Shown here: one piece after another, positions 1 through 64,000 of the stretch
Position numbering within the stretch: the stretch's first letter is position 1
Layout: each line of letters starts with the position of its first letter
Source of the DNA: Nitratidesulfovibrio sp. SRB-5
GTDB lineage: Bacteria > Desulfobacterota > Desulfovibrionia > Desulfovibrionales > Desulfovibrionaceae
Length of the DNA stretch: 64,000 nucleotides
Assembly: GCF_019931275.1 (NCBI RefSeq)
Contig: NZ_JAIOTY010000001.1
Coordinates: 1,584,650 to 1,648,649 of the forward strand
Direction: 5' to 3'
The notes under the pieces: model-generated
Databases searched by the model: none
What the model saw: only the letters and a program-made list of their open reading frames with translations
Told to the model about the DNA's origin: nothing
Program-made: the position numbers and the translations under genes

Positions 1-876
1 TACGACGTGTTCGCGGTGATCCAGCGTGCGCCCCTGCTGGACGAACTGGCCGCCATGGGCGTGCGCGACGCGCTGTACCTGCCCATGGCCGCGTTGCCGT
101 CCTTTCACAAACCACTTGAACTTTCGCCGGTGGACCAGCGCCGCTACGGGGCCGACGTGGCCTTTCTGGGCGCGGGCTATCCCAACCGGCGCGTGGCTTT
201 CCGCCAGCTGGTGCATCTGGACTTCAGGATATGGGGCACGGAATGGGACGGGGAGCCCCTGCTGGCGCGGCACGTGCAACAGGGGGGGGCGCGGGTGTCC
301 GCCGAGGATTCGGTGAAGATCTACAACGCCAGCCGCATCAACCTGAACCTGCACTCCAGCATCCAGTCGCGCACCCTGGTTACCGGCGGCGACTTCGTGA
401 ACCCGCGCACCTTCGAGCTGGCCAGCATCGGGGCCTTTCAGCTGGTGGACCGGCGCACCCTGATGGATGAACTGTTCGCCGAGGATGAACTGGCCACCTT
501 CGACTCCATGGACGGGCTGACGGCGGCCATCGCCCATTATCTGGCCCACCCGGAGGAGCGGCAGGCCATGGCGGCCCGTGCCCGTGCCCGGGTGCTTGCG
601 GAACATACCTACCAGCACCGCATGCGCACGCTGCTGGAGTTCATCGCCCAGCGCCGCCCCGGCTGGCCCGCCCCGCGTGCCGCCGATGCGGGCCTGCCCG
701 CCGACCTTCCCGAGGACATGCGGCGCGAGCTTGCCGCGCTGCTGGACCGGTTGGGCCTGCCCGCCGACGCCGCCTTTGCCGACGTGGTCACTGCCCTGCG
801 CCAGCACAGCGGCCAGTTGACCCCGCTGGAAACGTCATTGCTGTTCCTGGACGAGTGGCGCAGGCAGTACGCCTGA
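1..876 (+). CDS. CgeB-type glycosyltransferase, 5' end missing
   Basis: The frame is open from base 1, so the N-terminus lies outside the window; the stop is TGA at 874-876. The visible 291 residues look like the C-terminal half of a GT-B glycosyltransferase of the CgeB / glycosyl-transferase-group-1 family. A Rossmann-like strand (DVAFLGAGYPNRR) is followed by a donor-binding region with INLNLH and a FVNPRTFELASIGAFQL stretch, which is typical of the nucleotide-sugar pocket, and then a helical C-terminus with an AHPEER segment. In Desulfovibrio such genes are often linked to flagellin or surface-polysaccharide glycosylation, but nothing here names the acceptor. The family call is from motif resemblance only. 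Confidence 0.75.
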   Translation, partial: YDVFAVIQRAPLLDELAAMGVRDALYLPMAALPSFHKPLELSPVDQRRYGADVAFLGAGYPNRRVAFRQLVHLDFRIWGTEWDGEPLLARHVQQGGARVSAEDSVKIYNASRINLNLHSSIQSRTLVTGGDFVNPRTFELASIGAFQLVDRRTLMDELFAEDELATFDSMDGLTAAIAHYLAHPEERQAMAARARARVLAEHTYQHRMRTLLEFIAQRRPGWPAPRAADAGLPADLPEDMRRELAALLDRLGLPADAAFADVVTALRQHSGQLTPLETSLLFLDEWRRQYA

Positions 877-1037
877 AGAATACCGGAGCTTCTTGGCCGG
901 GGAAACCTCCTGGCCGGGTAGGGCTGCCCTGCTGCCGGGTTCTCCACATGTTCGCTTTCCGTGTGCGTGCTTCCCGCACCCGGAACAGACACGTGCATGC
1001 GTGTGATGTGCACTTGGCAACGTCTACAGGATGGACT

Positions 1038-1904
1038 ATGCGCCGAGGTATGAGCGTCCGCACAACCCACCGTATTCCGCGTTATCGGCGCGCCCGGCAT
1101 GACCTTTACGTGTTGTGCGCGGCATGCGCGGCGGTGGCGTGCGCGGTGCTGCTGGCGTATTCGGTCCGCCCGGCGCTGGCTGATGGTCCGTCGTCGCAAA
1201 CGCTGGTGGCCGTGTCCGACGAGTGGGCGCCGCGCATCATGCCGGGGGCGGACGGCTCCGCCGACGGCATCTGCCCCATGGTGCTGCGCCAGGTGGCAGA
1301 GGACATGGGGCTGGAGGTGGAGTTCGGCTTCATGCCCAAGCCGCGCCGCCAGATGGCCTTCCGCCGGGGCGAGATCAACGTGGTGCCGTGCGTTTCACCC
1401 ATGTGGGAGGGCGTGCTGTCCGACGTGGCCGTGCATTCCGAGCCGTTCATGATGGCCACCGAAATGGTGCTGGTTCCCGCCGGGACCAAGGGGGTGTACC
1501 GTACCGTGCGCGATTTCGCGGGAATGCGCATGGGCACCATCGGCGGGTACGTCTATCACGACGGATTCGACGAGGCCTTCGAAACGGGCATGCTGCGCCG
1601 CGAGGATGCCTACACCGTGCCCCAGAACCTGCAAAAGCTGCGGGCCGGGCGTATTGATGCCATGATCGTGGATGACTACGAGGCCGCCTACTGGATGCAC
1701 AAGGCCGGATGGGCCGAGACCGATTTTCGCGTGGCCTACGTGTTTGCCGATCCCGCACCCATCACGGTGATGCTACATGCCTCGCTGCGCGAGTTTCTGC
1801 CCAGGATCAACGCCTCGCTGGCTCGCATGCGCACCAACGGCACCCTGCGTGCCCTGTTCGCGGAATACGGTCCGCAGAAACTGGCCGCGCACCTGGCCCG
1901 CTGA
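1038..1904 (+). CDS. periplasmic solute-binding protein, family 3 type
   Basis: A protein of 288 residues beginning at ATG 1038, preceded by an AGGATGG-like ribosome site. The N-terminus has a run of Arg residues, a hydrophobic stretch at about residues 23-42 and a possible cleavage after ALA near residue 48, so it should be exported. The mature part follows the bacterial extracellular solute-binding family 3 pattern: an opening beta strand (LVAVSDEWAP), then GICPMVLRQVAEDMGLEVEF, and later FAGMRMGTIGGY and GRIDAMIVDDYEA, matching the two lobes of amino-acid-type binding proteins. No permease or ATPase genes are adjacent, so it may serve a distant transporter or act as a sensor. The open frame continues upstream to 855, but that start would overlap the glycosyltransferase and lacks a ribosome site. 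Confidence 0.75.
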   Translation: MRRGMSVRTTHRIPRYRRARHDLYVLCAACAAVACAVLLAYSVRPALADGPSSQTLVAVSDEWAPRIMPGADGSADGICPMVLRQVAEDMGLEVEFGFMPKPRRQMAFRRGEINVVPCVSPMWEGVLSDVAVHSEPFMMATEMVLVPAGTKGVYRTVRDFAGMRMGTIGGYVYHDGFDEAFETGMLRREDAYTVPQNLQKLRAGRIDAMIVDDYEAAYWMHKAGWAETDFRVAYVFADPAPITVMLHASLREFLPRINASLARMRTNGTLRALFAEYGPQKLAAHLAR

Positions 1905-2019
1905 CGCAGGCCGGGCCCGCCTGTCCGTCCTGAGCTCTCCGGTTCACCCCGGTTTCATCCGATTTTTCCATTCCGGTGTTTTACCCGATCCGTGCACCAA
2001 CCGCCCCAGGGAATCCGCC

Positions 2020-2226
2020 ATGAAAGTCTACCGCTACCTGACCGGCCCCGACGATTCCGCCTTCTGCCACCGTGTCACCGAGGCCCTGAACAAGGGCTGG
2101 GAACTGCACGGCGGCCCCACGCTGACCTACGACGCCGAGCGCAAGCAGGTGATCGCCGGGCAGGCCATCGTCAAGGACGTGGAAGGCAAGGACTACGTGC
2201 CGGGCATGGACCTTTCCGCCCAGTAG
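2020..2226 (+). CDS. DUF1737-type small protein
   Basis: A 68-residue protein starting with MKVYRYLTGPDD. The sequence has the compact pattern of DUF1737 proteins: a short strand, an acidic DDSAFCHRVTEALNKGWELHG helix-turn and a C-terminal strand with QAIVK. The function of this family is unknown. The frame is open further upstream (to 1777) but that part overlaps the end of the binding-protein gene in another frame, and the family length supports the short start. It ends 24 bp before the convergent chemoreceptor gene. Confidence 0.7.
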   Translation: MKVYRYLTGPDDSAFCHRVTEALNKGWELHGGPTLTYDAERKQVIAGQAIVKDVEGKDYVPGMDLSAQ

Positions 2227-2250
2227 CGCAACAGCCGGAGTTCGCCAGCG

Positions 2251-4026
2251 TCACCCTTCCTGCATCTCGCCGACCAGACGTTGCAGTTCGTGGGCCTGGT
2301 CGGCCAGGTCGCCGATGGCATGCGCCGCGTGCACCATGGCCTCGGCCATGGAGGACGAAATGCGGTCCACTTCCTTGATGGCGTGGTCTATCTCGTCGTT
2401 TTCCGCCGTTTCGCGCTCCACGGCTGCCGCTATGCTGTTCACCTGCGCCGCCGTTTCCTCGATGAGTCCCACGATTTCGCGCAGCGTCTCGCCTGATCGT
2501 TGCGCGGCCTGCGTCGAATCGTTGATGGCGCCCACCGCGTTGTCCACGTTCTGCACGTTCTTGCGCGTCCCTTCCTGAATGCTGCCGATGGCCTCGCCCA
2601 CCTGCCGGGTGGCGGCCATGGTCTTTTCCGCCAGCTTGCGCACCTCGTCCGCCACCACGGCGAATCCGCGCCCGGCATCGCCCGCGCGGGCCGCCTCGAT
2701 GGCGGCGTTGAGCGCCAGCAGGTTGGTCTGGTCGGCGATGTCCGAAATGACGTTCATGATCTGGCCGATGCCTTCCGCCTGCTCCCCCAGCACCGCCATG
2801 TCCGTCTTCAGGCTAAGCGCCTGGTCCTGCGCAAGGCCGATGCCGCGCACCACGTCACCGACCACGGTGGCGCCCTCCAATGCCTTTGCACGCGCGTTGT
2901 TGGCGGTGTGGGAGGCGTTGGTTGCGCTACGGGCGACATCCGCTATGGTCTCGCTCATTTCGTTGATGGCCGTTGCCGTGCGTGCCACGCTATCCAGTTG
3001 CGATGAGGTGCCGCTGGAGGTGTGGTCGATGCGGCGCGTCAGCTCTTCCGACGCCCTGGATACGTTGGCCACCACGGTTTCGATGCGGGATGCCGCCAGC
3101 ATCATGCCCTTGCGGGTGGCAACCTCCGCTTCACGGCGGACATGTTCCGCCTCTTCCGTGGCCAGCCGGGCCCGATGGGCCTCTTCCGTAGCCAGGCGCT
3201 GCTTTTCCTCGGCGCCGGAAATCAGCCCCTTGAGACTGACGACCATGCGGCGCAAGGCTTCGGCAAGCATGCCCACTTCGTCAGCGCCGCGCACGTCCAG
3301 TTCTCGGTCCAGGCTGCCTTCACTCACCGCCTTGGCGTAGTCCACGGCCCGGCGTAGCGGCCGCGTGAGCATGAGCGTTATGCCCACGCCAAGCAGCATG
3401 GCCAGGGCAGGGCCGCCCAGCATGCCCGCCATGATGGCGAACTTGTGGCGCGCGGCGCTCTGCATCTCCTGCTGGTAGAGTGTGGCGGATTCCTTGAGTC
3501 CCTGTTCCGTCAGGTCGTCCAGCGCGGCGAACGTGGCGTCGTGCACTTTGCGCAAATCCGTGGTGCGCGCCAGTATCTCCATCAGGGTCAGGATGTCGCT
3601 CTTGTCTTTTTCCCATTCGCGGATGAGGTCGAGCAGGGCGTCGTTGCCCTTGCGGCCCGCGTCGAGCTGCTTGCGGAATTCCGTGAACAGGGCGTTTTCG
3701 CTCTCCGAGCGGGGCAGCGCCGTGTACTTTTCCATGGCCACGGCTATGGCCGCGCGCGACTGTTCCATGGCCGCGTATTGCTGCCGCGAGAAATCCGGCG
3801 AAATGCCGGGCACCAGCAGACTGCGCTGGGCGATGACGACTTCGCGGATTTCCTCCGCGATGCGCAGAAGGTGCGGAAAGCCGGGCATGCGGCGTGCCAC
3901 TATGCTTTCAAGCGAATGACTGGCGCTGTTGATGCCAAGGTACCCGATGACGCCCACCCCGAGCGTTATGGCGGCGACGATCATAAAGGCCCCTGCGATC
4001 TTGGTGCCGATGCGCGAGATGCCCAT
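2251..4026 (-). CDS. methyl-accepting chemotaxis protein
   Basis: A 591-residue transmembrane chemoreceptor. A first membrane helix lies at about residues 11-33, followed by an alpha-helical sensor region of about 155 residues that resembles a four-helix-bundle ligand domain. A second membrane helix lies near 190-212 (rich in [12 protein letters not shown]), then a HAMP segment ([16 protein letters not shown]) and a long signalling coiled coil. The conserved hairpin tip reads [15 protein letters not shown], which binds CheA/CheW. No CheR-tethering pentapeptide is visible at the C-terminus (MQEG end). The upstream gene on the same strand is a secreted Cache protein 72 bp away, which suggests joint expression and perhaps a shared sensory role. 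Confidence 0.93.
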
Positions 4027-4098
4027 GCCTCCCCCCTGAGGAAAGACGATGCCCGCGGCGAGCGGACGTCGAAGGTCGTGCGGACGCGGGGTCCGGGT

Positions 4099-4557
4099 TT
4101 ACTGGTACGCCCCGCATCCCACCAGCAGGTCGTCCACGCGTTCCATGTACATGGATTTGGGCTCGATGAGTTTGGTCTGGGGGTTGGAGAACTTGTAGTC
4201 CTGCCAGAACGAGGCCTTGGTTTTTCCCAGTTCCACGCGCTCCTTGACGAAGTACTTGCCGTCGGGGTCGCGCAGTTCCATCAGGTTCTTGCCGACCTGT
4301 TTGGCGTTGGCCCCGTGGGCAAGGCAGGTGCCCTGCATGTCGTAGACAACCACATACAGGTCGCGATCGACAAACATGCCCTGCGGGTTGCTGATTTCCG
4401 CCAGGGCCTTGTCGCGCCCGTTGGCCTTGAGATAGGCCACGGCCTTTTTGACCATGGCGACGGCTTCATCCTTGCTGCCCTTGGTCTGGGCGCTCGCCAG
4501 CGTGCACAGGGTTGCCACGAGCAACAGGGCAAATGCCGCGCGCAGTGCGTATCTCAT
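4099..4557 (-). CDS. secreted single-Cache-domain protein
   Basis: A 152-residue protein with a cleavable signal peptide (about residues 1-23, ending in TLASAQ). The rest matches a small Cache domain: a helical start (DEAVAMVKKAVAYLKANG), then the strand-rich core LYVVVYDMQGTCLAHG, the NLMELRDPDGKYFV segment and a final FSNPQTKLIEPKSMY strand. Cache domains bind small ligands outside the cytoplasm, usually as the sensor part of chemoreceptors or kinases. Here the domain stands alone, 72 bp upstream of a chemoreceptor gene on the same strand. The start at 4557 has an AAAGGAG site; the longer frame (to 4809) has no support. Confidence 0.8.
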   Translation of the reverse strand: MRYALRAAFALLLVATLCTLASAQTKGSKDEAVAMVKKAVAYLKANGRDKALAEISNPQGMFVDRDLYVVVYDMQGTCLAHGANAKQVGKNLMELRDPDGKYFVKERVELGKTKASFWQDYKFSNPQTKLIEPKSMYMERVDDLLVGCGAYQ

Positions 4558-4733
4558 GATGGCTCCTTTGGCGGACGATGCCGCGTTTGATGGATATGGG
4601 CGGAAGCCATGATAGCTTGGCGGATACGGGCGGGGCATGATTACTTGGCGCCGGGGCTCGGGCAGGGGCGGGAGAGGCCGGGGACGACAGCGGTGACCCG
4701 GCGGGGCAGGCGGCATGGACAGAAGCGGCCACG

Positions 4734-4772
4734 CAAAACCGGCCAGAGCAGCTCGGTCCGCCTGGCCGGTTG
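4734..4772 (-). terminator. rho-independent terminator after the split-Soret cytochrome gene
   Basis: A perfect 10-bp stem (AACCGGCCAG at 4738-4747 with its complement at 4763-4772) is followed on the minus strand by TTTT. It lies about 50 bp beyond the cytochrome stop codon. Confidence 0.65.
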
Positions 4773-4824
4773 TCTTCGCCGTGTTGGGTATTGCGTCACC
4801 CGGCGTCACAGGATGATGCGGACG

Positions 4825-5673
4825 TCAGGGATGGTTCTTGAACTTGTCCGCCGTATGCGGGTTGCCGGAATGGCAGGGGGTACAGTCCATCTTGCCCTTC
4901 AGCAGGGGCGACTGCTTGCCGGGGTTGTGGCATTGGCCGCAGTAGGTGACCGAAGCCGGGTCGCCGTGGGCCACGGCAAAGGCCCCTGCCTGTTTGGCGT
5001 TCATGATGGCGATGGCCTTCGCGGCCACGTCGGCGGTGATGCGCGCGCATCGCTCGCCGCGTTCCGTGCTCTTTTCCGCAAAGCCGGATGCCTGGCACCA
5101 CCGGCCCACGGACACATGGCACAACGGCGAATGGCTGACGCTGGTGGGCAGCGCGCCGGCCACGCCCTTGAAGGCCGCGCCCGGATCATGCATGGGGAAG
5201 GCGGTCTGTTCGTACCAACGGAACAGTTCCGCCACCATGGGGTCGCGTTCCTTGCGGCCCCAGAACAGCGCAAAGGCGCTGGCCGCACCCAGCAGGGCAC
5301 CGCAGATGGTGCCCCAGTCGGAAATGCCGCTCTTGCCCACCTCCAGCATAGTGAAGGGAAACTGGTTGTACGGCGCGCCGTGCTGTTCGCCCATCATGCC
5401 TACGATGGCGTAGAACACCCCGTAGCCGCAGCCGTAGCCCTGGTGCCAGTAGCCGTCATAGGCCACGGGCGCGCAGACTGTGGCATCCAGCACGTGGGGC
5501 TTCCACGAGAAGGGGGCATCCTTCTGGGCAAAGCGTCCGCTGGTGGCGGCCATGGCCGGTTGCGGCGCAAGGACGGACCCCGCGCCCGGCAGCAGGTCAC
5601 CGGCAAGGCATCCCGTGGCGCACCCCAGCATCCCCATGGCCTTCAGCATCGTTCTTCTGTTCATCCGTTCCAT
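4825..5673 (-). CDS. split-Soret-type dihaem cytochrome c
   Basis: A 282-residue exported redox protein. An RR-containing N-terminus (MNRRTMLKAMGMLG) followed by a hydrophobic stretch suggests a Tat-like signal. Two haem c sites CxxCH lie near the C-terminus (about residues 245-249 and 264-268). The N-terminal half carries a GYGCGYGVFYAIVG segment of the C_GCAxxG_C_C redox-active family. This combination is the signature of split-Soret cytochromes known from Desulfovibrio, periplasmic proteins of debated role (nitrate or oxygen response has been proposed). The start at 5673 has GGAGGAACAGC in front. It is transcribed alone, with a terminator at 4734-4772. Confidence 0.88.
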   Translation of the reverse strand: MERMNRRTMLKAMGMLGCATGCLAGDLLPGAGSVLAPQPAMAATSGRFAQKDAPFSWKPHVLDATVCAPVAYDGYWHQGYGCGYGVFYAIVGMMGEQHGAPYNQFPFTMLEVGKSGISDWGTICGALLGAASAFALFWGRKERDPMVAELFRWYEQTAFPMHDPGAAFKGVAGALPTSVSHSPLCHVSVGRWCQASGFAEKSTERGERCARITADVAAKAIAIMNAKQAGAFAVAHGDPASVTYCGQCHNPGKQSPLLKGKMDCTPCHSGNPHTADKFKNHP

Positions 5674-5748
5674 GCTGTTCCTCCGGTGAGATAGGAGCGA
5701 TCACTCGCGCTCAATGTTGGTCGTGCATCAGCAAGAGGCGTTCCATGC

Positions 5749-5767
5749 TTGTTCTTTTTGTGAACAA
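5749..5767. promoter_or_regulatory. palindrome TTGTTC-N7-GAACAA upstream of the cytochrome gene
   Basis: A perfect 6-bp inverted repeat with a 7-bp spacer lies about 76-94 bp upstream of the split-Soret cytochrome start. Size and position fit an operator for a dimeric regulator. The regulator cannot be named from this sequence. Confidence 0.35.
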
Positions 5768-6004
5768 TGTGAAACGACGGCGTGTTGCATGAAGCCAGGG
5801 GCGGTGATGGGTGCAAACAGAACTTTCAGGCTGCCAACCGCGCATATCGTGCCGCCAACCGGACATTGCAGGGGCAACTGGGGGAAAGGGCTGGCAGGGG
5901 AAGGCGGGGGAGCAACGGTGGGAGTGCCCTCGGAATGGCAGCGGCACAGGGAACCGAGATGCCGTGGGTGGGCTGGCTGAATGGGGAGTGGTGATGAAAG
6001 GGCG

Positions 6005-6036
6005 GAAAAAAGGCCGGAAGGTAATCCTTCCGGCCT
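6005..6036 (-). terminator. rho-independent terminator of argB
   Basis: On the minus strand GGCCGGAAGG, a 4-base loop and the exact complement are followed by a run of seven T residues. It lies about 100 bp past the argB stop codon. Confidence 0.85.
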
Positions 6037-6132
6037 CTTGGGGGTGGCAAGTACAGGTGGCGCTTGGGGGCGGTTGGATGGCGCGGGGATGCGTCGCGGG
6101 CCTGCCCACCGGCTGGCACTTCAGAAGCAGCC

Positions 6133-7095
6133 CTACCGGCGGCAGCCGCAGCTGACGGCGGCGCGCATGCCGCGCTCGCCCACGATTTCGGTGCTGATGC
6201 CCTTGTCGGTGAACAGTTCCAGCAGGATGCAGTTCTCCACTCGGCCATCCACGATCATGGCCTTTTCCACGCCTTCCTCCAGCGCCTCCAGGCAGCATTT
6301 CACCTTGGGGATCATGCCGCCGGTCAGGGTGCCGTCGGTAAACAGTTCCACGGCCTCGCGGGTGGTCAGCGAGCGGATCAGTTCCTTCTGCTTGTCCAGG
6401 ATGCCCGCCACGTCGGTAAGCAGCAGCAGGCGTTTGGCGCGCAGCGCCGCCGCCACGGCCCCGGCCACGGCGTCGGCGTTGATGTTGTACGTCTCGCCGT
6501 TTTCGTCCACGCCCACGGGCGCGATGACCGGCACGAAGTTGTCGCGCTCCAGCGAACGGAGCAGGGTGGTTTCCACCCGCATAACCTCGCCCACCTTGCC
6601 AAGGTCGATGATTTCCGGTGCATGATTGCCGCCGTTGACGATCATCTCCATCTTGCGGGCGCGGATGAGCTGGCCGTCCTTGCCGGAAAGGCCCACGGCC
6701 TTCACCCCGCTGAGGTTCAGCAGGTTCACGATTTCCTTGTTGACCTTGCCCACCAGCACCATTTCCACCACGTCCATGGTGGCGTCGTCGGTGACGCGCA
6801 GCCCCTCGCGGAACTGCGACTGGATGTGCAACTGTTCCAGCATGCGGCCAATCTGCGGGCCGCCGCCGTGCACCACCACCGGGTTGATGCCCACCTGCTT
6901 CAGCAGGGCGATGTTGAGGGCGAAGGCCTTTTTCAGCGCCTCGTCCTTCATGGCGTGGCCGCCGTACTTGATGACCACGGTCTGCCCGTGGAACTGGCGC
7001 ATGTAGGGCAGGCACTCGATGAGCACCTTGGACTGGAGCTTGGCGTAGGCGGCGGGGTCTGCGCAGCAGGACGCGGCCTGTTCGGTCTGGCTCAT
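6133..7095 (-). CDS. argB: acetylglutamate kinase
   Basis: A 320-residue amino-acid kinase that phosphorylates N-acetyl-L-glutamate, the second step of arginine biosynthesis, in the cytoplasm. Diagnostic motifs are [10 protein letters not shown] near residue 40 (phosphate-binding Lys), [13 protein letters not shown] (substrate loop), VGLSGKDG, and a C-terminal part with [14 protein letters not shown] and [13 protein letters not shown]. The start at MSQTEQ is chosen because the longer frame to 7149 adds only a low-complexity leader; GAAGAGAG precedes this ATG. The C-terminus ends in the unusual CGCRR. It lies downstream of hslU on the same strand, separated by a 174-bp structured repeat. Confidence 0.95.
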
Positions 7096-7151
7096 GGCAC
7101 TCTCTTCGGGCGGTGCGCTACGGCGAGGTAGCGGCTGGGGTTCTTGCAACA

Positions 7152-7325
7152 GGGCCTGTTTCCAAAAGCAGGATTTTCGTCCGTTGGCAAGGAGAACACG
7201 TCTGCCATGAGGGAGGCCTCGGTCGTTGCGTGAGCGAAGCGAATTTTACGGATGATGCCGCAACCATGCTTCGCGCCCTACGGGGCGGACGCCAACGGGC
7301 GAAAAGACAGGTTGGGAGCAGGCCC
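7152..7325 (-). repeat. stop-codon-associated structured repeat, copy at hslU (diverged, 174 bp)
   Basis: Imperfect terminal inverted repeats of about 36 bp open with GGGCCTG at both ends and run to CGTTGGC. Inner blocks shared with the copies at 40799-40924 and 58618-58743 are AAAATCCTGC, TTCTCCTTGCCAACG and CGCCCGTTGGC. The outer end overlaps the last base of the hslU stop codon. The middle is longer and diverged compared with the 126-bp copies. Read from the hslU side it has the same orientation as the other two copies. Confidence 0.7.
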
Positions 7326-8776
7326 TACAGGATGTAGCGGCTGAGATCCTTGTTGGCGCGCACGTCGGCCAGGTGCTCGCGCACGTAGTCGCTGTCCACG
7401 GTCACCCGGTCGCCGGAGCGGTCGGGTGCCTCGAACGAAAGGTCGGCCAGGATTTTTTCCAGGATGGTGTACAGCCGCCGCGCCCCGATGTTTTCGGTCT
7501 GGGCGTTGGTTTCTTCGGCAAAGGCGGCGATTTCGCGCAAGGCGTCGCCGGTGAATTCGATGTGCACGCCTTCCGTTTGCAGCAGCGCGGTGTACTGCCG
7601 GGTAAGCGCATTGTGCGGCTCGGTGAGGATGCGCAGGAAGTCGTCCTTTCCGAGCGCGGACAACTCCGCCCGCAGGGGAAAGCGCCCCTGCAATTCCGGA
7701 ATCAGGTCCGAGGGCTTGCTGAAATGGAACGCCCCGGCGGCGATGAACAGGATGTGGTCGGTGCGCACCATGCCGTACTTGGTGTTGACCACGCTGCCTT
7801 CCACGATGGGCAGCAGGTCGCGCTGCACCCCTTCGCGCGAGACGTCGGAGCTTTTCTGGGTACTGCCGCTGGCGATCTTGTCGATTTCGTCGATGAAGAT
7901 GATGCCGGTCTGCTCCACGCGTTCGCGGGCCAGGTCGGACACGCGGTCGTGGTCGATGAGCCGGTCGGCCTCTTCCTGCGTCAGCAGGTTGAAGGCATCG
8001 CGCACCTTCATGCGGCGGCGCTTGCGGCGCGAGGGAAAGACCTTGCTGAACATGTCGCGCACCTGCGAGCCCACGTCCTCCAGCCCCGGCATGGACAGTA
8101 CGCCCACCTGCGGCCCGCCGGATTCCTCCACCTCCATGTCCACCTCGCGGTCGTCCAGCTTGCCGCCGTGCCACAGGGTGCGCAGCTTTTCGCGGGTGGA
8201 GGAGCGGCTGTCCGGCACGGAGCCGGTGCCCGTGGGCGGGGACGCGTGGGACGCATCGGCCTGCGCCGGGGGCTGGGGAATGGCCTGTCCGCCAGAATGG
8301 CTGGCGGAAAGGTCGAAGGTCAGGCCGCCCATGCCTTGTGCCGGGGCAGGCTGGGGCGCGCCGCCGGGCAGCAGCAGGTCCAGCAGGCGTTCCTCTGCGC
8401 GGGCCTCGGCCTTCACGCGCACCTTCTCGTTTTCCTCGGCCCGCACCAGGGCGATGCCGATTTCCATCAGGTCGCGCACCATGGATTCCACGTCGCGGCC
8501 CACGTAGCCCACCTCGGTGAACTTGGTGGCCTCCACCTTGATGAACGGTGACGCGGAAAGCTTGGCCAGCCGCCGGGCTATCTCGGTCTTGCCGACGCCG
8601 GTGGGGCCCATCATGATGATGTTCTTGGGGGCTATCTCGTCGCGCAGGGCCGGGTCCAGCTGCTGGCGGCGCCAGCGGTTGCGCATGGCCACGGCCACCA
8701 TGCGCTTGGCGGCGTTCTGGCCCACGATGTACTTGTCCAGTTCCGAAACGATTTCACGGGGGGTGAGGTTGCTCAT
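7325..8776 (-). CDS. hslU: HslU ATPase, unfoldase of the HslVU protease
   Basis: A 483-residue AAA+ (Clp/Hsp100) protein. Walker A GPTGVGKT lies at about residues 57-64, Walker B is FIDEIDKIA and the sensor region has the usual HslU layout. The C-terminus DLSRYIL matches the tail that docks into HslV. The I-domain carries about 60 extra residues rich in Pro, Gln, Ala and Ser, so the protein is longer than common HslU (about 440-460). The start [10 protein letters not shown] is typical of the family; a longer frame to 9031 is not. hslV is not adjacent, so the peptidase partner must be encoded elsewhere. The gene lies between htrA and argB on the same strand. Confidence 0.95.
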
Positions 8777-8985
8777 GTTCGGTATGCGCGAAGGCGGGTT
8801 GTTCGTTCTGCCGGTGGCCCGCCGACAACGCGGCAGGCGGCGGACGGCGCCGTGCGGGGCACGATACCAGCGCGGGCGGCGAAAGCCAACGCCCGCTGCG
8901 GCAAGGCGTTGGGGGCACGGCCTTGCCGTGATGCGCGCGGCCTGAGGCTCGCGGGCGCGAACGGGCACGGGCAGGCCGGAAACGA

Positions 8986-9024
8986 ACGGGGAGGGGGCAC
9001 GCGCGTGCCTCCTCCCCGTTTTTG
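8986..9024 (-). terminator. terminator hairpin between htrA and hslU
   Basis: A long GC stem (ACGGGGAGG...CCTCCCCGT with an inner GGCACGCGCGTGCC palindrome) lies just past the htrA stop. The minus-strand tail is TCGTTT and the plus-strand tail TTTTT, so it could work in both directions. Confidence 0.6.
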
Positions 9025-9044
9025 CGATCAAGTGCGCGTGCGCG

Positions 9045-10490
9045 CTATTCCAGGGGCACGGTGCGGAAGAAGGTCTGGCCGCGGCGCATCAGTTGCAGCA
9101 TCACCGCGCCGCGCTTCTTGCCGTCCTGCTCGATGACCTTGGTGAGGTCGGCAGCTGTGTTCACCGGCTTCAGGTTGGCCAGCAGGATGATGTCACCGGC
9201 GCGGATGTCCGCCTCGGCAGCGGGCTTGCCGCCCTCGACGGAAACCACCAGCAGGCCGCGCGCCTCTTCCAGCTTCAGGTTGCGGGCGTCTTCCGCGCTG
9301 ACGGGGCGCACGCTCATGCCAAGCCCGGCGGATGCCTGTTCCTTGCCGCTCTTTTCCGGGGCGGCATCGCCGCGCTGGGCGGTCAGGTGTTCCGCCGTGC
9401 GTTCGCCAAGGGTAAGGTTGACGGTCTTGGTCTGGCCGTTGCGCCACAGGGTCAGCTTGGTGGAGTCGCCGGGCTTCAGCGCGGCGATGCGGCGCAGCAG
9501 CTGGCTGGAATCGGACACGTCGTCGCCTTCAACCTTCAGCACGATGTCGCCGGGCTTCAGCCCCGCCTTGTCGGCGGGTTCGCCGGGCATCACCGAGCCC
9601 ACCAGCGCGCCGCGCGGTTCGCCAAGGCCCAGGGCACGTGCGGTAGCCTCGTCCACGTCCTGGATGGTCACCCCGATCCAGCCGCGCCGCACCTTGCCCT
9701 CGGCGCGCAGCTGGGCGATGACCCGCTCGGCCATGCTGCTGGGGATGGCAAAGCCGATGCCCTGGCCGGAGGCGATGATGGCGGTGTTGATGCCGATGAC
9801 CTGGCCATTCATGTTCAACAGCGGGCCGCCGCTGTTGCCGGGGTTGATGGAGGCGTCGGTCTGCAGGAAGTTGTCGAACGGGCCGGAGCGGATGTCGCGC
9901 CCCTTGGCGCTCAGGATGCCCGCGGTCACCGAGTGGTCGAGGCCGAAGGGGTTGCCGATGGCCAGCAACCATTCGCCCACTTCAAGCTTGTCGGAATCGC
10001 CAAAGGGCAGCACCGGCAACGAGTTGCCCGCGTTGATCTTCAACAGGGCGAGGTCGGTCTCCTCGTCGGTGCCGATGACGTTGGCCACGTACGAGTTGGA
10101 CTTGCCGCTGGCACCTTGCAGGTTCACGCGGATCACGTCGGCCTCGGCCACCACGTGGTTGTTGGTGACGATGTAGCCGTCCGTGGAAATGATGAAGCCG
10201 GAACCCAGCGAACGCTGCTTCTGCGGGCGCTGCTGGCGGCCATGGAATTTCTCGAACTGGTCGAAGAATTTGTCGAAGGGGGTGCCGGGCGGCATGTTGC
10301 GGAACAGTTCGTTGAACGGATTTTCCGCGGCCTGCACTGTTTTTTCGGTGCTGATGTTGACCACGGCATTGCCCGACTGCTTCGCCAGTTCGCGAAAGTC
10401 GGGCAGCATGGGCGCGGCCTGCGCGGCTGCTGCAAGCACAAGGCACAGCGCCAGCGCGGCGGCGAGGGTACGGGAAAGTGAGCGTGCCAT
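9045..10490 (-). CDS. htrA: HtrA/DegP-family periplasmic serine protease
   Basis: A 481-residue secreted quality-control protease. The signal peptide is about residues 1-25 (cleavage after AQA). The trypsin-like domain has the full catalytic triad: His112 in TNNHVV, Asp146 in TDLALL and Ser220 in GNSGGP. Two PDZ domains follow at about residues 275-370 and 395-475, the second ending in [15 protein letters not shown] Phe/Gln-rich loop ([15 protein letters not shown]) replaces the usual LA-loop region. The start at 10490 has AAGGAGCCC in front; the longer frame to 10616 is not supported. It sits between the S1-domain gene and hslU, giving a small stress/proteostasis cluster. Confidence 0.95.
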
Positions 10491-10716
10491 GTAGGGCTCC
10501 TTGGCAGGGGGAGTTTGCAGGCGGCGACGTGCCCGCGGCAACGGCCCCCGATTTGGCGGGGCCGACTGCGTGAGATAATAGGGCATACCGGTACGATGTA
10601 AACACCGTGACGCCATTTTTTGTCCGTGGAGGACAGGGGCAGCACTGGGGGCAGCACTGGGGGCGGCCCACGGTGGGGCCCAAAGCGAGGCCCAACGTGC
10701 GTCAGGACAAGGGCGT

Positions 10717-10755
10717 GAAAAAAACGGGGGAACGCGTACGCGCCCCCCCCCGTTT
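10717..10755 (-). terminator. rho-independent terminator of the S1-domain gene
   Basis: On the minus strand an ACGGGGG...CCCCCGT stem is followed by TTTTTTT. It lies about 20 bp after the stop codon at 10776. Confidence 0.75.
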
Positions 10756-10775
10756 CATCGGTCATTGTCGTACGG

Positions 10776-12470
10776 CTACTTCTTGCGCTTGTCCAGGGCG
10801 GCCTGAAGGGCGCTGCCAAGGCTGCCGAAGCCGCTGGCATCGCCGGACACCACGGTGGCCGGGGCAGAGGAGCGCGAACCGCGGCCGCCATCGCGGCCAC
10901 CGGAGCGGGCTCCGTCACGGCTGCCTCCGCGCCCTTCGCGCGGCTCGCGCTTCTGGGGCTGGGCAAGCTTGCGCCATTCGTCGTCGTCCTCGCCGGTGGC
11001 GTCAGCCGGGGCCAGCGAGATGCGGCGGGCCTTCACGTCCAGGTCGCGCACCACCAGCGAGACTTCCGCGCCGGGGTTCAGCCCGGCGTAGGTCTTGGAC
11101 TGGGGCGAGGTGGCGGCCACGGCGTTGGGCAGAAGCCCGGTGACGCCGGGGGCCAGGTTCACGAACAGGCCGAAGGGCGCGCGCTTTTCCACGGTGCCGG
11201 TGACGGTGGAACCGGCGGGGAAGCGTTCTTCCACCGTGGACCACGGGTCGCCTTCCGCGTCGCGCAGGCTCAGGGACAGCCGCTTGCGGGCGGGGTCCAG
11301 TTCCTTGATCCTGACGGACACGGTCTCGCCGGGGGTCACGGCCTCTTCGGGCTTGTTGATGCGGCGGGTCCAGGACATTTCGGAAAGGTGCACCAGGCCT
11401 TCCACGCCGGGCAGCACCTCGATGAAGGCGCCGAACGGTGCGAGGCGGGTGACCTTGCCGGTCAGGATCTGGTCGGCGTCCAGGCGGTCGGCCACGTCCT
11501 GCCACGGGTCGCCGGACACCTGGCGGATGGACAGGGAGATGCGCGGACCCTTGCGGGAATCCTTGCCGCCCTTGCCTTCTTCCGCGCCGGCAATGCCCAG
11601 CACCTTCACGCGCACCTTGTCGCCCACGCTCACGGCTTCGTCGGCCTGCTGCACGCGCGACCACGAAAGCTCGGAAACGTGCACCATGCCTTCAAGGCCG
11701 GGGGCGATTTCCACAAAGGCGCCAAACGGGGCAAGGCGGGCCACGGTGCCTTCCAGCACGTCGCCTTCCTTCACGTTTTCCATGAGGGCGCTCAGCGCCT
11801 CGGCCTGCTCGCGCTCCAGCAGCATGCGGCGCGAAACCACGATGTTGCGGCCGTTCTGCTCCAGGCGGGTAATCAGGAACTGGAAGGTCTGGCCGGTGAA
11901 CGAGTCGGGCTCGGCACCGGGGCGCAGGTCCATCTGGCTGGCCGGGCAGAAGGCGCGGCGCTTCAGGACTTCAACGTTGAAGCCGCCCTTGCAGGGGCCG
12001 GTAACCTTGCCTTCAATGGGGATGCCCGCGTTCAGGGCGTCTTCCATCTGGGCCAGGCCCACCTGGCCGCCCATGGCGCGGGACAGTTTTATTTCATTGG
12101 CGTTGGCGGAAACCACGTACAGTTCCAGCACATCGCCCACGGCCACGGGCAGGTTGCCTTCGGCGTCCTCCAGTTCCTTGCGGTCCACAAGACCGTCCAC
12201 CTTGGCTCCGGTGGCGACGAAGACGGTGTCCTCGCCGATGGCCACCACGGTGGCCTTCACCCGTTCGCCGGTGCGCACGGTTTCAGCCGCGCCGGAATGT
12301 GCCTCCAGCAGGTCCGCGAAGCTGGCGTTCTCGTCGAATGCGTCGTCACCAGCCATGTCCTGCGGGGCAGGCGCGGTGGTGGCTTCGGGGGCGGTGGCTT
12401 CCGCCTGTCCGGTTTCGGTGGTGGCCTCCGGGGCTTGCAGCCCGGTGGCTTCGGTGCGTTCACCAGTCAT
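10776..12470 (-). CDS. ribosomal-protein-S1-like RNA-binding protein with five S1 domains
   Basis: A 564-residue protein. After an acidic Ala/Thr/Glu-rich leader (1-60), five S1/OB-fold repeats lie at about 71-131, 152-216, 236-312, 334-402 and 420-485. The last three have the strong FGAFVE / FGAFIE / FGLFVN RNA-binding strand. A tail at about 500-540 is rich in Arg-Gly (GGRDGGRGSR), as in eukaryotic and cyanobacterial RNA-binding tails. E. coli S1 has six repeats and no RG tail, so this may be the main S1 or a second S1-type factor; an rpsA elsewhere cannot be excluded. The start MTGERTEA has AAGGAG eight bases upstream. It is divergent from ppiC, with a 152-bp shared promoter region. Confidence 0.88.
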   Translation of the reverse strand: MTGERTEATGLQAPEATTETGQAEATAPEATTAPAPQDMAGDDAFDENASFADLLEAHSGAAETVRTGERVKATVVAIGEDTVFVATGAKVDGLVDRKELEDAEGNLPVAVGDVLELYVVSANANEIKLSRAMGGQVGLAQMEDALNAGIPIEGKVTGPCKGGFNVEVLKRRAFCPASQMDLRPGAEPDSFTGQTFQFLITRLEQNGRNIVVSRRMLLEREQAEALSALMENVKEGDVLEGTVARLAPFGAFVEIAPGLEGMVHVSELSWSRVQQADEAVSVGDKVRVKVLGIAGAEEGKGGKDSRKGPRISLSIRQVSGDPWQDVADRLDADQILTGKVTRLAPFGAFIEVLPGVEGLVHLSEMSWTRRINKPEEAVTPGETVSVRIKELDPARKRLSLSLRDAEGDPWSTVEERFPAGSTVTGTVEKRAPFGLFVNLAPGVTGLLPNAVAATSPQSKTYAGLNPGAEVSLVVRDLDVKARRISLAPADATGEDDDEWRKLAQPQKREPREGRGGSRDGARSGGRDGGRGSRSSAPATVVSGDASGFGSLGSALQAALDKRKK

Positions 12471-12622
12471 CAGTCCGATCTCCTTGAAAAGTGGCATGCG
12501 CCGCGTGGCGTTCACCCGCAATATCAGCGCCGAAGGGCAAGGGCAAGTGCGACGGTGTGGTTGCGTCGCCGTCAATGGCATGCGATACTGTAGAGAAATC
12601 GCCATTTTCGCAAGGAGGTTCC

Positions 12623-12907
12623 ATGCTCAAAGCCAAGGCACGCCACATTCTCGTCGATACCGAGGATGCCTGCAACGAATTGAAGGCCCGCATTCTGGCG
12701 GGTGAAGACTTTGCCGAGGTGGCGCGCGCCCACTCCAAGTGCCCGTCGGGCCGCCGCGGCGGCGACCTGGGGGAATTCCCCCGCGGCGCCATGGTGCCCG
12801 AATTCGATGAAGTCGTGTTCACCGGTGAAGTGGGTACCGTGCTCGGCCCGGTGCGCACCCAGTTCGGCCACCATCTGATTGAAGTCACGGCGCGCTCCGG
12901 CAGCTAG
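12623..12907 (+). CDS. parvulin-type peptidyl-prolyl isomerase, single domain
   Basis: A 94-residue PpiC-like protein, about the length of E. coli PpiC (93). It has the parvulin core: AKARHILV at the start, FAEVARAHSKCPSGRRGGDLGEFPRGAMVPEFD split over the catalytic loop, and FGHHLIEV at the end. No signal peptide is present, so it acts in the cytoplasm on newly made or misfolded proteins. The ribosome site AAGGAGG lies six bases before ATG 12623. The upstream neighbour is the divergent S1-type gene. Confidence 0.93.
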   Translation: MLKAKARHILVDTEDACNELKARILAGEDFAEVARAHSKCPSGRRGGDLGEFPRGAMVPEFDEVVFTGEVGTVLGPVRTQFGHHLIEVTARSGS

Positions 12908-13317
12908 CGCCGCGCGCAAGTGCACCGTGCTGCGCCCCGCTGTGCCATGACGCAGCCGGTGCACGCGCTTTCCCTTTCGGCCGCCAGGTCGCCCGCACGG
13001 GCGAAGTTCGGCTGGCGGCGGCAGGGGATGCACACGTTCGGGATTCAGGGCCTTCCGTCGTTTCCGGATAACGGCAACCCCGCAATGGGTGCATGCCGCC
13101 GGAATGGCGAGAAGGCCCTGGTATCGAGACTTCAAGGCCGCTCGCGTCGGGCCTTGGCATGACGTGACCGTGGAGCCGGGCGAACGCTTTTGTCCGTGTT
13201 CCCCACCGGTGTGCCCCACCACGGATTTTCCGGTGTTCCTCTCTCCGCCGGCATTCGCCGGTTCGTTCCCTTCCTGCAGCAGGTGCGTAACCACAGCCAT
13301 TCCCCGCGGGTACCTTC
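12908..13317. other. intergenic region without a gene
   Basis: About 410 bp between ppiC and the sigma-54 activator gene. Open frames are shadows with Arg/Pro-rich translation. No clear promoter, terminator or RNA structure was found by eye. Confidence 0.5.
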
Positions 13318-14691
13318 ATGGAAACTCCGACCGGCGCGCCTTTTCCCCCCATGCCCAGCATCGGAAGCCTGTTGACCATCATCGATGCCCTGCACGACAA
13401 CGTCGCCATCGTCGGCGTCGATGGCGCAATGCTCTGGGTAAGCCCCAGCTTCGAGCGCACGTACGGGGTGACCAGCGAGCAGATCGTGGGGCGCACCACC
13501 TATGACCTTGAAGCAAACCGGATATTTTTTCCTTCCGTTGCGGCCCTTGTCATCAAGACAGGACAGCCCGTCACCGTCACGGAAGTCAATAGGCATGGTG
13601 CGTACCATATAGTAACCGGCGTTCCCATACCGCGTGATGACGGGGAACTCGGCTTTGTGGTGAGCTATTCCGTTGATTCCCGCTATCTTCTGCAAATGCA
13701 TGCAGAGTACGAGAATATCAACGCGTTGCTCGAAAAGACGGAGACGGAAATTCCGGCCATACCCGGGTTCTGCTGTGTCAGCGATGCGATGCGCGGGATA
13801 GTCGAAACGATCGGCAGATTGGCCAGGGTGGACACCAGCGTTCTCATCACGGGCGAATCCGGCGTGGGCAAGAATGTTCTTGCCAGGCTGCTGCATCATT
13901 TGAGCGACCGTTCGAAGGGGCCGCTGGTGGAAATCAACTGCGCGGGCATACCGGGCGCGCTGCTGGAGTCCGAGCTTTTCGGCTACGAGACCGGCGCATT
14001 CACCGGTGCCCGCGCCGGGGGCAAGCCGGGGCGCATCGAACTTGCCCATGGCGGCACGCTGTTTCTTGATGAAATAGGCGAACTGCCGCTGGAGTTGCAG
14101 GCAAAGCTGCTGCAGGTCATCCAGGAAAAGCGGATCGTCAAGCTCGGTGGCACTCGCCCGGTAAGCATAGATTTCCGCCTGGTCACCGCCACCAATCAGG
14201 ACCTGCGCGCCCTGGTGGCCAAGAAACGCTTCCGGAGCGACCTGTTTTTTCGCCTGAATGTCCTGCCGGTGGACATTCCGCCCCTGAGGGACCGCCCGGA
14301 CGACATCCTGCCCATTGCCAGGTTCGTGCTGGATGACCTGAACGCCAAGTACGGCACGAAAAAGCGACTGGCTTCAGAGATGGAGAGTCTGTTCCGTGGC
14401 TATTCGTGGCCGGGGAATGTTCGGGAATTGTGGAACGTTCTTGAGCAGATGGTTGTGGTAAGCCGTGGCAGCATCATTGGGCCCGGCGATCTTCCCCGCC
14501 ACATGCAGCCCCATCAGGTTGCCCTGCCTGAAAACGGCATGTCGCTGCGGCAGGCCCTTGAAGACATGGAGGCGCGCATCATCCGCGAGGCCTACGCCAG
14601 GCACGGAACCACGGTCGCCGTCGGCAGAGCCCTTGGCATCAGCCAGCCTTCGGCCGCCCGCAAGATATCCAGGTACTGCCACGGCAAATGA
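13318..14691 (+). CDS. sigma-54-dependent transcriptional activator with PAS sensor
   Basis: A 457-residue enhancer-binding protein. An N-terminal PAS domain (about 16-120) senses an unknown cytoplasmic signal. The AAA+ domain (about 150-385) has Walker A GESGVGKN (179-186), the sigma-54 contact loop GAFTGA (226-231), Walker B LFLDEIGELP and the arginine-finger region FRLNVLPVDIPPLRDR. The C-terminal Fis-type helix-turn-helix contains TVAVGRALGISQPSAARKI. It resembles RocR/PrpR-type metabolic regulators rather than a response regulator, since it has no receiver domain. It faces the ureohydrolase and binding-protein genes on the other strand, which are its natural candidate targets, although no clean -24/-12 site was found upstream of them. 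Confidence 0.93.
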   Translation: METPTGAPFPPMPSIGSLLTIIDALHDNVAIVGVDGAMLWVSPSFERTYGVTSEQIVGRTTYDLEANRIFFPSVAALVIKTGQPVTVTEVNRHGAYHIVTGVPIPRDDGELGFVVSYSVDSRYLLQMHAEYENINALLEKTETEIPAIPGFCCVSDAMRGIVETIGRLARVDTSVLITGESGVGKNVLARLLHHLSDRSKGPLVEINCAGIPGALLESELFGYETGAFTGARAGGKPGRIELAHGGTLFLDEIGELPLELQAKLLQVIQEKRIVKLGGTRPVSIDFRLVTATNQDLRALVAKKRFRSDLFFRLNVLPVDIPPLRDRPDDILPIARFVLDDLNAKYGTKKRLASEMESLFRGYSWPGNVRELWNVLEQMVVVSRGSIIGPGDLPRHMQPHQVALPENGMSLRQALEDMEARIIREAYARHGTTVAVGRALGISQPSAARKISRYCHGK

Positions 14692-14778
14692 CGGTGCGGG
14701 CGTTGCCGGTCTGCCCCCAGCGAGGGACGTTGGCTTCGCGGCGCCCCATTGGGGCGATGCCGGGTGATGCCATGCAGC

Positions 14779-14810
14779 GCGGTGCCCGATCCTGGCGGAT
14801 CGGGCACCGC
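14779..14810. terminator. 14-bp perfect hairpin between convergent genes
   Basis: GCGGTGCCCGATCC, a 4-base loop and the exact complement form an unusually perfect stem between the sigma-54 activator (+) and the binding-protein gene (-). No long T run is present on either side; it probably acts as a bidirectional terminator or blocks read-through. Confidence 0.6.
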
Positions 14811-14832
14811 GTATTCTCGTCTGGTTCTTCGT

Positions 14833-15903
14833 CTAGTCCTTGATGTCCGGGACCATCTTCAGGAACTTGTCCGTGATGTACAGGCCGGGTTGCAGCTTCT
14901 CACCCTCGGCGGGCTTCAGCTTTCCAAGCCCGGTAAAGAACTTCACCAGATCCTTCTGCCACGCCTGCACCTGGCTCTCGCCCTTCGAGGCGTCGAACAT
15001 TCTGAGCTGTTCTTCAAGGGTGAACACGGGGTGCATCAGCAGGTCCATCCGCGCCTCGTCCTCGGCCATTTGCAGCCCCGCCCACTTCAGGAAACGGGTA
15101 TATTCCGGAGTCAGCCCGACCCCCTCCTGGCGCAGCATGTCAATGCCACGAAACATGATCTTGAGGAACCTGGCCACCACTTCCGGGTTTTCGTCGCAGA
15201 ACTTCTTGTCCCCGATCAGGACGATGGGCACGAATCCGCCTGCCTTGCGCACGTCGGAGGCAACCTTCCAGTCCTTCTTGAGCCCGTTGTAGAGCAGGGG
15301 GGCCCAGAGCACCACGGCGTCGCCGATGCCCTTCTCGAAAGCAGCCAGGGCTTGCGCCGGGTCCATGTTCTTGACCACCACGTCCTTGTCCGTGAGGCCC
15401 ATGGACCTGAGCCACAGGCTCATGGCGTAATGGCCGGACGAGATGGTGGTCACCAGAATGGTCTTGCCCTTGACGTCGTCGGGGTGGCCGTAAAGCTCCG
15501 GATATTGGGGGTTGAACCCCTTGGTCTTGAGGATGGGGCTGTCGGGGCGGACAAGGACTGCGTTGGCCAGGGAGTCGTCGTCGCCGATGCCGATGAGGTA
15601 GGCGTCATGGCGCAAGGCGGCGAGCATCATGGGAACCCCGCCCGTCGCGCCCAGCACCCACTGTCTGGCTGGCAGGGCTTCCACCTGCGCCATGCCGGAA
15701 TCGAACATGTGGAGCTTGAATTCCAGCCCCAGTTCCTTGTCCCAGCCTTTTTCCTTGGCATACCACGCGTTGAAGGTGGTTTCTTCCGCCTGCCACGTGG
15801 TGTGCAGGACCTGGGGCGCGGCCTGCGCCACTGCTCCGGCGGCGAGCGACATAAGGAGTAGTGCGATCGGCATGACCAGTCTGAAACAGGTTGTCGGCAG
15901 CAT
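14833..15903 (-). CDS. NitT/TauT-type ABC transporter substrate-binding protein
   Basis: A 356-residue protein with an N-terminal signal peptide (hydrophobic LVMPIALLLMSLAAGAVA, ending near AQAAP). The mature part follows the SsuA/TauA/NMT1 fold: an opening WQAEETTFNAWYAKEKGWDKELGL segment interrupted by the ligand cleft, GATGGVPMMLAAL, then VKGKTILVTT and AAFEKGIGDAVVLWAPL. Such proteins bind small anions or amines for import. No permease or ATPase lies nearby. Its partner here is the upstream ureohydrolase on the same strand, 115 bp away, which suggests a nitrogen compound such as a guanidine or amine as ligand; this is inference. Start 15903 has GAGGAGACC. Confidence 0.8.
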   Translation of the reverse strand: MLPTTCFRLVMPIALLLMSLAAGAVAQAAPQVLHTTWQAEETTFNAWYAKEKGWDKELGLEFKLHMFDSGMAQVEALPARQWVLGATGGVPMMLAALRHDAYLIGIGDDDSLANAVLVRPDSPILKTKGFNPQYPELYGHPDDVKGKTILVTTISSGHYAMSLWLRSMGLTDKDVVVKNMDPAQALAAFEKGIGDAVVLWAPLLYNGLKKDWKVASDVRKAGGFVPIVLIGDKKFCDENPEVVARFLKIMFRGIDMLRQEGVGLTPEYTRFLKWAGLQMAEDEARMDLLMHPVFTLEEQLRMFDASKGESQVQAWQKDLVKFFTGLGKLKPAEGEKLQPGLYITDKFLKMVPDIKD

Positions 15904-16018
15904 TCGTGGTCTCCTCGGTTGGAGCGGTTGATGATATCCCTCGGCCAGCTTGCTGGGCAATCGTTTGAGGCGGTCGTTCTTTCACGTTGATGCAGTCCGT
16001 GGTGCGCGGTCTGCAGCG

Positions 16019-16969
16019 CTACATTCCTGTCCGTCTGTTCCGGGCAAGCACGGAAATGAATGCGTGCATGATGCCCGCGGCTGCGTAGGACGTGATCGAT
16101 GCATGGTCCGATTCGGGCAGCACTTCCACCATGTCCATGCCGACAAGGTGAAGCCCTGGGCATGTTCCCAGCACGAGTTGCAAAGCCTGATGCGAGGTGA
16201 AACCGCCGATTTCCGGGGTTCCCGTGCCTGGTGCATAGGCGGCGTCCAGAAAGTCGATGTCGAAGCTCACGTACACCGGCACGCCCGGTTCAATGCGTTC
16301 GCGGATTCGTTCGATGGCCTTTTGAACGCCAATGCCGTGCAGTTCCCATCCGCTGATCAGCTCAAGGCCCTTTGCATGTGCGTACTGAAGGCTGTCGTGC
16401 GAGTAGAGGGGGCCCCGGATGCCGACCTGCGTGCTTTGCCGGGGCAACACGAGCCCTTCCTCGATGGCCCAATGGAACGTTGTGCCGTGGTTGTAGGGCT
16501 TGCCGAAGTAGTCGCTGCCGGTATCGGAATGGGCGTCGAAGTGCAGCAGGGCCACCGGCCCGTGTTTTTGGGCCACGGCGCGGAGCACCGGCAGGGTGAT
16601 GGAGTGGTCGCCCCCCATGATGACGGGAACGGCCCCGGAATTCATGCAGGGAGCAAGGCCGTTCTGGATACGCTCGAAGCTGTCTTCCGTGTATCCGGGG
16701 ACTATGTCGATGTCGCCGCAGTCTACCCCGTCGAGATGTTCGAAAATATCAACGTCCAGAACGCTGTTGTAGGATTTCAGGATGCTTGATGCCTCGCGGA
16801 TGGCCGCCGGTCCGAAGCGGCAACCGGGCTTGTAGCTGGTTGCCGTGTCGAAGGGGACTCCGTAGACGGCAAAGTCGTTGCCTTCCGGGTGCTCCGCGTG
16901 TGGGAGGCGCTGAAAGGTCCGTACGCCGCAGAATCTGGGAGAGTGCAGTGAGTTGACCGGTTTGCCCAT
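16019..16969 (-). CDS. agmatinase/arginase-family ureohydrolase
   Basis: A 316-residue dimanganese enzyme of the ureohydrolase superfamily. Metal-binding motifs are visible in order: MGGDHS, LLHFDAHSD, and SFDIDFLDAAYAPGTGTPE. It removes urea from a guanidino compound; agmatine, guanidinobutyrate, guanidinopropionate or guanidine are all possible, because substrate specificity cannot be read from these motifs. The DPxxAPGTGTP motif carries Ala instead of Pro after LD. The start at 16969 has AAGGAGAAC. It is followed by a binding-protein gene and faced by a sigma-54 activator, so a regulated uptake and degradation module is likely. Confidence 0.88.
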   Translation of the reverse strand: MGKPVNSLHSPRFCGVRTFQRLPHAEHPEGNDFAVYGVPFDTATSYKPGCRFGPAAIREASSILKSYNSVLDVDIFEHLDGVDCGDIDIVPGYTEDSFERIQNGLAPCMNSGAVPVIMGGDHSITLPVLRAVAQKHGPVALLHFDAHSDTGSDYFGKPYNHGTTFHWAIEEGLVLPRQSTQVGIRGPLYSHDSLQYAHAKGLELISGWELHGIGVQKAIERIRERIEPGVPVYVSFDIDFLDAAYAPGTGTPEIGGFTSHQALQLVLGTCPGLHLVGMDMVEVLPESDHASITSYAAAGIMHAFISVLARNRRTGM

Positions 16970-17766
16970 ATGTTCTCCTTGTCCTGGCCGGATGGTTGGT
17001 CGGGAGGTGGCAAGAAGTGTTCCGTTGATTAATGTGCTGATATTGTTTTGTTATATTTGAACGGCTGCGCGGTGCTATGCGCGTGTGAATAGGGCCGCGC
17101 GCATGCAGGCATGCTTTTGAAAGCAAAGGCATGGTGCAGAAGGATTCCTGGCCGGTGCGGGATTCATCGTGTCTATTCAAAGCTGAATGGGTATATTCAG
17201 AAACGAGGCTGTACACCCCGTCGTTGTTGTCGAAACAGCCGGGAGAGGACGCGAGCGCCGGGCAACCACACCTCATCGGCCGCCCGTGGCTTGCGGCGGG
17301 TTGGCCCTGCAACGGGGTGGTTCTTTGTGCTCGGGATTGCCCGAGCATGGACAACGCGGGGAAATTCCATCATTCTTGTGACACTACTCTCCAGTCCGTG
17401 CGTGGATGGCGGGTGGCCCGCCTTGGGGGATCATCGTGCGACTGCCCGGCCCAGGCGAGAAGATGCCCAAGGCAAAAGCCTTTTCGTTTCCGGCCACTGG
17501 ACGAGACCCGGCCGCCGCCTTATTGCGAGAGGAAGACATCGGCAGCCTCGCCCGGGCGTGTCACGCTCCGTGGTGTGGCAGATGCCCGCGACCCGGTCGG
17601 GCGGTTATTGTGCCGGGTGTTGCCCCAGCCGCCCTTTTGCTGTTTTTCATTCCCCGGCCTGCACGGGCCGACAAGGTCACTCTGGCAGTTACGGCCGGAC
17701 CATCCGCCTTTCCGTGACGGCGCCCGGCCCCGCCCACCTTGCCCCCCATTTCCGGAGGTCATCCGC
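16970..17766. other. long intergenic region between the ureohydrolase and hsp20
   Basis: About 800 bp between divergent genes. An AT-rich patch at about 17024-17061 probably contains the ureohydrolase promoter. A palindromic GCTTTTGAAAGC lies at 17112-17123. A frame open from 17131 into hsp20 has no ribosome site, unusual codon use and no family resemblance; it was not accepted. No -24/-12 promoter or known RNA motif was found. Confidence 0.45.
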
Positions 17767-18195
17767 ATGGCCAACTTCAAGTTGTGGAAAAGCGAGGAAT
17801 TGCAGCGTCTGAGAAGCGAGAGCGACCGGATGTTCGACCGGTTGTGCTCGGGCCTTGGCCTGCCCTCGGTCTGCCAGCCGCTGATGGAACCGGCGTTGCG
17901 CATGATCGACACCCCCGATGCGGTGGTGGTCGAGGCGCAGTTGCCGGGCGTTACCGCAGAAGACCTCGACATCGTCATTACCGGCTCCATGCTCCTCGTA
18001 CGTTGCGCCCAAAGCGCCACCTGCGGCATCGGTGAATCCAGCAGCCGGTATGAAAGCCGCTTCATGCTGCCGTGCAAGGTCCGCACGGAAGACGTGGAGG
18101 CGGAACTGGACGAGGGCGTCCTGCGCATCACCATGCCCAAGTGCCGCAGGCCCGAAGCGCGCCGTGTTCCCGTCAGGACCGGCCGGGCCGGTTGA
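17767..18195 (+). CDS. small heat-shock protein Hsp20
   Basis: A 142-residue holdase of the alpha-crystallin family. The core domain spans about residues 45-130: it opens with IDTPDAVVVEAQLPGV, has the central ITGSMLLVR strand, and ends with DEGVLRITMPK. The usual C-terminal IxI motif is absent or degenerate, since the protein ends in VPVRTGRAG. The ATG at 17767 has GGAGG nine bases upstream. It is 16 bp upstream of a Lon-family protease gene, so the holdase and the protease are probably co-transcribed under protein stress. Confidence 0.9.
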   Translation: MANFKLWKSEELQRLRSESDRMFDRLCSGLGLPSVCQPLMEPALRMIDTPDAVVVEAQLPGVTAEDLDIVITGSMLLVRCAQSATCGIGESSSRYESRFMLPCKVRTEDVEAELDEGVLRITMPKCRRPEARRVPVRTGRAG

Positions 18196-18211
18196 GAAAC
18201 AAGGAGGCACC

Positions 18212-20833
18212 ATGACCACTCCCAAGAAGGCGACCAAACGCACCGCTGCCTCTGCCGCATCTTCGACTTCGTCCGCACACGTGCCCTCTGCCACGTCTTC
18301 TGCCGCGTCCGCGCCGGGCGGCGGGGCACTGCCCGCTGCCCTTGCGCCCGAACAGCTGCGCTGGACGCTGGACCCCGCAACGCTGCCCTTCGCCCATACC
18401 GGCGAGATGGACGAGCAGACCGACATCCTCGGCCAGCGGCGAGGGGTGGATGCCTTTCGTTTCGGCATGGGCATGCATGGCAAGGGCTACAACATCTTCG
18501 TCACCGGGGCCGTGGGCATCGGCAAGCTGTCCATGGTCAAGCGGCTGCTGGGCAACGGCGCCAACGGAGCGGCCACGCCCGACGACCTGTGCTTCGTGAA
18601 CAACTTCAAGACGCCGGAAGAACCCATCCTGCTGCGCTTTCCCGCGGGCAAGGGCCGCGCCTTCAAGGCCGACGTGCAGGCATTCCTGGACACGGTGAAG
18701 CGCGATATTCCCCAACTGTTCGAAAGCCAGGAATACATCGCCAGCAAGAACGAGATCATCGAGGCGCACGACAGGAAGACCCGCGAGTTCTTCAAGAACC
18801 TCGAAACCAAGGTGCGCGATTCCGGTTTTGTGCTGGTGAACATGCAGATGGGCCAGATCCAGCGGCCCGACATCGTGCCCATCGTGGACGGCGAGCCGGT
18901 GCACCTGCTGAAGCTGGAGGAAATGGCCGCCAAGGGGCGCTTTCCGCGCGAGGAACTGGAAAAGCTTCAGGAAACCTACAAGACCCTGAAGGAAGAGATC
19001 GACGCCATCTTCCTGGACGTGCGCGAACTGCAAAAGGAAGTGAAGCGCAAGACCGAAGAGGTGGACCGGCTCATGTTCATGAGTTCGGCACGCGATCTCG
19101 CCAAGCCGTTGCTGGAAGGCTACGCCGACCCCAAGGTGCAGAAACACATCGAGGCGGTGCTGGGCGACATGGCGGAAAACCTGGACGGCCTGAAGGTGAT
19201 GGGCCAGCAGGTGCAGGGGCCCATGGGCATGTTCGTGCCCGCCCCGGCGGAAGCGGTGCTGCACCCCTACCAGGTCAACCTGCTGGTGGACAACGCCGAG
19301 CTGGAAGGCCCGCCGGTGATCGTGGAATCGTTCCCCAACTACCGCAACCTGTTCGGCTCCATCGAGCGGGTCATGGACCGTTCCGGCCTGTGGCGCACCG
19401 ATTTCACCAAGATCAACGCCGGGTCGTTCGTCAAGGCCAACGGCGGGTACCTGGTGCTGAACCTGATGGACGCCATCATGGAACCGGGGGTGTGGCAAAC
19501 CCTGAAGCGCGCCCTGAAGACGTCGGAAATAGAGATCCAGACCTTCGACCCCTACTACTTCATCACCGCCACGGGCATTAAGCCGGAATCCATCAGCATG
19601 GAGGTCAAGGTGGTGGTCATGGCCACGCCGCAGCTGTACCACATGCTGCGCCACTACGACCCCGACGTGCAGAAGATCTTCAAGGTGTGGGCGGACTTCG
19701 ATTCGTCCATGCCGCTGGACGAGGCGTGCGTCACCGAGGTGGCCAAGCTGATGAAGACCTTCGTGGCGGCGCGCAACCTGCGCCAGTTCGACGCCACCGC
19801 CGTGGCCGCCCTGCTGGAGCACGGGGTGCGCATGACCGGGCGGCGCGAAAAGCTGACTACCTCGTTCCCGGTGCTGCGCGACATCATGGAAGAAGCCGAC
19901 TACATCGCCCGCGAGTCCGGGGCGGACATGGTTACCGCTGCACACGTGACCCAGGCGGTGGAAGGGCGGCAGTACCGCGCCGGGCTCATCGAGGAGAAGG
20001 TGCAGGAGATGATCGACCGGGGCAGCGTGTTCATCGACACCGACGGCGAGGTCGTCGGGCAGGTGAACGGGCTGGCCGTGTACGCCATGGGCGACCACAT
20101 GTTCGGCAAGCCTTCGCGCATTACCGCCACCACCTCCATGGGGCGCGAGGGCATCATCAACATCGAGCGCGAATCGGACCTGTCCGGGGCCATCCACAAC
20201 AAGGGCATGCTCATCCTTTCCGGCTACCTGCGCCGGGCCTTCGCCCAGGACAAGCCGCTGACCCTGGCGGCGTCCATCGCCTTCGAGCAGTCCTACGGCG
20301 GGGTGGACGGCGACTCGGCCTCGTCCACCGAGCTGTACGCGCTGCTCTCCAGCCTGTCGGGTGTGCCCATCCGGCAGGGCATTGCCGTCACCGGTTCGGT
20401 GAACCAGAAGGGCGAGGTGCAGCCCATCGGCGGCGTGAACGAGAAGATCGAAGGCTTCCACGAGGTGTGCAGGCGCAAGGGGCTGACCGGCAGGCAGGGC
20501 GTGCTGATACCCGCCGCCAACGTCAACGACCTGATGCTGAAGCCGGAAGTGCTGGATTCGGTTCGTGCGGGCACCTTCCGCATCTGGGCCGTGCGCACGG
20601 TGGACGAGGGCATCGAACTGCTGACCGGCGTGCCCGCCGGGGTGCGCGGCGCGGACGGCAACTACCCGCCCGATACCGTGTACGGCAAGGTGGATGCGCG
20701 GCTGCGCGAACTGGCCGAGGGGCTGCGCAGCTTTGGCGAAAAGAAGGACGAGAACGGCAACGGGAAGGGGAAGGGCAAGCGCGCCAAACCTTCCAAGGAG
20801 CCGATCAAGGATCCTGAAGACAAGAAGAAATAG
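18212..20833 (+). CDS. Lon-family (AAA_32-type) ATP-dependent protease
   Basis: An 873-residue protein related to LonB/LonC-type proteases. A low-complexity Ser/Ala leader (1-45) precedes a Lon-like AAA+ domain with phosphate loop GAVGIGK (99-105), where the following Thr/Ser is Leu, and a long coiled-coil insert (about 235-300). The C-terminal peptidase domain has the Ser-Lys dyad: Ser702 in GDSASS and Lys745 in GGVNEKIEG, 43 residues apart as in E. coli Lon. A Lys-rich tail ends the protein. Start 18212 has AAGGAGG. It forms an operon with hsp20 and is closed by a strong terminator. Confidence 0.92.
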   Translation: MTTPKKATKRTAASAASSTSSAHVPSATSSAASAPGGGALPAALAPEQLRWTLDPATLPFAHTGEMDEQTDILGQRRGVDAFRFGMGMHGKGYNIFVTGAVGIGKLSMVKRLLGNGANGAATPDDLCFVNNFKTPEEPILLRFPAGKGRAFKADVQAFLDTVKRDIPQLFESQEYIASKNEIIEAHDRKTREFFKNLETKVRDSGFVLVNMQMGQIQRPDIVPIVDGEPVHLLKLEEMAAKGRFPREELEKLQETYKTLKEEIDAIFLDVRELQKEVKRKTEEVDRLMFMSSARDLAKPLLEGYADPKVQKHIEAVLGDMAENLDGLKVMGQQVQGPMGMFVPAPAEAVLHPYQVNLLVDNAELEGPPVIVESFPNYRNLFGSIERVMDRSGLWRTDFTKINAGSFVKANGGYLVLNLMDAIMEPGVWQTLKRALKTSEIEIQTFDPYYFITATGIKPESISMEVKVVVMATPQLYHMLRHYDPDVQKIFKVWADFDSSMPLDEACVTEVAKLMKTFVAARNLRQFDATAVAALLEHGVRMTGRREKLTTSFPVLRDIMEEADYIARESGADMVTAAHVTQAVEGRQYRAGLIEEKVQEMIDRGSVFIDTDGEVVGQVNGLAVYAMGDHMFGKPSRITATTSMGREGIINIERESDLSGAIHNKGMLILSGYLRRAFAQDKPLTLAASIAFEQSYGGVDGDSASSTELYALLSSLSGVPIRQGIAVTGSVNQKGEVQPIGGVNEKIEGFHEVCRRKGLTGRQGVLIPAANVNDLMLKPEVLDSVRAGTFRIWAVRTVDEGIELLTGVPAGVRGADGNYPPDTVYGKVDARLRELAEGLRSFGEKKDENGNGKGKGKRAKPSKEPIKDPEDKKK

Positions 20834-20932
20834 GCTGCGCAAGGGCTGCGTCCGACGGTTTTGCCCCCTGCCGCATGGGGACAGGCCGTGGCCTGGCGCA
20901 TGACCGCACGCTGGTCTTTGCATGACTGAACG

Positions 20933-20966
20933 GGCGGCCCCTTCCTGCGGGAAGGGGCCGCCTTTT
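20933..20966 (+). terminator. rho-independent terminator of the hsp20-lon operon
   Basis: A perfect 13-bp stem (GGCGGCCCCTTCC with its complement, 4-base loop) followed by TTTT, about 100 bp after the Lon stop. Confidence 0.85.
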
Positions 20967-21295
20967 GCGTGCCGGAGGATATCACGTGCGGAAGGACGGA
21001 AGGCTGACGGCAGGCAAGTGAGGGGGCAGCCGATGCATTGTCTGCAATTGCAGTGATGGCTGATTGTTCAATCATCGAAATGTCTGTAATTATTTATTTC
21101 ACAATGAAGCCGGACAGGCGTCACCTGCGCAGGCGTCACGGAAAAAAAGCAATGGAGCGCCACGTAGTGCACCGAAGAAACAGCTAGTCCCGCAAATGCA
21201 CAATGTCCGGCCATTCCGCCTGTCGCATCTTGAACGGGAGACATCATGTGATAAGAGGGGGTGACCCCTCTCCCGTAACGGCCAAAGGAGGACGC
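20967..21295. other. intergenic region with palindromes ahead of a small gene
   Basis: Contains an AT-rich patch around 21080-21105, a palindrome TGATTG-TT-CAATCA (21061-21074) and a hairpin AGAGGGG-GTGA-CCCCTCT (21254-21271) directly before the ribosome site of the next gene. The last could shape translation. No other gene was seen. Confidence 0.4.
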
Positions 21296-21535
21296 ATGAC
21301 CAACGAAGAGTATCCGTACGACCTGATGCAGGTCGTGCTTGTGACGCGTGACGGCAAGCGGCTGGAAATAGAGGCGCGGGTGGGGGCGCTGTTGTTCGTC
21401 GATGTGGAGTGCGCAAACTGTTGCGTCAGTTGTGATGCGCAGTCGTGGGACGATGTGCCAGGCATGCGCCGCCGCGCGGTGCGCCGGGTGATGGATGCGC
21501 TGCACGAGACGGTGCCGTTGCTGGCCGGGCAGTGA
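21296..21535 (+). CDS. small protein with a Cys cluster, function unknown
   Basis: A 79-residue protein that I do not recognise. It begins MTNEEYPYDLMQVVLVTRDG, has two short strands, then a central VECANCCVSCD segment in which four Cys lie within seven residues, and a charged C-terminal helix (MRRRAVRRVMDALHETV). The Cys cluster could bind a metal or take part in disulfide chemistry. The start at 21296 follows a strong AAAGGAGG site and codon use matches its neighbours, so the gene is probably real. It is monocistronic, with a terminator at 21590-21620. Confidence 0.65.
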   Translation: MTNEEYPYDLMQVVLVTRDGKRLEIEARVGALLFVDVECANCCVSCDAQSWDDVPGMRRRAVRRVMDALHETVPLLAGQ

Positions 21536-21589
21536 AGTTCGCCGGGAACGGTGCAAGGCCCTTCGATTGTGCCGAAGGGGTGTTGTTGG

Positions 21590-21620
21590 GGATGTCGCTT
21601 GACGCGGCATCCCTTTTTTG
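21590..21620 (+). terminator. rho-independent terminator of the small Cys-cluster gene
   Basis: A GGGATG-x-CGC ... GCG-x-CATCCC stem is followed by TTTTTT, 55 bp after the stop codon. Confidence 0.75.
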
Positions 21621-22102
21621 CCGCGCGCGGGGAACGGCAGCGGGCACCCCAGGCTGCGTATGGGTATGCTCAGGGGGCGCATAATATGGTTGGGGCCGAA
21701 TGGCGCCCGTGCCGGGGCGTACGGCGTGTGGTGGCCGGTGAACGGCGTGTGGCGGCGCGTTGTTTTTCGGGTGTGCCGCATTCGTTCGTGCGCCGCCGAT
21801 GAACGGCAAGCGGTGCCGCAGGTGGCCCTGATCCGACCTTTTCACGGTTTTTGTGCGCTTGCGGTGGCATGAGGGCCATTCACCGAAAGTGACGTGGCAC
21901 TCTTTCCGCGTGACCGTACAACGGAGCCATCGACACCGGCGGCCCCGTGATGGCCCCTGATGGCCCCGTGATGGAGCATGACGGAACATGACGGCCCATC
22001 ACGGAACAGGAGCCGCCGGACGGACACTGCACCGGCCCGCGCCCCCTGTACGACAGACACAGCGGACATGCGGCAAGGGCGGAACACCACAAGGAGGCAC
22101 GC
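21621..22102. other. promoter region of the acetate-symporter operon
   Basis: About 480 bp with no credible gene. A sequence TGGCACT-CTTT-CCGC (21895-21909) has the -24 box and the invariant GG-N10-GC spacing of a sigma-54 promoter but a poor -12 box. Repeated TGATGGCCCC words occur near 21947-21972. Confidence 0.35.
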
Positions 22103-22588
22103 ATGGCCACGATCACCGAAACGGCGGGCACCACCGGCATGACCATGGAAGCCCCCCAAACACACTCGGCCCCCACGGCACCGGTTCAGCACGGGGCGCC
22201 GCATCTGACGCATCTGACGCATCAGGCGCATCAGGCGCATCAGGTGCACCACCACCCCGACGAGGCGCAGTTCGCGGCGCTGGTCCGCGCCCGGTGGAGC
22301 GTTTCCCTTACCCTGACGGCCCTGATGCTGGCCATCTACTTCGGTTTCATCATGGTGCTGGCCTTCCGGCGCGACCTGTTGCAGGCCTCCGTGGGCGGCG
22401 GCATGACCCTGGGCATTCCCGTGGGGTTCGGCATCATCGTCATCGCCTCGGCGCTCACCGGCGTCTACGTGTGGTGGGCCAACCGTTCGTATGACGGTGC
22501 GGTGCGCCGCATCGTGGCGGACATGCAATCGGGCGTGCCGTCCGGCCAGCAAGCGGGACAGACCGTGAAGGGGGCGCACCATGGCTAG
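22103..22588 (+). CDS. DUF485 membrane protein, partner of the acetate symporter
   Basis: A 161-residue inner-membrane protein of the DUF485 (YjcH-like) family, normally encoded directly before acetate/cation symporters. Two membrane helices are visible at about residues 72-93 ([20 protein letters not shown]) and 106-128. The N-terminus (about 1-55) is an unusual His/Gln-rich stretch with repeated [14 protein letters not shown], encoded by short 9-bp DNA repeats. Such a His-rich tail could bind metal but may simply be repeat expansion. AAGGAGG lies before ATG 22103. It overlaps the symporter gene by 8 bp, indicating coupled translation. Confidence 0.88.
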
Positions 22589-24140
22589 CGAATTCACCTC
22601 CACCATCGGGCAGCCCAATGCGTTGTCCATCGGGTTCTTCTTCCTGTTCGTGGCCTTCACCCTGGGCGTCACCTGGTGGGCGGCCCGGCGCAGCCGCTCC
22701 GCCGCGGAATTCTACGCGGCAGGGCGCAGCGTCACCGGGTTCCAGAACGGGCTGGCCCTTGCGGGCGACTACATGAGCGCGGCCTCGTTCCTGGGCATTG
22801 CCGGGCTGGTGGCGCTGAAGGGGTACGACGGGCTCATCTATTCCATCGGCTTCCTGGTGGGCTGGCCGGTGATGATGTTCCTCATCGCCGAGCCGCTGCG
22901 CAACCTCGGCAAGTACACCTTTGCCGACGTGGTGGCCTACCGCCTGCGCCAGAAGCCCATCCGCGTGGCGGCGGCGTGCGGCTCGCTGATGACCGTGGCC
23001 TTCTACCTCATCGCCCAGATGGTGGGCTCCGGCTCGCTGGTGCACCTGATGTTCGGCCTGCCGTACGAAACGGCGGTGCTGGTGGTGGGCGCGGTGATGA
23101 TCGCTTACGTGCTGTTCGGCGGCATGCTGGCCACCACATGGGTGCAGATCATCAAGGCCGTGCTGTTGTTGGGCGGTGCCAGCGTGATGGTGTTCTTCGT
23201 GTTGCGGCACTTCGGCTTCAGCCCGGCGGAACTGTTCCGCGCATCCGCCGCGCGCTACGGCGACAAGGTGCTGGCCCCCGGCGGCCTCGTGTCCAACCCG
23301 TGGGACGCCCTGTCGCTGGGCATGGCGCTGATGTTCGGCACGGCGGGGCTGCCGCACATCCTGATGCGCTTCTATACCGTGCCGGACGCCAAGGCCGCCC
23401 GCAAGTCGGTGTTCTACGCCACGGGCCTCATCTCGTACTTCTACGTGCTCACCTTCATCATCGGCTTCGGCGCCATGACGCTGGTGGGGCAGGAGGTCGT
23501 CGCCGGGTTCGACAAGGGGGGCAACATGGCCGCGCTGCTGCTGGCCGAGGTGACCGGCGGCACCATGTTCCTGGGCTTCATCGCCGCCGTGGCCTTCGCC
23601 ACCATCCTGGCCGTGGTGGCCGGGCTGACCCTGGCGGGCGCCACCACCTACGCCCATGACCTCTACGCCAACGTGTTCCGGCGCGGTCAGTCCACGGAAG
23701 ACGACGAGGTGCGCATGGCCAAGCGGGCCACCGTGGCGCTGGGCGTGCTGGCCGTGGCGCTGGGCATCGCCTTCAAGGGGCAGAACGTGGCCTTCATGGT
23801 GGGGCTGGCCTTCGCCATCGCCGCCAGCGCCAACTTCCCCGCGCTGCTCATGTCCATCCTGTGGAAGCGCTTTTCCACCTTCGGGGCGGTGTGCTCCATC
23901 GCCACCGGGGCCACGCTGGCCGTGGGGCTCATCGTGCTCAGCCCCACCGTGTGGGTGGACGTGCTGCATTCGCCCTGGGGCATGGCCGCACCCTTCATGC
24001 TGAAGAACCCGGCGCTCATCTCGCTGCCCGCCGCCTTTGCCGCCGGGTGGCTGGGATCGGTGCTGCGGCCCGAGCCCGACGCGGAACAGCGCTACGCCGA
24101 ACAGAAGATCCGCAACTACCTCGGCGTGGGCGCGGAGTAG
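22581..24140 (+). CDS. cation/acetate-type sodium:solute symporter
   Basis: A 519-residue polytopic membrane protein of the solute:sodium symporter family, closest in layout to ActP (acetate permease). About 13 membrane helices are visible. Family landmarks include [21 protein letters not shown] split by the first helices, [31 protein letters not shown] and [19 protein letters not shown]. Expected role: Na+-linked import of acetate or a related short carboxylate. It is preceded by a DUF485 partner and followed two bases later by CBS-domain nucleotidyltransferase genes, a context often seen with acetate symporters. Confidence 0.92.
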
Positions 24141-24142
24141 GC

Positions 24143-25891
24143 ATGAAGACCGGCGATCCTGCCATGGCAACCATGGCCCCTCCCGACGGGGAGGGGCCTT
24201 TGGTGCGGGAAGGGGGCCGGGCCGCGCACGGCCCGTTGTCCCTCGCCGCGCTGCCCGCGGAAACTCCGTTGCTGCGTCCCGTGCGCGACGTGCTGGAAGA
24301 ATGCGGCACGGCGGCTTGCCGCGCGCCGTTGTACGTGGCGGCGGGAACCCCCCTGCGCGAGGCCGCCGCGCGGATGGCCGGGGCGGGCGCATCCGCCTGT
24401 CTGGTGCGTGCGGCGGGGGCGGACACCGGACGGGATGCACCGGGGGAGGGGGCAGACTGTTCCCGGGCTACGAATAGCGGTCCGGCAGATGTCCAGCGTC
24501 CGCCCGACGTTCAGCATCAGGCAGATTGTCAGCACCCGGCGGGCATCCTGACCGAACGCGACGTGGTGCGCGCGCTGGCGCGGCACGGGGCGGCTGCGGC
24601 TTCGCTGCCCGTGGAAGCGGCCATGACCGCCGCGCTGGTCACCGTGCGCGAGGATGAGCTGCTGTTCGAAGGCCTGTCGCGCATGGTGCGCCACACCATC
24701 CGGCGGCTGGTTGTCGTGGCGGCGGACGGCGCGGTGCGCGGCCTGCTGGAGGAACGCGACCTACTGGCCGCTGGTGCGGACAACCCCGTGCAACTGGTGG
24801 CGGACATGGCCGCCGCGCCGGACGGGGCCGCCTGTCGCCCCTTGCTGGAACGGGCGCGCCGGGTGGTGGTGCGCTGCGTGGAGCAGGGCGTGCCCGCGCG
24901 CCACGTGGGGCGGCTGGGCGCGGAGTTGCACGATCATCTTTTGGCCCGCCTGACGCACCTTGCCGTGACGGCCATGCCGTTGCCGCCCCCGGCCCCGTTC
25001 GGCATGGCCGTGCTGGGCAGTCAGGCCCGGCGCGAGCAGTTCCTGTCCGCCGACCAGGACGCGGCCATGGTCATTTCCGAGGCCTTTGGCGACGTGCCGC
25101 CGGAACAGGTGGCCGACTATTTCCAGCGGCTGGCCGCGCGCCTTGCCGCCTTGCAGGGCGAGGCGGGGGTGCCGGACTGCCCGCACGGGGTGGTGCCGGG
25201 CAACCCCGCATGGCGCATGACCCTGCCCCAATGGCGGGCGGACGTGGCGGCCATGCTGCGTGCCCCCGACGCGCCGGGGGTGCTGCGCTGCTCCATGCTG
25301 GCCGACGCGCGGGGCGTGGATGACGGCTGGGATCTGGTGGTGCGCCTGCGCGCCCTGCTGGCGGACATGGTGCGCGGGGCCCCGTTGATGTTGCGCTACA
25401 TGGCCCGGGAAGCGGTGCGCTTTGCCCCGCCGCTGGGCATGTTCGGCGCGCTGGTGGTGGAGCGGGCCACGGCGGGCAAGTCCGATGGGCAGGGCGGATC
25501 GGCAGGCAGCCGGAAGTCGGACGGGCGCATGGCGGGCGCGCTGGACCTCAAGCGGGGCGGGTTGTTTCCGCTGATGCACGGGGTGCGCACCCTGACGCTG
25601 GATGCGGGCGCCACCGCGCACGACACCGCCGGGCGCATCGCCCGGTTGCGGGCGGCGGGGGTGCTTTCCGCAACGCGTGCGGCGGACCTGGGCGAGGCCA
25701 TGGACCACCTGCTGGGATTGCGGGCGCGGGCGCAGGCCGCAGCGTTGCGGGCAGGGGCGGTTGCCGACGACCGGGTGCGGCCCGACGACCTTTCCGGTCT
25801 GGAGCGCGAACAGTTGAAGCAGTGCTTCAAGGTTGTGGCGGACTTTCAGGACATGCTGCGGCGGCGGTATTCCCTGCATCTGATGACCTGA
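24143..25891 (+). CDS. CBS-domain / DUF294 nucleotidyltransferase, catalytic site intact
   Basis: A 582-residue signalling protein. A CBS pair (about 55-215) is interrupted near residues 95-135 by a Pro/Gln/Asp-rich insert. The DUF294 GlnD-like nucleotidyltransferase domain follows, with motif G292-S293 ... R296-R297-E298-Q299 and the metal-binding D304-Q305-D306. The C-terminal DUF294_C region reaches DMLRRRYSLHLMT. This domain order is known next to acetate symporters, but its product or target is unknown; protein nucleotidylylation or a small-nucleotide signal are possible. ATG 24143 lies two bases after the symporter stop; the longer frame overlaps it. Confidence 0.88.
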   Translation: MKTGDPAMATMAPPDGEGPLVREGGRAAHGPLSLAALPAETPLLRPVRDVLEECGTAACRAPLYVAAGTPLREAAARMAGAGASACLVRAAGADTGRDAPGEGADCSRATNSGPADVQRPPDVQHQADCQHPAGILTERDVVRALARHGAAAASLPVEAAMTAALVTVREDELLFEGLSRMVRHTIRRLVVVAADGAVRGLLEERDLLAAGADNPVQLVADMAAAPDGAACRPLLERARRVVVRCVEQGVPARHVGRLGAELHDHLLARLTHLAVTAMPLPPPAPFGMAVLGSQARREQFLSADQDAAMVISEAFGDVPPEQVADYFQRLAARLAALQGEAGVPDCPHGVVPGNPAWRMTLPQWRADVAAMLRAPDAPGVLRCSMLADARGVDDGWDLVVRLRALLADMVRGAPLMLRYMAREAVRFAPPLGMFGALVVERATAGKSDGQGGSAGSRKSDGRMAGALDLKRGGLFPLMHGVRTLTLDAGATAHDTAGRIARLRAAGVLSATRAADLGEAMDHLLGLRARAQAAALRAGAVADDRVRPDDLSGLEREQLKQCFKVVADFQDMLRRRYSLHLMT

Positions 25892-25910
25892 CGACGCGGA
25901 GAACGCAGAC

Positions 25911-28217
25911 ATGCACGAGGACGTGATCCGTTTCCTGCGCGGGGTGCCCCCGTTCCAGTTTCTGCCGCGCGCCCGGCTGCGCACGCTGGCCTTCGGCACG
26001 CAGGTGGCGTTCATTCCGGCGGGCGAGGCGCTTGAAAGCACCACGGAGGACGGCATGCCCGTGCTGCACGTGGTGGTGAAGGGGACCATTGCGGTGGAAG
26101 GCGCATCCGCCGGACTGGATGGCGCGGCGCAGGGCGGGGAGGCGCTGGGGCCGGGCGCGGTGCTTGGCTGGCCCTTCGGACGGGTGGGGGCGGTCCCCGT
26201 GGCCGGTCAGGCCGAGATTCGCGATCGGCTGGATGCATGGGCCGCCACCGATGCGCTGTGCTACCTGCTGCCGGTGCGGACCGTTGCCGATGCGCTGGAC
26301 GACAGGCCCGACCTGCGTGAACTGCTGGCGCCCGGCTTCGGCCCCGCCTTGCTGGACCTGGGCGTGTCTGCCATGGCGCGGCGCAGCGGGCTGACCTGGC
26401 AGGGCGGGCGGCCATGGCAGGCCGTTACGGCAGGCGAGGCCATGCCCGCCGGGTTCGCGGCGGCGCCTGTCCACGTTTCACTGCACGAGGCGGCCCGGCT
26501 GATGACCGCACGCCAGCGCAGCGCCATCGTGCTGCTGGATGGTGACGGCAGGGCGGCGGGCATTCTGACCGACCGCGATTTCCGTTCCCGCGTGGTGGGG
26601 GGCGGGGCCGACCACGCCCTTCCCGCCAGCGCGATGATGTCCGCGCCGGTGGCGTGCGTGCAGACCGGAACGCCGTGCCTGGACGTGATGCTGCTCATGG
26701 CCGGGCGCAACATCCATCACGTGGTGGTGGTCGAGGGCGACGAGCCGGTGGGGGTGCTGTCCTCGCACGACCTGATGGTGCTGCGCGGGGTGTCGCCCAC
26801 GGCGCTGGCGGAGCGCATCGGGGCGGCGGGCACCCTGACCGAACTGGTGGAGACCGCGCCGCGCGCCGATGCGCTGGCCGCCGTGCTGCTGGCCGAGGGG
26901 GCGCGCGCGGCAACGCTGTCCGCCACCCTGCCGGACCTGCATGACCGCATGGCCGCCCGACTGTTCGAACTGGGCATGGCCGCGCTGGGGGCGCCGCCGC
27001 GCCCGTGGTGCTTCATGGCTTTCGGGAGAGCGGCCCGGCGCGAGGCGTGGTTCCGCCACCGGCAATGGAACGGGCTGGTGGTGGGCGATGCCCCCGACAC
27101 GTATGCCCCCGACACGTATGCCCCCGACACGCACGGCGTCGAAGGCCGCGATGCTGGCCCTGGCGGAGGGGGCCTTGAAGAGCATGTTGCCGCCTATTTC
27201 GGCACGCTGGCCCGCTTCGTGCGCGACGGGCTGCGGGCGCTGGGGTTTGTGCCCTGCCCGCAGGGACGCATGGCCGCCACGCCCGGCTGGACGTTGACCG
27301 TGGCGGGTTGGCGGGACAGGTTCCTCCGGTTGGCGGGTGCGGAATGCGGCGGCACGCAAACCGGAGGAGGGGCGGACATGCCCCTGCCTGCGCGGCTGGG
27401 CATGTTCGATGTACGCCCGGTGTGCGGGGACGCCGCACTGGGCCTGCGCGTGGCCGCCGTGGCCAACGCGGTACTGGCCGACGCTGTGCAGGCCGGAGCG
27501 CGCTGGCCGTTGGCTGCGGGACAGGCAGGCCAGACGGGCCGGGCCGGACAGACCAGACAGGCCGAACAGGCCAGACAGGCCGGACAGGCCGGACAGGCCG
27601 GACAGGCCGGACAGGCAGGACAGGCAGGACAGGCAGGACGGGGGGGCACCCCGCGCGCGGAACTGCTGGCAAGAGTGCATGTCATGGCGGCGGGACAGGG
27701 CGTGCAGCCACCCGCCACCCTTGCCCGGCTGGATGCCCTTGCGGCGGAACTGGCCGCCTGCGAGGGCACGACTGAAAAGATGCATGCCGAAGTTCTGCAT
27801 GATGCCCGCCGCGCCTGCGAATACCTGCTGCTCCGCGCCGCCCATGCGGAACTTGCCCGCCACGGCATGGGCGACGGCGCGAACGAGAGCGGGCCGGACG
27901 AAAGCGGTGAGGGCGAGAGCGGCGAGGATGTGGACGATGGCGTGCTCATGGCGGGGGATTTCTCCGCCCCAGCGCTGGCGGCGGCGGGGCCGGGCACGCC
28001 TGCCGGTCTGGACGGGCTGGCCCTGCGCCGCGTCCGTGAAATCCTGCGCGCGCTGGCCGGGGTGCCGGGGCCTTGCAAGGCAGCCCAGCCACCCCGGCGG
28101 GAAGACGGGGCAAATGTCGTGCCCGCCGGGCACGTCCCGGTCGCCCCATGCACCCCGGTTACCCCAGTCGCCCCAATTGCTCCGGTCACTCCGTCCCGGC
28201 AGGGAGGCAGGACGTGA
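25911..28217 (+). CDS. CBS-domain / DUF294 paralogue with degenerate catalytic site
   Basis: A 768-residue paralogue of the preceding gene. A cyclic-nucleotide-binding-like N-terminal domain (about 1-140) is followed by a CBS pair (about 175-300) and a DUF294 domain. Aligned with its neighbour, the G-S-x-A-R-R-E motif becomes G372-R-A-A-R-R-E378, and both catalytic Asp residues are replaced (Arg384 and Trp386), so transferase activity is unlikely. The gene carries three repeat tracts: three 15-bp units (PDTYA, 27093-27132), 9-bp units giving QAG repeats (about 27516-27641), and a C-terminal Pro/Val/Ala/Thr run. A regulatory pseudoenzyme is the simplest reading. Confidence 0.82.
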   Translation: MHEDVIRFLRGVPPFQFLPRARLRTLAFGTQVAFIPAGEALESTTEDGMPVLHVVVKGTIAVEGASAGLDGAAQGGEALGPGAVLGWPFGRVGAVPVAGQAEIRDRLDAWAATDALCYLLPVRTVADALDDRPDLRELLAPGFGPALLDLGVSAMARRSGLTWQGGRPWQAVTAGEAMPAGFAAAPVHVSLHEAARLMTARQRSAIVLLDGDGRAAGILTDRDFRSRVVGGGADHALPASAMMSAPVACVQTGTPCLDVMLLMAGRNIHHVVVVEGDEPVGVLSSHDLMVLRGVSPTALAERIGAAGTLTELVETAPRADALAAVLLAEGARAATLSATLPDLHDRMAARLFELGMAALGAPPRPWCFMAFGRAARREAWFRHRQWNGLVVGDAPDTYAPDTYAPDTHGVEGRDAGPGGGGLEEHVAAYFGTLARFVRDGLRALGFVPCPQGRMAATPGWTLTVAGWRDRFLRLAGAECGGTQTGGGADMPLPARLGMFDVRPVCGDAALGLRVAAVANAVLADAVQAGARWPLAAGQAGQTGRAGQTRQAEQARQAGQAGQAGQAGQAGQAGQAGRGGTPRAELLARVHVMAAGQGVQPPATLARLDALAAELAACEGTTEKMHAEVLHDARRACEYLLLRAAHAELARHGMGDGANESGPDESGEGESGEDVDDGVLMAGDFSAPALAAAGPGTPAGLDGLALRRVREILRALAGVPGPCKAAQPPRREDGANVVPAGHVPVAPCTPVTPVAPIAPVTPSRQGGRT
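27093..27132 (+). repeat. three 15-bp in-frame tandem units
   Basis: Units read GCCCCCGACACGTAT with a change in the last copy, encoding APDTY repeats inside the DUF294 pseudoenzyme. The unit length keeps the frame. Confidence 0.75.
27516..27641 (+). repeat. 9-bp in-frame tandem repeat tract (Gln-Ala-Gly)
   Basis: A run of GACAGGCCG / GACAGGCAG units, at least seven nearly perfect copies in the 3' half and degenerate ones before, encodes a flexible QAG linker. Tracts of this kind change length by slippage. Confidence 0.8.
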
Positions 28218-29017
28218 AGCGGCTGCTGCGCCGCCTGCTGTCCGGCAGCGGTCCGGACCCGGCCACGCCGTTGCGGGGGGTGGTCTTCGTGTCGCTGGAC
28301 TGCGAGATGACCGGCCTGAACCCGGCCCGTGACGATCTGCTGGCCGTGGGGGCCGTGGTCCTGCGGGGCATGCGCCTGGATCTTTCCGCCACCTTTCGCG
28401 GCCTGTTGCGCCCGGTCTGCCCGGTACGGCCCGAAGGTGTGCCCGTGCACGGCATTTTGCCCGGAGAAGCGGCCCACGGGGACGAGGCTGCGGAGCAACT
28501 GGCCAGACTGGACGCCTGGCTTGCCGGGTGCGCCGCAGTGCCCGGCGCGGGAAACGGGGCAGCGGTGCCGGTGGTGCTGCTGGGCTGGTGCCTGGGGCTG
28601 GACGAGGCCTTTCTGGCCGCCGGACGCAAGCGGGCCGGGCTGCCCGCCCGGACGCATCCCCGCTGTGACGTGCTGGACCTGTTCCGGCACGTGCGGGCAC
28701 GGGGCGGGGCTGCGCCCTCCGGTCAGGGGACAATGCCCCCTTCCGGCGCATCCCCGGCGCCGTCCACGCACGCCGCGCTGGCGGACATCCCCCTCAAGGA
28801 TGCGGACCTGTACGCGGTGGCCCGTGCGCTGGGGGTGGATGTGCACGGCGCGCATGACGCACTGGGCGATGCCTGCCTGTGCGCGCAGGTCTTCCAGCGC
28901 CTGGTTCCGCTGCTGGAACGGGGCCTTGGCCGCAGGGCCGTGTGGGGCGATCTGACCCGTGCCGCCGATGCGGCAACCTGCGGAGCCCGCAACGGGGGCG
29001 GAGGCTTCGGGCTGTGA
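28214..29017 (+). CDS. DnaQ-like 3'-5' exonuclease (DEDDh)
   Basis: A 267-residue nuclease of the DnaQ/epsilon superfamily. ExoI is SLDCEMTG (Asp29, Glu31), the ExoII-like motif is LGWCLGLDEAFL, and ExoIII is HDALGDA with the His-x4-Asp spacing. A disordered Pro/Ser/Gly stretch lies at about 170-190. The GTG start at 28214 overlaps the preceding stop (GTGA), with GGGAGG nine bases upstream, so it is translationally coupled to the DUF294 genes. Being last in the acetate-symporter operon, it may degrade RNA or a nucleotide made by the upstream nucleotidyltransferase rather than act in DNA replication; that is inference. Confidence 0.87.
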   Translation: MKRLLRRLLSGSGPDPATPLRGVVFVSLDCEMTGLNPARDDLLAVGAVVLRGMRLDLSATFRGLLRPVCPVRPEGVPVHGILPGEAAHGDEAAEQLARLDAWLAGCAAVPGAGNGAAVPVVLLGWCLGLDEAFLAAGRKRAGLPARTHPRCDVLDLFRHVRARGGAAPSGQGTMPPSGASPAPSTHAALADIPLKDADLYAVARALGVDVHGAHDALGDACLCAQVFQRLVPLLERGLGRRAVWGDLTRAADAATCGARNGGGGFGL

Positions 29018-29125
29018 GGCGTATCACGCCATCGTGCCCGTGCCGTCTGCGCCCCGCCGGTTTCCGGAAGGGCGAAATCCCCGGCCCCAATTCCCCCCAT
29101 CCATATCACCCATGCATCATGACGA

Positions 29126-29161
29126 AGCGCCCCGCCGGAACCTCTGCTCCGGCGGGGCGCT
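29126..29161. terminator. 14-bp hairpin between convergent operons
   Basis: AGCGCCCCGCCGGA, an 8-base loop and its exact complement, between the exonuclease gene (+) and the ferredoxin-subunit gene (-). No T run, so it is likely a bidirectional stop of moderate strength. Confidence 0.55.
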
Positions 29162-29247
29162 CGATCATCATGCGGTGGTGTGGCTGCGCGGGACCGTCAA
29201 ATGACGGCTTGCGTTCCGCAGGTCACGGTTGGCATTCCACGGCCAGG

Positions 29248-29757
29248 CTAGCGTTCCGCCAGAACCCGCTGGGGCGCGCGCTTGCGCTGCTCCTCGTAGC
29301 GGGGGTCGTCCTGTCCCACCAGCGCAAGCGCATGGGTGGTGCAGCCGGTGACGCAGGCTGGCTTCAGCCCGGCGTCGATGCGGTCCATGCACAGGTCGCA
29401 TTTCACGGCCTTGTCGCCATCCTCGTTCCACTGGGGGATGTGCCAGGGGCAGGCTTCCAGGCAGGCGCCGCAGCCGATGCAGTCGTCGGCCACCACGTGT
29501 ACGATGCCGTCGGCCTCGCGCTTGGTCATGGCCCCGGTGGGGCACACGTCCACGCATTCCGGCTGCTCGCAGTGGAAGCAGGGCATGTACAGGGTGCGGT
29601 AAAGGGGAGCGCCGTTCGGGCCGGGCACGGGGCCTTCGGTGAAGTGCTCGCCCAGCTTGATGCCCACGGGCATGGCGTTCTTGACCTTGCAATGGACTTC
29701 GCACGCCTTGCAGCTGATGCAGCGGCGTTCGTCGGTGACGATGCAGTAGGTGCTCAT
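29248..29757 (-). CDS. four-cluster ferredoxin subunit of a molybdopterin oxidoreductase
   Basis: A 169-residue iron-sulfur protein with 16 clustered Cys in the DmsB/PhsB/HycB pattern: CISCKACEVHC, CFHCEQPECVDVCP, CIGCGACLEACP and CDLCMDRIDAGLKPACVTGC, giving four [4Fe-4S] clusters. It should carry electrons to or from the catalytic subunit encoded 10 bp upstream. No signal peptide is present, so it acts in the cytoplasm. It resembles subunits annotated as thiosulfate or polysulfide reductase, formate dehydrogenase or hydrogenase-associated ferredoxins; the exact system is not fixed by sequence. Confidence 0.9.
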   Translation of the reverse strand: MSTYCIVTDERRCISCKACEVHCKVKNAMPVGIKLGEHFTEGPVPGPNGAPLYRTLYMPCFHCEQPECVDVCPTGAMTKREADGIVHVVADDCIGCGACLEACPWHIPQWNEDGDKAVKCDLCMDRIDAGLKPACVTGCTTHALALVGQDDPRYEEQRKRAPQRVLAER

Positions 29758-29767
29758 GTGCTGTCCC

Positions 29768-31870
29768 CTATGCCCTGGCCGCGGCCTTGCGCACGGCGAC
29801 GAAGTGTTCCTGCATGGAGATGCCGCCCCCGGCCCGGTCGTAGCGTTCCAGCCCTCCGGGCATCAGGTCCTGGTCGGCCACGCCCTTGCCCCGCGCCCGC
29901 GATTCCACCGGCAGCCGGTGGCCGAAGCCGTGCACCATGAACAGCGCCTCCGGGTGGACGAAGTCGGTGACGAAGGCGCGGATGCGCCCGGCGGCAGTGC
30001 CGCGCGCGTCCAGCACTTCCAGCAGCTCGCCGTCGGCAATGCCCAGTTCGGCGGCCCTTGCGGTGTTGATCCAGGCCACGTTGGTGGGCATCTGTTCGGC
30101 CAGCAGCGGATTGTTCACGGTATGGCCCTGCGTGTGCAGCGCCGTGCGTCCGAAGGCGATGCGGAACATGCCCTGTGGCGGCGCGGGCGGCGCGGCGTAG
30201 GGGCGCAGGCTGGGTTCCCCGGCCTTGGTCCACTTGGGGCTGATCATTTCCAGCTTGCCGGACGAGGTGGCGAACTTCAGCTCCGCGTCCTCGCGGTACC
30301 TGGGCGCGTCGCACAGCTCCACGAAGCCCTTGGCGTCGAAGTCGGCCATGGTCACGCCCGTGGGCTGCAACTGGTATTCCCAGATGTCCTCGATGCGGTC
30401 GAAGGCCAGCTTGTCCATGCCCAGCCGCCTGGCGAGGCCGCACAGGATTTCCCAGTCGGCCTTCGTGTCCAGCGTGGGCTGCATGGCCCGCTTGCGCACG
30501 AAGAACTGCGGCTTCAGCCCGCCCTTGGAGGCGATGATGCTTTCGCGCGAAAGGTAGGTGGACAGGGGCAGCACCACGTCGGAATGCCACGCCGTGTCCG
30601 ACCACGAGAAGGTCACGCTGACCAGAAGGTCCAGCCCTTCCCACTTGCGCTTCATGGCTTCGGCGTCGGGCATGGCCATTAGCGGGTCGTGCCGGTAGCA
30701 GATGTATGCCTTGACCGGGTACGGGTCGCCGGTGGCGATGGCGTCGTAGGCCAGGTTGATCAGGCCGGGGCCGCCGTCGAACTGGGTGTGCCGCCAGCCC
30801 ACGCCGTCGGCGCGCTTCTCTTCGGGGGCGGGGTACAGGTCCACCAGCTTCTTCAGGCCCTTGCGGCCCACGTCGCCGGGCTTGTTGGCGATGGGCAGGC
30901 CGCCCTTGGCCCCGATGGAGCCGAGCAGGGCGTTGATGATGTACGCGGTGCGACAGACGTGGAACGAATCGTCGTAGCGGGCCACCATCCAGCCGGGGTG
31001 CCAGATGACGTTGGGCGCGGCCTCGGCCAGCTGGCGGGCCAGCGCGGTGATGGCGGCGGCGGGCACGCCGGTTTCCCCTTCGGCCCACTGGGGGGTGCAG
31101 GTGGCCACGTGCCGGGCCAGCGCATCCAGGTCCTGCACGTGCGCTTCGACGTAGGGCTTGTTGTACAGCCCCTCGTTGATCAGCACGTGGATGACGGCCA
31201 GGTTGAAGGCCAGGTCGCTGCCGGGGCGCACCATGTAGAAATTGTCGGCCTTGCCCGCGGTGTAGGTGGCGCGGATGTCCACCACGCTGAGCTTGCAGCC
31301 CTTTTCCATGCCGTCGAGCACCGCGTTGGCCTCGGCCACGTTGATGGCTTCAAGGATGTTGCGGGTCTGCAATACCAGGTGCTTGCAGTTGCGGTAGTCG
31401 TAGACCACTTCCTTGCGGCCGATGCCCATCACCGATTTGGCGGCGTGCTGCACGTTGCGCGCGCAGGCGCTGTCGTGGTTGCAGTAGTTGGGCGAGCCAA
31501 GGCCGCGCATGAACGCCTGGTGCAGGTCCACGAAGGGGCCGCCCCGGTCGGAAAACAGCACGCTGCGCCCGCCGTGGGCTGCGGTGATGTCCTTCAGTTT
31601 TCCGGCCACGTAGTCCAGCGCCTCGTCCCACGAGGCTTCGCGCCACGTGCCTTCGCCGCGTTCACCCACGCGGATCAGCGGGCGCTGGGGACGTTCCGTA
31701 TCCATTTCAAGGGCGATGCCCGCCGCGCCGCGCGCGCAGAGCGACCCCTTGAGGGGCGACTTGGGGTTGCCCTCGATGCGAACGGCCTTGCCGTCCTCCA
31801 CCTCGACCACGATGGGACAGCGCACGCTGCACATGCCGCATACGCTGTACACCTGTTGCCTGCCTGCCAT
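29768..31870 (-). CDS. PhsA/PsrA-like molybdopterin oxidoreductase, cytoplasmic
   Basis: A 700-residue catalytic subunit of the DMSO-reductase superfamily. An N-terminal [4Fe-4S] site (CGMCSVRCP ... SLCARG) is followed by molybdopterin-binding regions (SWDEALDYVAGKL, NHDSACARN with a likely Mo-ligand Cys, GHTVNNPLL). No Tat signal is present, so unlike classical thiosulfate or polysulfide reductase it stays inside the cell. The start at 31870 is chosen for its GGAGGCAGCC site and its position just before the iron-sulfur motif; longer frames reach 31999. It is divergent from adh and so may share control with the hdr-flx operon. Substrate unknown: thiosulfate, polysulfide, formate or another oxyanion. 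Confidence 0.88.
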   Translation of the reverse strand: MAGRQQVYSVCGMCSVRCPIVVEVEDGKAVRIEGNPKSPLKGSLCARGAAGIALEMDTERPQRPLIRVGERGEGTWREASWDEALDYVAGKLKDITAAHGGRSVLFSDRGGPFVDLHQAFMRGLGSPNYCNHDSACARNVQHAAKSVMGIGRKEVVYDYRNCKHLVLQTRNILEAINVAEANAVLDGMEKGCKLSVVDIRATYTAGKADNFYMVRPGSDLAFNLAVIHVLINEGLYNKPYVEAHVQDLDALARHVATCTPQWAEGETGVPAAAITALARQLAEAAPNVIWHPGWMVARYDDSFHVCRTAYIINALLGSIGAKGGLPIANKPGDVGRKGLKKLVDLYPAPEEKRADGVGWRHTQFDGGPGLINLAYDAIATGDPYPVKAYICYRHDPLMAMPDAEAMKRKWEGLDLLVSVTFSWSDTAWHSDVVLPLSTYLSRESIIASKGGLKPQFFVRKRAMQPTLDTKADWEILCGLARRLGMDKLAFDRIEDIWEYQLQPTGVTMADFDAKGFVELCDAPRYREDAELKFATSSGKLEMISPKWTKAGEPSLRPYAAPPAPPQGMFRIAFGRTALHTQGHTVNNPLLAEQMPTNVAWINTARAAELGIADGELLEVLDARGTAAGRIRAFVTDFVHPEALFMVHGFGHRLPVESRARGKGVADQDLMPGGLERYDRAGGGISMQEHFVAVRKAAARA

Positions 31871-32026
31871 GGCTGCCTCCGGTGTTTGCCTGCCGTTGGA
31901 TATCTGGTTGAGCATGCACCGCCTACCAGCGCTTGTCCGCAACAGGCAAGCGAAGCCGTGCATGTGTCGTTTGTAACAGGAACACGCATTCCGATACACG
32001 CGTGACCATGAAAAATCGAGAGGGTT

Positions 32027-32044
32027 TCGTGAAAACGATCACGA
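32027..32044. promoter_or_regulatory. CRP/FNR-family-like palindrome TCGTGA-N6-TCACGA
   Basis: A perfect 6-6-6 palindrome with the half-site spacing of CRP/FNR-family operators. It lies about 157 bp upstream of the molybdoenzyme start and 352 bp upstream of adh. The protein that binds it is not encoded in the window. Confidence 0.45.
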
Positions 32045-32177
32045 TTCGCATGTCTGGCGTGTTTATTGTGCTTTTTTAGACATATGTAGCATTTCGACCC
32101 AACCTGGCCCGCGGGGTGGCCCATTCTGTCCCCCGCCCCGCCAGCCCGCGCCGGACCTTGCCTGGCGGGTGAGCACA

Positions 32178-32203
32178 GGCACGAAAGCAGGACATATCGT
32201 GCC
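32178..32203. promoter_or_regulatory. inverted repeat, candidate upstream activating site
   Basis: GGCACGA (32178-32184) and TCGTGCC (32197-32203) with a 12-bp spacer, about 100-120 bp upstream of the -24/-12 promoter. This is the usual distance for an enhancer-binding protein such as the response regulator at 45425-46834. Confidence 0.5.
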
Positions 32204-32299
32204 CGGCGGGCGGGCGGGACGCGCGCAACAGGGCCAGTTGTCACCAGCAGTGCTGGCGGCAAATCATGCAGTATAATGGAATGTATGGAGAAGAGACTT

Positions 32300-32315
32300 T
32301 GGCCCCGTCCTTGCT
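32300..32315 (+). promoter_or_regulatory. sigma-54 (-24/-12) promoter of adh
   Basis: TGGCCCC-GTCC-TTGCT matches the consensus TGGCACG-N4-TTGCW, with GG and GC exactly ten bases apart. Transcription should start near 32326, leaving a leader of about 70 bases before the adh ATG. Sigma-54 control of adh by a linked regulator has, to my recollection, been reported in D. vulgaris. Confidence 0.8.
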
Positions 32316-32395
32316 TTAGTGGGGGCAGGAGTGTTCGCGGGGATTACGGGCCCCGCGATGACGTCGCTAACCCCAACTCAGCGAGGTAGGCAGAC

Positions 32396-33577
32396 ATGGC
32401 AGTGCAGGAACAGGTCTACGGGTTCTTCATTCCCAGCGTTACCCTGATCGGCATCGGTGCTTCCAAGGCCATCCCCGAGAAGATCAAGGCGCTCGGCGGG
32501 TCCAAGCCGCTCATCGTCACCGACATGGGCATCGTCAAGGCGGGCATCCTGAAGCAGATCACCGACCTGCTGGACGCCGCCAAGATGGCCTACTCCGTAT
32601 ACGACGAGACCATCCCCAACCCCACCGATGACAACGTCCACAAGGGCGTGGAAGTCTACAAGAAGAACAAGTGCGACAGCCTGATTACCCTTGGCGGCGG
32701 CAGCTCGCACGACTGCGGCAAGGGCATCGGCCTCGTCATCGCCAACGGCGGCAAGATTCACGACTTCGAAGGCGTGGACAAGTCGTCCAAGCCCATGCCG
32801 CCTTACGTGGCCGTGAACACCACGGCGGGCACCGCCTCTGAAATGACCCGCTTTTGCATCATCACCGACACCAGCCGCAAGGTGAAGATGGCCATCGTTG
32901 ACTGGCGCGTGACCCCCAGCATCGCCCTGGACGACCCGCTGCTGATGATGGGCATGCCCCCGGCGCTGACCGCCGCCACCGGCATGGACGCCCTGACCCA
33001 CGCCGTGGAAGCCTACGTTTCCACCATCGCCACCCCCATGACCGATGCCTGTGCCGAACAGGCCATCACGCTCATCGCCACCTTCCTGCGCCGCGCCGTG
33101 GCCAACGGGCGCGACATCGAGGCCCGCGAGCGGATGTGCTTCGCCCAGTACCTGGCGGGCATGGCCTTCAACAACGCCAGCCTTGGCCACGTGCACGCCA
33201 TGGCCCACCAGCTTGGCGGCTTCTACGACCTGCCGCATGGCGAATGCAACGCCATCCTGCTGCCCCACGTCTCGCAGTTCAACCTCATCGCCAAGCTGGA
33301 CCGCTTTGCCCGCATCGCGGAACTGATGGGCGAGAACATCAGCGGCCTTTCGGTGCGCGACGCGGCGGAAAAGGCCATCTGCGCCATCAAGCGCCTGTCG
33401 GCGGACGTGGGCATTCCCGCCGGTCTGGTGGCCCTTGGCAAGCGCTACGGCAAGGACGTGAAGGCCAAGGACATCGCCATCATGACCAAGAACGCCCAGA
33501 AGGACGCCTGCGGCCTGACCAATCCGCGCTGTCCCACCGATGCTGATGTCGCGGCCATTTACGAAGCGGCCATGTAA
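32396..33577 (+). CDS. adh: iron-containing alcohol dehydrogenase
   Basis: A 393-residue group III (iron-activated) alcohol dehydrogenase. The NAD-binding turn is LGGGSSHDCGKGI, the TAGTASEMT segment is conserved, and the metal site is GMDALTHAVEAY (Asp, His) plus HAMAHQLGGFYDLPHG (two further His). It interconverts ethanol and acetaldehyde with NAD(H). It is the first gene ahead of hdrCBA-flx and has a near-consensus sigma-54 promoter, so the alcohol reaction is probably the NADH-linked entry or exit point for the Flx-Hdr complex. The gap to hdrC (about 280 bp) contains a GC-rich hairpin that may lower read-through. Confidence 0.95.
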   Translation: MAVQEQVYGFFIPSVTLIGIGASKAIPEKIKALGGSKPLIVTDMGIVKAGILKQITDLLDAAKMAYSVYDETIPNPTDDNVHKGVEVYKKNKCDSLITLGGGSSHDCGKGIGLVIANGGKIHDFEGVDKSSKPMPPYVAVNTTAGTASEMTRFCIITDTSRKVKMAIVDWRVTPSIALDDPLLMMGMPPALTAATGMDALTHAVEAYVSTIATPMTDACAEQAITLIATFLRRAVANGRDIEARERMCFAQYLAGMAFNNASLGHVHAMAHQLGGFYDLPHGECNAILLPHVSQFNLIAKLDRFARIAELMGENISGLSVRDAAEKAICAIKRLSADVGIPAGLVALGKRYGKDVKAKDIAIMTKNAQKDACGLTNPRCPTDADVAAIYEAAM

Positions 33578-33643
33578 GGGGTACAGACAAAGCCGGGCGT
33601 GGTCCTTTTCAGGGTGACGGCGGGCAACCCCACCTGCGACCGG

Positions 33644-33678
33644 CCCGCGCGCGAAATGCACCATCATTTCCGCGCGGG
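33644..33678. other. stem-loop between adh and hdrC
   Basis: CCCGCGCG(C)GAAATG pairs with CATTTCCGCGCGGG with one bulged base. No T run follows. It may be a processing or attenuation point that sets the adh to hdr-flx ratio. Confidence 0.5.
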
Positions 33679-33856
33679 CGCATGAAGGCCCCCCACGCCG
33701 GTCCCTTCCTTGAGTACAAGGGGCGGACCAGATCGGCCCGACCGGTTTTGTGACACTATCCCCACTTGCGCTTTCAGCCGTCGCGGGGAGGAGAGCTCCT
33801 TCCCCTTCCCGCGGCGGCATCCGTGAGCGCGCAACCGCAACGTGCCGGGAAACGAC

Positions 33857-34417
33857 ATGGACGTGACCAACCTTGAATCTGTCCGCGACGACGACTTCAT
33901 CCATGCGGTCATGGAGGAGAGCGGGCAGGATCTTACGCACTGTTATCAGTGCGGCAACTGTACGGCGGGGTGTCCGTGCGGATTCGTCTACGACATCCAG
34001 GTCAGCCAGATCATGCGCAACCTGCAGGCGGGCCGGAAAGACAAGGTGCTGAACAGCCGCTCCATCTGGCTGTGCCTGTCCTGTTCCAGCTGCACCACCC
34101 GCTGTCCCAACAACATCGACGTGGCGCGGGTGATGGACGTTCTGCGCCACATCGCCCGGCGCGAGGGCCGGGTGGCCGAGAAGGGCGTTACCACCTTCTG
34201 GGACGCCTTTCTCGCTTCCGTGCGCAAGCATGGCCGGGTCTACGAACTGGGCGTGGTGGCCAACTACGTGGCCCGCACCGGCAGGGTGTGGACCGACATC
34301 GATCTTCTGCCGCGCATAGCGCCCAAGGGCAAACTTTCTCCCATGCCGCACGGCATTCAGGGCCGGGACGAGATCGCCCGCATCTTCCAGCGCTACGAGG
34401 AGGAAAGGACGCGATGA
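33857..34417 (+). CDS. hdrC: heterodisulfide-reductase-like subunit C
   Basis: A 186-residue iron-sulfur protein with two [4Fe-4S] motifs, CYQCGNCTAGCP and CLSCSSCTTRCP, the hallmark of HdrC. It passes electrons between HdrA and the catalytic HdrB. ATG 33857 is preferred over an upstream GTG at 33842, since GGGAAAC precedes it and MDVTNLE is a typical opening. The stop overlaps hdrB by four bases (ATGA), so the two are translationally coupled. Confidence 0.93.
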   Translation: MDVTNLESVRDDDFIHAVMEESGQDLTHCYQCGNCTAGCPCGFVYDIQVSQIMRNLQAGRKDKVLNSRSIWLCLSCSSCTTRCPNNIDVARVMDVLRHIARREGRVAEKGVTTFWDAFLASVRKHGRVYELGVVANYVARTGRVWTDIDLLPRIAPKGKLSPMPHGIQGRDEIARIFQRYEEERTR

Positions 34418-35394
34418 ATCTCGCCTACTACCCCGGCTGTTCGGGGCTCGGCACCTCGCGCGAGTACGAACGCTCCACCCGGGCCGCCTGCGCGGCGCTG
34501 GGCGTGAAGCTGACGGAAATTCCGGACTGGAGCTGCTGCGGCTCCACCCCGGCCCACGCGCTGGAACACGCCCTGTCGGGCGCGTTGTCGGCCCGCAATC
34601 TGGTGGGTGCGGCCCGCGCGGGCTGCGACACCGTGGCCACCCCCTGTCCGAGCTGCCTTTCCAACCTCAAGACCGCCCGCCACCGCATGGCCGACGACGG
34701 CTTTCGCGCCAAGGTCGGTCGCCTGCTGGACGAATCCGCCGACAAGCTGGCCGACCTGCCCGACGTCCAGTCGGTGCTGGAAACGCTGGTGACCCGCGTG
34801 GGCCTGGACGCCATCCGCGCCAAGGTGCGCCAGCCCTTCGCCGGGCTGCGCGTGGCCCCCTATTACGGCTGCATCATGACCCGCCCGGCGGATGTCATGC
34901 GCTTCGACGATCCGGAAAACCCCACCTCCATGGACGACCTGCTCACGGCGCTGGGCGCCGAGGTGGTTCCCTTCCCCTACAAGGTGGAATGCTGCGGGGC
35001 CTCGTACGGCGTCACGCGGCGGGACATCGTGGCCCGGCTTTCCGGGCGGCTGCTGGGCGCGGCGCGCGATGCCGGCGCCCACGCCGTGGTGGTGGCCTGC
35101 CCGCTGTGCCAGATGAACCTGGACCTGCGCCAGACGCAGGTGGAGTGGCCCGGCGGCAAGGCCGTGGACATGCCGGTGTTCTACTTCACCCAGTTGCTGG
35201 GGCGCGCCCTGGGCGTGCCGGATGCGGAACTGGGGCTGGAGCAGCTGTGCGTGGACCCGGGCATCGCCTTCCGCCGCGCGGCGCAGGTTGTAGCGGCGCG
35301 GCAGGCCGAAGAGGCCGCGCAGGCAGCCAAGGCTGCTGCCAAGGCAGCGCAGGCCAGGCAGGCCGCCGCAGTGAATGAAGGGGGCAGGGCATGA
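34414..35394 (+). CDS. hdrB: heterodisulfide-reductase-like subunit B
   Basis: A 326-residue protein with two CCG-type Cys motifs that bind the noncubane clusters reducing disulfides: SCCGST with TPCPSC, and ECCGAS with ACPLCQ. The opening YYPGCSGLGTSREYE is characteristic. The C-terminus carries a lineage-specific Ala/Gln-rich tail (about residues 295-326). In sulfate reducers the physiological disulfide is unknown; the DsrC trisulfide or disulfide is a candidate. GGAGGAAAGG precedes the ATG; the gene overlaps hdrC and hdrA by four bases each. Confidence 0.94.
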   Translation: MNLAYYPGCSGLGTSREYERSTRAACAALGVKLTEIPDWSCCGSTPAHALEHALSGALSARNLVGAARAGCDTVATPCPSCLSNLKTARHRMADDGFRAKVGRLLDESADKLADLPDVQSVLETLVTRVGLDAIRAKVRQPFAGLRVAPYYGCIMTRPADVMRFDDPENPTSMDDLLTALGAEVVPFPYKVECCGASYGVTRRDIVARLSGRLLGAARDAGAHAVVVACPLCQMNLDLRQTQVEWPGGKAVDMPVFYFTQLLGRALGVPDAELGLEQLCVDPGIAFRRAAQVVAARQAEEAAQAAKAAAKAAQARQAAAVNEGGRA

Positions 35395-37349
35395 GAATAG
35401 GTGTTTTCGTCTGCCACTGCGGCAGCAACATCGGCGGCACCGTGGACGTGCCCGGCGTGGCCGAGGTGGCCCGCGCCTACCCCGACGTGGTCTTTTCCTC
35501 CGACACCATGTACGCGTGCTCCGAACCGGGGCAGGCGGCCATCGTGGACGCCATCAGGGAACATGCGCTGGACGGCGTGGTGGTTGCCTCGTGCACCCCG
35601 CGCATGCACGAACCCACCTTCCGCCGCACGGTGGAACGGGCCGGGCTGAACCGCTACATGTTCGAAATGGCCAACATCCGCGAGCATGTCTCGTGGATCG
35701 GGAAGGACCGCGAGGCCAACAGCAACAAGGCTGCGGAGCTGGTCCGCATGGCCGTGGAAAAGCTGCGCCTGAACGCCCCGCTGTACCCCAAGTCGTTCGA
35801 CGTGACCAAGCGCGTGCTGGTCATCGGCGGCGGGGTGGCGGGCATCCAGGCGGCGCTGGACTGCGCCGACGGCGGCATCGAAGTGGTGCTGGTGGAGCGC
35901 GAATCGACCATCGGCGGCAAGATGGCCAAGCTGGACAAGACGTTCCCCACCGTGGACTGTTCCAGCTGCATCCTTGGCCCCAAGATGGTGGACGTGTCGC
36001 AGCACCCCAACATCCGCCTGTACGCCCATGCCGAGGTAGAGAAGATCGGCGGCTACGTGGGCAACTTCAAGGTGGACGTGCGGCGCAAGGCCACCTACGT
36101 GGACTGGGAACTGTGCACCGGCTGCGGCCTGTGCATGGAAAAGTGCCCCAGCAGGAAGTCGCCCGATGCGTTCAACGAGCACGTGGGCGTCACCACTTCC
36201 ATCAACATTCCGTTCCCGCAGGCCATCCCCAAGAAGGCCATCATCGATCCCGCGTCCTGCCGCCAGTTCGTCAAGGGCAAGTGCGGCGTGTGCGCCAAGG
36301 TGTGCCCCACCGGGGCCATCCGCTACGACATGGAAGACCAGGTGGTCACCGAGGAAGTGGGGGCCATCATCACGGCCACGGGCTACGACCTGTTCGACTA
36401 CACCAAGTACGCGGAATACGGCGGCGGGCGCTACCCGGACGTTATCACCTCCTTGCAGTACGAGCGGCTGCTGTCGGCGTCCGGCCCCACGGGCGGGCAC
36501 GTCAAGCGCCCGTCGGACGGCAAGGAGCCCAAGACCGTGGTGTTCATCCAGTGCGTGGGCTCGCGCGACCGTTCGGTGGACCGACCGTACTGCAGCGGCT
36601 TCTGCTGCATGTACACCGCCAAGCAGGCGGTGCTGACCAAGGACCACATCCCCGATTCGCGCAGCTACGTGTTCTACATGGACATCCGCGCCAACGGGAA
36701 GATGTACGAGGAATTCACCCGCCGGGCCATGGAAGAGTACGGCGTGCAGTACGTGCGCGGCCGCGTGTCCATGATCGTCCCGCAGGGCGACACGTACCTG
36801 GTGCGCGGGGTGGATACGCTGCTCGGCGAACAGGTGGAGGTGCCCGCCGACCTGGTGGTGCTGGCCGTGGGGGCGGAATCGTCCCACGGGGCGCCGCAAC
36901 TGGCCGAAAAGCTGCGCATCTCGTACGATAATTACGGCTTCTTCATGGAAAGCCATTGCAAGCTGCGTCCGGTGGAAACCAATACCGCGGGGGTCTACCT
37001 TGCCGGTGCGTGCCAGGGCCCCAAGGACATCCCGTCCTCGGTGGGGCAGGGCAGTGCGGCGGCGGCCAAGGTGCTGGGCCTTTTCTCGCGCGGCAGGCTG
37101 GAAAGCGACCCGCAGATCTCGCAGGTGGACGTGCGCCGCTGCGTGGGCTGCGGCAAGTGCATCACCACCTGTCCCTACGGGGCCATCGAATGGATGGAAC
37201 TGCGCGGCGAGATGAAGGCCCGCGTCATTGAAACGGTGTGCCAGGGCTGCGGCATCTGCACGGTCACCTGTCCGCAGGGGGCCATCCAGCTGCAGCACTT
37301 CACCGACAACCAGATCCTCGCGGAGGTCAACGCACTATGCCTGTCCTGA
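35391..37349 (+). CDS. hdrA: heterodisulfide-reductase-like subunit A, flavoprotein
   Basis: A 652-residue FAD and iron-sulfur protein, the probable site of flavin-based electron bifurcation. The FAD-binding motif is VLVIGGGVAGIQAAL at about 142-156, followed by TIGGKMAKLD and the conserved CSSCILGPKM. Four further [4Fe-4S] motifs are seen: CTGCGLCMEKCP (about 242), CGVCAKVCP (about 298), CVGCGKCITTCP and CQGCGICTVTCP near the C-terminus. The last two resemble a ferredoxin-like electron exit. It overlaps the next gene by 13 bp. Confidence 0.95.
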   Translation: MRIGVFVCHCGSNIGGTVDVPGVAEVARAYPDVVFSSDTMYACSEPGQAAIVDAIREHALDGVVVASCTPRMHEPTFRRTVERAGLNRYMFEMANIREHVSWIGKDREANSNKAAELVRMAVEKLRLNAPLYPKSFDVTKRVLVIGGGVAGIQAALDCADGGIEVVLVERESTIGGKMAKLDKTFPTVDCSSCILGPKMVDVSQHPNIRLYAHAEVEKIGGYVGNFKVDVRRKATYVDWELCTGCGLCMEKCPSRKSPDAFNEHVGVTTSINIPFPQAIPKKAIIDPASCRQFVKGKCGVCAKVCPTGAIRYDMEDQVVTEEVGAIITATGYDLFDYTKYAEYGGGRYPDVITSLQYERLLSASGPTGGHVKRPSDGKEPKTVVFIQCVGSRDRSVDRPYCSGFCCMYTAKQAVLTKDHIPDSRSYVFYMDIRANGKMYEEFTRRAMEEYGVQYVRGRVSMIVPQGDTYLVRGVDTLLGEQVEVPADLVVLAVGAESSHGAPQLAEKLRISYDNYGFFMESHCKLRPVETNTAGVYLAGACQGPKDIPSSVGQGSAAAAKVLGLFSRGRLESDPQISQVDVRRCVGCGKCITTCPYGAIEWMELRGEMKARVIETVCQGCGICTVTCPQGAIQLQHFTDNQILAEVNALCLS

Positions 37350-38827
37350 AGGGGAAGGAACTCCGCGTCGTAGGGTTCCTGTGCAACTGGTGCTCGTACG
37401 GCGGTGCCGACACCGCCGGGGTCGGGCGATTCTCGCAGCCCACGGACCTGCGCATCATCCGCGTGCCCTGTTCCGGCCGCGTGGACCCCATGTTCGTGGT
37501 CAAGGCGCTGCTGGGCGGCGCGGACGGGGTACTGGTTTCCGGCTGCCACCCGCGCGACTGTCACTACAGCCAGGGCAACTTCTACGCCCGGCGTCGCCTT
37601 GAAACGCTGAAAACCTTCCTGCCCGCCCTCGGCATCGACCCGGACCGCTTCCAGTACACCTGGGTTTCCGCGTCGGAAGGGCAGCGCTGGAAGAACGTGG
37701 TCTCCACGTTTGTTGAAAAGGTGCACCAGCTGGGACATGCCCCGCGCATAGAGGAAGCCGCTCCGTACCTGCCGCTGGCGGCGGGGGGCGACAGCCCGCG
37801 CGCGCCGCTGCGCCCGCTTGCGTACCCGGCGGCGGGAACGCTGGCCGCATCGCTGGAGCAACTGCGCGAGAAGATTCGCGCGGCGCTGCCGGAACTGGAC
37901 TGCGTCATCGGCTGGCAGCAGGGCTTTGACGCGCTGCACGCCACGCCGCTGTTCATGCGCAAGCCGGAAGACGTGGACAAGCTGACCTGGGGCCCGCTGA
38001 ACGTGCACAACCTGGCCACCTACCTGCCGCAGTTCAAGAACCGCAAGGTGGGCGTGGTGGTGAAGGGGTGCGACAGCCGCTCGGTCATCGAGCTGTTGCA
38101 GGAAAAGCTGGTGGAGCCCGACAACGTGCGGGTGTTCGGCATGGCCTGCGAGGGCGTGGTGGACATGGCCCGCGTGCAGAAAACGCTGGACGCGGGTAAC
38201 GCGGATGGCGCGATGTGCGCAGACGTGGCGCCTGCGGCGGTGGCGGCGGAAGGCGACGGCCTGACCGTTGAGGGAGAAGCCCCCGCGCGTCTGAAGCTGG
38301 CCGACGTGGTGGCGGAAAAGTGCCGCACCTGCGACACGCCGGTGCCCCTGCTGGGCGACGTGGTGGAGGGCAACGCCTCCGCCCCGGCGGGCCCCGCGCC
38401 CGACGCGCCGCCCAGTCTTGAAGTGCTGGACGCCATGACCCCGGAACAGCGGCGCGGCTTCTGGCGCGCCCAGATGGACCGCTGCCTGCGCTGCTACGCC
38501 TGCCGCAACGCGTGCCCCATGTGCGTGTGCCGCGACCACTGCATTGCCGAAAGCCGCGACCCGCACTGGACCACCCAGGAAGGCAACGTGCGCGAGAAGT
38601 TGCAGTTCCAGGTCATCCATGCCCTGCACCTGGCCGGGCGCTGCACCGAATGCGGTGAATGCCAGCGGGCCTGCCCGGTGAACATCCCGGTGCTGTCCCT
38701 CAAGCAGTGGATGAACCGTTCGGTGCGCACCCTGTTCGACTACCGCGCGGGCGTTGACGTGAATGCGGTGCCGCCGCTGCTGGCCTTTGCCGTGGAAGAA
38801 AAGAACATCAAGGAGCATGGGCTGTGA
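37337..38827 (+). CDS. FlxD-FlxC fusion: MvhD-like domain plus dicluster iron-sulfur domain
   Basis: A 496-residue protein that combines two roles. Residues about 1-140 are an MvhD/FlxD domain with a [2Fe-2S]-type Cys pattern (NWCSYGGADTAG, PCSGRVDP, GCHPRDCHYSQGN) that links HdrA to its electron donor. After a Pro/Ala-rich linker (about 145-185) comes a FlxC-like part with VVKGCDSRSVIELL and two [4Fe-4S] motifs, CLRCYACRNACP and CTECGECQRACP. The frame is continuous with no sign of a frameshift. Start 37337 (MPVLKGKELR) lies inside the hdrA end, 13 bp overlap. FlxC and FlxD are usually described as separate subunits. Confidence 0.85.
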   Translation: MPVLKGKELRVVGFLCNWCSYGGADTAGVGRFSQPTDLRIIRVPCSGRVDPMFVVKALLGGADGVLVSGCHPRDCHYSQGNFYARRRLETLKTFLPALGIDPDRFQYTWVSASEGQRWKNVVSTFVEKVHQLGHAPRIEEAAPYLPLAAGGDSPRAPLRPLAYPAAGTLAASLEQLREKIRAALPELDCVIGWQQGFDALHATPLFMRKPEDVDKLTWGPLNVHNLATYLPQFKNRKVGVVVKGCDSRSVIELLQEKLVEPDNVRVFGMACEGVVDMARVQKTLDAGNADGAMCADVAPAAVAAEGDGLTVEGEAPARLKLADVVAEKCRTCDTPVPLLGDVVEGNASAPAGPAPDAPPSLEVLDAMTPEQRRGFWRAQMDRCLRCYACRNACPMCVCRDHCIAESRDPHWTTQEGNVREKLQFQVIHALHLAGRCTECGECQRACPVNIPVLSLKQWMNRSVRTLFDYRAGVDVNAVPPLLAFAVEEKNIKEHGL

Positions 38828-39918
38828 TGAGCTTCGCACGATACATCGCGCGCGGCGAACTTGCCCGCGCCCTCGACGACATGGCTCGGGGCCGCGTGAC
38901 CTACGCACCCCGCCGCGAAGGCGACGCCGTGGTCTTCCGCCCCCGCGCGGAAGGCGAGGAACCGCTGCTGGCCCGCGCCACGGTGCCGCCCAAGGGCGTC
39001 ATCTTTCCGCAGAGCGAGCGGCTGTTCGCCTTCATCCGCGAAAAGGACCCCAACGACCCCGGCCACACCACCGTGCGGCTGGATTCCACCGTGGACATCG
39101 AACCGGCGCTGATCTTCGGCGGTCGCCCGTGCGACGCGCGCGGCTTCCACATCTTCGACCGGGTCTACCTGAACGGCCCCCACCGCGACCCGTACTACGC
39201 GGCCCGGCGCGAGGCCACCGTGGTGGTCACCCTGGCCTGCAACAAGGCCGGGTCCACCTGCTTCTGCCACTGGACCGGCTGCGGCCCGGCGGACACCACC
39301 GGCTCGGACATCCTGCTGACCCCCGTGGGCGAGGGCGCTGACGCCGGTTTCGTGGCCGTGGCCGTCACCGAGCGCGGCGGCGCCGTGCTGGAAGCCGCCA
39401 ACCTGCCCGAGGCCGACGCCGCCCGTTCGGACGCCGCCCAGGCCGTGCATGCGGCCACCCAGGCGGCGCTGGACGCGCAAAGCCCGGCCCGGGACCTGTC
39501 CGCCACGCCGGCGCGGCTGCTGGAACGCTTCAGCGACAGCGACTTCTGGCGCGACATGTCGGACAAGTGCCTGTCCTGCGGGGCGTGCACCTACCTGTGC
39601 CCCACCTGCTACTGCTTCAACATCACCGACGAGAACGACGGCGGCGACGGCATGCGCGGCAGGCGGCTGCGCAGTTGGGACAACTGCATGTCCTCGTTGT
39701 TCACCCGCGAGGCCAGCGGCCACAACCCGCGCATGGGCAAGGCCCTGCGCCTGCGCAACCGCGTGGGCCACAAGTTCTCGTACTATCCGCAACTGCACGA
39801 GGGCGTGGTGTCGTGCAACGGCTGCGGCCGCTGCATCACCGGCTGCCCGGTATCCGTGGACATCCGCGAGATGGTGGTGCGCGCCACCGAAGCCAATGAG
39901 GAGACCCCCAATGCCTGA
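38824..39918 (+). CDS. flxB: FlxB, iron-sulfur subunit of the flavin oxidoreductase
   Basis: A 364-residue protein resembling the AsrA/HdrC-like electron-transfer subunits of sulfite reductase complexes. Two iron-sulfur motifs are near the C-terminus: CLSCGACTYLCPTCYC and CNGCGRCITGCP. An upstream FGGRPCDARGFHIFDR segment and the TCFCHWTGCGP Cys group may add a further site. It should pass electrons from FlxA (NADH side) towards FlxD/HdrA. The GTG at 38824 overlaps the previous stop and lies eight bases after AGGAG; ATG 38827 is an alternative. Confidence 0.88.
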   Translation: MMSFARYIARGELARALDDMARGRVTYAPRREGDAVVFRPRAEGEEPLLARATVPPKGVIFPQSERLFAFIREKDPNDPGHTTVRLDSTVDIEPALIFGGRPCDARGFHIFDRVYLNGPHRDPYYAARREATVVVTLACNKAGSTCFCHWTGCGPADTTGSDILLTPVGEGADAGFVAVAVTERGGAVLEAANLPEADAARSDAAQAVHAATQAALDAQSPARDLSATPARLLERFSDSDFWRDMSDKCLSCGACTYLCPTCYCFNITDENDGGDGMRGRRLRSWDNCMSSLFTREASGHNPRMGKALRLRNRVGHKFSYYPQLHEGVVSCNGCGRCITGCPVSVDIREMVVRATEANEETPNA

Positions 39919-40798
39919 CGCCATCACCCCGCAAGCGGGCGCGCACGCCACCACCCTGGGCACGGGGTTCACCGACAACCCCTACCTGCCCGACGTGGCC
40001 ACCGTGCTGGAAACCGTGCAGGAAACCCCGACCATCAAGACCCTGCGCGTGCGCATCGACGACCCGGCGCGCATGGAGTCCTTCCGCTTCAACCCCGGCC
40101 AGGTGGGCCAGCTTTCGCTGTTCGGCGTGGGCGAATCCACCTTCGTCATCAACTCGCCGCCCACCCGCATGGACTACCTGCAATTCAGCATCATGCGCGC
40201 GGGTGAGGTGACCGCCGCCCTGCACGGGCTGAAGCCCGGCGACAAGGTGGGCGTGCGCGCCCCGCTGGGCAACTGGTTTCCGTTCGAGGACATGCGCGGC
40301 AAGGACATAGTGTTCGTGGGCGGGGGCATCGGCATGGCCCCGCTGCGCACGCTGCTGCTGTACATGCTGGACAACCGGGCCGACTACGGCAACATCACGC
40401 TGCTGTACGGCGCGCGTACGCCGAGCGACATGGCCTTCCGCGACGACGTGCAGGAATGGCTGGGCCGCTCCGACATGCAGACCACGCTGACCGTGGACCA
40501 GGCCCCGGAAGACTGGCCGCACCGTGCGGGGCTGATTCCCCACGTGCTGCTGGACCTGGCCCCGTCCAATGCCAACAGTGTTGCCGTGCTGTGCGGCCCG
40601 CCCATCATGATCAAGTTCACGGTGGAAGCGCTGAAGAAACTGCACTTCGCCGACGAGCAGATCATCACCACGCTGGAACGGCGCATGAAGTGCGGCATCG
40701 GCATCTGCGGGCGCTGCAACATCGGCACGAAATACGTGTGCATGGACGGGCCGGTGTTTACGTATGCGGAGTTGCGCGACTTGCCCAACGAACTCTAA
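39911..40798 (+). CDS. flxA: FlxA, NAD(H)- and flavin-binding subunit
   Basis: A 295-residue ferredoxin-reductase-type flavoprotein like PyrK/AsrB. The flavin domain (about 25-125) contains FNPGQVGQLS and TFVINSPP. The nucleotide domain starts at FVGGGIGMAPLRTLL, and a [2Fe-2S]-type CGIGICGRCNIGTKYVC motif ends the protein. It is expected to accept electrons from NADH and pass them to FlxB. It overlaps flxB by eight bases. A 126-bp structured repeat begins at the base after its stop codon. Confidence 0.93.
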   Translation: MPDAITPQAGAHATTLGTGFTDNPYLPDVATVLETVQETPTIKTLRVRIDDPARMESFRFNPGQVGQLSLFGVGESTFVINSPPTRMDYLQFSIMRAGEVTAALHGLKPGDKVGVRAPLGNWFPFEDMRGKDIVFVGGGIGMAPLRTLLLYMLDNRADYGNITLLYGARTPSDMAFRDDVQEWLGRSDMQTTLTVDQAPEDWPHRAGLIPHVLLDLAPSNANSVAVLCGPPIMIKFTVEALKKLHFADEQIITTLERRMKCGIGICGRCNIGTKYVCMDGPVFTYAELRDLPNEL

Positions 40799-40924
40799 CC
40801 GCAAGTTGGCTTTTGCCCGCTGGCTGCGTCAACCGGCGCCCGCCATGCGGTCGAATACGAGAAGAGTATGCTCCCGCCTGGCGGGCTTGGTTTCCTTGCC
40901 AGCGAACAAAATCCTGCCTTGCGG
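40799..40924 (+). repeat. stop-codon-associated structured repeat, copy at flxA (126 bp)
   Basis: Starts immediately after the flxA TAA. Outer inverted ends are CCGCAAG / CTTGCGG. An inner stem pairs TTTTGCCCGCTGGC with GCCAGCGAACAAAA, and the centre contains GAGTATGCTCCC. It aligns nearly end to end with the copy at 58618-58743, same length and same orientation relative to the upstream gene. Base-pairing over the whole unit predicts a long hairpin in the mRNA 3' end. Confidence 0.82.
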
Positions 40925-41035
40925 GCGGGAGCGCGGGCAGACGGGATAACTGCTCCCCGCCAGCACTGAGAGTACTTTCGGAAAGTCCACAAGCCCCTGG
41001 CGCGGAAGTGCCGCGCGGGGACCTACGGAGAGCAT

Positions 41036-41524
41036 ATGGCCGAGTTCTTCAACGCCGCAGACGTCACCGCCGCCGCCATCCGCATCGAGCAGCGCGGCCA
41101 GGACGTGTACAATCAGGCCGTGGCCATGGCCACCAAGCCGGAAGTCAGGGCGCTGTTCCAGCATCTTGCCGCCGAAGAGGCCAGGCACGAGGCAACCTTC
41201 CGCGCCATGGCCGACCGCGTCGGCCCCGTGGAACTGCCCGCGTGGAGCATTGCCGCCGAGTACGTGGAATATCTGCACGCGCTGCTTGATTCGCACGCGC
41301 TGTTCACCCAGGCCGGTACCCTGACCGCGCTCAAGGGGGCCGCCGACGACCACGCCGCCGCCTTGCGCATGGCCATCCAGTTCGAGAAGGACACCCTGCT
41401 GTTCTTCACCGAAATGCGCGAACTGGTGCCCGCCGGGGAAAAGGCGGCGGTGGATGCCTGCATTGCGGAAGAACGCGCCCATCTGCGCGCCCTTACCGCC
41501 ATGCTGGCGCAAGTGAACGCATAG
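41036..41524 (+). CDS. ferritin-like diiron protein
   Basis: A 162-residue four-helix-bundle protein with the rubrerythrin/ferritin-like pattern. Candidate iron ligands are Glu in RIEQRGQDVY, EEARHE in the second helix, Glu in FEKDTLLFFTEM and EERAHL in the fourth. It lacks the rubredoxin domain of a true rubrerythrin. A role in peroxide or iron handling is plausible. CGGAG precedes ATG 41036. It follows the hdr-flx operon but is separated by the structured repeat, so it is probably transcribed on its own or by limited read-through. Confidence 0.82.
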   Translation: MAEFFNAADVTAAAIRIEQRGQDVYNQAVAMATKPEVRALFQHLAAEEARHEATFRAMADRVGPVELPAWSIAAEYVEYLHALLDSHALFTQAGTLTALKGAADDHAAALRMAIQFEKDTLLFFTEMRELVPAGEKAAVDACIAEERAHLRALTAMLAQVNA

Positions 41525-41636
41525 CCCTTTGCGCACTGGCGGCCGCCAGTGCATGCATGTTCCGCGCGCAACGACTGACGCAACGGCGCGCGCGGGGCCG
41601 GTCCGCACCGGGTGTGGCCCGGCGCAATGGAGGGGC

Positions 41637-41666
41637 GGACGGCCGGAAAGAGGCACCCGGCCGTCC
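41637..41666. terminator. 10-bp hairpin between the ferritin-like and TrfA-like genes
   Basis: GGACGGCCGG, a 10-base loop and the exact complement, about 110 bp after the ferritin-like stop. There is no T run, so terminator function is uncertain. Confidence 0.4.
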
Positions 41667-41788
41667 GTCATCTCCATGGTCAGCGTCGCATGTCCGCCCC
41701 GCGCAGCCTCCCGCGGGCGGTGGTTACAGTCTGGCAGTGTGCACGGCGCGTTGTCGCCCGTGCCGCCCAGCCAGCACGGGAGGCCTTG

Positions 41789-42676
41789 GTGCTGCAATCG
41801 TCCCCCTTCGATTCGTCCTCCCTGGGCGATCCGGACATGGCCCCGGCGGCCTCCGGCTTTCGTCCGGCAACGTCCGGCGGTGTTCCCGCGTGGAGCATTG
41901 CCGACGAGCGCGTCTTTCTGGACCATATCCCCTCGCTGTTCCTGGCATCCGACCTGTTCGCCGCCGCCTACCTGCGCGCCGGGCGCCATTGCCTGCGTCC
42001 CGTGACGCCGCTGGCGCTTTCCGCCGCCGTCACCTGCGAGGGGCCGTGGCTGGACCAGGGCGATCTGGACGTCTATCTGGCCTGCCTGCTGCTGGCCCTG
42101 CGCCAGGGCGGGCGTGCCCCCCGGCTGCGTTGCCCGGCGGACGAAGCCGCCCGGCAGGCCGGGCTGGGGGGCAGGGCAGGGGCGGCACGCTTTGCCGCGC
42201 GGCTGCACCGCCTGCACGAGGCCCGCATGGCCTGCGGCGATGGCCGGTTTGCGGCGCGGATGCAGCTTGTGTCCGCCGTGGTGCGCGACGAGGCCTCCGG
42301 TACCCTGCGCATCGAGTTCGGCCCCGAGCCGTTCGAGGCCCTGCGCGAAGCGCCGGGTGCTGTACGCTTCATCGCGGACCGGGCCGCGCTGGGCCGCGAC
42401 GGTCTGGGCAAGTGGCTGCTGGGCGTGGCCTGGACCCTGCGCGAAACCTGCCTGATCGATCCGCAACGCCTGCGGGCCATGGTGCCGGGCGGAAAGAACC
42501 GGGATATCCTGCCGCTGTTGCAGGAATTCGCCCGGCGTGGTTATATCCGCGATATGGTCACCCGTTCCGACGGGCTCGTGATCGTCCAGCCGGGCCATCG
42601 CCCCGGCGGGCCGCATGCTGCGGCGCATGGGAGCGGCAACGGGAACATGCCGCAACTGTGCAGGTTGCTGACATAG
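41789..42676 (+). CDS. TrfA-like (plasmid replication initiator-related) protein
   Basis: A 295-residue protein whose middle part resembles the TrfA/RepA winged-helix initiators: DQGDLDVYLACLLLALRQG, then a GLGGRAGAARFAARLHRLHEARM helix set interrupted by Ala/Gly, LQLVSAVVRDEASGTLRIEF-like strands and GKWLLGVAWTL. No plasmid or phage genes surround it, so it is probably a chromosomal regulator or relic. GTG 41789 has GGGAGG five bases upstream and is preferred; the longer frame to 41612 has no ribosome site. Family assignment is tentative. Confidence 0.55.
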   Translation: MLQSSPFDSSSLGDPDMAPAASGFRPATSGGVPAWSIADERVFLDHIPSLFLASDLFAAAYLRAGRHCLRPVTPLALSAAVTCEGPWLDQGDLDVYLACLLLALRQGGRAPRLRCPADEAARQAGLGGRAGAARFAARLHRLHEARMACGDGRFAARMQLVSAVVRDEASGTLRIEFGPEPFEALREAPGAVRFIADRAALGRDGLGKWLLGVAWTLRETCLIDPQRLRAMVPGGKNRDILPLLQEFARRGYIRDMVTRSDGLVIVQPGHRPGGPHAAAHGSGNGNMPQLCRLLT

Positions 42677-42949
42677 CGGGATGAATGGGTGGCATCGCCG
42701 TCAGGCCGTCGTGGGGCGGATGGGCGGCAACCCCGCGCGCGACGTTGTGGGACGTTGCGTGCGGCGATGCGGATCGGCGCGGGCTTGCCCGTGCATGGTC
42801 CGCTACCGGAGCACCGGTGCAGGCCCTTCTGGTGCCCCGTCGGGCGAACCCGGCGGGCATGCCAGCCCGGTGAACCGGTACGGCAAGACACGACATGCAG
42901 GGCAGGCGACGCCCCGCCGCACGGCGCGGGCCTCGGGAGCAGGGAGCAC

Positions 42950-44092
42950 ATGCGGATTACCAAATTCGCCATTCCGGAGATCATCTTCGGACATGGCAGC
43001 CTTGACCATCTTGCGCCGTGCGCCCGCAGGCTGGGCGCCTCGCGCGTGCTGCTGGTCAGCGACAAGGGCCTGGAGTCCAGCGGCTGGGTGGAACGGGTCA
43101 TGGACATCCTGAGCGGCAACGGCCTTGAATGGGTGTACTTTGCCGATTGCAGTTCCAACCCGCGCGACCATCAGGTGCACGAGGGCGCGCAGATCTACCG
43201 CGAGGAACGCGCCGACGTGGTCATCGCCCTTGGCGGCGGAAGCCCCATGGACACGGCCAAGGGCATCGGCACCATCGTGGGCAACGGCGGGCGCATCAGC
43301 GACTACGAGGGCGCCAACAAGATCATGCGGCCCCTGCCGCCCATGATCTTTCTGCCCACCACGGCGGGCAGCGGGTCGGACATCTCGCAGTTCTGCATCA
43401 TCACCGACGTGGAGCGCCGCCTGAAGATGTCCATCATCAGCCGCTCGCTGGTGCCCAACGTGTCCATCATCGACCCGCAGGTGCTGCTGACCAAGAGCGA
43501 GGAACTGATCATCGCCTCGGCCATCGACGCCTTTGCCCACGCCGTGGAATCGTACCTGTCCCTGCTGGCCTCTCCGTTCACCGACCATCAGGCCCTGCGC
43601 GCCATGGAACTGATCATGGCCAACCTGATGCCGGCAGTGGAACGGCGCGACCCGCATGCGCTGGAGCAGCTCAGCATCGCCAGCACGGCGGCGGGCATGT
43701 CGTTCAGCAACGCGGGGCTCGGCATTGGCCATTCGCTGGCCCATTCGCTGGGGGGCATGTTCGACGTGCTGCACGGGCTGGTGCACCCGGTGCTGCTGCC
43801 GCACGTGATGCGCTACAACCTGCCGGTGAGCGTGGACCGGCTGGCGGCCATCGGGCGCATCGTGGTGGGGCCGCGAGTGGCCAGCGCGGAAAGCATTGCC
43901 CGCGCGGGCATAGAGCGGCTGGGCGAGTTCTTTGCCGGGCTGGGCGTGCCGGTGCGGCTGGGGCAACTGCTGCCCGACAGGTCCGCGCTGGAAACCATCG
44001 CCCGCACGGCGGTGCACGACGCCTGCACCCTGACCAACCCGCGCGCGGTCACCTGGCAGGACTTGCTGACCATCTGCGAAGAGGCGTGGTGA
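42950..44092 (+). CDS. second iron-containing alcohol dehydrogenase
   Basis: A 380-residue group III dehydrogenase, distinct from the one at 32396. It has ALGGGSPMDTAKGI, PTTAGSGSDISQF, AIDAFAHAVESY (Asp and His ligands) and GIGHSLAHSLGGMFDVLHG (His ligands). Substrates could be an alcohol, aldehyde or diol. CAGGGAGC precedes ATG 42950. It ends one base before the histidine kinase gene and so probably forms an operon with the two-component system, perhaps producing or removing its signal. Confidence 0.92.
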   Translation: MRITKFAIPEIIFGHGSLDHLAPCARRLGASRVLLVSDKGLESSGWVERVMDILSGNGLEWVYFADCSSNPRDHQVHEGAQIYREERADVVIALGGGSPMDTAKGIGTIVGNGGRISDYEGANKIMRPLPPMIFLPTTAGSGSDISQFCIITDVERRLKMSIISRSLVPNVSIIDPQVLLTKSEELIIASAIDAFAHAVESYLSLLASPFTDHQALRAMELIMANLMPAVERRDPHALEQLSIASTAAGMSFSNAGLGIGHSLAHSLGGMFDVLHGLVHPVLLPHVMRYNLPVSVDRLAAIGRIVVGPRVASAESIARAGIERLGEFFAGLGVPVRLGQLLPDRSALETIARTAVHDACTLTNPRAVTWQDLLTICEEAW

Positions 44093-44093
44093 C

Positions 44094-45419
44094 ATGACCC
44101 AGGGAACCAGCCTTGACGACCTTATCGGCATAGAACACAGCAAGCTGGGCTTCTTTCAGGAACTGCGTCAGACCATCGAGCAGTTGAAGGCGGCGCACCG
44201 CGATTCGGAGCGCAACCGCCTGGAGATAGAAGCCATCCTGGATGGCATCACCGACCTGATGATGGTGCTTTCCAAGGACTTGCGCATCATCGCCGTGAAT
44301 CATGTGTTCTACGACATCCTGGGCGTGCGCGACCCGGAAGGGCGCTACTGCTACGAAATCTTTCGCCATCAGGACCACCCCTGCCCGGAATGCCCGGCGC
44401 ACCGTTCGTTCGTCACCGACGAGGTGTGCCGCGAAACGTCCATCTTCCGTATCAATGGCCGCAAGTTGCAGTTCGAGATGGTGGCCTCGCCCATCAAGGA
44501 TCCGGCCACGCAGGACCGCCAGATCCTCATCTTCAAGCGCGACGTGACCCTGGAAAAGGAATTCCAGGCCAAGTTCCATCAGGCCGAGAAAATGGCCACC
44601 GTGGGCATGCTGGCCGCCGGGGTGGCGCACGAGGTGAACAACCCGCTCACGGCCATCCACGGCTTTGCGGAGGGCATCCTGCGCCGGGTGGAGCGGCTGC
44701 GCGGCATCGTGGACCCGGAGATGCACGCCGACCTCGCGGACTACGCCGGAACCATCCTTGGCGAATGCGGTCGCTGCCAGGAGATCGTGCATTCGCTGCT
44801 GACCTTCAGCAGGCCGCATTCCTCGGAATTTTCGCCCGTCAACCTGAACGTGGTGGTGGGCGATACCCTGAAGCTGCTGCACAACCACCTGAAGCAACCC
44901 AAGTACCGACGTGTGCGCATCGACGCCCGGCTGTGCCCCACGGCACCGGTGGTGCTGGCGTGCGAGGCGCAGTTGAAGCAGGTGATGCTGAACCTGCTGG
45001 TGAACGCGCTGGATGCCTTTGACGGCTCTGCCGGACCCGAGGGCAAGGGACAGGCTGGTCCCCCCAAAGGAGACACTGGCAGCGTTGACGGCGACGCGCC
45101 AGACGGTGTCGAATATCTCCCCACCGTGAACGGGGGGAGGGGGCGCAACGGGGTCGAGGCGGTCATCACCGTCACCCCGTTCCGGGACGGACGCCACGCC
45201 GGGTTCGTGGTGCGCGACACGGGCAGCGGCATTCCGCCGGAACACCTCGATTCGCTGTTCGAGCCGTTCTTCACCACCAAGCCGGTGGGGCGGGGCATCG
45301 GCATCGGGCTGTCCACCTGCTATACCATCGTCACGGAACATGGCGGCGACATCCGCGTGGAAAGCCGGGTCGGCGAAGGGTCCACGTTCACCGTCACGCT
45401 GCCGCTTCCGCCGGAGTAA
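44094..45419 (+). CDS. cytoplasmic PAS histidine kinase
   Basis: A 441-residue sensor kinase without membrane helices. An N-terminal coiled coil and a PAS domain (about 45-160) carry a Cys-rich CYEIFRHQDHPCPECP segment that could sense redox state or metal. The dimerisation and phosphorylation helix has the His in GVAHEVNNPLT. The ATPase domain has NLLVNALDA (N box), DTGSGIP and a GIGIGLSTCYTI G2 box. A low-complexity insert lies between N and G1 boxes (about 305-350). The partner is the response regulator five bases downstream. Confidence 0.94.
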   Translation: MTQGTSLDDLIGIEHSKLGFFQELRQTIEQLKAAHRDSERNRLEIEAILDGITDLMMVLSKDLRIIAVNHVFYDILGVRDPEGRYCYEIFRHQDHPCPECPAHRSFVTDEVCRETSIFRINGRKLQFEMVASPIKDPATQDRQILIFKRDVTLEKEFQAKFHQAEKMATVGMLAAGVAHEVNNPLTAIHGFAEGILRRVERLRGIVDPEMHADLADYAGTILGECGRCQEIVHSLLTFSRPHSSEFSPVNLNVVVGDTLKLLHNHLKQPKYRRVRIDARLCPTAPVVLACEAQLKQVMLNLLVNALDAFDGSAGPEGKGQAGPPKGDTGSVDGDAPDGVEYLPTVNGGRGRNGVEAVITVTPFRDGRHAGFVVRDTGSGIPPEHLDSLFEPFFTTKPVGRGIGIGLSTCYTIVTEHGGDIRVESRVGEGSTFTVTLPLPPE

Positions 45420-45424
45420 CCGAC

Positions 45425-46834
45425 GTGCGCACCACCTACACCGTGCTGGCCGTGGACGACGAACCTTCCATCGGCAAGCTGCTGGAAAAGGAGCTTTCCA
45501 CCCCCACCCGCACCGTGCACGTGGCCACCAGCGCCCGGCAGGCGCGCGAACGGCTGCGCCGCGCCACTTACGAGGTGGTGGTGCTGGACATCCGCCTGCC
45601 GGATGCCGACGGCATCGAATTCATGGTGGAACTGCGGCAGCGCTACCCGGATACCGAGGTCATCCTGATCACCGGGCACGGCAACATCGACAATGCCGTG
45701 GAGGCCATGAAGCTGGGCGCCTACGACTACATCACCAAGCCGTTCAACCTGACGGAACTGGAAGTGGTGGTGGAACGCGCCTACCAGCGGGCCTTTCTGC
45801 GCAACGAAAACCGCGCCCTGCGCCACGCGCGCGACGGTGCGCGCCCGGCGGTGACCCTGATAGGCAATTCGCAAGGCATCAAGGGGGTGCGCTACCTGAT
45901 CGAAAAGGTGGCCCCCACCGACGTGCCGGTGCTGATCACGGGTGACAGCGGGGCAGGCAAGGAAGTGGCCGCCCACGCCATCCAGTCGCTGGGTACCCGG
46001 GCGGACAAGCCGTTCATCATCAAGAACTGCGCGACGTTGCAGAAGGAGCTGGCCCGCAGCGAGCTGTTCGGCCATGTGCGCGGATCGTTTACCGGCGCGC
46101 TGGAAAACCGCGACGGGCTGATGGCCTTTGCCAACAAGGGCACGCTGTTTCTGGACGAGATAGGCGAACTGCCTGTGGAAGTGCAGGCCTCGCTGCTGCG
46201 CGTGCTGGAAAACAAGACCTACCGCCGCGTGGGCGAGAAGGACCACCGCAGCTGCGACATCCGGCTCATCTTTGCCACCAACCGCTCACTGGCAGGCGAG
46301 GTGGAGGCCGGGCGCTTTCACGAGGCGCTGTACCACCGCATCAACGTGTTCAACATCGAAATGCCCCCCCTGCGCGACCGCAAGGAGGACATTCCCCTGC
46401 TGGCCGAATTCTTTCTGGCCCGCCTGGGCAACGGGCGCGACGACCTGCGCATCTCGGACCGGGCCATGGCCTGCCTGATGCAGTATGGCTGGCCAGGCAA
46501 CGTGCGTGAACTGCGCAACGTGCTGGAACGCAGCATCATCCTGGCCGAAAACAACCTGATTACCGAACACGCCCTGCCGCGTGAACTGGCCGGGCTTGCG
46601 GGGGGAGTTGGCGGCGCGGGCGGCGGAATGGGAGGAGGGGCGGCGGGCAGCGCAGCGGGGCAGCATGGCGCAGGCGGCGAATCGCAGGGGCCGCTGACGC
46701 TGGAGGCCATGGAGCGCGAACACATCGCCCGCATTCTGGAATTCTACGACAACAACCGTTCGCTGGCCGCCACGGCGCTGGGCATCAGCCGCAAGACGCT
46801 GTACCGGAAGATGCGGGAATATGACATCGGATAG
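45425..46834 (+). CDS. sigma-54-dependent response regulator (NtrC family)
   Basis: A 469-residue regulator: receiver domain (1-120) with phospho-acceptor Asp in VVVLDIRLPDADG and Lys in ITKPFN; AAA+ domain with Walker A ITGDSGAGKE, sigma-54 loop GSFTGA (usually GAFTGA), Walker B LFLDEIGELP; a Gly-rich linker; and a Fis-type helix-turn-helix (NRSLAATALGISRKTLYRKM). A GTG start at 45425 has CCGGAG upstream. The nearest clear -24/-12 promoter is ahead of adh at 32300, with an inverted repeat in enhancer position, so adh and hdr-flx are likely targets. Confidence 0.94.
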   Translation: MRTTYTVLAVDDEPSIGKLLEKELSTPTRTVHVATSARQARERLRRATYEVVVLDIRLPDADGIEFMVELRQRYPDTEVILITGHGNIDNAVEAMKLGAYDYITKPFNLTELEVVVERAYQRAFLRNENRALRHARDGARPAVTLIGNSQGIKGVRYLIEKVAPTDVPVLITGDSGAGKEVAAHAIQSLGTRADKPFIIKNCATLQKELARSELFGHVRGSFTGALENRDGLMAFANKGTLFLDEIGELPVEVQASLLRVLENKTYRRVGEKDHRSCDIRLIFATNRSLAGEVEAGRFHEALYHRINVFNIEMPPLRDRKEDIPLLAEFFLARLGNGRDDLRISDRAMACLMQYGWPGNVRELRNVLERSIILAENNLITEHALPRELAGLAGGVGGAGGGMGGGAAGSAAGQHGAGGESQGPLTLEAMEREHIARILEFYDNNRSLAATALGISRKTLYRKMREYDIG

Positions 46835-46873
46835 GGGGAGCGGCGGGGGGAGAGGCGGTCTGGCAGGCTGGTG

Positions 46874-46904
46874 AGCGGGGGGCATTACGCCCCCCGCTTT
46901 TTTT
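46874..46904 (+). terminator. rho-independent terminator of the kinase/regulator operon
   Basis: AGCGGGGGGC, a 5-base loop and its exact complement, followed by seven T residues, 40 bp past the regulator stop. Confidence 0.9.
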
Positions 46905-46976
46905 CGTCCCCTGTGTATCCTGAGCGTCATCAGTGCCCTCAGCGTCCAGCTTCGATGAAGTATCCTGCTCGTCTGG

Positions 46977-48284
46977 CTATTCTGGCTCTACGGGATCGTC
47001 CGGCTCCACTGGTCCATCCATTCCATGTGGAGAGTTCTCAATGCGTCCCAGTGTCGTCTGGCATCGGGCCTCGATGAACCGGACAATGCGGCGCACAAGC
47101 GGGGACGCTCCGTACTGTTCACAGAATACGTCCGCCACGTCGGTTGCATTGTTTCTCAGAAACAACGCCATGTGCCGGACCGTTGCAATGACCTCGTCGG
47201 GGGCGATGCCTGCCGGTTCGGCAAGGCGTTCCCAGTGCCGCCGCATGACGAAATTGGGGTCGTATTGACCACCGATGCGCATGGAAATCCGGGGTGCCAG
47301 TCCGGGATACACGGCAGTGCACAGAATGTCGTAGAACGGAGCAAGGCGCGGCGTTGACGGTTCGTCGTACAGCAGAGAAATGTTCTTGGCGTGGGCATCG
47401 GCATTTCCGATCAGGAACATGAAGACGACCCAGCGCAGCAGTTGCATTCTGTCCGCTGCTGGTGCCTTGCACTGGCCGAGCACCGTGAAGCAGGCACCAA
47501 GGCCCGGTCCGCCTTCATTCTCGTACTTCAGTTCGGGCGGAACACCGAGGGCCTGACAGAAATCTTCCTGGTGCAGCCGGACGATTCTTCCTTCGCGCAC
47601 CGTGCGGTCATATCGTGCGACCAGATAGGCGCGCGGCAGTCTGCCCACAAGCTCCACGGCAGGAACGGGCAGCCCGGCGGCACGGGCCAGGATCATGCAG
47701 AAAGCTTCATTTTCCACGGTTTCCGGCAGGCCGGGAATGGGGGGCTTCAGGATATGCGTGCTGGGCGCGCCTTCAAGCGGCAGGTACACGTTTTTTCCTT
47801 GCAGCAGCAGGGGCAGCTTGGCCTGGGCGCCCGCCAGCGACAGGCGAATGCCGTCCACCCCGGCAAGCAGGGGGCGTTCAGGCAGGGCCGTGATGAGTTG
47901 GTCCAGTTCATTGGCCGGGACGTGCTGGTATCGTGGCTGGTGGTTTGTGGCTTGCGGTGCCGTACCTTCCGGCAGAATGGCAAGCGCACCCGCGCATTCC
48001 GCCCCCTGTGCGCGCAACAGGCCGTATACGTTGCGGGAAGAGACATGTAGCGCCTTCTCCGTAAGTTCGCGAGCGTGCTGTTCCGGCAACAGGTTGTCAA
48101 AAAACGCCCTGGTGGCGTCATGCGGGTATGGTTCTTTGCGCAACGGCAAGCTGCATGAAATGGTAAACGCACCGGGGCGTGACAACCACTCCGGTGCGTA
48201 GCAGAACGTCAGACGGGCGTTGCCCTTGCGGGAAATGACGCCGACAAGATTGTCTTCAAGCCACACGCACAGTTTGCCCTGCAT
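46977..48284 (-). CDS. HipA-like serine/threonine kinase toxin
   Basis: A 435-residue protein of the HipA kinase family. It has the N-terminal couple region (LCVWLEDNLVGVI), RLSLAGAQAKLPLLL (phosphate-loop region), the catalytic NADAHAKN motif and FYDILCTAVYP in the metal-binding position. HipA proteins phosphorylate translation factors such as glutamyl-tRNA synthetase and slow growth. It starts two bases after the XRE-regulator stop, so the two genes form an antitoxin-toxin order. The C-terminus has an acidic Pro/Glu tail (DGPVEPDDPVEPE). Confidence 0.9.
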   Translation of the reverse strand: MQGKLCVWLEDNLVGVISRKGNARLTFCYAPEWLSRPGAFTISCSLPLRKEPYPHDATRAFFDNLLPEQHARELTEKALHVSSRNVYGLLRAQGAECAGALAILPEGTAPQATNHQPRYQHVPANELDQLITALPERPLLAGVDGIRLSLAGAQAKLPLLLQGKNVYLPLEGAPSTHILKPPIPGLPETVENEAFCMILARAAGLPVPAVELVGRLPRAYLVARYDRTVREGRIVRLHQEDFCQALGVPPELKYENEGGPGLGACFTVLGQCKAPAADRMQLLRWVVFMFLIGNADAHAKNISLLYDEPSTPRLAPFYDILCTAVYPGLAPRISMRIGGQYDPNFVMRRHWERLAEPAGIAPDEVIATVRHMALFLRNNATDVADVFCEQYGASPLVRRIVRFIEARCQTTLGRIENSPHGMDGPVEPDDPVEPE

Positions 48285-48286
48285 GG

Positions 48287-48691
48287 CTATGACCGCAGAG
48301 AGACGGAAAGTTGCAGGTTCAGCGCATCCAGGACCTGGAGAATCTTGGCGACTTCAGCGGTGGCCTTGCCGTTTTCGACTTCCGTGATGAAGCGGGCACC
48401 GACACCGCTTTTCGTGGCAAGCTGTTCCTGCGTAAGGCGCATATCCTGCCTGCGCTGGCGGATGGTGGCGCCCAGGGCGGTAGTGTTCTCCAGCTTTTGC
48501 GAAGAAAACCGCTGCTTGTCGTCAGTTGTCTTGCCCAGCAGATGCGCAAGCAGCATCACGCCGCCCACGCCAAGGGCTACGTTCAACAGCGTTTCACCAT
48601 GAGATTTTTCAGATGCGCCTTGCTTGACCATGTCCCGCAGGGCGTCCTTGCTCACGGTGGTGGGCAGGGTATCCGGTTTGATGATGGGCAT
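48287..48691 (-). CDS. XRE/HipB-like antitoxin with an N-terminal hydrophobic helix
   Basis: A 134-residue protein. The C-terminal HipB-type helix-turn-helix (about 73-130) contains GATIRQRRQDMRLTQEQLA and VGARFITEVENGK. Unlike standard HipB (about 70-90 residues), it has an extra N-terminal region of about 70 residues with a hydrophobic segment near 35-52 (LLNVALGVGGVMLLAHLL) that could span or touch the membrane. Start 48691 has GGGAGGATT in front and is well supported. It should repress its own promoter and neutralise the HipA-like kinase. Confidence 0.83.
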   Translation of the reverse strand: MPIIKPDTLPTTVSKDALRDMVKQGASEKSHGETLLNVALGVGGVMLLAHLLGKTTDDKQRFSSQKLENTTALGATIRQRRQDMRLTQEQLATKSGVGARFITEVENGKATAEVAKILQVLDALNLQLSVSLRS

Positions 48692-48701
48692 GACAATCCT
48701 C

Positions 48702-48756
48702 CCGTACGGTAAGATTACGTGTTGGGTGAGGAAAGTCAACACGTCTTCCCGTACGG
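48702..48756 (-). promoter_or_regulatory. hipBA promoter embedded in nested operators
   Basis: On the minus strand TTGACT (48734-48739) and TAATCT (48712-48717), 16 bp apart, form a sigma-70 promoter. It is flanked by two copies of the palindrome CCGTACGG (48702-48709 and 48749-48756) and overlapped by an inverted repeat ACGTGTTG-N12-CAACACGT (48717-48724, 48737-48744). The layout fits autorepression by the XRE antitoxin. Confidence 0.7.
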
Positions 48757-48977
48757 GATGAATCGGTGGCGTTGTCTGAGCGGGAAGGGGGCGCCATATC
48801 GTCTTGCATCCTGTTACCTTGTGCGTGCCGTTGGACTTCGCTGAAAATATGCCGTTTCCTGCTGTGTTTTCGCCCTGTTTGTGCCATATTTGGATTTGCA
48901 CCGTTCCGTTTGCGGTCTGAGCTGATGGATACTGCGCGTGCCAGATAATACGGAACCAGCATCTGGAGGATTATTCC

Positions 48978-50096
48978 ATGGCAGAAAACCGCATGCATGA
49001 CCGCGCCGCCGGGGCGCTGATGGGCGCGTGGATTGGTGACGGGTTGGGCCTTGGCCCGCACTGGTACTACGACCTTGCCGAACTGCGGCGGGACTACGGC
49101 CCGTGGATAAGCGGGTACACCGACCCGAAGCCGGGCCGCTACCACGACGGCATGAAGGCCGGTCAGCTGTCGCAGGCGGGGTTCATCCTGAAGCTGACGG
49201 TGCGCTCGCTGGTGGAGCGCGGCGACTACGACCAGGCGGATTTCTGTCGCCGCATGGACGAGGAACTGTTTCCGCTGCTCAACGGGCAGCCTGTGAGCGG
49301 GCCGGGCAACTACACCAGCCAGTCCATCCGCGAGGCATGGCGGCGTAGGGTGGAGCAGGGGCTGCCGTGGGGGCAGACCGCAGGCCATGCGGACACCACC
49401 GAGGCCATCGAGCGAACTCTGGCAATCGCGGTGCGCCATGCCACCCGGCCAGACCGGCTGGCCACCGCCGTCAGCGCCAACGCGGCGCTGACCCAGTGCG
49501 ACGACGTGGTGCTGTCACTCACGGTGGCATACGGCGCGGTGCTGGCCCTGCTGGTGCAAGGGCACCGGCTGACCCCGGAAATTTCCGAAACGTTAATGCA
49601 TCAGGTTAAGGATGGAGTGTTGCCGTTTCATGCGGTAACCCGTGACGGCTTGCAGGCCCCGCGCCCCGGCGACCCCGATCCGCCACGCGCCGGGCGGTTT
49701 GCCTCGCCCGATGCGCTGCTGTCGCCCGGCTACATGGCGGCGGCAGCGGCGGACCCGGACATCCGCATCGAACCGGCGTGGAAGGTTTCGCTGGTCTACG
49801 GCATGCCGTGCGCCATCTACCACATGCTTCCGGCGGCCTACTACCTTGCGGCGCGCTTTCATGACGACTTCGAGTCCGCCGTGCTGCACGCGGTGAACGG
49901 CGGCGGGCAAAACCAGGTGCGCGCCATTCTTGCCGGGGCGCTGGTGGGGGCGCAGGTGGGGTTGTCCGGCATTCCGCAGCGGTTCATCGACGGACTGGAA
50001 GAGGGCGAAGAACTGCGCGCGCTGGCCGTGCAACTGGCCGGGCAGGTTGATGGCGGGAATGCCGGACGCAGTGGCGAGCCGGTTGAATCGGAATGA
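48978..50096 (+). CDS. ADP-ribosylglycohydrolase-family protein lacking the usual metal ligands
   Basis: A 372-residue protein with the all-helical DraG fold: it opens with AAGALMGAWIGDGLGLG and ends with a LAGALVGAQVG helix. In active hydrolases magnesium is held by a TDDT motif and a GGDxDT motif. Here the matching places read GQLSQAG and GGGQNQVRA, so the normal metal site is missing. The protein may bind ADP-ribose without cleaving it, or use another substrate. GGAGG precedes ATG 48978. It is divergent from the hipBA-like pair. Confidence 0.8.
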   Translation: MAENRMHDRAAGALMGAWIGDGLGLGPHWYYDLAELRRDYGPWISGYTDPKPGRYHDGMKAGQLSQAGFILKLTVRSLVERGDYDQADFCRRMDEELFPLLNGQPVSGPGNYTSQSIREAWRRRVEQGLPWGQTAGHADTTEAIERTLAIAVRHATRPDRLATAVSANAALTQCDDVVLSLTVAYGAVLALLVQGHRLTPEISETLMHQVKDGVLPFHAVTRDGLQAPRPGDPDPPRAGRFASPDALLSPGYMAAAAADPDIRIEPAWKVSLVYGMPCAIYHMLPAAYYLAARFHDDFESAVLHAVNGGGQNQVRAILAGALVGAQVGLSGIPQRFIDGLEEGEELRALAVQLAGQVDGGNAGRSGEPVESE

Positions 50097-50348
50097 GCGA
50101 CAGCCTTCCAGGCTGCAGGCCGCAGGTTGGGTTTTTGTCGCGGAATTCCGGAGTGACAGGCGGGTGCGCGGCGTCTGCTGTTGTTTCTTGAGGGTGAATG
50201 CCGTGCGGAGGGATTTTGGTTGCCCATGGGGAGCCCAGCGCCCTTCCGGCCATGATCCAAGGATGCGTTCCAGCTTGCACGAAGCCGCGTACCGCCGATG
50301 TTGACCTTGACAATGCGCTGCGGCATCGTCTAGACACCTTCGATTCCT
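50097..50348. other. intergenic region ahead of tRNA-Arg
   Basis: Gene-free; open frames on the minus strand that cross the tRNA are artefacts. No clear tRNA promoter was recognised. Confidence 0.4.
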
Positions 50349-50425
50349 GCGCCCGTAGCTCAGTCGGATAGAGCGATAGCCTCCTAAGCTGTAGGCCACA
50401 GGTTCGATTCCTGTCGGGCGCACCA
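50349..50425 (+). tRNA. tRNA-Arg (anticodon CCT)
   Basis: The acceptor stem GCGCCCG pairs with CGGGCGC, followed by discriminator A and an encoded CCA. The anticodon stem ATAGC/GCTGT encloses the loop CTCCTAA with anticodon CCT, reading AGG codons. The T arm GGTTCGATTCC is standard. No integrase or repeated tRNA fragment lies next to it. Confidence 0.95.
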
Positions 50426-50431
50426 GAGAGC

Positions 50432-50467
50432 AAGAGGATACGAGATGACCGTCTCGTATCCTCTTTG
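50432..50467 (+). terminator. terminator after tRNA-Arg
   Basis: A perfect 14-bp stem (AAGAGGATACGAGA and its complement, 6-base loop) ends in CTCTTT, six bases after the tRNA CCA. Confidence 0.8.
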
Positions 50468-50662
50468 TCGTTTCGGGGCAGTGGGTGTTGGACGTTTGTT
50501 TGTTGTTTGATTGTTGTTTTTGATATTGTGCTAATACAGCAGGGCTTTTCTTTGAATTTCTTTGGTGTTTGTCCTGCTGGCGGACATCCCGTTGCCCCAT
50601 CCTTGACATTCCCGGCGGAAGGTGATGCCGGTACGGGCATGTCGTTTCAGGATTCCTTCACC

Positions 50663-51850
50663 ATGCCGCTCGGCTGCCGCCCTCCATCCGCAGCGTCCGC
50701 AAGCAGTTCCCGTGGGCAGTTCGTCGCAACGCCGGACCGGTCCCGACCCGTGCGCGGACGCCTGGCCCCCAGCCCCACGGGGCATATCCATCTTGGCAAT
50801 GCCGCGTCCTTCCTGATGGCGTGGCTGTGTGCCCGCGCCGCCGGTGGGCAGATGGTGCTGCGCATGGAAGACATCGACCCGGACCGGTCACGCCCGGAAT
50901 TCGCGGCGGACATGGTCCGCGACCTGCTGTGGCTGGGGCTGGACTGGGACGAGGGGCCCGAGTTTCCCGCTATGCTGCCTGATCCGCAGCCTGATCCGCG
51001 ACCAGATGGGGCGTCCGCCCCTGTGTCCACGCCACCACTTGGCCTGTGTGCCGTGCCGGATCACGCCCGCATGCCGGGGCGCGGCGGCCCCCACGGACCG
51101 TATTCCCAGAGCGAGCGCCTTGCCCTGTATGCCGATGCGCTGGCGCGGCTGGAACGGGAAGGACACGTCTATCCCTGCTTCTGCACCCGCAAGGAACTGC
51201 GCTCACTGGCGTCGGCCCCCCATGCGGGAGAATGCGGCCCCGCCTATCCCGGCACTTGCCGCAACCTTGGCCCCGAAGACCGGGCCCGGCGTCTGGCCGA
51301 AGGGCGCCGCCCGGCCATGCGGGTGCGTTGTGACGACACGGCGATTGCCTTTACCGATCATATCGCCGGGCCGCAGCGCATGTCGCTGGCCGAGTGCGGG
51401 GGCGACTTCGCGGTGCGCCGTTCCGACGGGGTGTTCGCGTACCAGTTGGCGGTGGTGGTGGACGACATTGCCATGGGCATCACCCAGGTGGTGCGCGGTG
51501 ACGACATCCTGGCCAGCACGCCGCGCCAGATCTGGCTGTACCGTCTGCTGGGCGCGCCGGTGCCGGAATACGTGCATGTGCCGCTGCTGCTGGACCATGA
51601 AGGCGAACGGCTGGCCAAGCGGCACGGTTCGCTGGCCGTGGCCGCCCTGAGGTCGGCGGGGGTGTCGCCGTGGGCCATCGTGGGATATCTGGCCTGGCGT
51701 TTGGGGCTGCGCGATGCGCCGGGGTTGGTCACCCCGCGCGAACTGGCCGGGACATTGGACCTTGCCCGGGTGGTCCGCCAGCCTGTGATGTTGCCAGAGG
51801 ATGTCGCCGATGTGCTGCGACGGATGGGGCAGGGCGCGACAGCGCGGTGA
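50663..51850 (+). CDS. gluQ: glutamyl-Q tRNA(Asp) synthetase
   Basis: A 395-residue relative of glutamyl-tRNA synthetase without the anticodon-binding domain. It attaches glutamate to queuosine in tRNA(Asp). The HIGH-type motif lies in RLAPSPTGHIHLGNA, followed by RMEDIDPDRSRP. A zinc site is suggested by YPCFCTRKE and YPGTC. A KMSKS-like LAKRHGS loop is present. An insert of about 35-40 residues rich in Pro and Asp (PDPQPDPRPDG) follows LDWDEGPEF. The start is uncertain: ATG 50663 (weak AGGA) or ATG 50639; neither has a strong ribosome site. Confidence 0.87.
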   Translation: MPLGCRPPSAASASSSRGQFVATPDRSRPVRGRLAPSPTGHIHLGNAASFLMAWLCARAAGGQMVLRMEDIDPDRSRPEFAADMVRDLLWLGLDWDEGPEFPAMLPDPQPDPRPDGASAPVSTPPLGLCAVPDHARMPGRGGPHGPYSQSERLALYADALARLEREGHVYPCFCTRKELRSLASAPHAGECGPAYPGTCRNLGPEDRARRLAEGRRPAMRVRCDDTAIAFTDHIAGPQRMSLAECGGDFAVRRSDGVFAYQLAVVVDDIAMGITQVVRGDDILASTPRQIWLYRLLGAPVPEYVHVPLLLDHEGERLAKRHGSLAVAALRSAGVSPWAIVGYLAWRLGLRDAPGLVTPRELAGTLDLARVVRQPVMLPEDVADVLRRMGQGATAR

Positions 51851-52230
51851 CTGGCGGTGACTGGCGGTGACAGGATGTGACAGGGGGAAACAGGGGGTGA
51901 CGGAGAGAGGCAGGGGAGCACAATGGGAAGAGCCTGCGGAAGTGCCGGGGAGCAGGGCAGGGGCTTGTGACCGTGGAGGGGCTGTTTCGTTTCTCACCGC
52001 CTTGGCCCCGTTGCTTCCCCTGTAAGGGGGTTGCCTCTCCGCCCCGCGCGTGCTAGCCAGTTGTCCGCGAACTCCGGTAATGGCAAGGGATTCCGCCCTC
52101 CAGGCCCTGCTGCCGGGAGCGTTTTCGACTTCTTGAGCGACGTGCTTCCATCCACTCCGGAAGGCACGTCCGCTCCAACGGAATACAGGTTCAGCACCGC
52201 CAGCCACTGCCGCGAAAAGGGAGAACAGCG
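51851..52230. other. intergenic region without a gene
   Basis: About 380 bp. Starts with short direct repeats of GTGACTGGCG and related words (51846-51910). No gene, terminator or RNA structure was recognised. Confidence 0.4.
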
Positions 52231-52623
52231 ATGCCCACCACCAGCAGCGAACGCATCTTCACCCCCCAACGGCTTGCCGCCATGTTTCCGCCAGAGCGGG
52301 CGGACGCCTTTTTCGACGCCCTGTATGGCGATGCGGAAGACGGCGCCTACGACATCACCCTGGCCTTCGAAGGTGAACACGCCAACGGGGTGGAATTCTC
52401 GTTCCGGCTTACCCAGCGGCCCGGGCACTGTCTGGCCTGCAACCTTACCTACGGCCTGCCGCAGGTTTTCGAGCGGCACCCCGTCATAGACCTGCCCGGC
52501 GTGGTGTCCAAGATTGCCGATGCCCTGGACAAGGCCGAAGAAAAGCTGCAATGGCGCCTACTGCCCACCCGGGAGATGTCGCGCACGCTGCACGCCATTC
52601 CGTTGATGGTCACCTTCGGCTGA
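52231..52623 (+). CDS. conserved protein of unknown function
   Basis: A 130-residue protein I do not recognise by function. It has FTPQRLAAMFPPERADAFFDALYGDAEDG near the start (broken by a turn), a strand-rich middle (YDITLAFEGEHANGVEFSFRL), a single CLAC motif and an amphipathic helix VVSKIADALDKAEEKLQWRLL. The CLAC is too short for a typical metal site alone. AAGGGAG precedes ATG 52231, and a terminator follows, so it is a monocistronic gene with codon use like its neighbours. Confidence 0.7.
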   Translation: MPTTSSERIFTPQRLAAMFPPERADAFFDALYGDAEDGAYDITLAFEGEHANGVEFSFRLTQRPGHCLACNLTYGLPQVFERHPVIDLPGVVSKIADALDKAEEKLQWRLLPTREMSRTLHAIPLMVTFG

Positions 52624-52692
52624 TCTCTCTCCGTGCTTTCCCGGCAGGCGGGGTTCGTGTTGCCTGAGCCTCCCCTGTTGCCATTGATGTCC

Positions 52693-52727
52693 AAGGGCCG
52701 AACCCCTGCGGGTTTCGGCCCTTTTTT
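52693..52727 (+). terminator. rho-independent terminator of the 130-residue protein gene
   Basis: AAGGGCCGAACCC pairs with GGGTTTCGGCCCTT with one bulged base, followed by TTTTTT. Confidence 0.85.
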
Positions 52728-52738
52728 CGTCCCCCATG

Positions 52739-52765
52739 AAAAAACCGCCCCTTGCGGAGCGGTTC
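52739..52765 (-). terminator. rho-independent terminator of the TetR gene
   Basis: On the minus strand AACCGCTCC, loop GCAA and GGGGCGGTT are followed by TTTT, about 27 bp past the tetR stop. Confidence 0.75.
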
Positions 52766-52791
52766 TGTTTCGAGCATGTCGGTGACGTCGC

Positions 52792-53367
52792 CTACGGGGC
52801 GATGCTGCGCGAAATGAAACGAATGGCTTCTTCGTACAGGTTCGGCGGAGCATAGGGGGTCAGCAGGCGGGTACGGTTGGCGCCAACCATCATGGAAATG
52901 ATCACCTGCGCCGTTTCGTGCACCGGCAGCTGGCGGATGGAGCCATCTTCGATGCCGCGGCGCAGCTGGTTTTCCAGCTCGCGGGGAACCTGGTTGAACT
53001 TTTCGTACATCAGGTCGCGGTCGGTCTTGGTCTTCATGTCGCTGTAGGGCGAGCACCGCACAAGCACCAGCCAGTTGGATGTCTTGTCGATGGAGAAGTC
53101 GAGGTAGGCGGTGCAGAAATTCAAGACCGACTCGTACCCGTTCTTGCCCTTGGCCGACGCATCGCGCAGCACGCCAAGGAACTGTTCAAGCACATCAATG
53201 CCCGCGGCCAGGAACAGTTTTTCCTTGTTGCCGTAATGGTGCGTCAGCAGCCCAAGGGCCACGCCTGCGCGTTCGGAAATTTTCTTGAAGGTGGTGTCGG
53301 CATAACCGTATTCACCGAAAAGCTCTTTTGCCGCATGAAGCAACGCTTCTTTCTTCGAGATGCTCAT
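52792..53367 (-). CDS. TetR-family transcriptional regulator
   Basis: A 191-residue repressor. The N-terminal helix-turn-helix spans about residues 4-50 (KEALLHAAKELFGEYGYADTTFKKISERAGV across the recognition helix, then GLLTHHYGNKEKLF). The C-terminal ligand-binding half is helical and not assignable to a ligand. MSISKKEA at 53367 is the accepted start; the longer frame to 53490 is not typical. A sigma-70-like promoter with an overlapping 12-bp palindrome lies about 205-245 bp upstream, consistent with autoregulation. No obvious structural gene target is adjacent. Confidence 0.9.
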   Translation of the reverse strand: MSISKKEALLHAAKELFGEYGYADTTFKKISERAGVALGLLTHHYGNKEKLFLAAGIDVLEQFLGVLRDASAKGKNGYESVLNFCTAYLDFSIDKTSNWLVLVRCSPYSDMKTKTDRDLMYEKFNQVPRELENQLRRGIEDGSIRQLPVHETAQVIISMMVGANRTRLLTPYAPPNLYEEAIRFISRSIAP

Positions 53368-53572
53368 ATCAACGGCCCGTGGTAGTGCTTGAGGTGTGTA
53401 TACAGGGGCTCCGCATCCGAATGTGCGGATGCTCGTCGTGGAGCCGCATAAGAACCGTCGGACCCGCACCCGACGGAACACCGGGAACACTTGTGCCTTC
53501 GCTGTCGACCCGGCGAGGGGCCGCGAAGGGCTGCACCTGTGTAGCTTACATGCATGGGGCAGTCAACGCCGC

Positions 53573-53611
53573 CTGTGCGCACAGTGAAAATGTTGGCGCG
53601 GGTTTTGTCAA
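53573..53611 (-). promoter_or_regulatory. probable tetR promoter with palindromic operator
   Basis: On the minus strand TTGACA (53606-53611) and TTCACT (53583-53588) are 17 bp apart. The perfect palindrome CTGTGCGCACAG (53573-53584) overlaps the -10 box, a common place for TetR autorepression. Confidence 0.5.
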
Positions 53612-53717
53612 CTAGATTCCTCGGAAAAGTTGCATTGTCTTGCGCTGTAGTAACACGAACATTTGAATGGTCGATCAATCCAATTTCGATTGTCGTGCTC
53701 TAGCGGCAGGGTGGGCA

Positions 53718-53861
53718 TAAAACGAAGACGGCCCCACAATGGGGCCGTCTCGTGAGGAGTGTTCCGTTGCTCACCTTGCGCACCGAGTAAGCCGACGAAC
53801 CTGTCCGGGAAAGCGTGAAGGAGGCAGGTGGAGTGCGTCGGGCCGGTTTGTTTGGCCAAGC
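53718..53861 (-). ncRNA. small RNA candidate A (about 144 nt)
   Basis: A minus-strand unit in a gene-free region. A promoter with TTGACG (53891-53896), 17-bp spacer and a weak TAGTCG -10 (53868-53873) predicts a start near 53861. It ends in a strong hairpin (AGACGGCCCC / GGGGCCGTCT at 53726-53750) followed by TTCGTTTT. The sequence ACACTCCTC (53754-53762) lies three bases before the stem and is shared with candidate B. No convincing reading frame with a ribosome site was seen. Confidence 0.5.
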
Positions 53862-54011
53862 AAACAACGACTAGCACCGCAGGGGCAGCGCGTCAAGGGT
53901 GCTGGGTAGGCCGTTTGAGGCCGGTGGCGACGCCTCGTTTGAAGATAGCGGCGCTGAAACCTGAGCGTGGCGACCACGAAATCGGTAGGTGTATCTGATC
54001 TTGACTGATTA

Positions 54012-54151
54012 AACAAACAAGGCGGCTCCCGTTAAAGGGAGCCGCCTCGGAGAGGAGTGTACTGATGCCAGGAACGCTTGGCCGACAGGTGCATGCCGGA
54101 GGGTGGATGGTGCAGATCGCGCCCTAAGCTGGCTGGTCAATCAATCAGTGC
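54012..54151 (-). ncRNA. small RNA candidate B (about 140 nt)
   Basis: A minus-strand unit with a near-perfect sigma-70 promoter, start near 54151, and a terminator stem GGCGGCTCCC / GGGAGCCGCC (54021-54046) followed by TTGTTTGTTT. The motif ACACTCCTC (54052-54060) precedes the stem, as in candidate A. A 20-codon frame starting at an internal ATG has no ribosome site. The strong promoter with immediate termination argues for a functional RNA. Confidence 0.6.
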
Positions 54152-54157
54152 AAGAAA

Positions 54158-54186
54158 ACTATAGTACCCACTCGGATGAGTGTCAA
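54158..54186 (-). promoter_or_regulatory. strong sigma-70 promoter of small RNA B
   Basis: Minus strand: TTGACA (54181-54186), 17-bp spacer, TATAGT (54158-54163). It is the closest match to the consensus found in the window and lies just beyond the 3' end of the acyltransferase gene. Confidence 0.75.
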
Positions 54187-54200
54187 CACCTCAACCCCTG

Positions 54201-55043
54201 TCAAGATGAAATGGCACGAATTTCATTGCGCCACTCGGCAAGGCAGCCTTCGATGAAGGCGTACACGGCGGCCTGCTCTTCTTTGCCGTTGCCGGAAACG
54301 GCAAGGGGCGCGGCAAAGCGGAAGTGCACCGTGCGCTGGGGGCGGATGGGGCCAAAGTCCTTGATGGGCCAGCCGGTGCCCCAGGCATCGGTCTTCAGGG
54401 CCAGCGGCACCACGGGCACCCCGGCCCGGCGCGCCAGCTTGACCCCGATGGAATTGAAGGTCTTGGGGTCCAGGGTCTCGCTGCGGGTGGCCTGGGGAAA
54501 GATGACCACGGAGATGCCGCGCTTCAGCCGTTCCACGCCGCCTTCCAGCACGGCGGCAAGGTCGTCACGGGGGTTCACGCGGCCCACGGTGATGGGGTCG
54601 CGCGCGTGCAGCACGTGCTTGAACACGGGGTAGTCGGCCAGGCTCTGCTTGACCACGAAGGTCATGTTTTTGTGCGGCTGAATGATGGAAGGCAGCACGA
54701 AGGTTTCCAGCGTGCTCATGTGGTTGCCCACAAACACGCACGGACCTTCCAGGCGCGTGAAGTGTTCCATGCCTTCCACGAACAGCCGTACCCCGGTGCG
54801 TTCCAGCGCGCGAACCACCTCGACGCTGCTGTCCACCCACGCTGACGAGGAGTATTCCCCCCGTTGCGCGGCAGCTGCGGCCCGAAACACGATGCCTGCC
54901 ATTACCGGATAGTAAGCCAGTGTGGGGAGCAGCCGGGCAATGGGGCCAGCCGCATCGGCAGGGGTGGTGTATGTATCGCCGGTGAACGGCACGGGCATGT
55001 CGGGGGCGGGCATGTTGGGAGTGGGGATGTCGGCGTCGGTCAT
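54201..55043 (-). CDS. PlsC-type acyltransferase with variant catalytic motifs
   Basis: A 280-residue acyltransferase of the lysophospholipid acyltransferase family, which adds an acyl chain to a lyso-lipid at the inner membrane. The usual motif I NHxxxxD reads NHMSTLE (Asp replaced by Glu) and motif III FPEGTR reads FPQATRS. A hydrophobic region near residues 35-60 may associate with the membrane. The N-terminus has a Pro/Met-rich leader of about 25 residues. Start 55043 (MTDADIP) has AAAGGGA in front; the frame extends to 55082. The substrate is uncertain. Confidence 0.83.
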   Translation of the reverse strand: MTDADIPTPNMPAPDMPVPFTGDTYTTPADAAGPIARLLPTLAYYPVMAGIVFRAAAAAQRGEYSSSAWVDSSVEVVRALERTGVRLFVEGMEHFTRLEGPCVFVGNHMSTLETFVLPSIIQPHKNMTFVVKQSLADYPVFKHVLHARDPITVGRVNPRDDLAAVLEGGVERLKRGISVVIFPQATRSETLDPKTFNSIGVKLARRAGVPVVPLALKTDAWGTGWPIKDFGPIRPQRTVHFRFAAPLAVSGNGKEEQAAVYAFIEGCLAEWRNEIRAISS

Positions 55044-55216
55044 GTGGGGTATCCCTTTGCGGTCTTGCCGGGCGCCGGGCATACGGCAGCGGCATGAACT
55101 GAAGCGGAAGGTGTGCGTTGCACCGCCGTATATCCCGGCGACGGCGAAAGGAAAATACCTTTGTGGAGAGGATGCGACGAGGGAATAGGGCTGCCGGAAG
55201 CGAGCGGGCGCATCGG

Positions 55217-55494
55217 CCTGCGTCAGGACGCGGCGTTCTCCTGTTCCTTCTTCACCTGCCGGAAGTTCAGGCCGCCCTCGACTGGCCGCAAGGACGAGGC
55301 CGTCCTGTTACTGGGCTGTCGGGCCTGCGTCAGGACGCGGCGTTCTCCTGTTCCTTCTTCACCTGCCGGAAGTTCAGGCCGCCCTCGACTAGCCGCAAGG
55401 ACGAGGCCGTCCTGTTTCTGGGCTGTCGGGTCTGCGTCAGGACGCGGCGTTCTCCTGTTCCTTCTTCACCTGCCGGAAGTTCAGGCCGCCCTCG
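55217..55494. repeat. 107-bp tandem repeat copying the 3' end of a glycosyltransferase gene
   Basis: Two complete units (55217-55323, 55324-55430) and a third partial unit (from 55431, inside the coding region) are almost identical. Each unit carries the last codons of the gene (GLNFRQVKKEQENAAS and stop) plus the downstream spacer with an AGGACG-AGGC-CGTCCT hairpin. The period of 107 is not a multiple of three, so the extra copies are out of frame with each other and not translated as an extension. Confidence 0.88.
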
Positions 55495-56108
55495 TCCAGT
55501 CCCCGCCCGGAATCGTAGATGCCCACGGTGCGTTCGGTGAACTGCACGCTGCGGGCGCGGCGATAGTAGCGCAGCATGTTGCGGTAGTCCGCCTCGTAGC
55601 TGCGGCCCTGCCAGCCTTCGCAGCGCACCACGGCAAGCTCGCGGGTCATGCACAGGCACAACGGGTCGATGTTGCTCTGCCACACCGGGTCGCGCCCTTC
55701 CTCTATCACCGGCAGGTAGGCGGCCTTGTGCGCCAGGCTCACGTCGATGCGCGCGATGAGCAGGTCGACGTCCGGGTATGCTTCATAGATGAGGAAGGCT
55801 TCCGGCGTCAGCGAGTTGTCGTCGTCCAGGAACAGGATGCGCCTGCCGCGCGCTGCCCGCAGCAGCCCGTTGCGGATGGCGTTGCCGTAGTCCTTGTCGG
55901 GCCGGAAGTCGAACCAGCGCACGAAGCCGTCGGGCCGCACCCGTTCGCCCTTCACCCCGTCGAAGCCGATCAGCATTTCCACGTCGCCGGGGGCCAGCCC
56001 GGCTCGTTCCATGGCCGTGCGCGCGCTGTCGATGGCAAGGCCCAGGGCCACGGGGCGGTCACCCCGGCTGGGGGTGATGATGGAGTATCGCGGCGCGGCG
56101 TCGGGCAT
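55437..56108 (-). CDS. family 2 glycosyltransferase
   Basis: A 223-residue GT-A glycosyltransferase. The N-terminal strand is YSIITPSRGDRP; the donor-sugar metal motif is in FLDDDNSLTPEAF; the middle has KDYGNAIRNGLLRAARG. It probably adds a sugar to a surface polymer or protein. The start MPDAAPRYS at 56108 has GGAG upstream; the longer frame to 56183 has an Ala/Pro-rich leader. The C-terminal 16 residues and stop are duplicated twice downstream in a 107-bp tandem repeat. Confidence 0.83.
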   Translation of the reverse strand: MPDAAPRYSIITPSRGDRPVALGLAIDSARTAMERAGLAPGDVEMLIGFDGVKGERVRPDGFVRWFDFRPDKDYGNAIRNGLLRAARGRRILFLDDDNSLTPEAFLIYEAYPDVDLLIARIDVSLAHKAAYLPVIEEGRDPVWQSNIDPLCLCMTRELAVVRCEGWQGRSYEADYRNMLRYYRRARSVQFTERTVGIYDSGRGLDEGGLNFRQVKKEQENAAS

Positions 56109-56228
56109 CGTGGCTCCGGTGGGTTTGGCGCGTCGTGCGGTTGCGGGGGGCGGTGCGTCCGGTGCGGCCATGCGGGGCGGCAACGCGTGACGCGATGCAT
56201 CCCGTTTGGCGGTGCGTGGCGTCTCCTG

Positions 56229-57455
56229 CTACTCGGGGCGCGGCTTGCGCTGGCGGACCAGCCTGCGCCACCAGTTGGTCAGGCGCTGCTCGTCACCGTG
56301 TTCCTTGGGCTGGTAGAAGCGGCGTTCCGTCAGACCGTCGGGCAGGTAGTCCTGCTCTATCCAGCCGTCCGGGTAGTTGTGGGGGTACTTGTAGCCCTTG
56401 CCGTAGCCCCAGTCCTTCTGCAACTTGGTGGCGGCATTGCGCAGGTGCATGGGCACGGGCTGCGGGCCGTTCAGCTTTATTTCCCGCGCGGCATTGAGGT
56501 AGGCGGCGTAGCTTGAATTGCTCTTGCGGGCCAGGGCCAGGTGCACCACGGTCTGGGCCATGGGGATGAACCCTTCCGGCATGCCCACGAATTCCACGGC
56601 CTGCTGGCAGGCCACGGCCAGCGGCAGTGCCTGCGGGTCGGCCAGTCCCACGTCCTCGGACGCGGAAAGAATCAGCCTGCGGCACACGAAGCGCGGATCC
56701 TCGCCGCCTTCCAGCAGGCAGGCCAGGTAGTACAGGGCCGCGTCCGGGTCGCTGCCGCGTATGGACTTGATGAGCGCGGAAGCCAACTCGTAATGGCTGT
56801 CGCCGTCCTTGTCGTGGCGGCTGACGATTTCCGGCATGGCGGCGCGCACCCCGTCCAGCCCGCGATTCTCGGCGGGCAGCCCGGCCACGTATTCCACCAG
56901 GTTCAGCATGGCGCGGGCGTCGCCGTGGGACATGCCGGACAAAAAATCCAGCACGTCGTCGGTCAGGGGGGCTTCCTGCGCCGTGCCGCCGCGCCTGCCC
57001 AGTTCCATCAGTTCCTCGCGGCCCAGCGGGCGCAGGCGCATGACGTGCAGCCGTGACAGCAGCTGGCGGGTCACGCTGAAGGACGGATTCTCGGTGGTGG
57101 TGGCGATCATGGTGATTTCGCCGCTTTCCAGGATGGGCAGAAAGAAGTCCTGCTGGGCCTTGGAGAAGCGGTGCAATTCGTCCAGCACCAGCACGTCCAC
57201 CCCGGACAGCGAACGTCGCAACTGCTGCAACCCCGCCTCGGGCGCGCTGAGGCGCAGCACCTTGGTGCCGTGGGCATTGGCCAGCAGCAGGGCCAGCGTG
57301 GACTTGCCGCACCCCGGCGGGCCGAACAGCAACAGGCTGGGCAGCCGTTCGGCGCGCAGCAATGCGGCAATGCGCGGCGTAAGGTGGGTCTGGCCCACGA
57401 AGCCGTCGAGGGTGCTGGGCCGGATGCGTTCCGGCAGGGGCTGCTTCAGCGTCAC
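56229..57455 (-). CDS. rarA: replication-associated recombination factor RarA (MgsA)
   Basis: A 408-residue AAA+ clamp-loader-like ATPase acting at stalled replication forks. Walker A is FGPPGCGKST, Walker B is VLVLDELHRF, sensor 1 is TTTENPSFSV. The C-terminal half has the family signatures KSIRGSDPDAALYYLA, RRLILSASEDVGLADP and YKYPHNYPDGW. A GTG start at 57455 is used (GGAG nine bases upstream); the overlapping ATG at 57460 is in another frame. The gene stands alone on the minus strand between the glycosyltransferase and rsmE. Confidence 0.95.
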   Translation of the reverse strand: MTLKQPLPERIRPSTLDGFVGQTHLTPRIAALLRAERLPSLLLFGPPGCGKSTLALLLANAHGTKVLRLSAPEAGLQQLRRSLSGVDVLVLDELHRFSKAQQDFFLPILESGEITMIATTTENPSFSVTRQLLSRLHVMRLRPLGREELMELGRRGGTAQEAPLTDDVLDFLSGMSHGDARAMLNLVEYVAGLPAENRGLDGVRAAMPEIVSRHDKDGDSHYELASALIKSIRGSDPDAALYYLACLLEGGEDPRFVCRRLILSASEDVGLADPQALPLAVACQQAVEFVGMPEGFIPMAQTVVHLALARKSNSSYAAYLNAAREIKLNGPQPVPMHLRNAATKLQKDWGYGKGYKYPHNYPDGWIEQDYLPDGLTERRFYQPKEHGDEQRLTNWWRRLVRQRKPRPE

Positions 57456-57830
57456 GTCATGGTCTCCGGAAATGTCTGGCGGGCTGGGCGGGTGCCGGGC
57501 GGAACTGCGATTGGTCGGGATGCATGGCCGCGCCCGCGTATGCCTGAAGCGGCACCCGGCAGGGCCTGCGAACTGCTGGTGCCGTGCGGCCTGGCCAGCG
57601 GCTTCGGTCTTGTGTATCAGGCCCGCCGCGCAAGGAAAAGATGGGTGCGCGGCTCGGGACCGTGGAGGCCGTTACGCAAGGCCGCGCGATGAACATGGCG
57701 AACGTGCCCCGGTGCGGTTGTTTGGTGCGTCGGGCCGATGACGTCGGGCCAATGGGCGATGCCTTCGGGAAGGAAGCACCGGTGCGGCATGCGGGCTGGC
57801 GAACCGCCCGCAACAGGTTGCGACCGGCGG
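57456..57830. other. intergenic region without a gene
   Basis: 375 bp between rarA and rsmE, both on the minus strand. Open frames are arginine-rich shadows. No terminator with a T run was recognised. Confidence 0.4.
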
Positions 57831-58550
57831 CTATCGTCCCTGCCGGGCCCACCAGTGCAGCCCCAGGCAGAGCATGGCCGCCGTTTCCCAGCGCAGCACC
57901 CGGTTGCCAAGGCTTACGGCCTGCATGCCGGAATCCAGCAAAGCCGCCACCTCGCGGTCGGAAAAACCGCCCTCCGGACCCACCACGAACAGGGTGCGGC
58001 CCGGCTGGCCGATGTCTCCGGCGCCCAGCAGCACGCCGCCGGTGTCGCCTTCCCACAGGATGAACCGCTTGGCGAAATCGCGGCTGGCCTCGGCCAGTTC
58101 GGCCACGCCGCCGGGCAGGGTGCGGAGTTCCGGCAGCCACGGGTTGCGGCTCTGCTTGGCTCCGGCCTCCATCTGGGCGTGCCATGATTCGCGGGTTTCC
58201 TCGGGCACGCGCGACTGGCTGCGCTCCGCCTGCCACAGCCAGATGCCGCCCGCCTCCAGTTCCACCGCCTTTTCCATCAGCCAGCCCCGGCGCACTTCCT
58301 TGCCCCAGCCGATGGCCAGCACCGCCTGCGATGCCGGGGCCGGATGCTCGGTGATCGACACCGGCTCCAGGCGCACCAGAGCCTTTTCCGTGTCCGTGAC
58401 CCGGAATTCGCCCTCGCGCCCCCGGCCATCCAGCAGGCGCACCGAGTCGCCCGCGCGCACCCGCACCACCTTGACCAGGTGGCGGGCTTCCTGCCCTTCG
58501 AGCAGGTACGGTTCGGCCCAGCGTTCGGGCGGCAGGAAAAAGGTGCGCAT
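57831..58550 (-). CDS. rsmE: 16S rRNA (uracil-1498-N3)-methyltransferase
   Basis: A 239-residue SPOUT-fold methyltransferase modifying U1498 of 16S rRNA. The N-terminal PUA-like domain starts MRTFFLPPERW and contains HLVKVVRVRAGD. The trefoil-knot SAM site has LFVVGPEGGFSDREVA and VSLGNRVLRWETAA. Family length (about 240) fits the start at 58550, with GGAGCATCACC before it. Downstream is a gene-free stretch of 375 bp before rarA. Confidence 0.93.
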   Translation of the reverse strand: MRTFFLPPERWAEPYLLEGQEARHLVKVVRVRAGDSVRLLDGRGREGEFRVTDTEKALVRLEPVSITEHPAPASQAVLAIGWGKEVRRGWLMEKAVELEAGGIWLWQAERSQSRVPEETRESWHAQMEAGAKQSRNPWLPELRTLPGGVAELAEASRDFAKRFILWEGDTGGVLLGAGDIGQPGRTLFVVGPEGGFSDREVAALLDSGMQAVSLGNRVLRWETAAMLCLGLHWWARQGR

Positions 58551-58617
58551 GGTGATGCTCCGGGGAGTGGGGGATTGGCGCGGGGGGAGGTGCGATAGGT
58601 GAAATATGCACAACATG

Positions 58618-58743
58618 GCGCGCGGCAGGATTTTTTCTGCTGGCAAGGAAAACGCGCCTGCCAGAAGGGAGCGTACTCTTGGGTACGTGACCGAACTGGC
58701 AGGCAGCGTTTGACGCAGCCAGCAGGAAAAAGACGCCGCGCGC
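58618..58743 (-). repeat. stop-codon-associated structured repeat, copy at gcvT (126 bp)
   Basis: Nearly exact relative of the copy at 40799-40924. Outer inverted ends are GCGCGCGGC; an inner GCCTGCCAG / CTGGCAGGC stem with AAACGC / GCGTTT and a GTAC palindrome build a long hairpin. Its end overlaps the last base of the gcvT stop codon. It separates gcvT from rsmE. Confidence 0.82.
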
Positions 58744-59831
58744 TAGATCAGTTTGGTCCGCGCTGTCCCTTGCGTATAGAACGGCAACGCCACGCGGGTG
58801 GCTTCCAGTTCCACCTTGGCGGCCTTGACCACGAAAGTGGGGGCCTCGGCATGGGCGGCGGCAACGCGGGCCAGCGCCACGGCGTAGCCCAGCGTGGGGC
58901 AGAACGATCCGCTGGTCACCACGCCGGCAACGGTGCCGTCGGGCAGGGCCACCACGTCGCCGTGGCGGGCGCTGCGGCGACCGGGAATGGACAGCGCCAC
59001 CAGCGGCTCGCGCACTTCGCGGTCCGCGCCCTTGCCCACGTAGTCGGCAGGGTTGGTCAGCATGGAGCCGTAGCCCGCTTCCGCCGGGGTGTGGGTGTCG
59101 TCCAGGTCGTGGCCGTACAGGGGCAGGCCCACTTCCAGACGCAGGGTGTCACGCGCGCCAAGGCCCGCGGGCTTCACGCGCTCGTCGGCCAGCAGGGCGG
59201 TCCACAGGGCCTCGGCCTTGTCCCAGGGCAGGTACAGTTCCACGCCCAGTTCGCCGGTGTAACCAGTCCGACTGACCAGCAGCGGCGCGCCGCCGAAGAC
59301 CACGGAACGGAAGCCGAAATAGGGCAGGTCGCGGAAGCTTTCGCCCAGCACCGCTTCCAGCACGTCGAACGACTTGGGGCCTTGCAGGTCCAGCTTGGCG
59401 GTGCGGGCCGAGATGTCCTCGAAGGGCAGGGCGGCGGGCAGGCGCGAACGCAGGGCGGCGAAGTCGCTTTCTGTGCAGGCGCCGTTGACCACCAGCATGT
59501 AGTCGTCCTCGGCGATGCAGTACACGATGAGGTCGTCCAGGATGCCGCCCGCCTCGTTCAGCAGAAAGCCGTAACGGCAACGGCCGGGCTTCAGCGTTTC
59601 CAGGTTGTGGCTGACGGCGCGGGACAGCGCACCGCGCGCTCCGGGGCCGCGCAGGGTGAATTCGCCCATGTGGCAGATGTCGAACAGGGCGGCGGATTCA
59701 CGCGTCTGCACGTGCTCGGCGATGATGCCGGTGGGGTACTGGATGGGCATGTCCCACCCGGCAAAGGGGGCCATCTTGGCCCCGGCGGCCCGGTGCCACG
59801 CGGAAAGCGGGGTTTGCAGCAGGTCCGACAA
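58743..59831 (-). CDS. gcvT: aminomethyltransferase (glycine cleavage T protein)
   Basis: A 362-residue tetrahydrofolate enzyme of the glycine cleavage system. Motifs include MAPFAGWDMPIQY, FDICHMGEF, YMLVVNGACTESDF, SRTGYTGELGVELY and the C-terminal YTQGTARTKLI. The TTG at 59831 is chosen: AAGGAG lies six bases before it and the resulting length equals that of known GcvT proteins. ATG 59873 is a possible alternative but lacks a ribosome site. The gcvH and gcvP genes are not adjacent. Confidence 0.92.
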   Translation of the reverse strand: MSDLLQTPLSAWHRAAGAKMAPFAGWDMPIQYPTGIIAEHVQTRESAALFDICHMGEFTLRGPGARGALSRAVSHNLETLKPGRCRYGFLLNEAGGILDDLIVYCIAEDDYMLVVNGACTESDFAALRSRLPAALPFEDISARTAKLDLQGPKSFDVLEAVLGESFRDLPYFGFRSVVFGGAPLLVSRTGYTGELGVELYLPWDKAEALWTALLADERVKPAGLGARDTLRLEVGLPLYGHDLDDTHTPAEAGYGSMLTNPADYVGKGADREVREPLVALSIPGRRSARHGDVVALPDGTVAGVVTSGSFCPTLGYAVALARVAAAHAEAPTFVVKAAKVELEATRVALPFYTQGTARTKLI

Positions 59832-60139
59832 GGGGTGCTCCTTCGTGTCTCCGTTGGGGGTTGGCGCGGTCATGTGGTATGGGGGCGCGCTGCGCCGGGG
59901 CAAGGCGGTCTTGCGTCCGGTGCGGAAATTCGGTGCGCCGTGCGGCGCGCGCCAGAAATAGCGCGAGAAGGGATTTGCGGCAACCGGCTGGCGACCTGTC
60001 GGGGGCGGCAGGGGCTGGCTGGTAACGGGCGCACAGGTGGCGTGCCGGGCTGGGTGTCAGGCTGGGGGAATACCCGTGCGATACACGCGGATGGTGGCGG
60101 CGATAACCGGCAGCGGTACCGCGCACAAGCAGGGGCCTG
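59832..60139. other. intergenic region upstream of gcvT
   Basis: 308 bp. No glycine-riboswitch core was recognised by eye, and no gene. Confidence 0.4.
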
Positions 60140-61858
60140 CTACGCGGCGACTTTGCGGGTGCGCTGGATGGCCCGGAACTCGTCCACCAATGACACCAGC
60201 TTGCCGTAGTTACGCTTGATTTCGAGACCGCCGGGGGTCAACTCATCGTCGCGCTTTTCGATGTAGGTGCGCAGCAGGTAGCGGTCGTTGAGCATGTTTT
60301 CGCCAATGGCGATGACACTGGACACCAGCGTGTCGAAATAGCTGACGATTTCGAATTTCAGCCCGTGCAGCAGCTGCACCGCCTCGGCCAGCATGCGCCG
60401 GTAGCCGATGCGCTCGCCCCGGTACTCGCGGTCCTGAATGTCTTCAAGATAGCGCACCTTGCGGGCCTGCTGGATGTAGCTGTATTTGGCCCAGACCTCT
60501 TGATACAACTCGTGCAGGTGGCCGAAGGCCTCGTAGTTGTCCGGCGAGAGCAGGTAGTTGTCCAGCACCTTGATGACGTTGGCGAAGAATTCGTCGCTGT
60601 AGCCGATGATGCGCCGCTGGTGCTTGGACAGCCATGCATACAGGAACTTCAGGCGCTTTTCGTCCGTATCGGTGTTTTCGACGATCTCGTTGCGCTTGAA
60701 GATGATCCTGCCCGTGTATTCGCCACGGGTTATGTCGTTCAGGCGCAGGAACATGTTGCTGGCGTCCTTGATGATGTTCAGGTCGCCCAGCACCTGCCCC
60801 GTAACGGGATGGATGACTTCCTGCGACTCCACGGACAGGGCGCGGTCCTGCCGCACGTTGTCCGGGTTGAACTTGTGCTGCCGGTAGGACACCCGCAGGA
60901 TGACCACCCGCCGTTCGCGATCCAGGAAGTAGCCAGCCTCGTCGATGGCGCGCAGGGCCTCTTCCTGGTCGGCGTCCACGCGCACCAGGGCCAGCTTTTC
61001 CACGCGGGGGTAGGGGCGCGAATCGCCCTCGCCGATCATGGTGGTGATGGTGCGGTCCGACTGCCCCAGCACGCGGATCATGAAGCGTTCGCCCATCTTG
61101 TGCAGCCGCCGCGCGAACAGCGCGCTGGAGGTGCGCCGCTCGGACACGATGGGAAAGCCGTACAACTCCATCAGGTACTGATACACGAACAGCCGATTGC
61201 GCTCGTACATCTCGTTGTCGCCCACGTCGAACTTGCCGATGCGCATGCCGAAGCGCTTGATCTCGCTGTCGAGGTCGGACGGGAACGAGGCATACACCCC
61301 GCCCAGATGGAAATGGCCGAAGCTGTCCAGCGCGAAGACCTGGGCGCGGTCCATGGCCAGCAGAAAGGGCATCAGCGCGGGGTAGTAGTCGAGCACGGAG
61401 GTGTCGAACCGCCCGAAGCGCTGGCGGAAGGATTCCTGGAAGGCCTTGGGCAGGCGGGTCTGCATGGCCTGCACGTTGCGGGCGATGACCTGCGATTCCA
61501 GCGGGCACGAGGCGCCTTCCGCCACGCTGGCCGTATCCAGCACCGGGTGCAGGATGTCGAACTGGAAGACTTCCTGGAAGTAGTTGAGGGGCCGCTCGAA
61601 GGCCGCCATGCTGAAGCCGGGCAGGTGCTTGTATTCCCACAGGTCGGCTTCGAACGAGGGCAGCAGCTCGCGCGACTCCACCAGCGGGTAGTCGGCGTGT
61701 TCGAAAAAGGGGCGCAACAGGCATTGCTTGACGTGTACCACGTCAAGAAAGCGCTTCAGCGCGGCAAGCGACGTAAGCTCCACCGGTTCGGACAGCAGGC
61801 CGTCCTCGCGGTAGACAAACTCTCCCTTGCTGAAGGCGTTTTTCAGGGTGATCTTCAT
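60140..61858 (-). CDS. large conserved protein of unknown function
   Basis: A 572-residue soluble protein I do not recognise. It starts MKITLKNAFSKGEFVYRE. The sequence is rich in Tyr, Phe and Arg and alternates strands and helices without signal peptide or membrane segment. Notable stretches are FDILHPVLDTASVAEGA, LDSFGHFHLGGVYASFPSD, MIGEGDSRPYPRVEKL and a helical C-terminal third (YSYIQQARKVRYLEDIQD, SYFDTLVSSVIAIGENML). Only one Cys pair is visible and no nucleotide-binding motif. A weak CAGGA precedes ATG 61858. Codon use is like that of its neighbours, so it is a real gene. Confidence 0.75.
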   Translation of the reverse strand: MKITLKNAFSKGEFVYREDGLLSEPVELTSLAALKRFLDVVHVKQCLLRPFFEHADYPLVESRELLPSFEADLWEYKHLPGFSMAAFERPLNYFQEVFQFDILHPVLDTASVAEGASCPLESQVIARNVQAMQTRLPKAFQESFRQRFGRFDTSVLDYYPALMPFLLAMDRAQVFALDSFGHFHLGGVYASFPSDLDSEIKRFGMRIGKFDVGDNEMYERNRLFVYQYLMELYGFPIVSERRTSSALFARRLHKMGERFMIRVLGQSDRTITTMIGEGDSRPYPRVEKLALVRVDADQEEALRAIDEAGYFLDRERRVVILRVSYRQHKFNPDNVRQDRALSVESQEVIHPVTGQVLGDLNIIKDASNMFLRLNDITRGEYTGRIIFKRNEIVENTDTDEKRLKFLYAWLSKHQRRIIGYSDEFFANVIKVLDNYLLSPDNYEAFGHLHELYQEVWAKYSYIQQARKVRYLEDIQDREYRGERIGYRRMLAEAVQLLHGLKFEIVSYFDTLVSSVIAIGENMLNDRYLLRTYIEKRDDELTPGGLEIKRNYGKLVSLVDEFRAIQRTRKVAA

Positions 61859-62443
61859 GCGCCGTCCTGGTGCCCGTGGCGCTTCGCCATTCCCCTCCGG
61901 CATGGCGAGGCGGATTGCAGTTGCCCCTCTGCGATATCCAAGCCTATTTTTTTTTCTAAAAAAATTCTACCATAATGTGACGGGCAATGGTTCAGGCACA
62001 AGGGTTTCGCGGTGTCTGCGCATTGCGGGTGCCGCACCACGCGGGGCCATGGCGGGCGCACGGCTGTTGCGGGAACATGCCCGGCTTTGTTAAAGCACCG
62101 GTTGAAACGGAGCGGTAACTGACAACGGCATTGCCACGGTGCGGCAGCGCACGCAGCGCCCCGCCCCTGTCTGGATACTGACTTGCCTGCTCTCGGTCCT
62201 GCCTGGCCCGGGTTTGGCGTCGGTTCGTTCGCGACCGGTCTGATTGCGGCGTTTTTTGCTGCACGCTGGTCATGCGCCGTCCGCCCCTTGCGGGCGGCAT
62301 CGCGCGGGGATAGGCTGTCGTCCGCCTTCGTTTCGTCCGCCTTCGTTTTGTCCACCGCGCGCGTTACCGCCGGGCTTCGGTCGGGGCGCACGCCATACGC
62401 CATGAACTCCGGCCACCGCACGGGGCCGGAGAGGAATTCGGAT
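61859..62443. other. long intergenic region with an A/T tract
   Basis: 585 bp between divergent genes. An unusual TTTTTTTTT-C-T-AAAAAAA tract (61948-61965) stands out in the GC-rich background and may be a promoter UP element or bend. Two copies of a 15-base TCCGCCTTCGTTT-type repeat lie near 62320-62352. No gene accepted. Confidence 0.45.
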
Positions 62444-63544
62444 ATGAACAGCCAACGTTGCCACGAACGCATTCTTGCCATCATTTGCAGCGTGTTCGAC
62501 GCGTATTCCGCCGTGCTCTTCCTGCCGGACGGGACAGCCATCGAAAGTACCGACCTTTCGGCCGGTGCCGCCACGGCGGCAGCCACCGCCGCGCTGGACC
62601 GCGACAGCCAGTTGCATCGCCTTGCCGCCAGCTTCAGCCTGGGCGACATGGTGGACACCGGCACGGCCATCGCCCCGGGGCGCGGGCTGGTGGGCTGGAT
62701 CATCCGCAACCGCGAGCCGCTGCTGGTCAACAACTTCGACCAGCGCCAGAGCCACCTTGGCTACTACCGCAGCAACGAGGAGGCCACCATCAAGGCCTTC
62801 ATGGGCTGCCCCGTGCCCGGCGGCGGCGCGCTGTGCATCGACAGCAAGCGGCAGTATTCCTTTTCCGACAAGGACCAGAAGATCCTGCAACTGTTCGCGG
62901 ACCTCATTTCCGGGGTCGAGGGCGTGGTCTGCCAGGGGGCCGGACAGGCCAGCCTGACCCGCTACTACGCGGCCTTGCAGGTGATCAGCGAACTGCGCGG
63001 GCGCATCAGCCGCTGGCCGCAATTCCTGGCCGAATTCCTGCGCCTGATGGCCGAGGCCACCGGCTTCGACCATGCGCTGTTCGCCGCCCGCGACGGCGAC
63101 GGGCAGAACTACATCCTGGAAGGCGAAAGCCACCAGCTGCTGCTGGGCAAGGGCGACGCGCCCATGTATCCCATCGGCAACGGCATCGTGGGCTGGGTGT
63201 TCCGCAACGATGCCCCGGTGTACACCGAAGGCACCGACGGCGCGCCCATGGCGCCGCTGTTCGGCAAGGGGGCGCACATGCCCGCCTTCCGCTCCGTCAT
63301 GTGCCTGCCGCTGATGATCAACAAGGTCACGCGCGGGGTGCTGTGCCTGGGGCACGGCGAGCCGCGCGTCATCCCCGACGATCTGCGCGCCTTCACCCGC
63401 ATGTCGGTGGACCATCTGGCGCTGTTTCTGGAGAACCTGTACCTGAAGAGCAGGCTGCGCGAACTGCTGCCCAAGGCCCGGCTGGAACGCCGCGTACCCG
63501 CGCCCGCCCCGCACGAACGATCCGACCGCGACACCGACGACTGA
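62444..63544 (+). CDS. double-GAF-domain protein upstream of mreB
   Basis: A 366-residue cytoplasmic protein with two GAF-like sensor domains. The first (about 25-165) contains RGLVGWIIRNREPLLVNNF and the second (about 195-335) has GNGIVGWVFRNDAPVYTEG and SVMCLPLMINKVTRGVLCLG. No output domain is present; the C-terminus is a short basic tail. ATG 62444 has GGAGAGG upstream; the longer frame to 62183 lacks support. It ends 24 bp before mreB and is probably co-transcribed with it, which suggests a link between a small-molecule signal and cell shape. Confidence 0.82.
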   Translation: MNSQRCHERILAIICSVFDAYSAVLFLPDGTAIESTDLSAGAATAAATAALDRDSQLHRLAASFSLGDMVDTGTAIAPGRGLVGWIIRNREPLLVNNFDQRQSHLGYYRSNEEATIKAFMGCPVPGGGALCIDSKRQYSFSDKDQKILQLFADLISGVEGVVCQGAGQASLTRYYAALQVISELRGRISRWPQFLAEFLRLMAEATGFDHALFAARDGDGQNYILEGESHQLLLGKGDAPMYPIGNGIVGWVFRNDAPVYTEGTDGAPMAPLFGKGAHMPAFRSVMCLPLMINKVTRGVLCLGHGEPRVIPDDLRAFTRMSVDHLALFLENLYLKSRLRELLPKARLERRVPAPAPHERSDRDTDD

Positions 63545-63568
63545 CACCGCAACCGCGAGAGCCACTAG

Positions 63569-64000
63569 ATGCTGCGCAGACTGTTCGGCTTCCTGGGCAA
63601 GGACCTTGCCATGGATCTGGGTACGGCCAACACGCTGCTGTACACCCGTGCCGAGGGCATCGTGCTGAACGAGCCTTCGGTGGTCGCCCTGGAAACCGAC
63701 CGCAACACGGTGCTCGCGGTGGGGCGCGAGGCCAAGGAATTCCTTGGCCGCACCCCCAAGCGCATCCGGGCCATCCGCCCCATGAAGGACGGCGTCATCG
63801 CCGACTTCGAGGTGACGCGGCAGATGATCGCCTTCTTCATCCGCAAGGTCATCAGCGGTTTTTCGCTGGTCAAGCCGGGCATCGTCATCTGCGTGCCCAC
63901 GGGCATCACCCAGGTGGAAAAGCGCGCGGTCATCGAATCGGCCCACCAGGCCGGCGCGCGCGACGTGCGCCTGGTGGAGGAGCCCATGGCCGCGGCCATC
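63569..64000 (+). CDS. mreB: rod-shape-determining protein MreB, 3' end outside the window
   Basis: The first 144 codons of the bacterial actin homologue that organises cell-wall synthesis. Opening [22 protein letters not shown] contains the phosphate-1 loop (DLGTANT). Further landmarks are [31 protein letters not shown] and VCVPTGIT-type [14 protein letters not shown], ending at [10 protein letters not shown]. The reading frame runs off the window end intact. GCGAGAG precedes ATG 63569. Confidence 0.95.

Follow-up and report, generated by a model that had tools for sequence, protein, structure and literature searches.

Palindromic hairpin repeats, probably MITE-like, at stop codons in Nitratidesulfovibrio

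Imperfect hairpins lying behind a gene's stop codon, with an active bottom strand, are known from the attC sites of integrons. Unlike those of attC sites, the three genes followed by the hairpin repeat in the stretch analyzed here are ordinary chromosomal genes, as established by NCBIfam for HslU and GcvT, both of which score above the corresponding cut-offs. The nearest known kind of element is the TA-flanked bacterial MITE, as represented by ERIC, RUP and Correia. According to the sections available to us of a published account, the enterobacterial ERIC or IRU element (127 bp) resembles the present repeat in its size, its inverted repeat and its terminal TA with target duplication, is co-transcribed with its neighbours and has an orientation that is said to matter for mRNA stability (PMC2229807). 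Those same sections make no mention of placement at stop codons or of a strict orientation (PMC2229807), and ERIC as described there also differs from the present repeat in that here the ends are non-conserved, the inner loops are conserved, and copies nest and stack. Similarly, the RUP and Correia/NEMIS MITEs, as far as that account describes them, are alike in length (approximately 100-200 bp), terminal TA and stem-loop transcripts; for RUP, IS630-Spn1, whose ends match, is the presumed mobilizer (PMC2229807), whereas here none of the eight genomes of the genus contains a match to DDE_3, the IS630 profile.

Hairpins at gene ends have also been reported in Desulfovibrio ND132, in which all six sequence gaps lay at coding-region junctions and five of the six had secondary structure. 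The gaps contained strong GC-rich hairpins, two of which shared sequence and fold, and the excerpts of the report at hand treat them as single gaps or possible terminators, and not as a repeat family or a mobile element (PMC3409199). Judged by this partial description, they may be of the same sort as the family presented here. Literature searches revealed no such family in the titles and abstract openings of the best-ranked matches, which were mostly open-access papers.

Hairpin copies in the window and their distribution

The window, that is, the whole 64,000-nt stretch of DNA analyzed here, belongs to the genome of Nitratidesulfovibrio sp. SRB-5 (G000; same-genus genomes are designated G001-G007). 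A first-pass annotation had placed three copies of a structured repeat at, or one base inside, the stop codons of hslU, an flxA-like gene and gcvT, and these coordinates were borne out. The TAA stop codon of the flxA-like gene (40796..40798, + strand) is directly adjoined by a 126-nt copy forming a full hairpin with arms CCGCAAG/CTTGCGG (40799..40924, + strand; 107.6 bits). The gcvT copy, which we refer to as the old gcvT copy, is also a full hairpin of 126 nt, with arms GCGCGCGGC/GCCGCGCGC (58618..58743, - strand; 109.2 bits), and its first paired base is the G of the gcvT stop codon, a TAG in the context CTAG (58743..58745, - strand). At hslU, the first base of a diverged, 174-nt copy (7152..7325, - strand) is the third base of the TAG stop codon (7325..7327, - strand). 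This copy, to which the covariance model described below gives a weak match when run on the window (27.9 bits, E 1.1e-5), contains a probable insert that replaces its apical part (7216..7290, - strand, with limits set by eye) and resembles a second hairpin family, family B.

The hairpin fold attributed to all three copies was upheld by dinucleotide shuffling, which yielded z-scores of -5.2 and -9.6 for the 126-nt copies, with none of 200 shuffles folding as well, and of -4.1 for the hslU copy. The product of the flxA-like gene is an FAD/NAD-binding electron-transfer protein, for which no NCBIfam model scored above its cut-off. An Rfam scan of the window assigned no hairpin at gathering score; the single match that reached it is a tRNA gene at 50349-50422 (+ strand).

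To survey the whole genome, we ran blastn with the gcvT copy, which yielded 43 matches, aligned 23 full copies and derived from these a covariance model, R1. In the window's genome, R1 yielded at least 109 matches at E ≤ 1 and at least 99 at E < 0.01, copy counts being lower bounds because the 150 best candidates were scored per genome in this census. The 99 copies constitute the set used here; it excludes 10 of the 109 matches (E 0.0148-0.445), of which three turned out to be hairpin-filled copies at stop codons. Using genes called with a codon-usage gene finder written for this analysis, we determined that 91 of the 99 copies, at 89 distinct stops, are preceded by a gene of the same sense (binomial p 6e-19), and 8 by a gene on the opposite strand. 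The gene that follows the 91 sense copies is co-directional in 63 cases and convergent in 28. The start of the model lies 6-20 nt 3' of the stop in 69 of the 99 copies, corresponding to 69 distinct stops. In 46 of these 69 near copies, automatic recognition found an outer arm with complementarity running from the stop's third base onwards; this base is itself paired in 36 of the 46. The other 30 copies, examined by eye, mostly have an inserted second hairpin or are the second copy in a stack. The opposite orientation is nearly absent; in a single case does a gene on the other strand have its stop no more than 30 nt from the core end of a copy.

The stop-codon hairpins are therefore real, genome-wide and a much larger set than first noted, and both the placement at stops and the fixed orientation hold across the genome. 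Such placement is not random. The end arms differ in sequence between copies, yet stay complementary to each other, and the inner loops are conserved. Matches span 130 nt or more in 19 of the 99 copies. Identity between own copies reaches 95.7% at most over 110 nt, which gives no sign of a very recent jump. One copy is located 242 bases from the end of contig C1 of the window's genome, and contig C8 (9.7 kb) harbors two copies; hairpins of this kind may break assemblies.

In the seven other same-genus genomes, where 98 candidates were scored, R1 matches number at least 71-98 per genome, and 18 of 39 relative genomes have R1 matches. In G007, 94 of 103 copies follow a gene of the same sense and 79 of the 103 lie within 25 nt of its stop, the outer arm being recognized automatically in 62 of these 79. 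Beyond the genus, 35 loci were represented by their best copy, which at 26 of them lies directly behind a sense ORF of at least 80 codons, as counted without a shuffled control; the arms of these copies differ. Across the order, at least 67 of 247 genomes and at least 18 of 51 genera present a match at E ≤ 1e-4 among the best 15 candidates per genome. Placement, orientation and hairpin fold hence extend beyond the genus, on a smaller sample. Several stretches contain multiple copies: one stop codon in G048 (L306, 1501-2217) is followed by five copies in tandem, repeating every 152 bases, and double copies occur in L303, L312, L318 and L070. A strong R1 match (79.6 bits) was also found at L382 3488-3597 (- strand), in a record named Deltaproteobacteria bacterium isolate TD116_bin81.

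Strand of the fold and turnover of copies

The stems of the repeat covary, with double changes in 22 of 30 pairs among 23 copies. Within eight orthologous pairs that a crude classification assigned to the same copy, we counted 5 double changes that keep pairing, whereas Watson-Crick pairing was lost through a single change 11 times. In 92 own copies, the mRNA strand has 49 G.U cells against 99 A.C cells, and in 103 G007 copies 29 against 116, with some of the A.C columns probably misaligned. Of 192 copies, 184 fold better as the strand opposite to the mRNA, the mean advantage being 11.1-14.2 kcal/mol as compared to 3.7-5.3 in doublet shuffles; with DNA parameters, the opposite strand is the better one in 56 of 56. 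The consensus energy computed on the same 23 copies is -54.3 for the opposite strand and -37.3 for the mRNA strand, and conserved tandem U.G pairs close the inner loop on the opposite strand only. In the best 70 copies, the mRNA strand has an average of 0.31 Shine-Dalgarno-like 4-mers per copy, against 4.24 for the opposite strand. Taken together, these data suggest that the constraint on the repeat does not look like one on 3'-UTR RNA, and that a folded strand of polarity opposite to the mRNA, be it DNA or RNA, would be a better candidate.

Comparison of the window's genome with G007 revealed extensive turnover. The 59 distinct orthologous stops, classified from model hits after dropping 6 of 67 pairs and merging two doubly counted stops, fall into four classes: the same copy is present at 17, a different one at 27 (including 8 borderline calls), a remnant at 1 and no copy at 14, the last class being under-counted because the G007 stretches were chosen around G007 copies. 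These stretches hold no orthologue for 32 of the 99 own copies. Left-overs of the other species' copy were detected downstream at 16 of the 27 different-copy stops, in 10 cases with E ≤ 1e-9. The stop codon itself has changed at 12 of the 27 different-copy stops versus 2 of the 17 same-copy stops (p 0.044); since stops also differ in 8 of the 14 orthologues without a copy, this change is not specific to copies.

The histories of individual sites (hslU, gcvT, a near-empty site and the 30 off-position copies) were read by eye. At hslU, the long element is present in G000 and G002, and the six other species retain arm remnants only. At gcvT, no copy is found in G001, G004 and G006, where TAA is followed by native sequence; the old copy of the window is shared by G000 and G002; and in G003, G005 and G007 a new copy sits between the stop and the old copy. 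The joint in G005 is CTA[GGGGCTG...CAACCCC]TAGCGCGCGG, that is, TAG followed by the old arm CGCGCGG, and the corresponding window sequence is CTAGCGCGCGG. This joint (CTA[..]TAG) is a duplication of TA inside the stop codon, with the first G of the element completing TAG. It is the one case of a clean TA duplication, the second TAG being preceded by one extra T in G003 and G007. G006, although it has no copy, has the gcvT gene closest to that of the window's genome (96.7%); the gcvT states do not follow gcvT similarity, indicating that loss or recombination also acts. At the near-empty site (pair 82), the filled sequence is ...TTAA[..]TTAA.. and the empty one ...CTAG... In pair 37, a single comparison by eye, a native-looking hairpin persists downstream of the copy.

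Target choice and a proposed mode of insertion

The context of the copies points to TA within a stop codon as the target. Of 108 copies with a recognizable arm partner, 10 have a TA directly after the base that pairs with the third base of the stop, versus 1.5% in the background (p 6e-6). TAG is enriched among the stops that carry copies, accounting for 53 of 69 in the window's genome and 65 of 79 in G007, compared to 399 of 798 background gene ends in G007. A pyrimidine precedes TAG in 35 of the 53 own copies versus about 31% of the background, whose counts, for p-values, were recomputed from rounded fractions. A count over 1.34 Mb gave 129 stops with CTAG and approximately 110 other noncoding CTAG sites (both-strand count halved); for TTAG, the corresponding figures are 22 and 199. 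Picking YTAG sites at random from noncoding DNA would consequently not put nearly all copies at stops, and CTAG, being a palindrome, cannot set their orientation. Two further models were discarded. Random use of TAG or TAA in noncoding DNA was rejected on the window's 27 stops versus 116 other TAG/TAA sites. A fold-back model, in which arms are copied from the flanks, was rejected on the longest words shared with flanks, which were at the level of swapped loci, with the exception of words of at least 10 nt downstream of the 3' arm (11.6% vs. 2.2%), which derive in part from older neighboring copies.

Based on the placement, polarity, turnover and strand of fold reported above, and on the clean TA duplication at gcvT, we consider it probable (about 0.72) that these repeats are MITE-like, non-autonomous, palindromic elements that insert at the TA of stop codons, preferably CTAG or TTAG, duplicate the TA and maintain a fixed polarity. 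Such an origin, which the first-pass annotation had raised as an alternative, fits the data best. An element would insert at the TA of the stop codon and duplicate it, and the G of the element would rebuild TAG. We infer that the element acts as a folded single strand with polarity opposite to the mRNA, on which alone the conserved tandem U.G pairs form. An enzyme supplied in trans, from outside the four families searched for here, would recognize the conserved inner loops. Somewhat more weakly, polarity might be kept by the purging of insertions in the other orientation, because these would put a stronger hairpin and Shine-Dalgarno-like loops into the mRNA. Several points weigh against the MITE reading. 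The end arms are non-conserved, unlike those of usual MITEs; the window's genome has no intact match to the four mobilizer families searched; the TA duplication is clean in a single case; and random use of TA does not account for the stop specificity.

We also entertain, tentatively, the more specific proposal that the element, in sense orientation, targets the translation stop codon as such, that complementarity and not sequence defines its ends, and that its enzyme reads the folded anti-mRNA strand. The choice of stops may be linked to the termination of transcription or translation. By landing on a stop codon, an element would enter a gene-dense genome without breaking genes, since the stop is rebuilt from TA and G and the copy comes to lie in the 3' UTR. 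The insertions of this family form a natural record that can be counted and used to study how so specific a target is found. The family may also be relevant to failures of assembly and sequencing in this group, and to mRNA 3' ends in sulfate reducers.

Alternative explanations and a second hairpin family

The TA duplication at G005 gcvT, the 10 of 108 copies with a further TA and the CTAG-like preference seen in the pyrimidine before TAG would also be expected of MITEs of an IS630/Tc1-mariner element that has since been lost from the genus. The IS630-family element ISY100 duplicates TA, according to the part of the report available (PMC2170065), and a preference of IS630 for CTAG is indicated by a title in the reference list of the same paper (PMC2170065). 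We searched 37-38 relatives with the Y1_Tnp, DDE_Tnp_1, DDE_3 and RVT_1 profiles, and found no intact match to these four families (RAYT, IS4/IS5, IS630 and reverse transcriptase, respectively) in the window's genome. DDE_3 is absent from all eight genomes of the genus. DDE_Tnp_1 is absent from the window's genome, with single matches in G002, G004, G006 and G007, and RVT_1, likewise absent from it, is present in G006 and G007. A search of G000 and G007 for a long autonomous partner sharing the common arm GGGGCTGTTTCCAAATT, one arm type in two genomes, returned none; with up to 3 mismatches, 16 of the 18 stretches that were read contained this arm, either in hairpin-filled copies or standing alone. 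Given, in addition, that arms differ between copies, with no conserved terminal inverted repeats, and that a symmetric mechanism yields neither orientation nor stop specificity, we regard a lost IS630/Tc1-mariner parent as unlikely.

Somewhat less likely still is the function proposed in the first-pass annotation, that of a 3'-UTR RNA element (terminator, mRNA stabilizer or operon insulator) that selection would maintain at gene ends. Sense orientation in 91 of 99 copies and stop placement in 69 of 99 agree with such a role, as do the compensatory stem changes, both in the 22 of 30 pairs and in the 5 double changes set against 11 losses among orthologues. Tight co-directional junctions are also underrepresented among copies (8 of 63 vs. 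30% of 592; p 0.003, with background counts again recomputed from rounded fractions), although selection against polar effects would give the same pattern. Against this role, none of 69 copies has a U-tract (at least 5 T in the 8 nt behind the hairpin), the mRNA strand is the one that folds worse (184 of 192 copies), and it displays no excess of G.U cells over A.C cells (49 and 29 vs. 99 and 116). Moreover, the copy is different or absent at 41 of 59 orthologous stops, the hslU copy has decayed in six of eight species, and the native-looking hairpin of pair 37 has been retained downstream of the copy. Convergent gene ends are not preferred (28 of 91 copies vs. 186 of 778 in the background; p 0.16), and terminator-like hairpins further downstream are similarly frequent behind copies (11 of 28 convergent and 5 of 50 co-directional) and in the background (58 of 186 and 44 of 369). 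A 3'-UTR function is, accordingly, not supported.

A REP-type repeat mobilized by a RAYT (TnpA-REP), an HUH transposase that works on single-stranded hairpins, would share the palindromic structure, high copy number, strand-polar fold and TAG beside the hairpin foot, but is very improbable, as the eight genomes of the genus, some of them incomplete, contain no intact Y1_Tnp (a broken RAYT-like remnant with an internal stop in the window's genome, G000:C1:239748-240005, a partial match in G001 and none in the six others), and the window copies measure 126-174 nt versus the 20-40 nt given for REP in the part of the source available (PMC3733652).

Family B, the smaller hairpin with a core like AGCCGTTAGGCGAGC..GAGCCTTACGG, occurs both free and inside copies of the first family, where it occupies two loops, in either orientation and with up to three hairpins per copy. 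Instances were identified in the window (7216-7290), in L256, L262, L267, L269 and L271, and downstream of gcvT in G003 and G007. Orthologous copies of the first family can differ by a family B hairpin alone.
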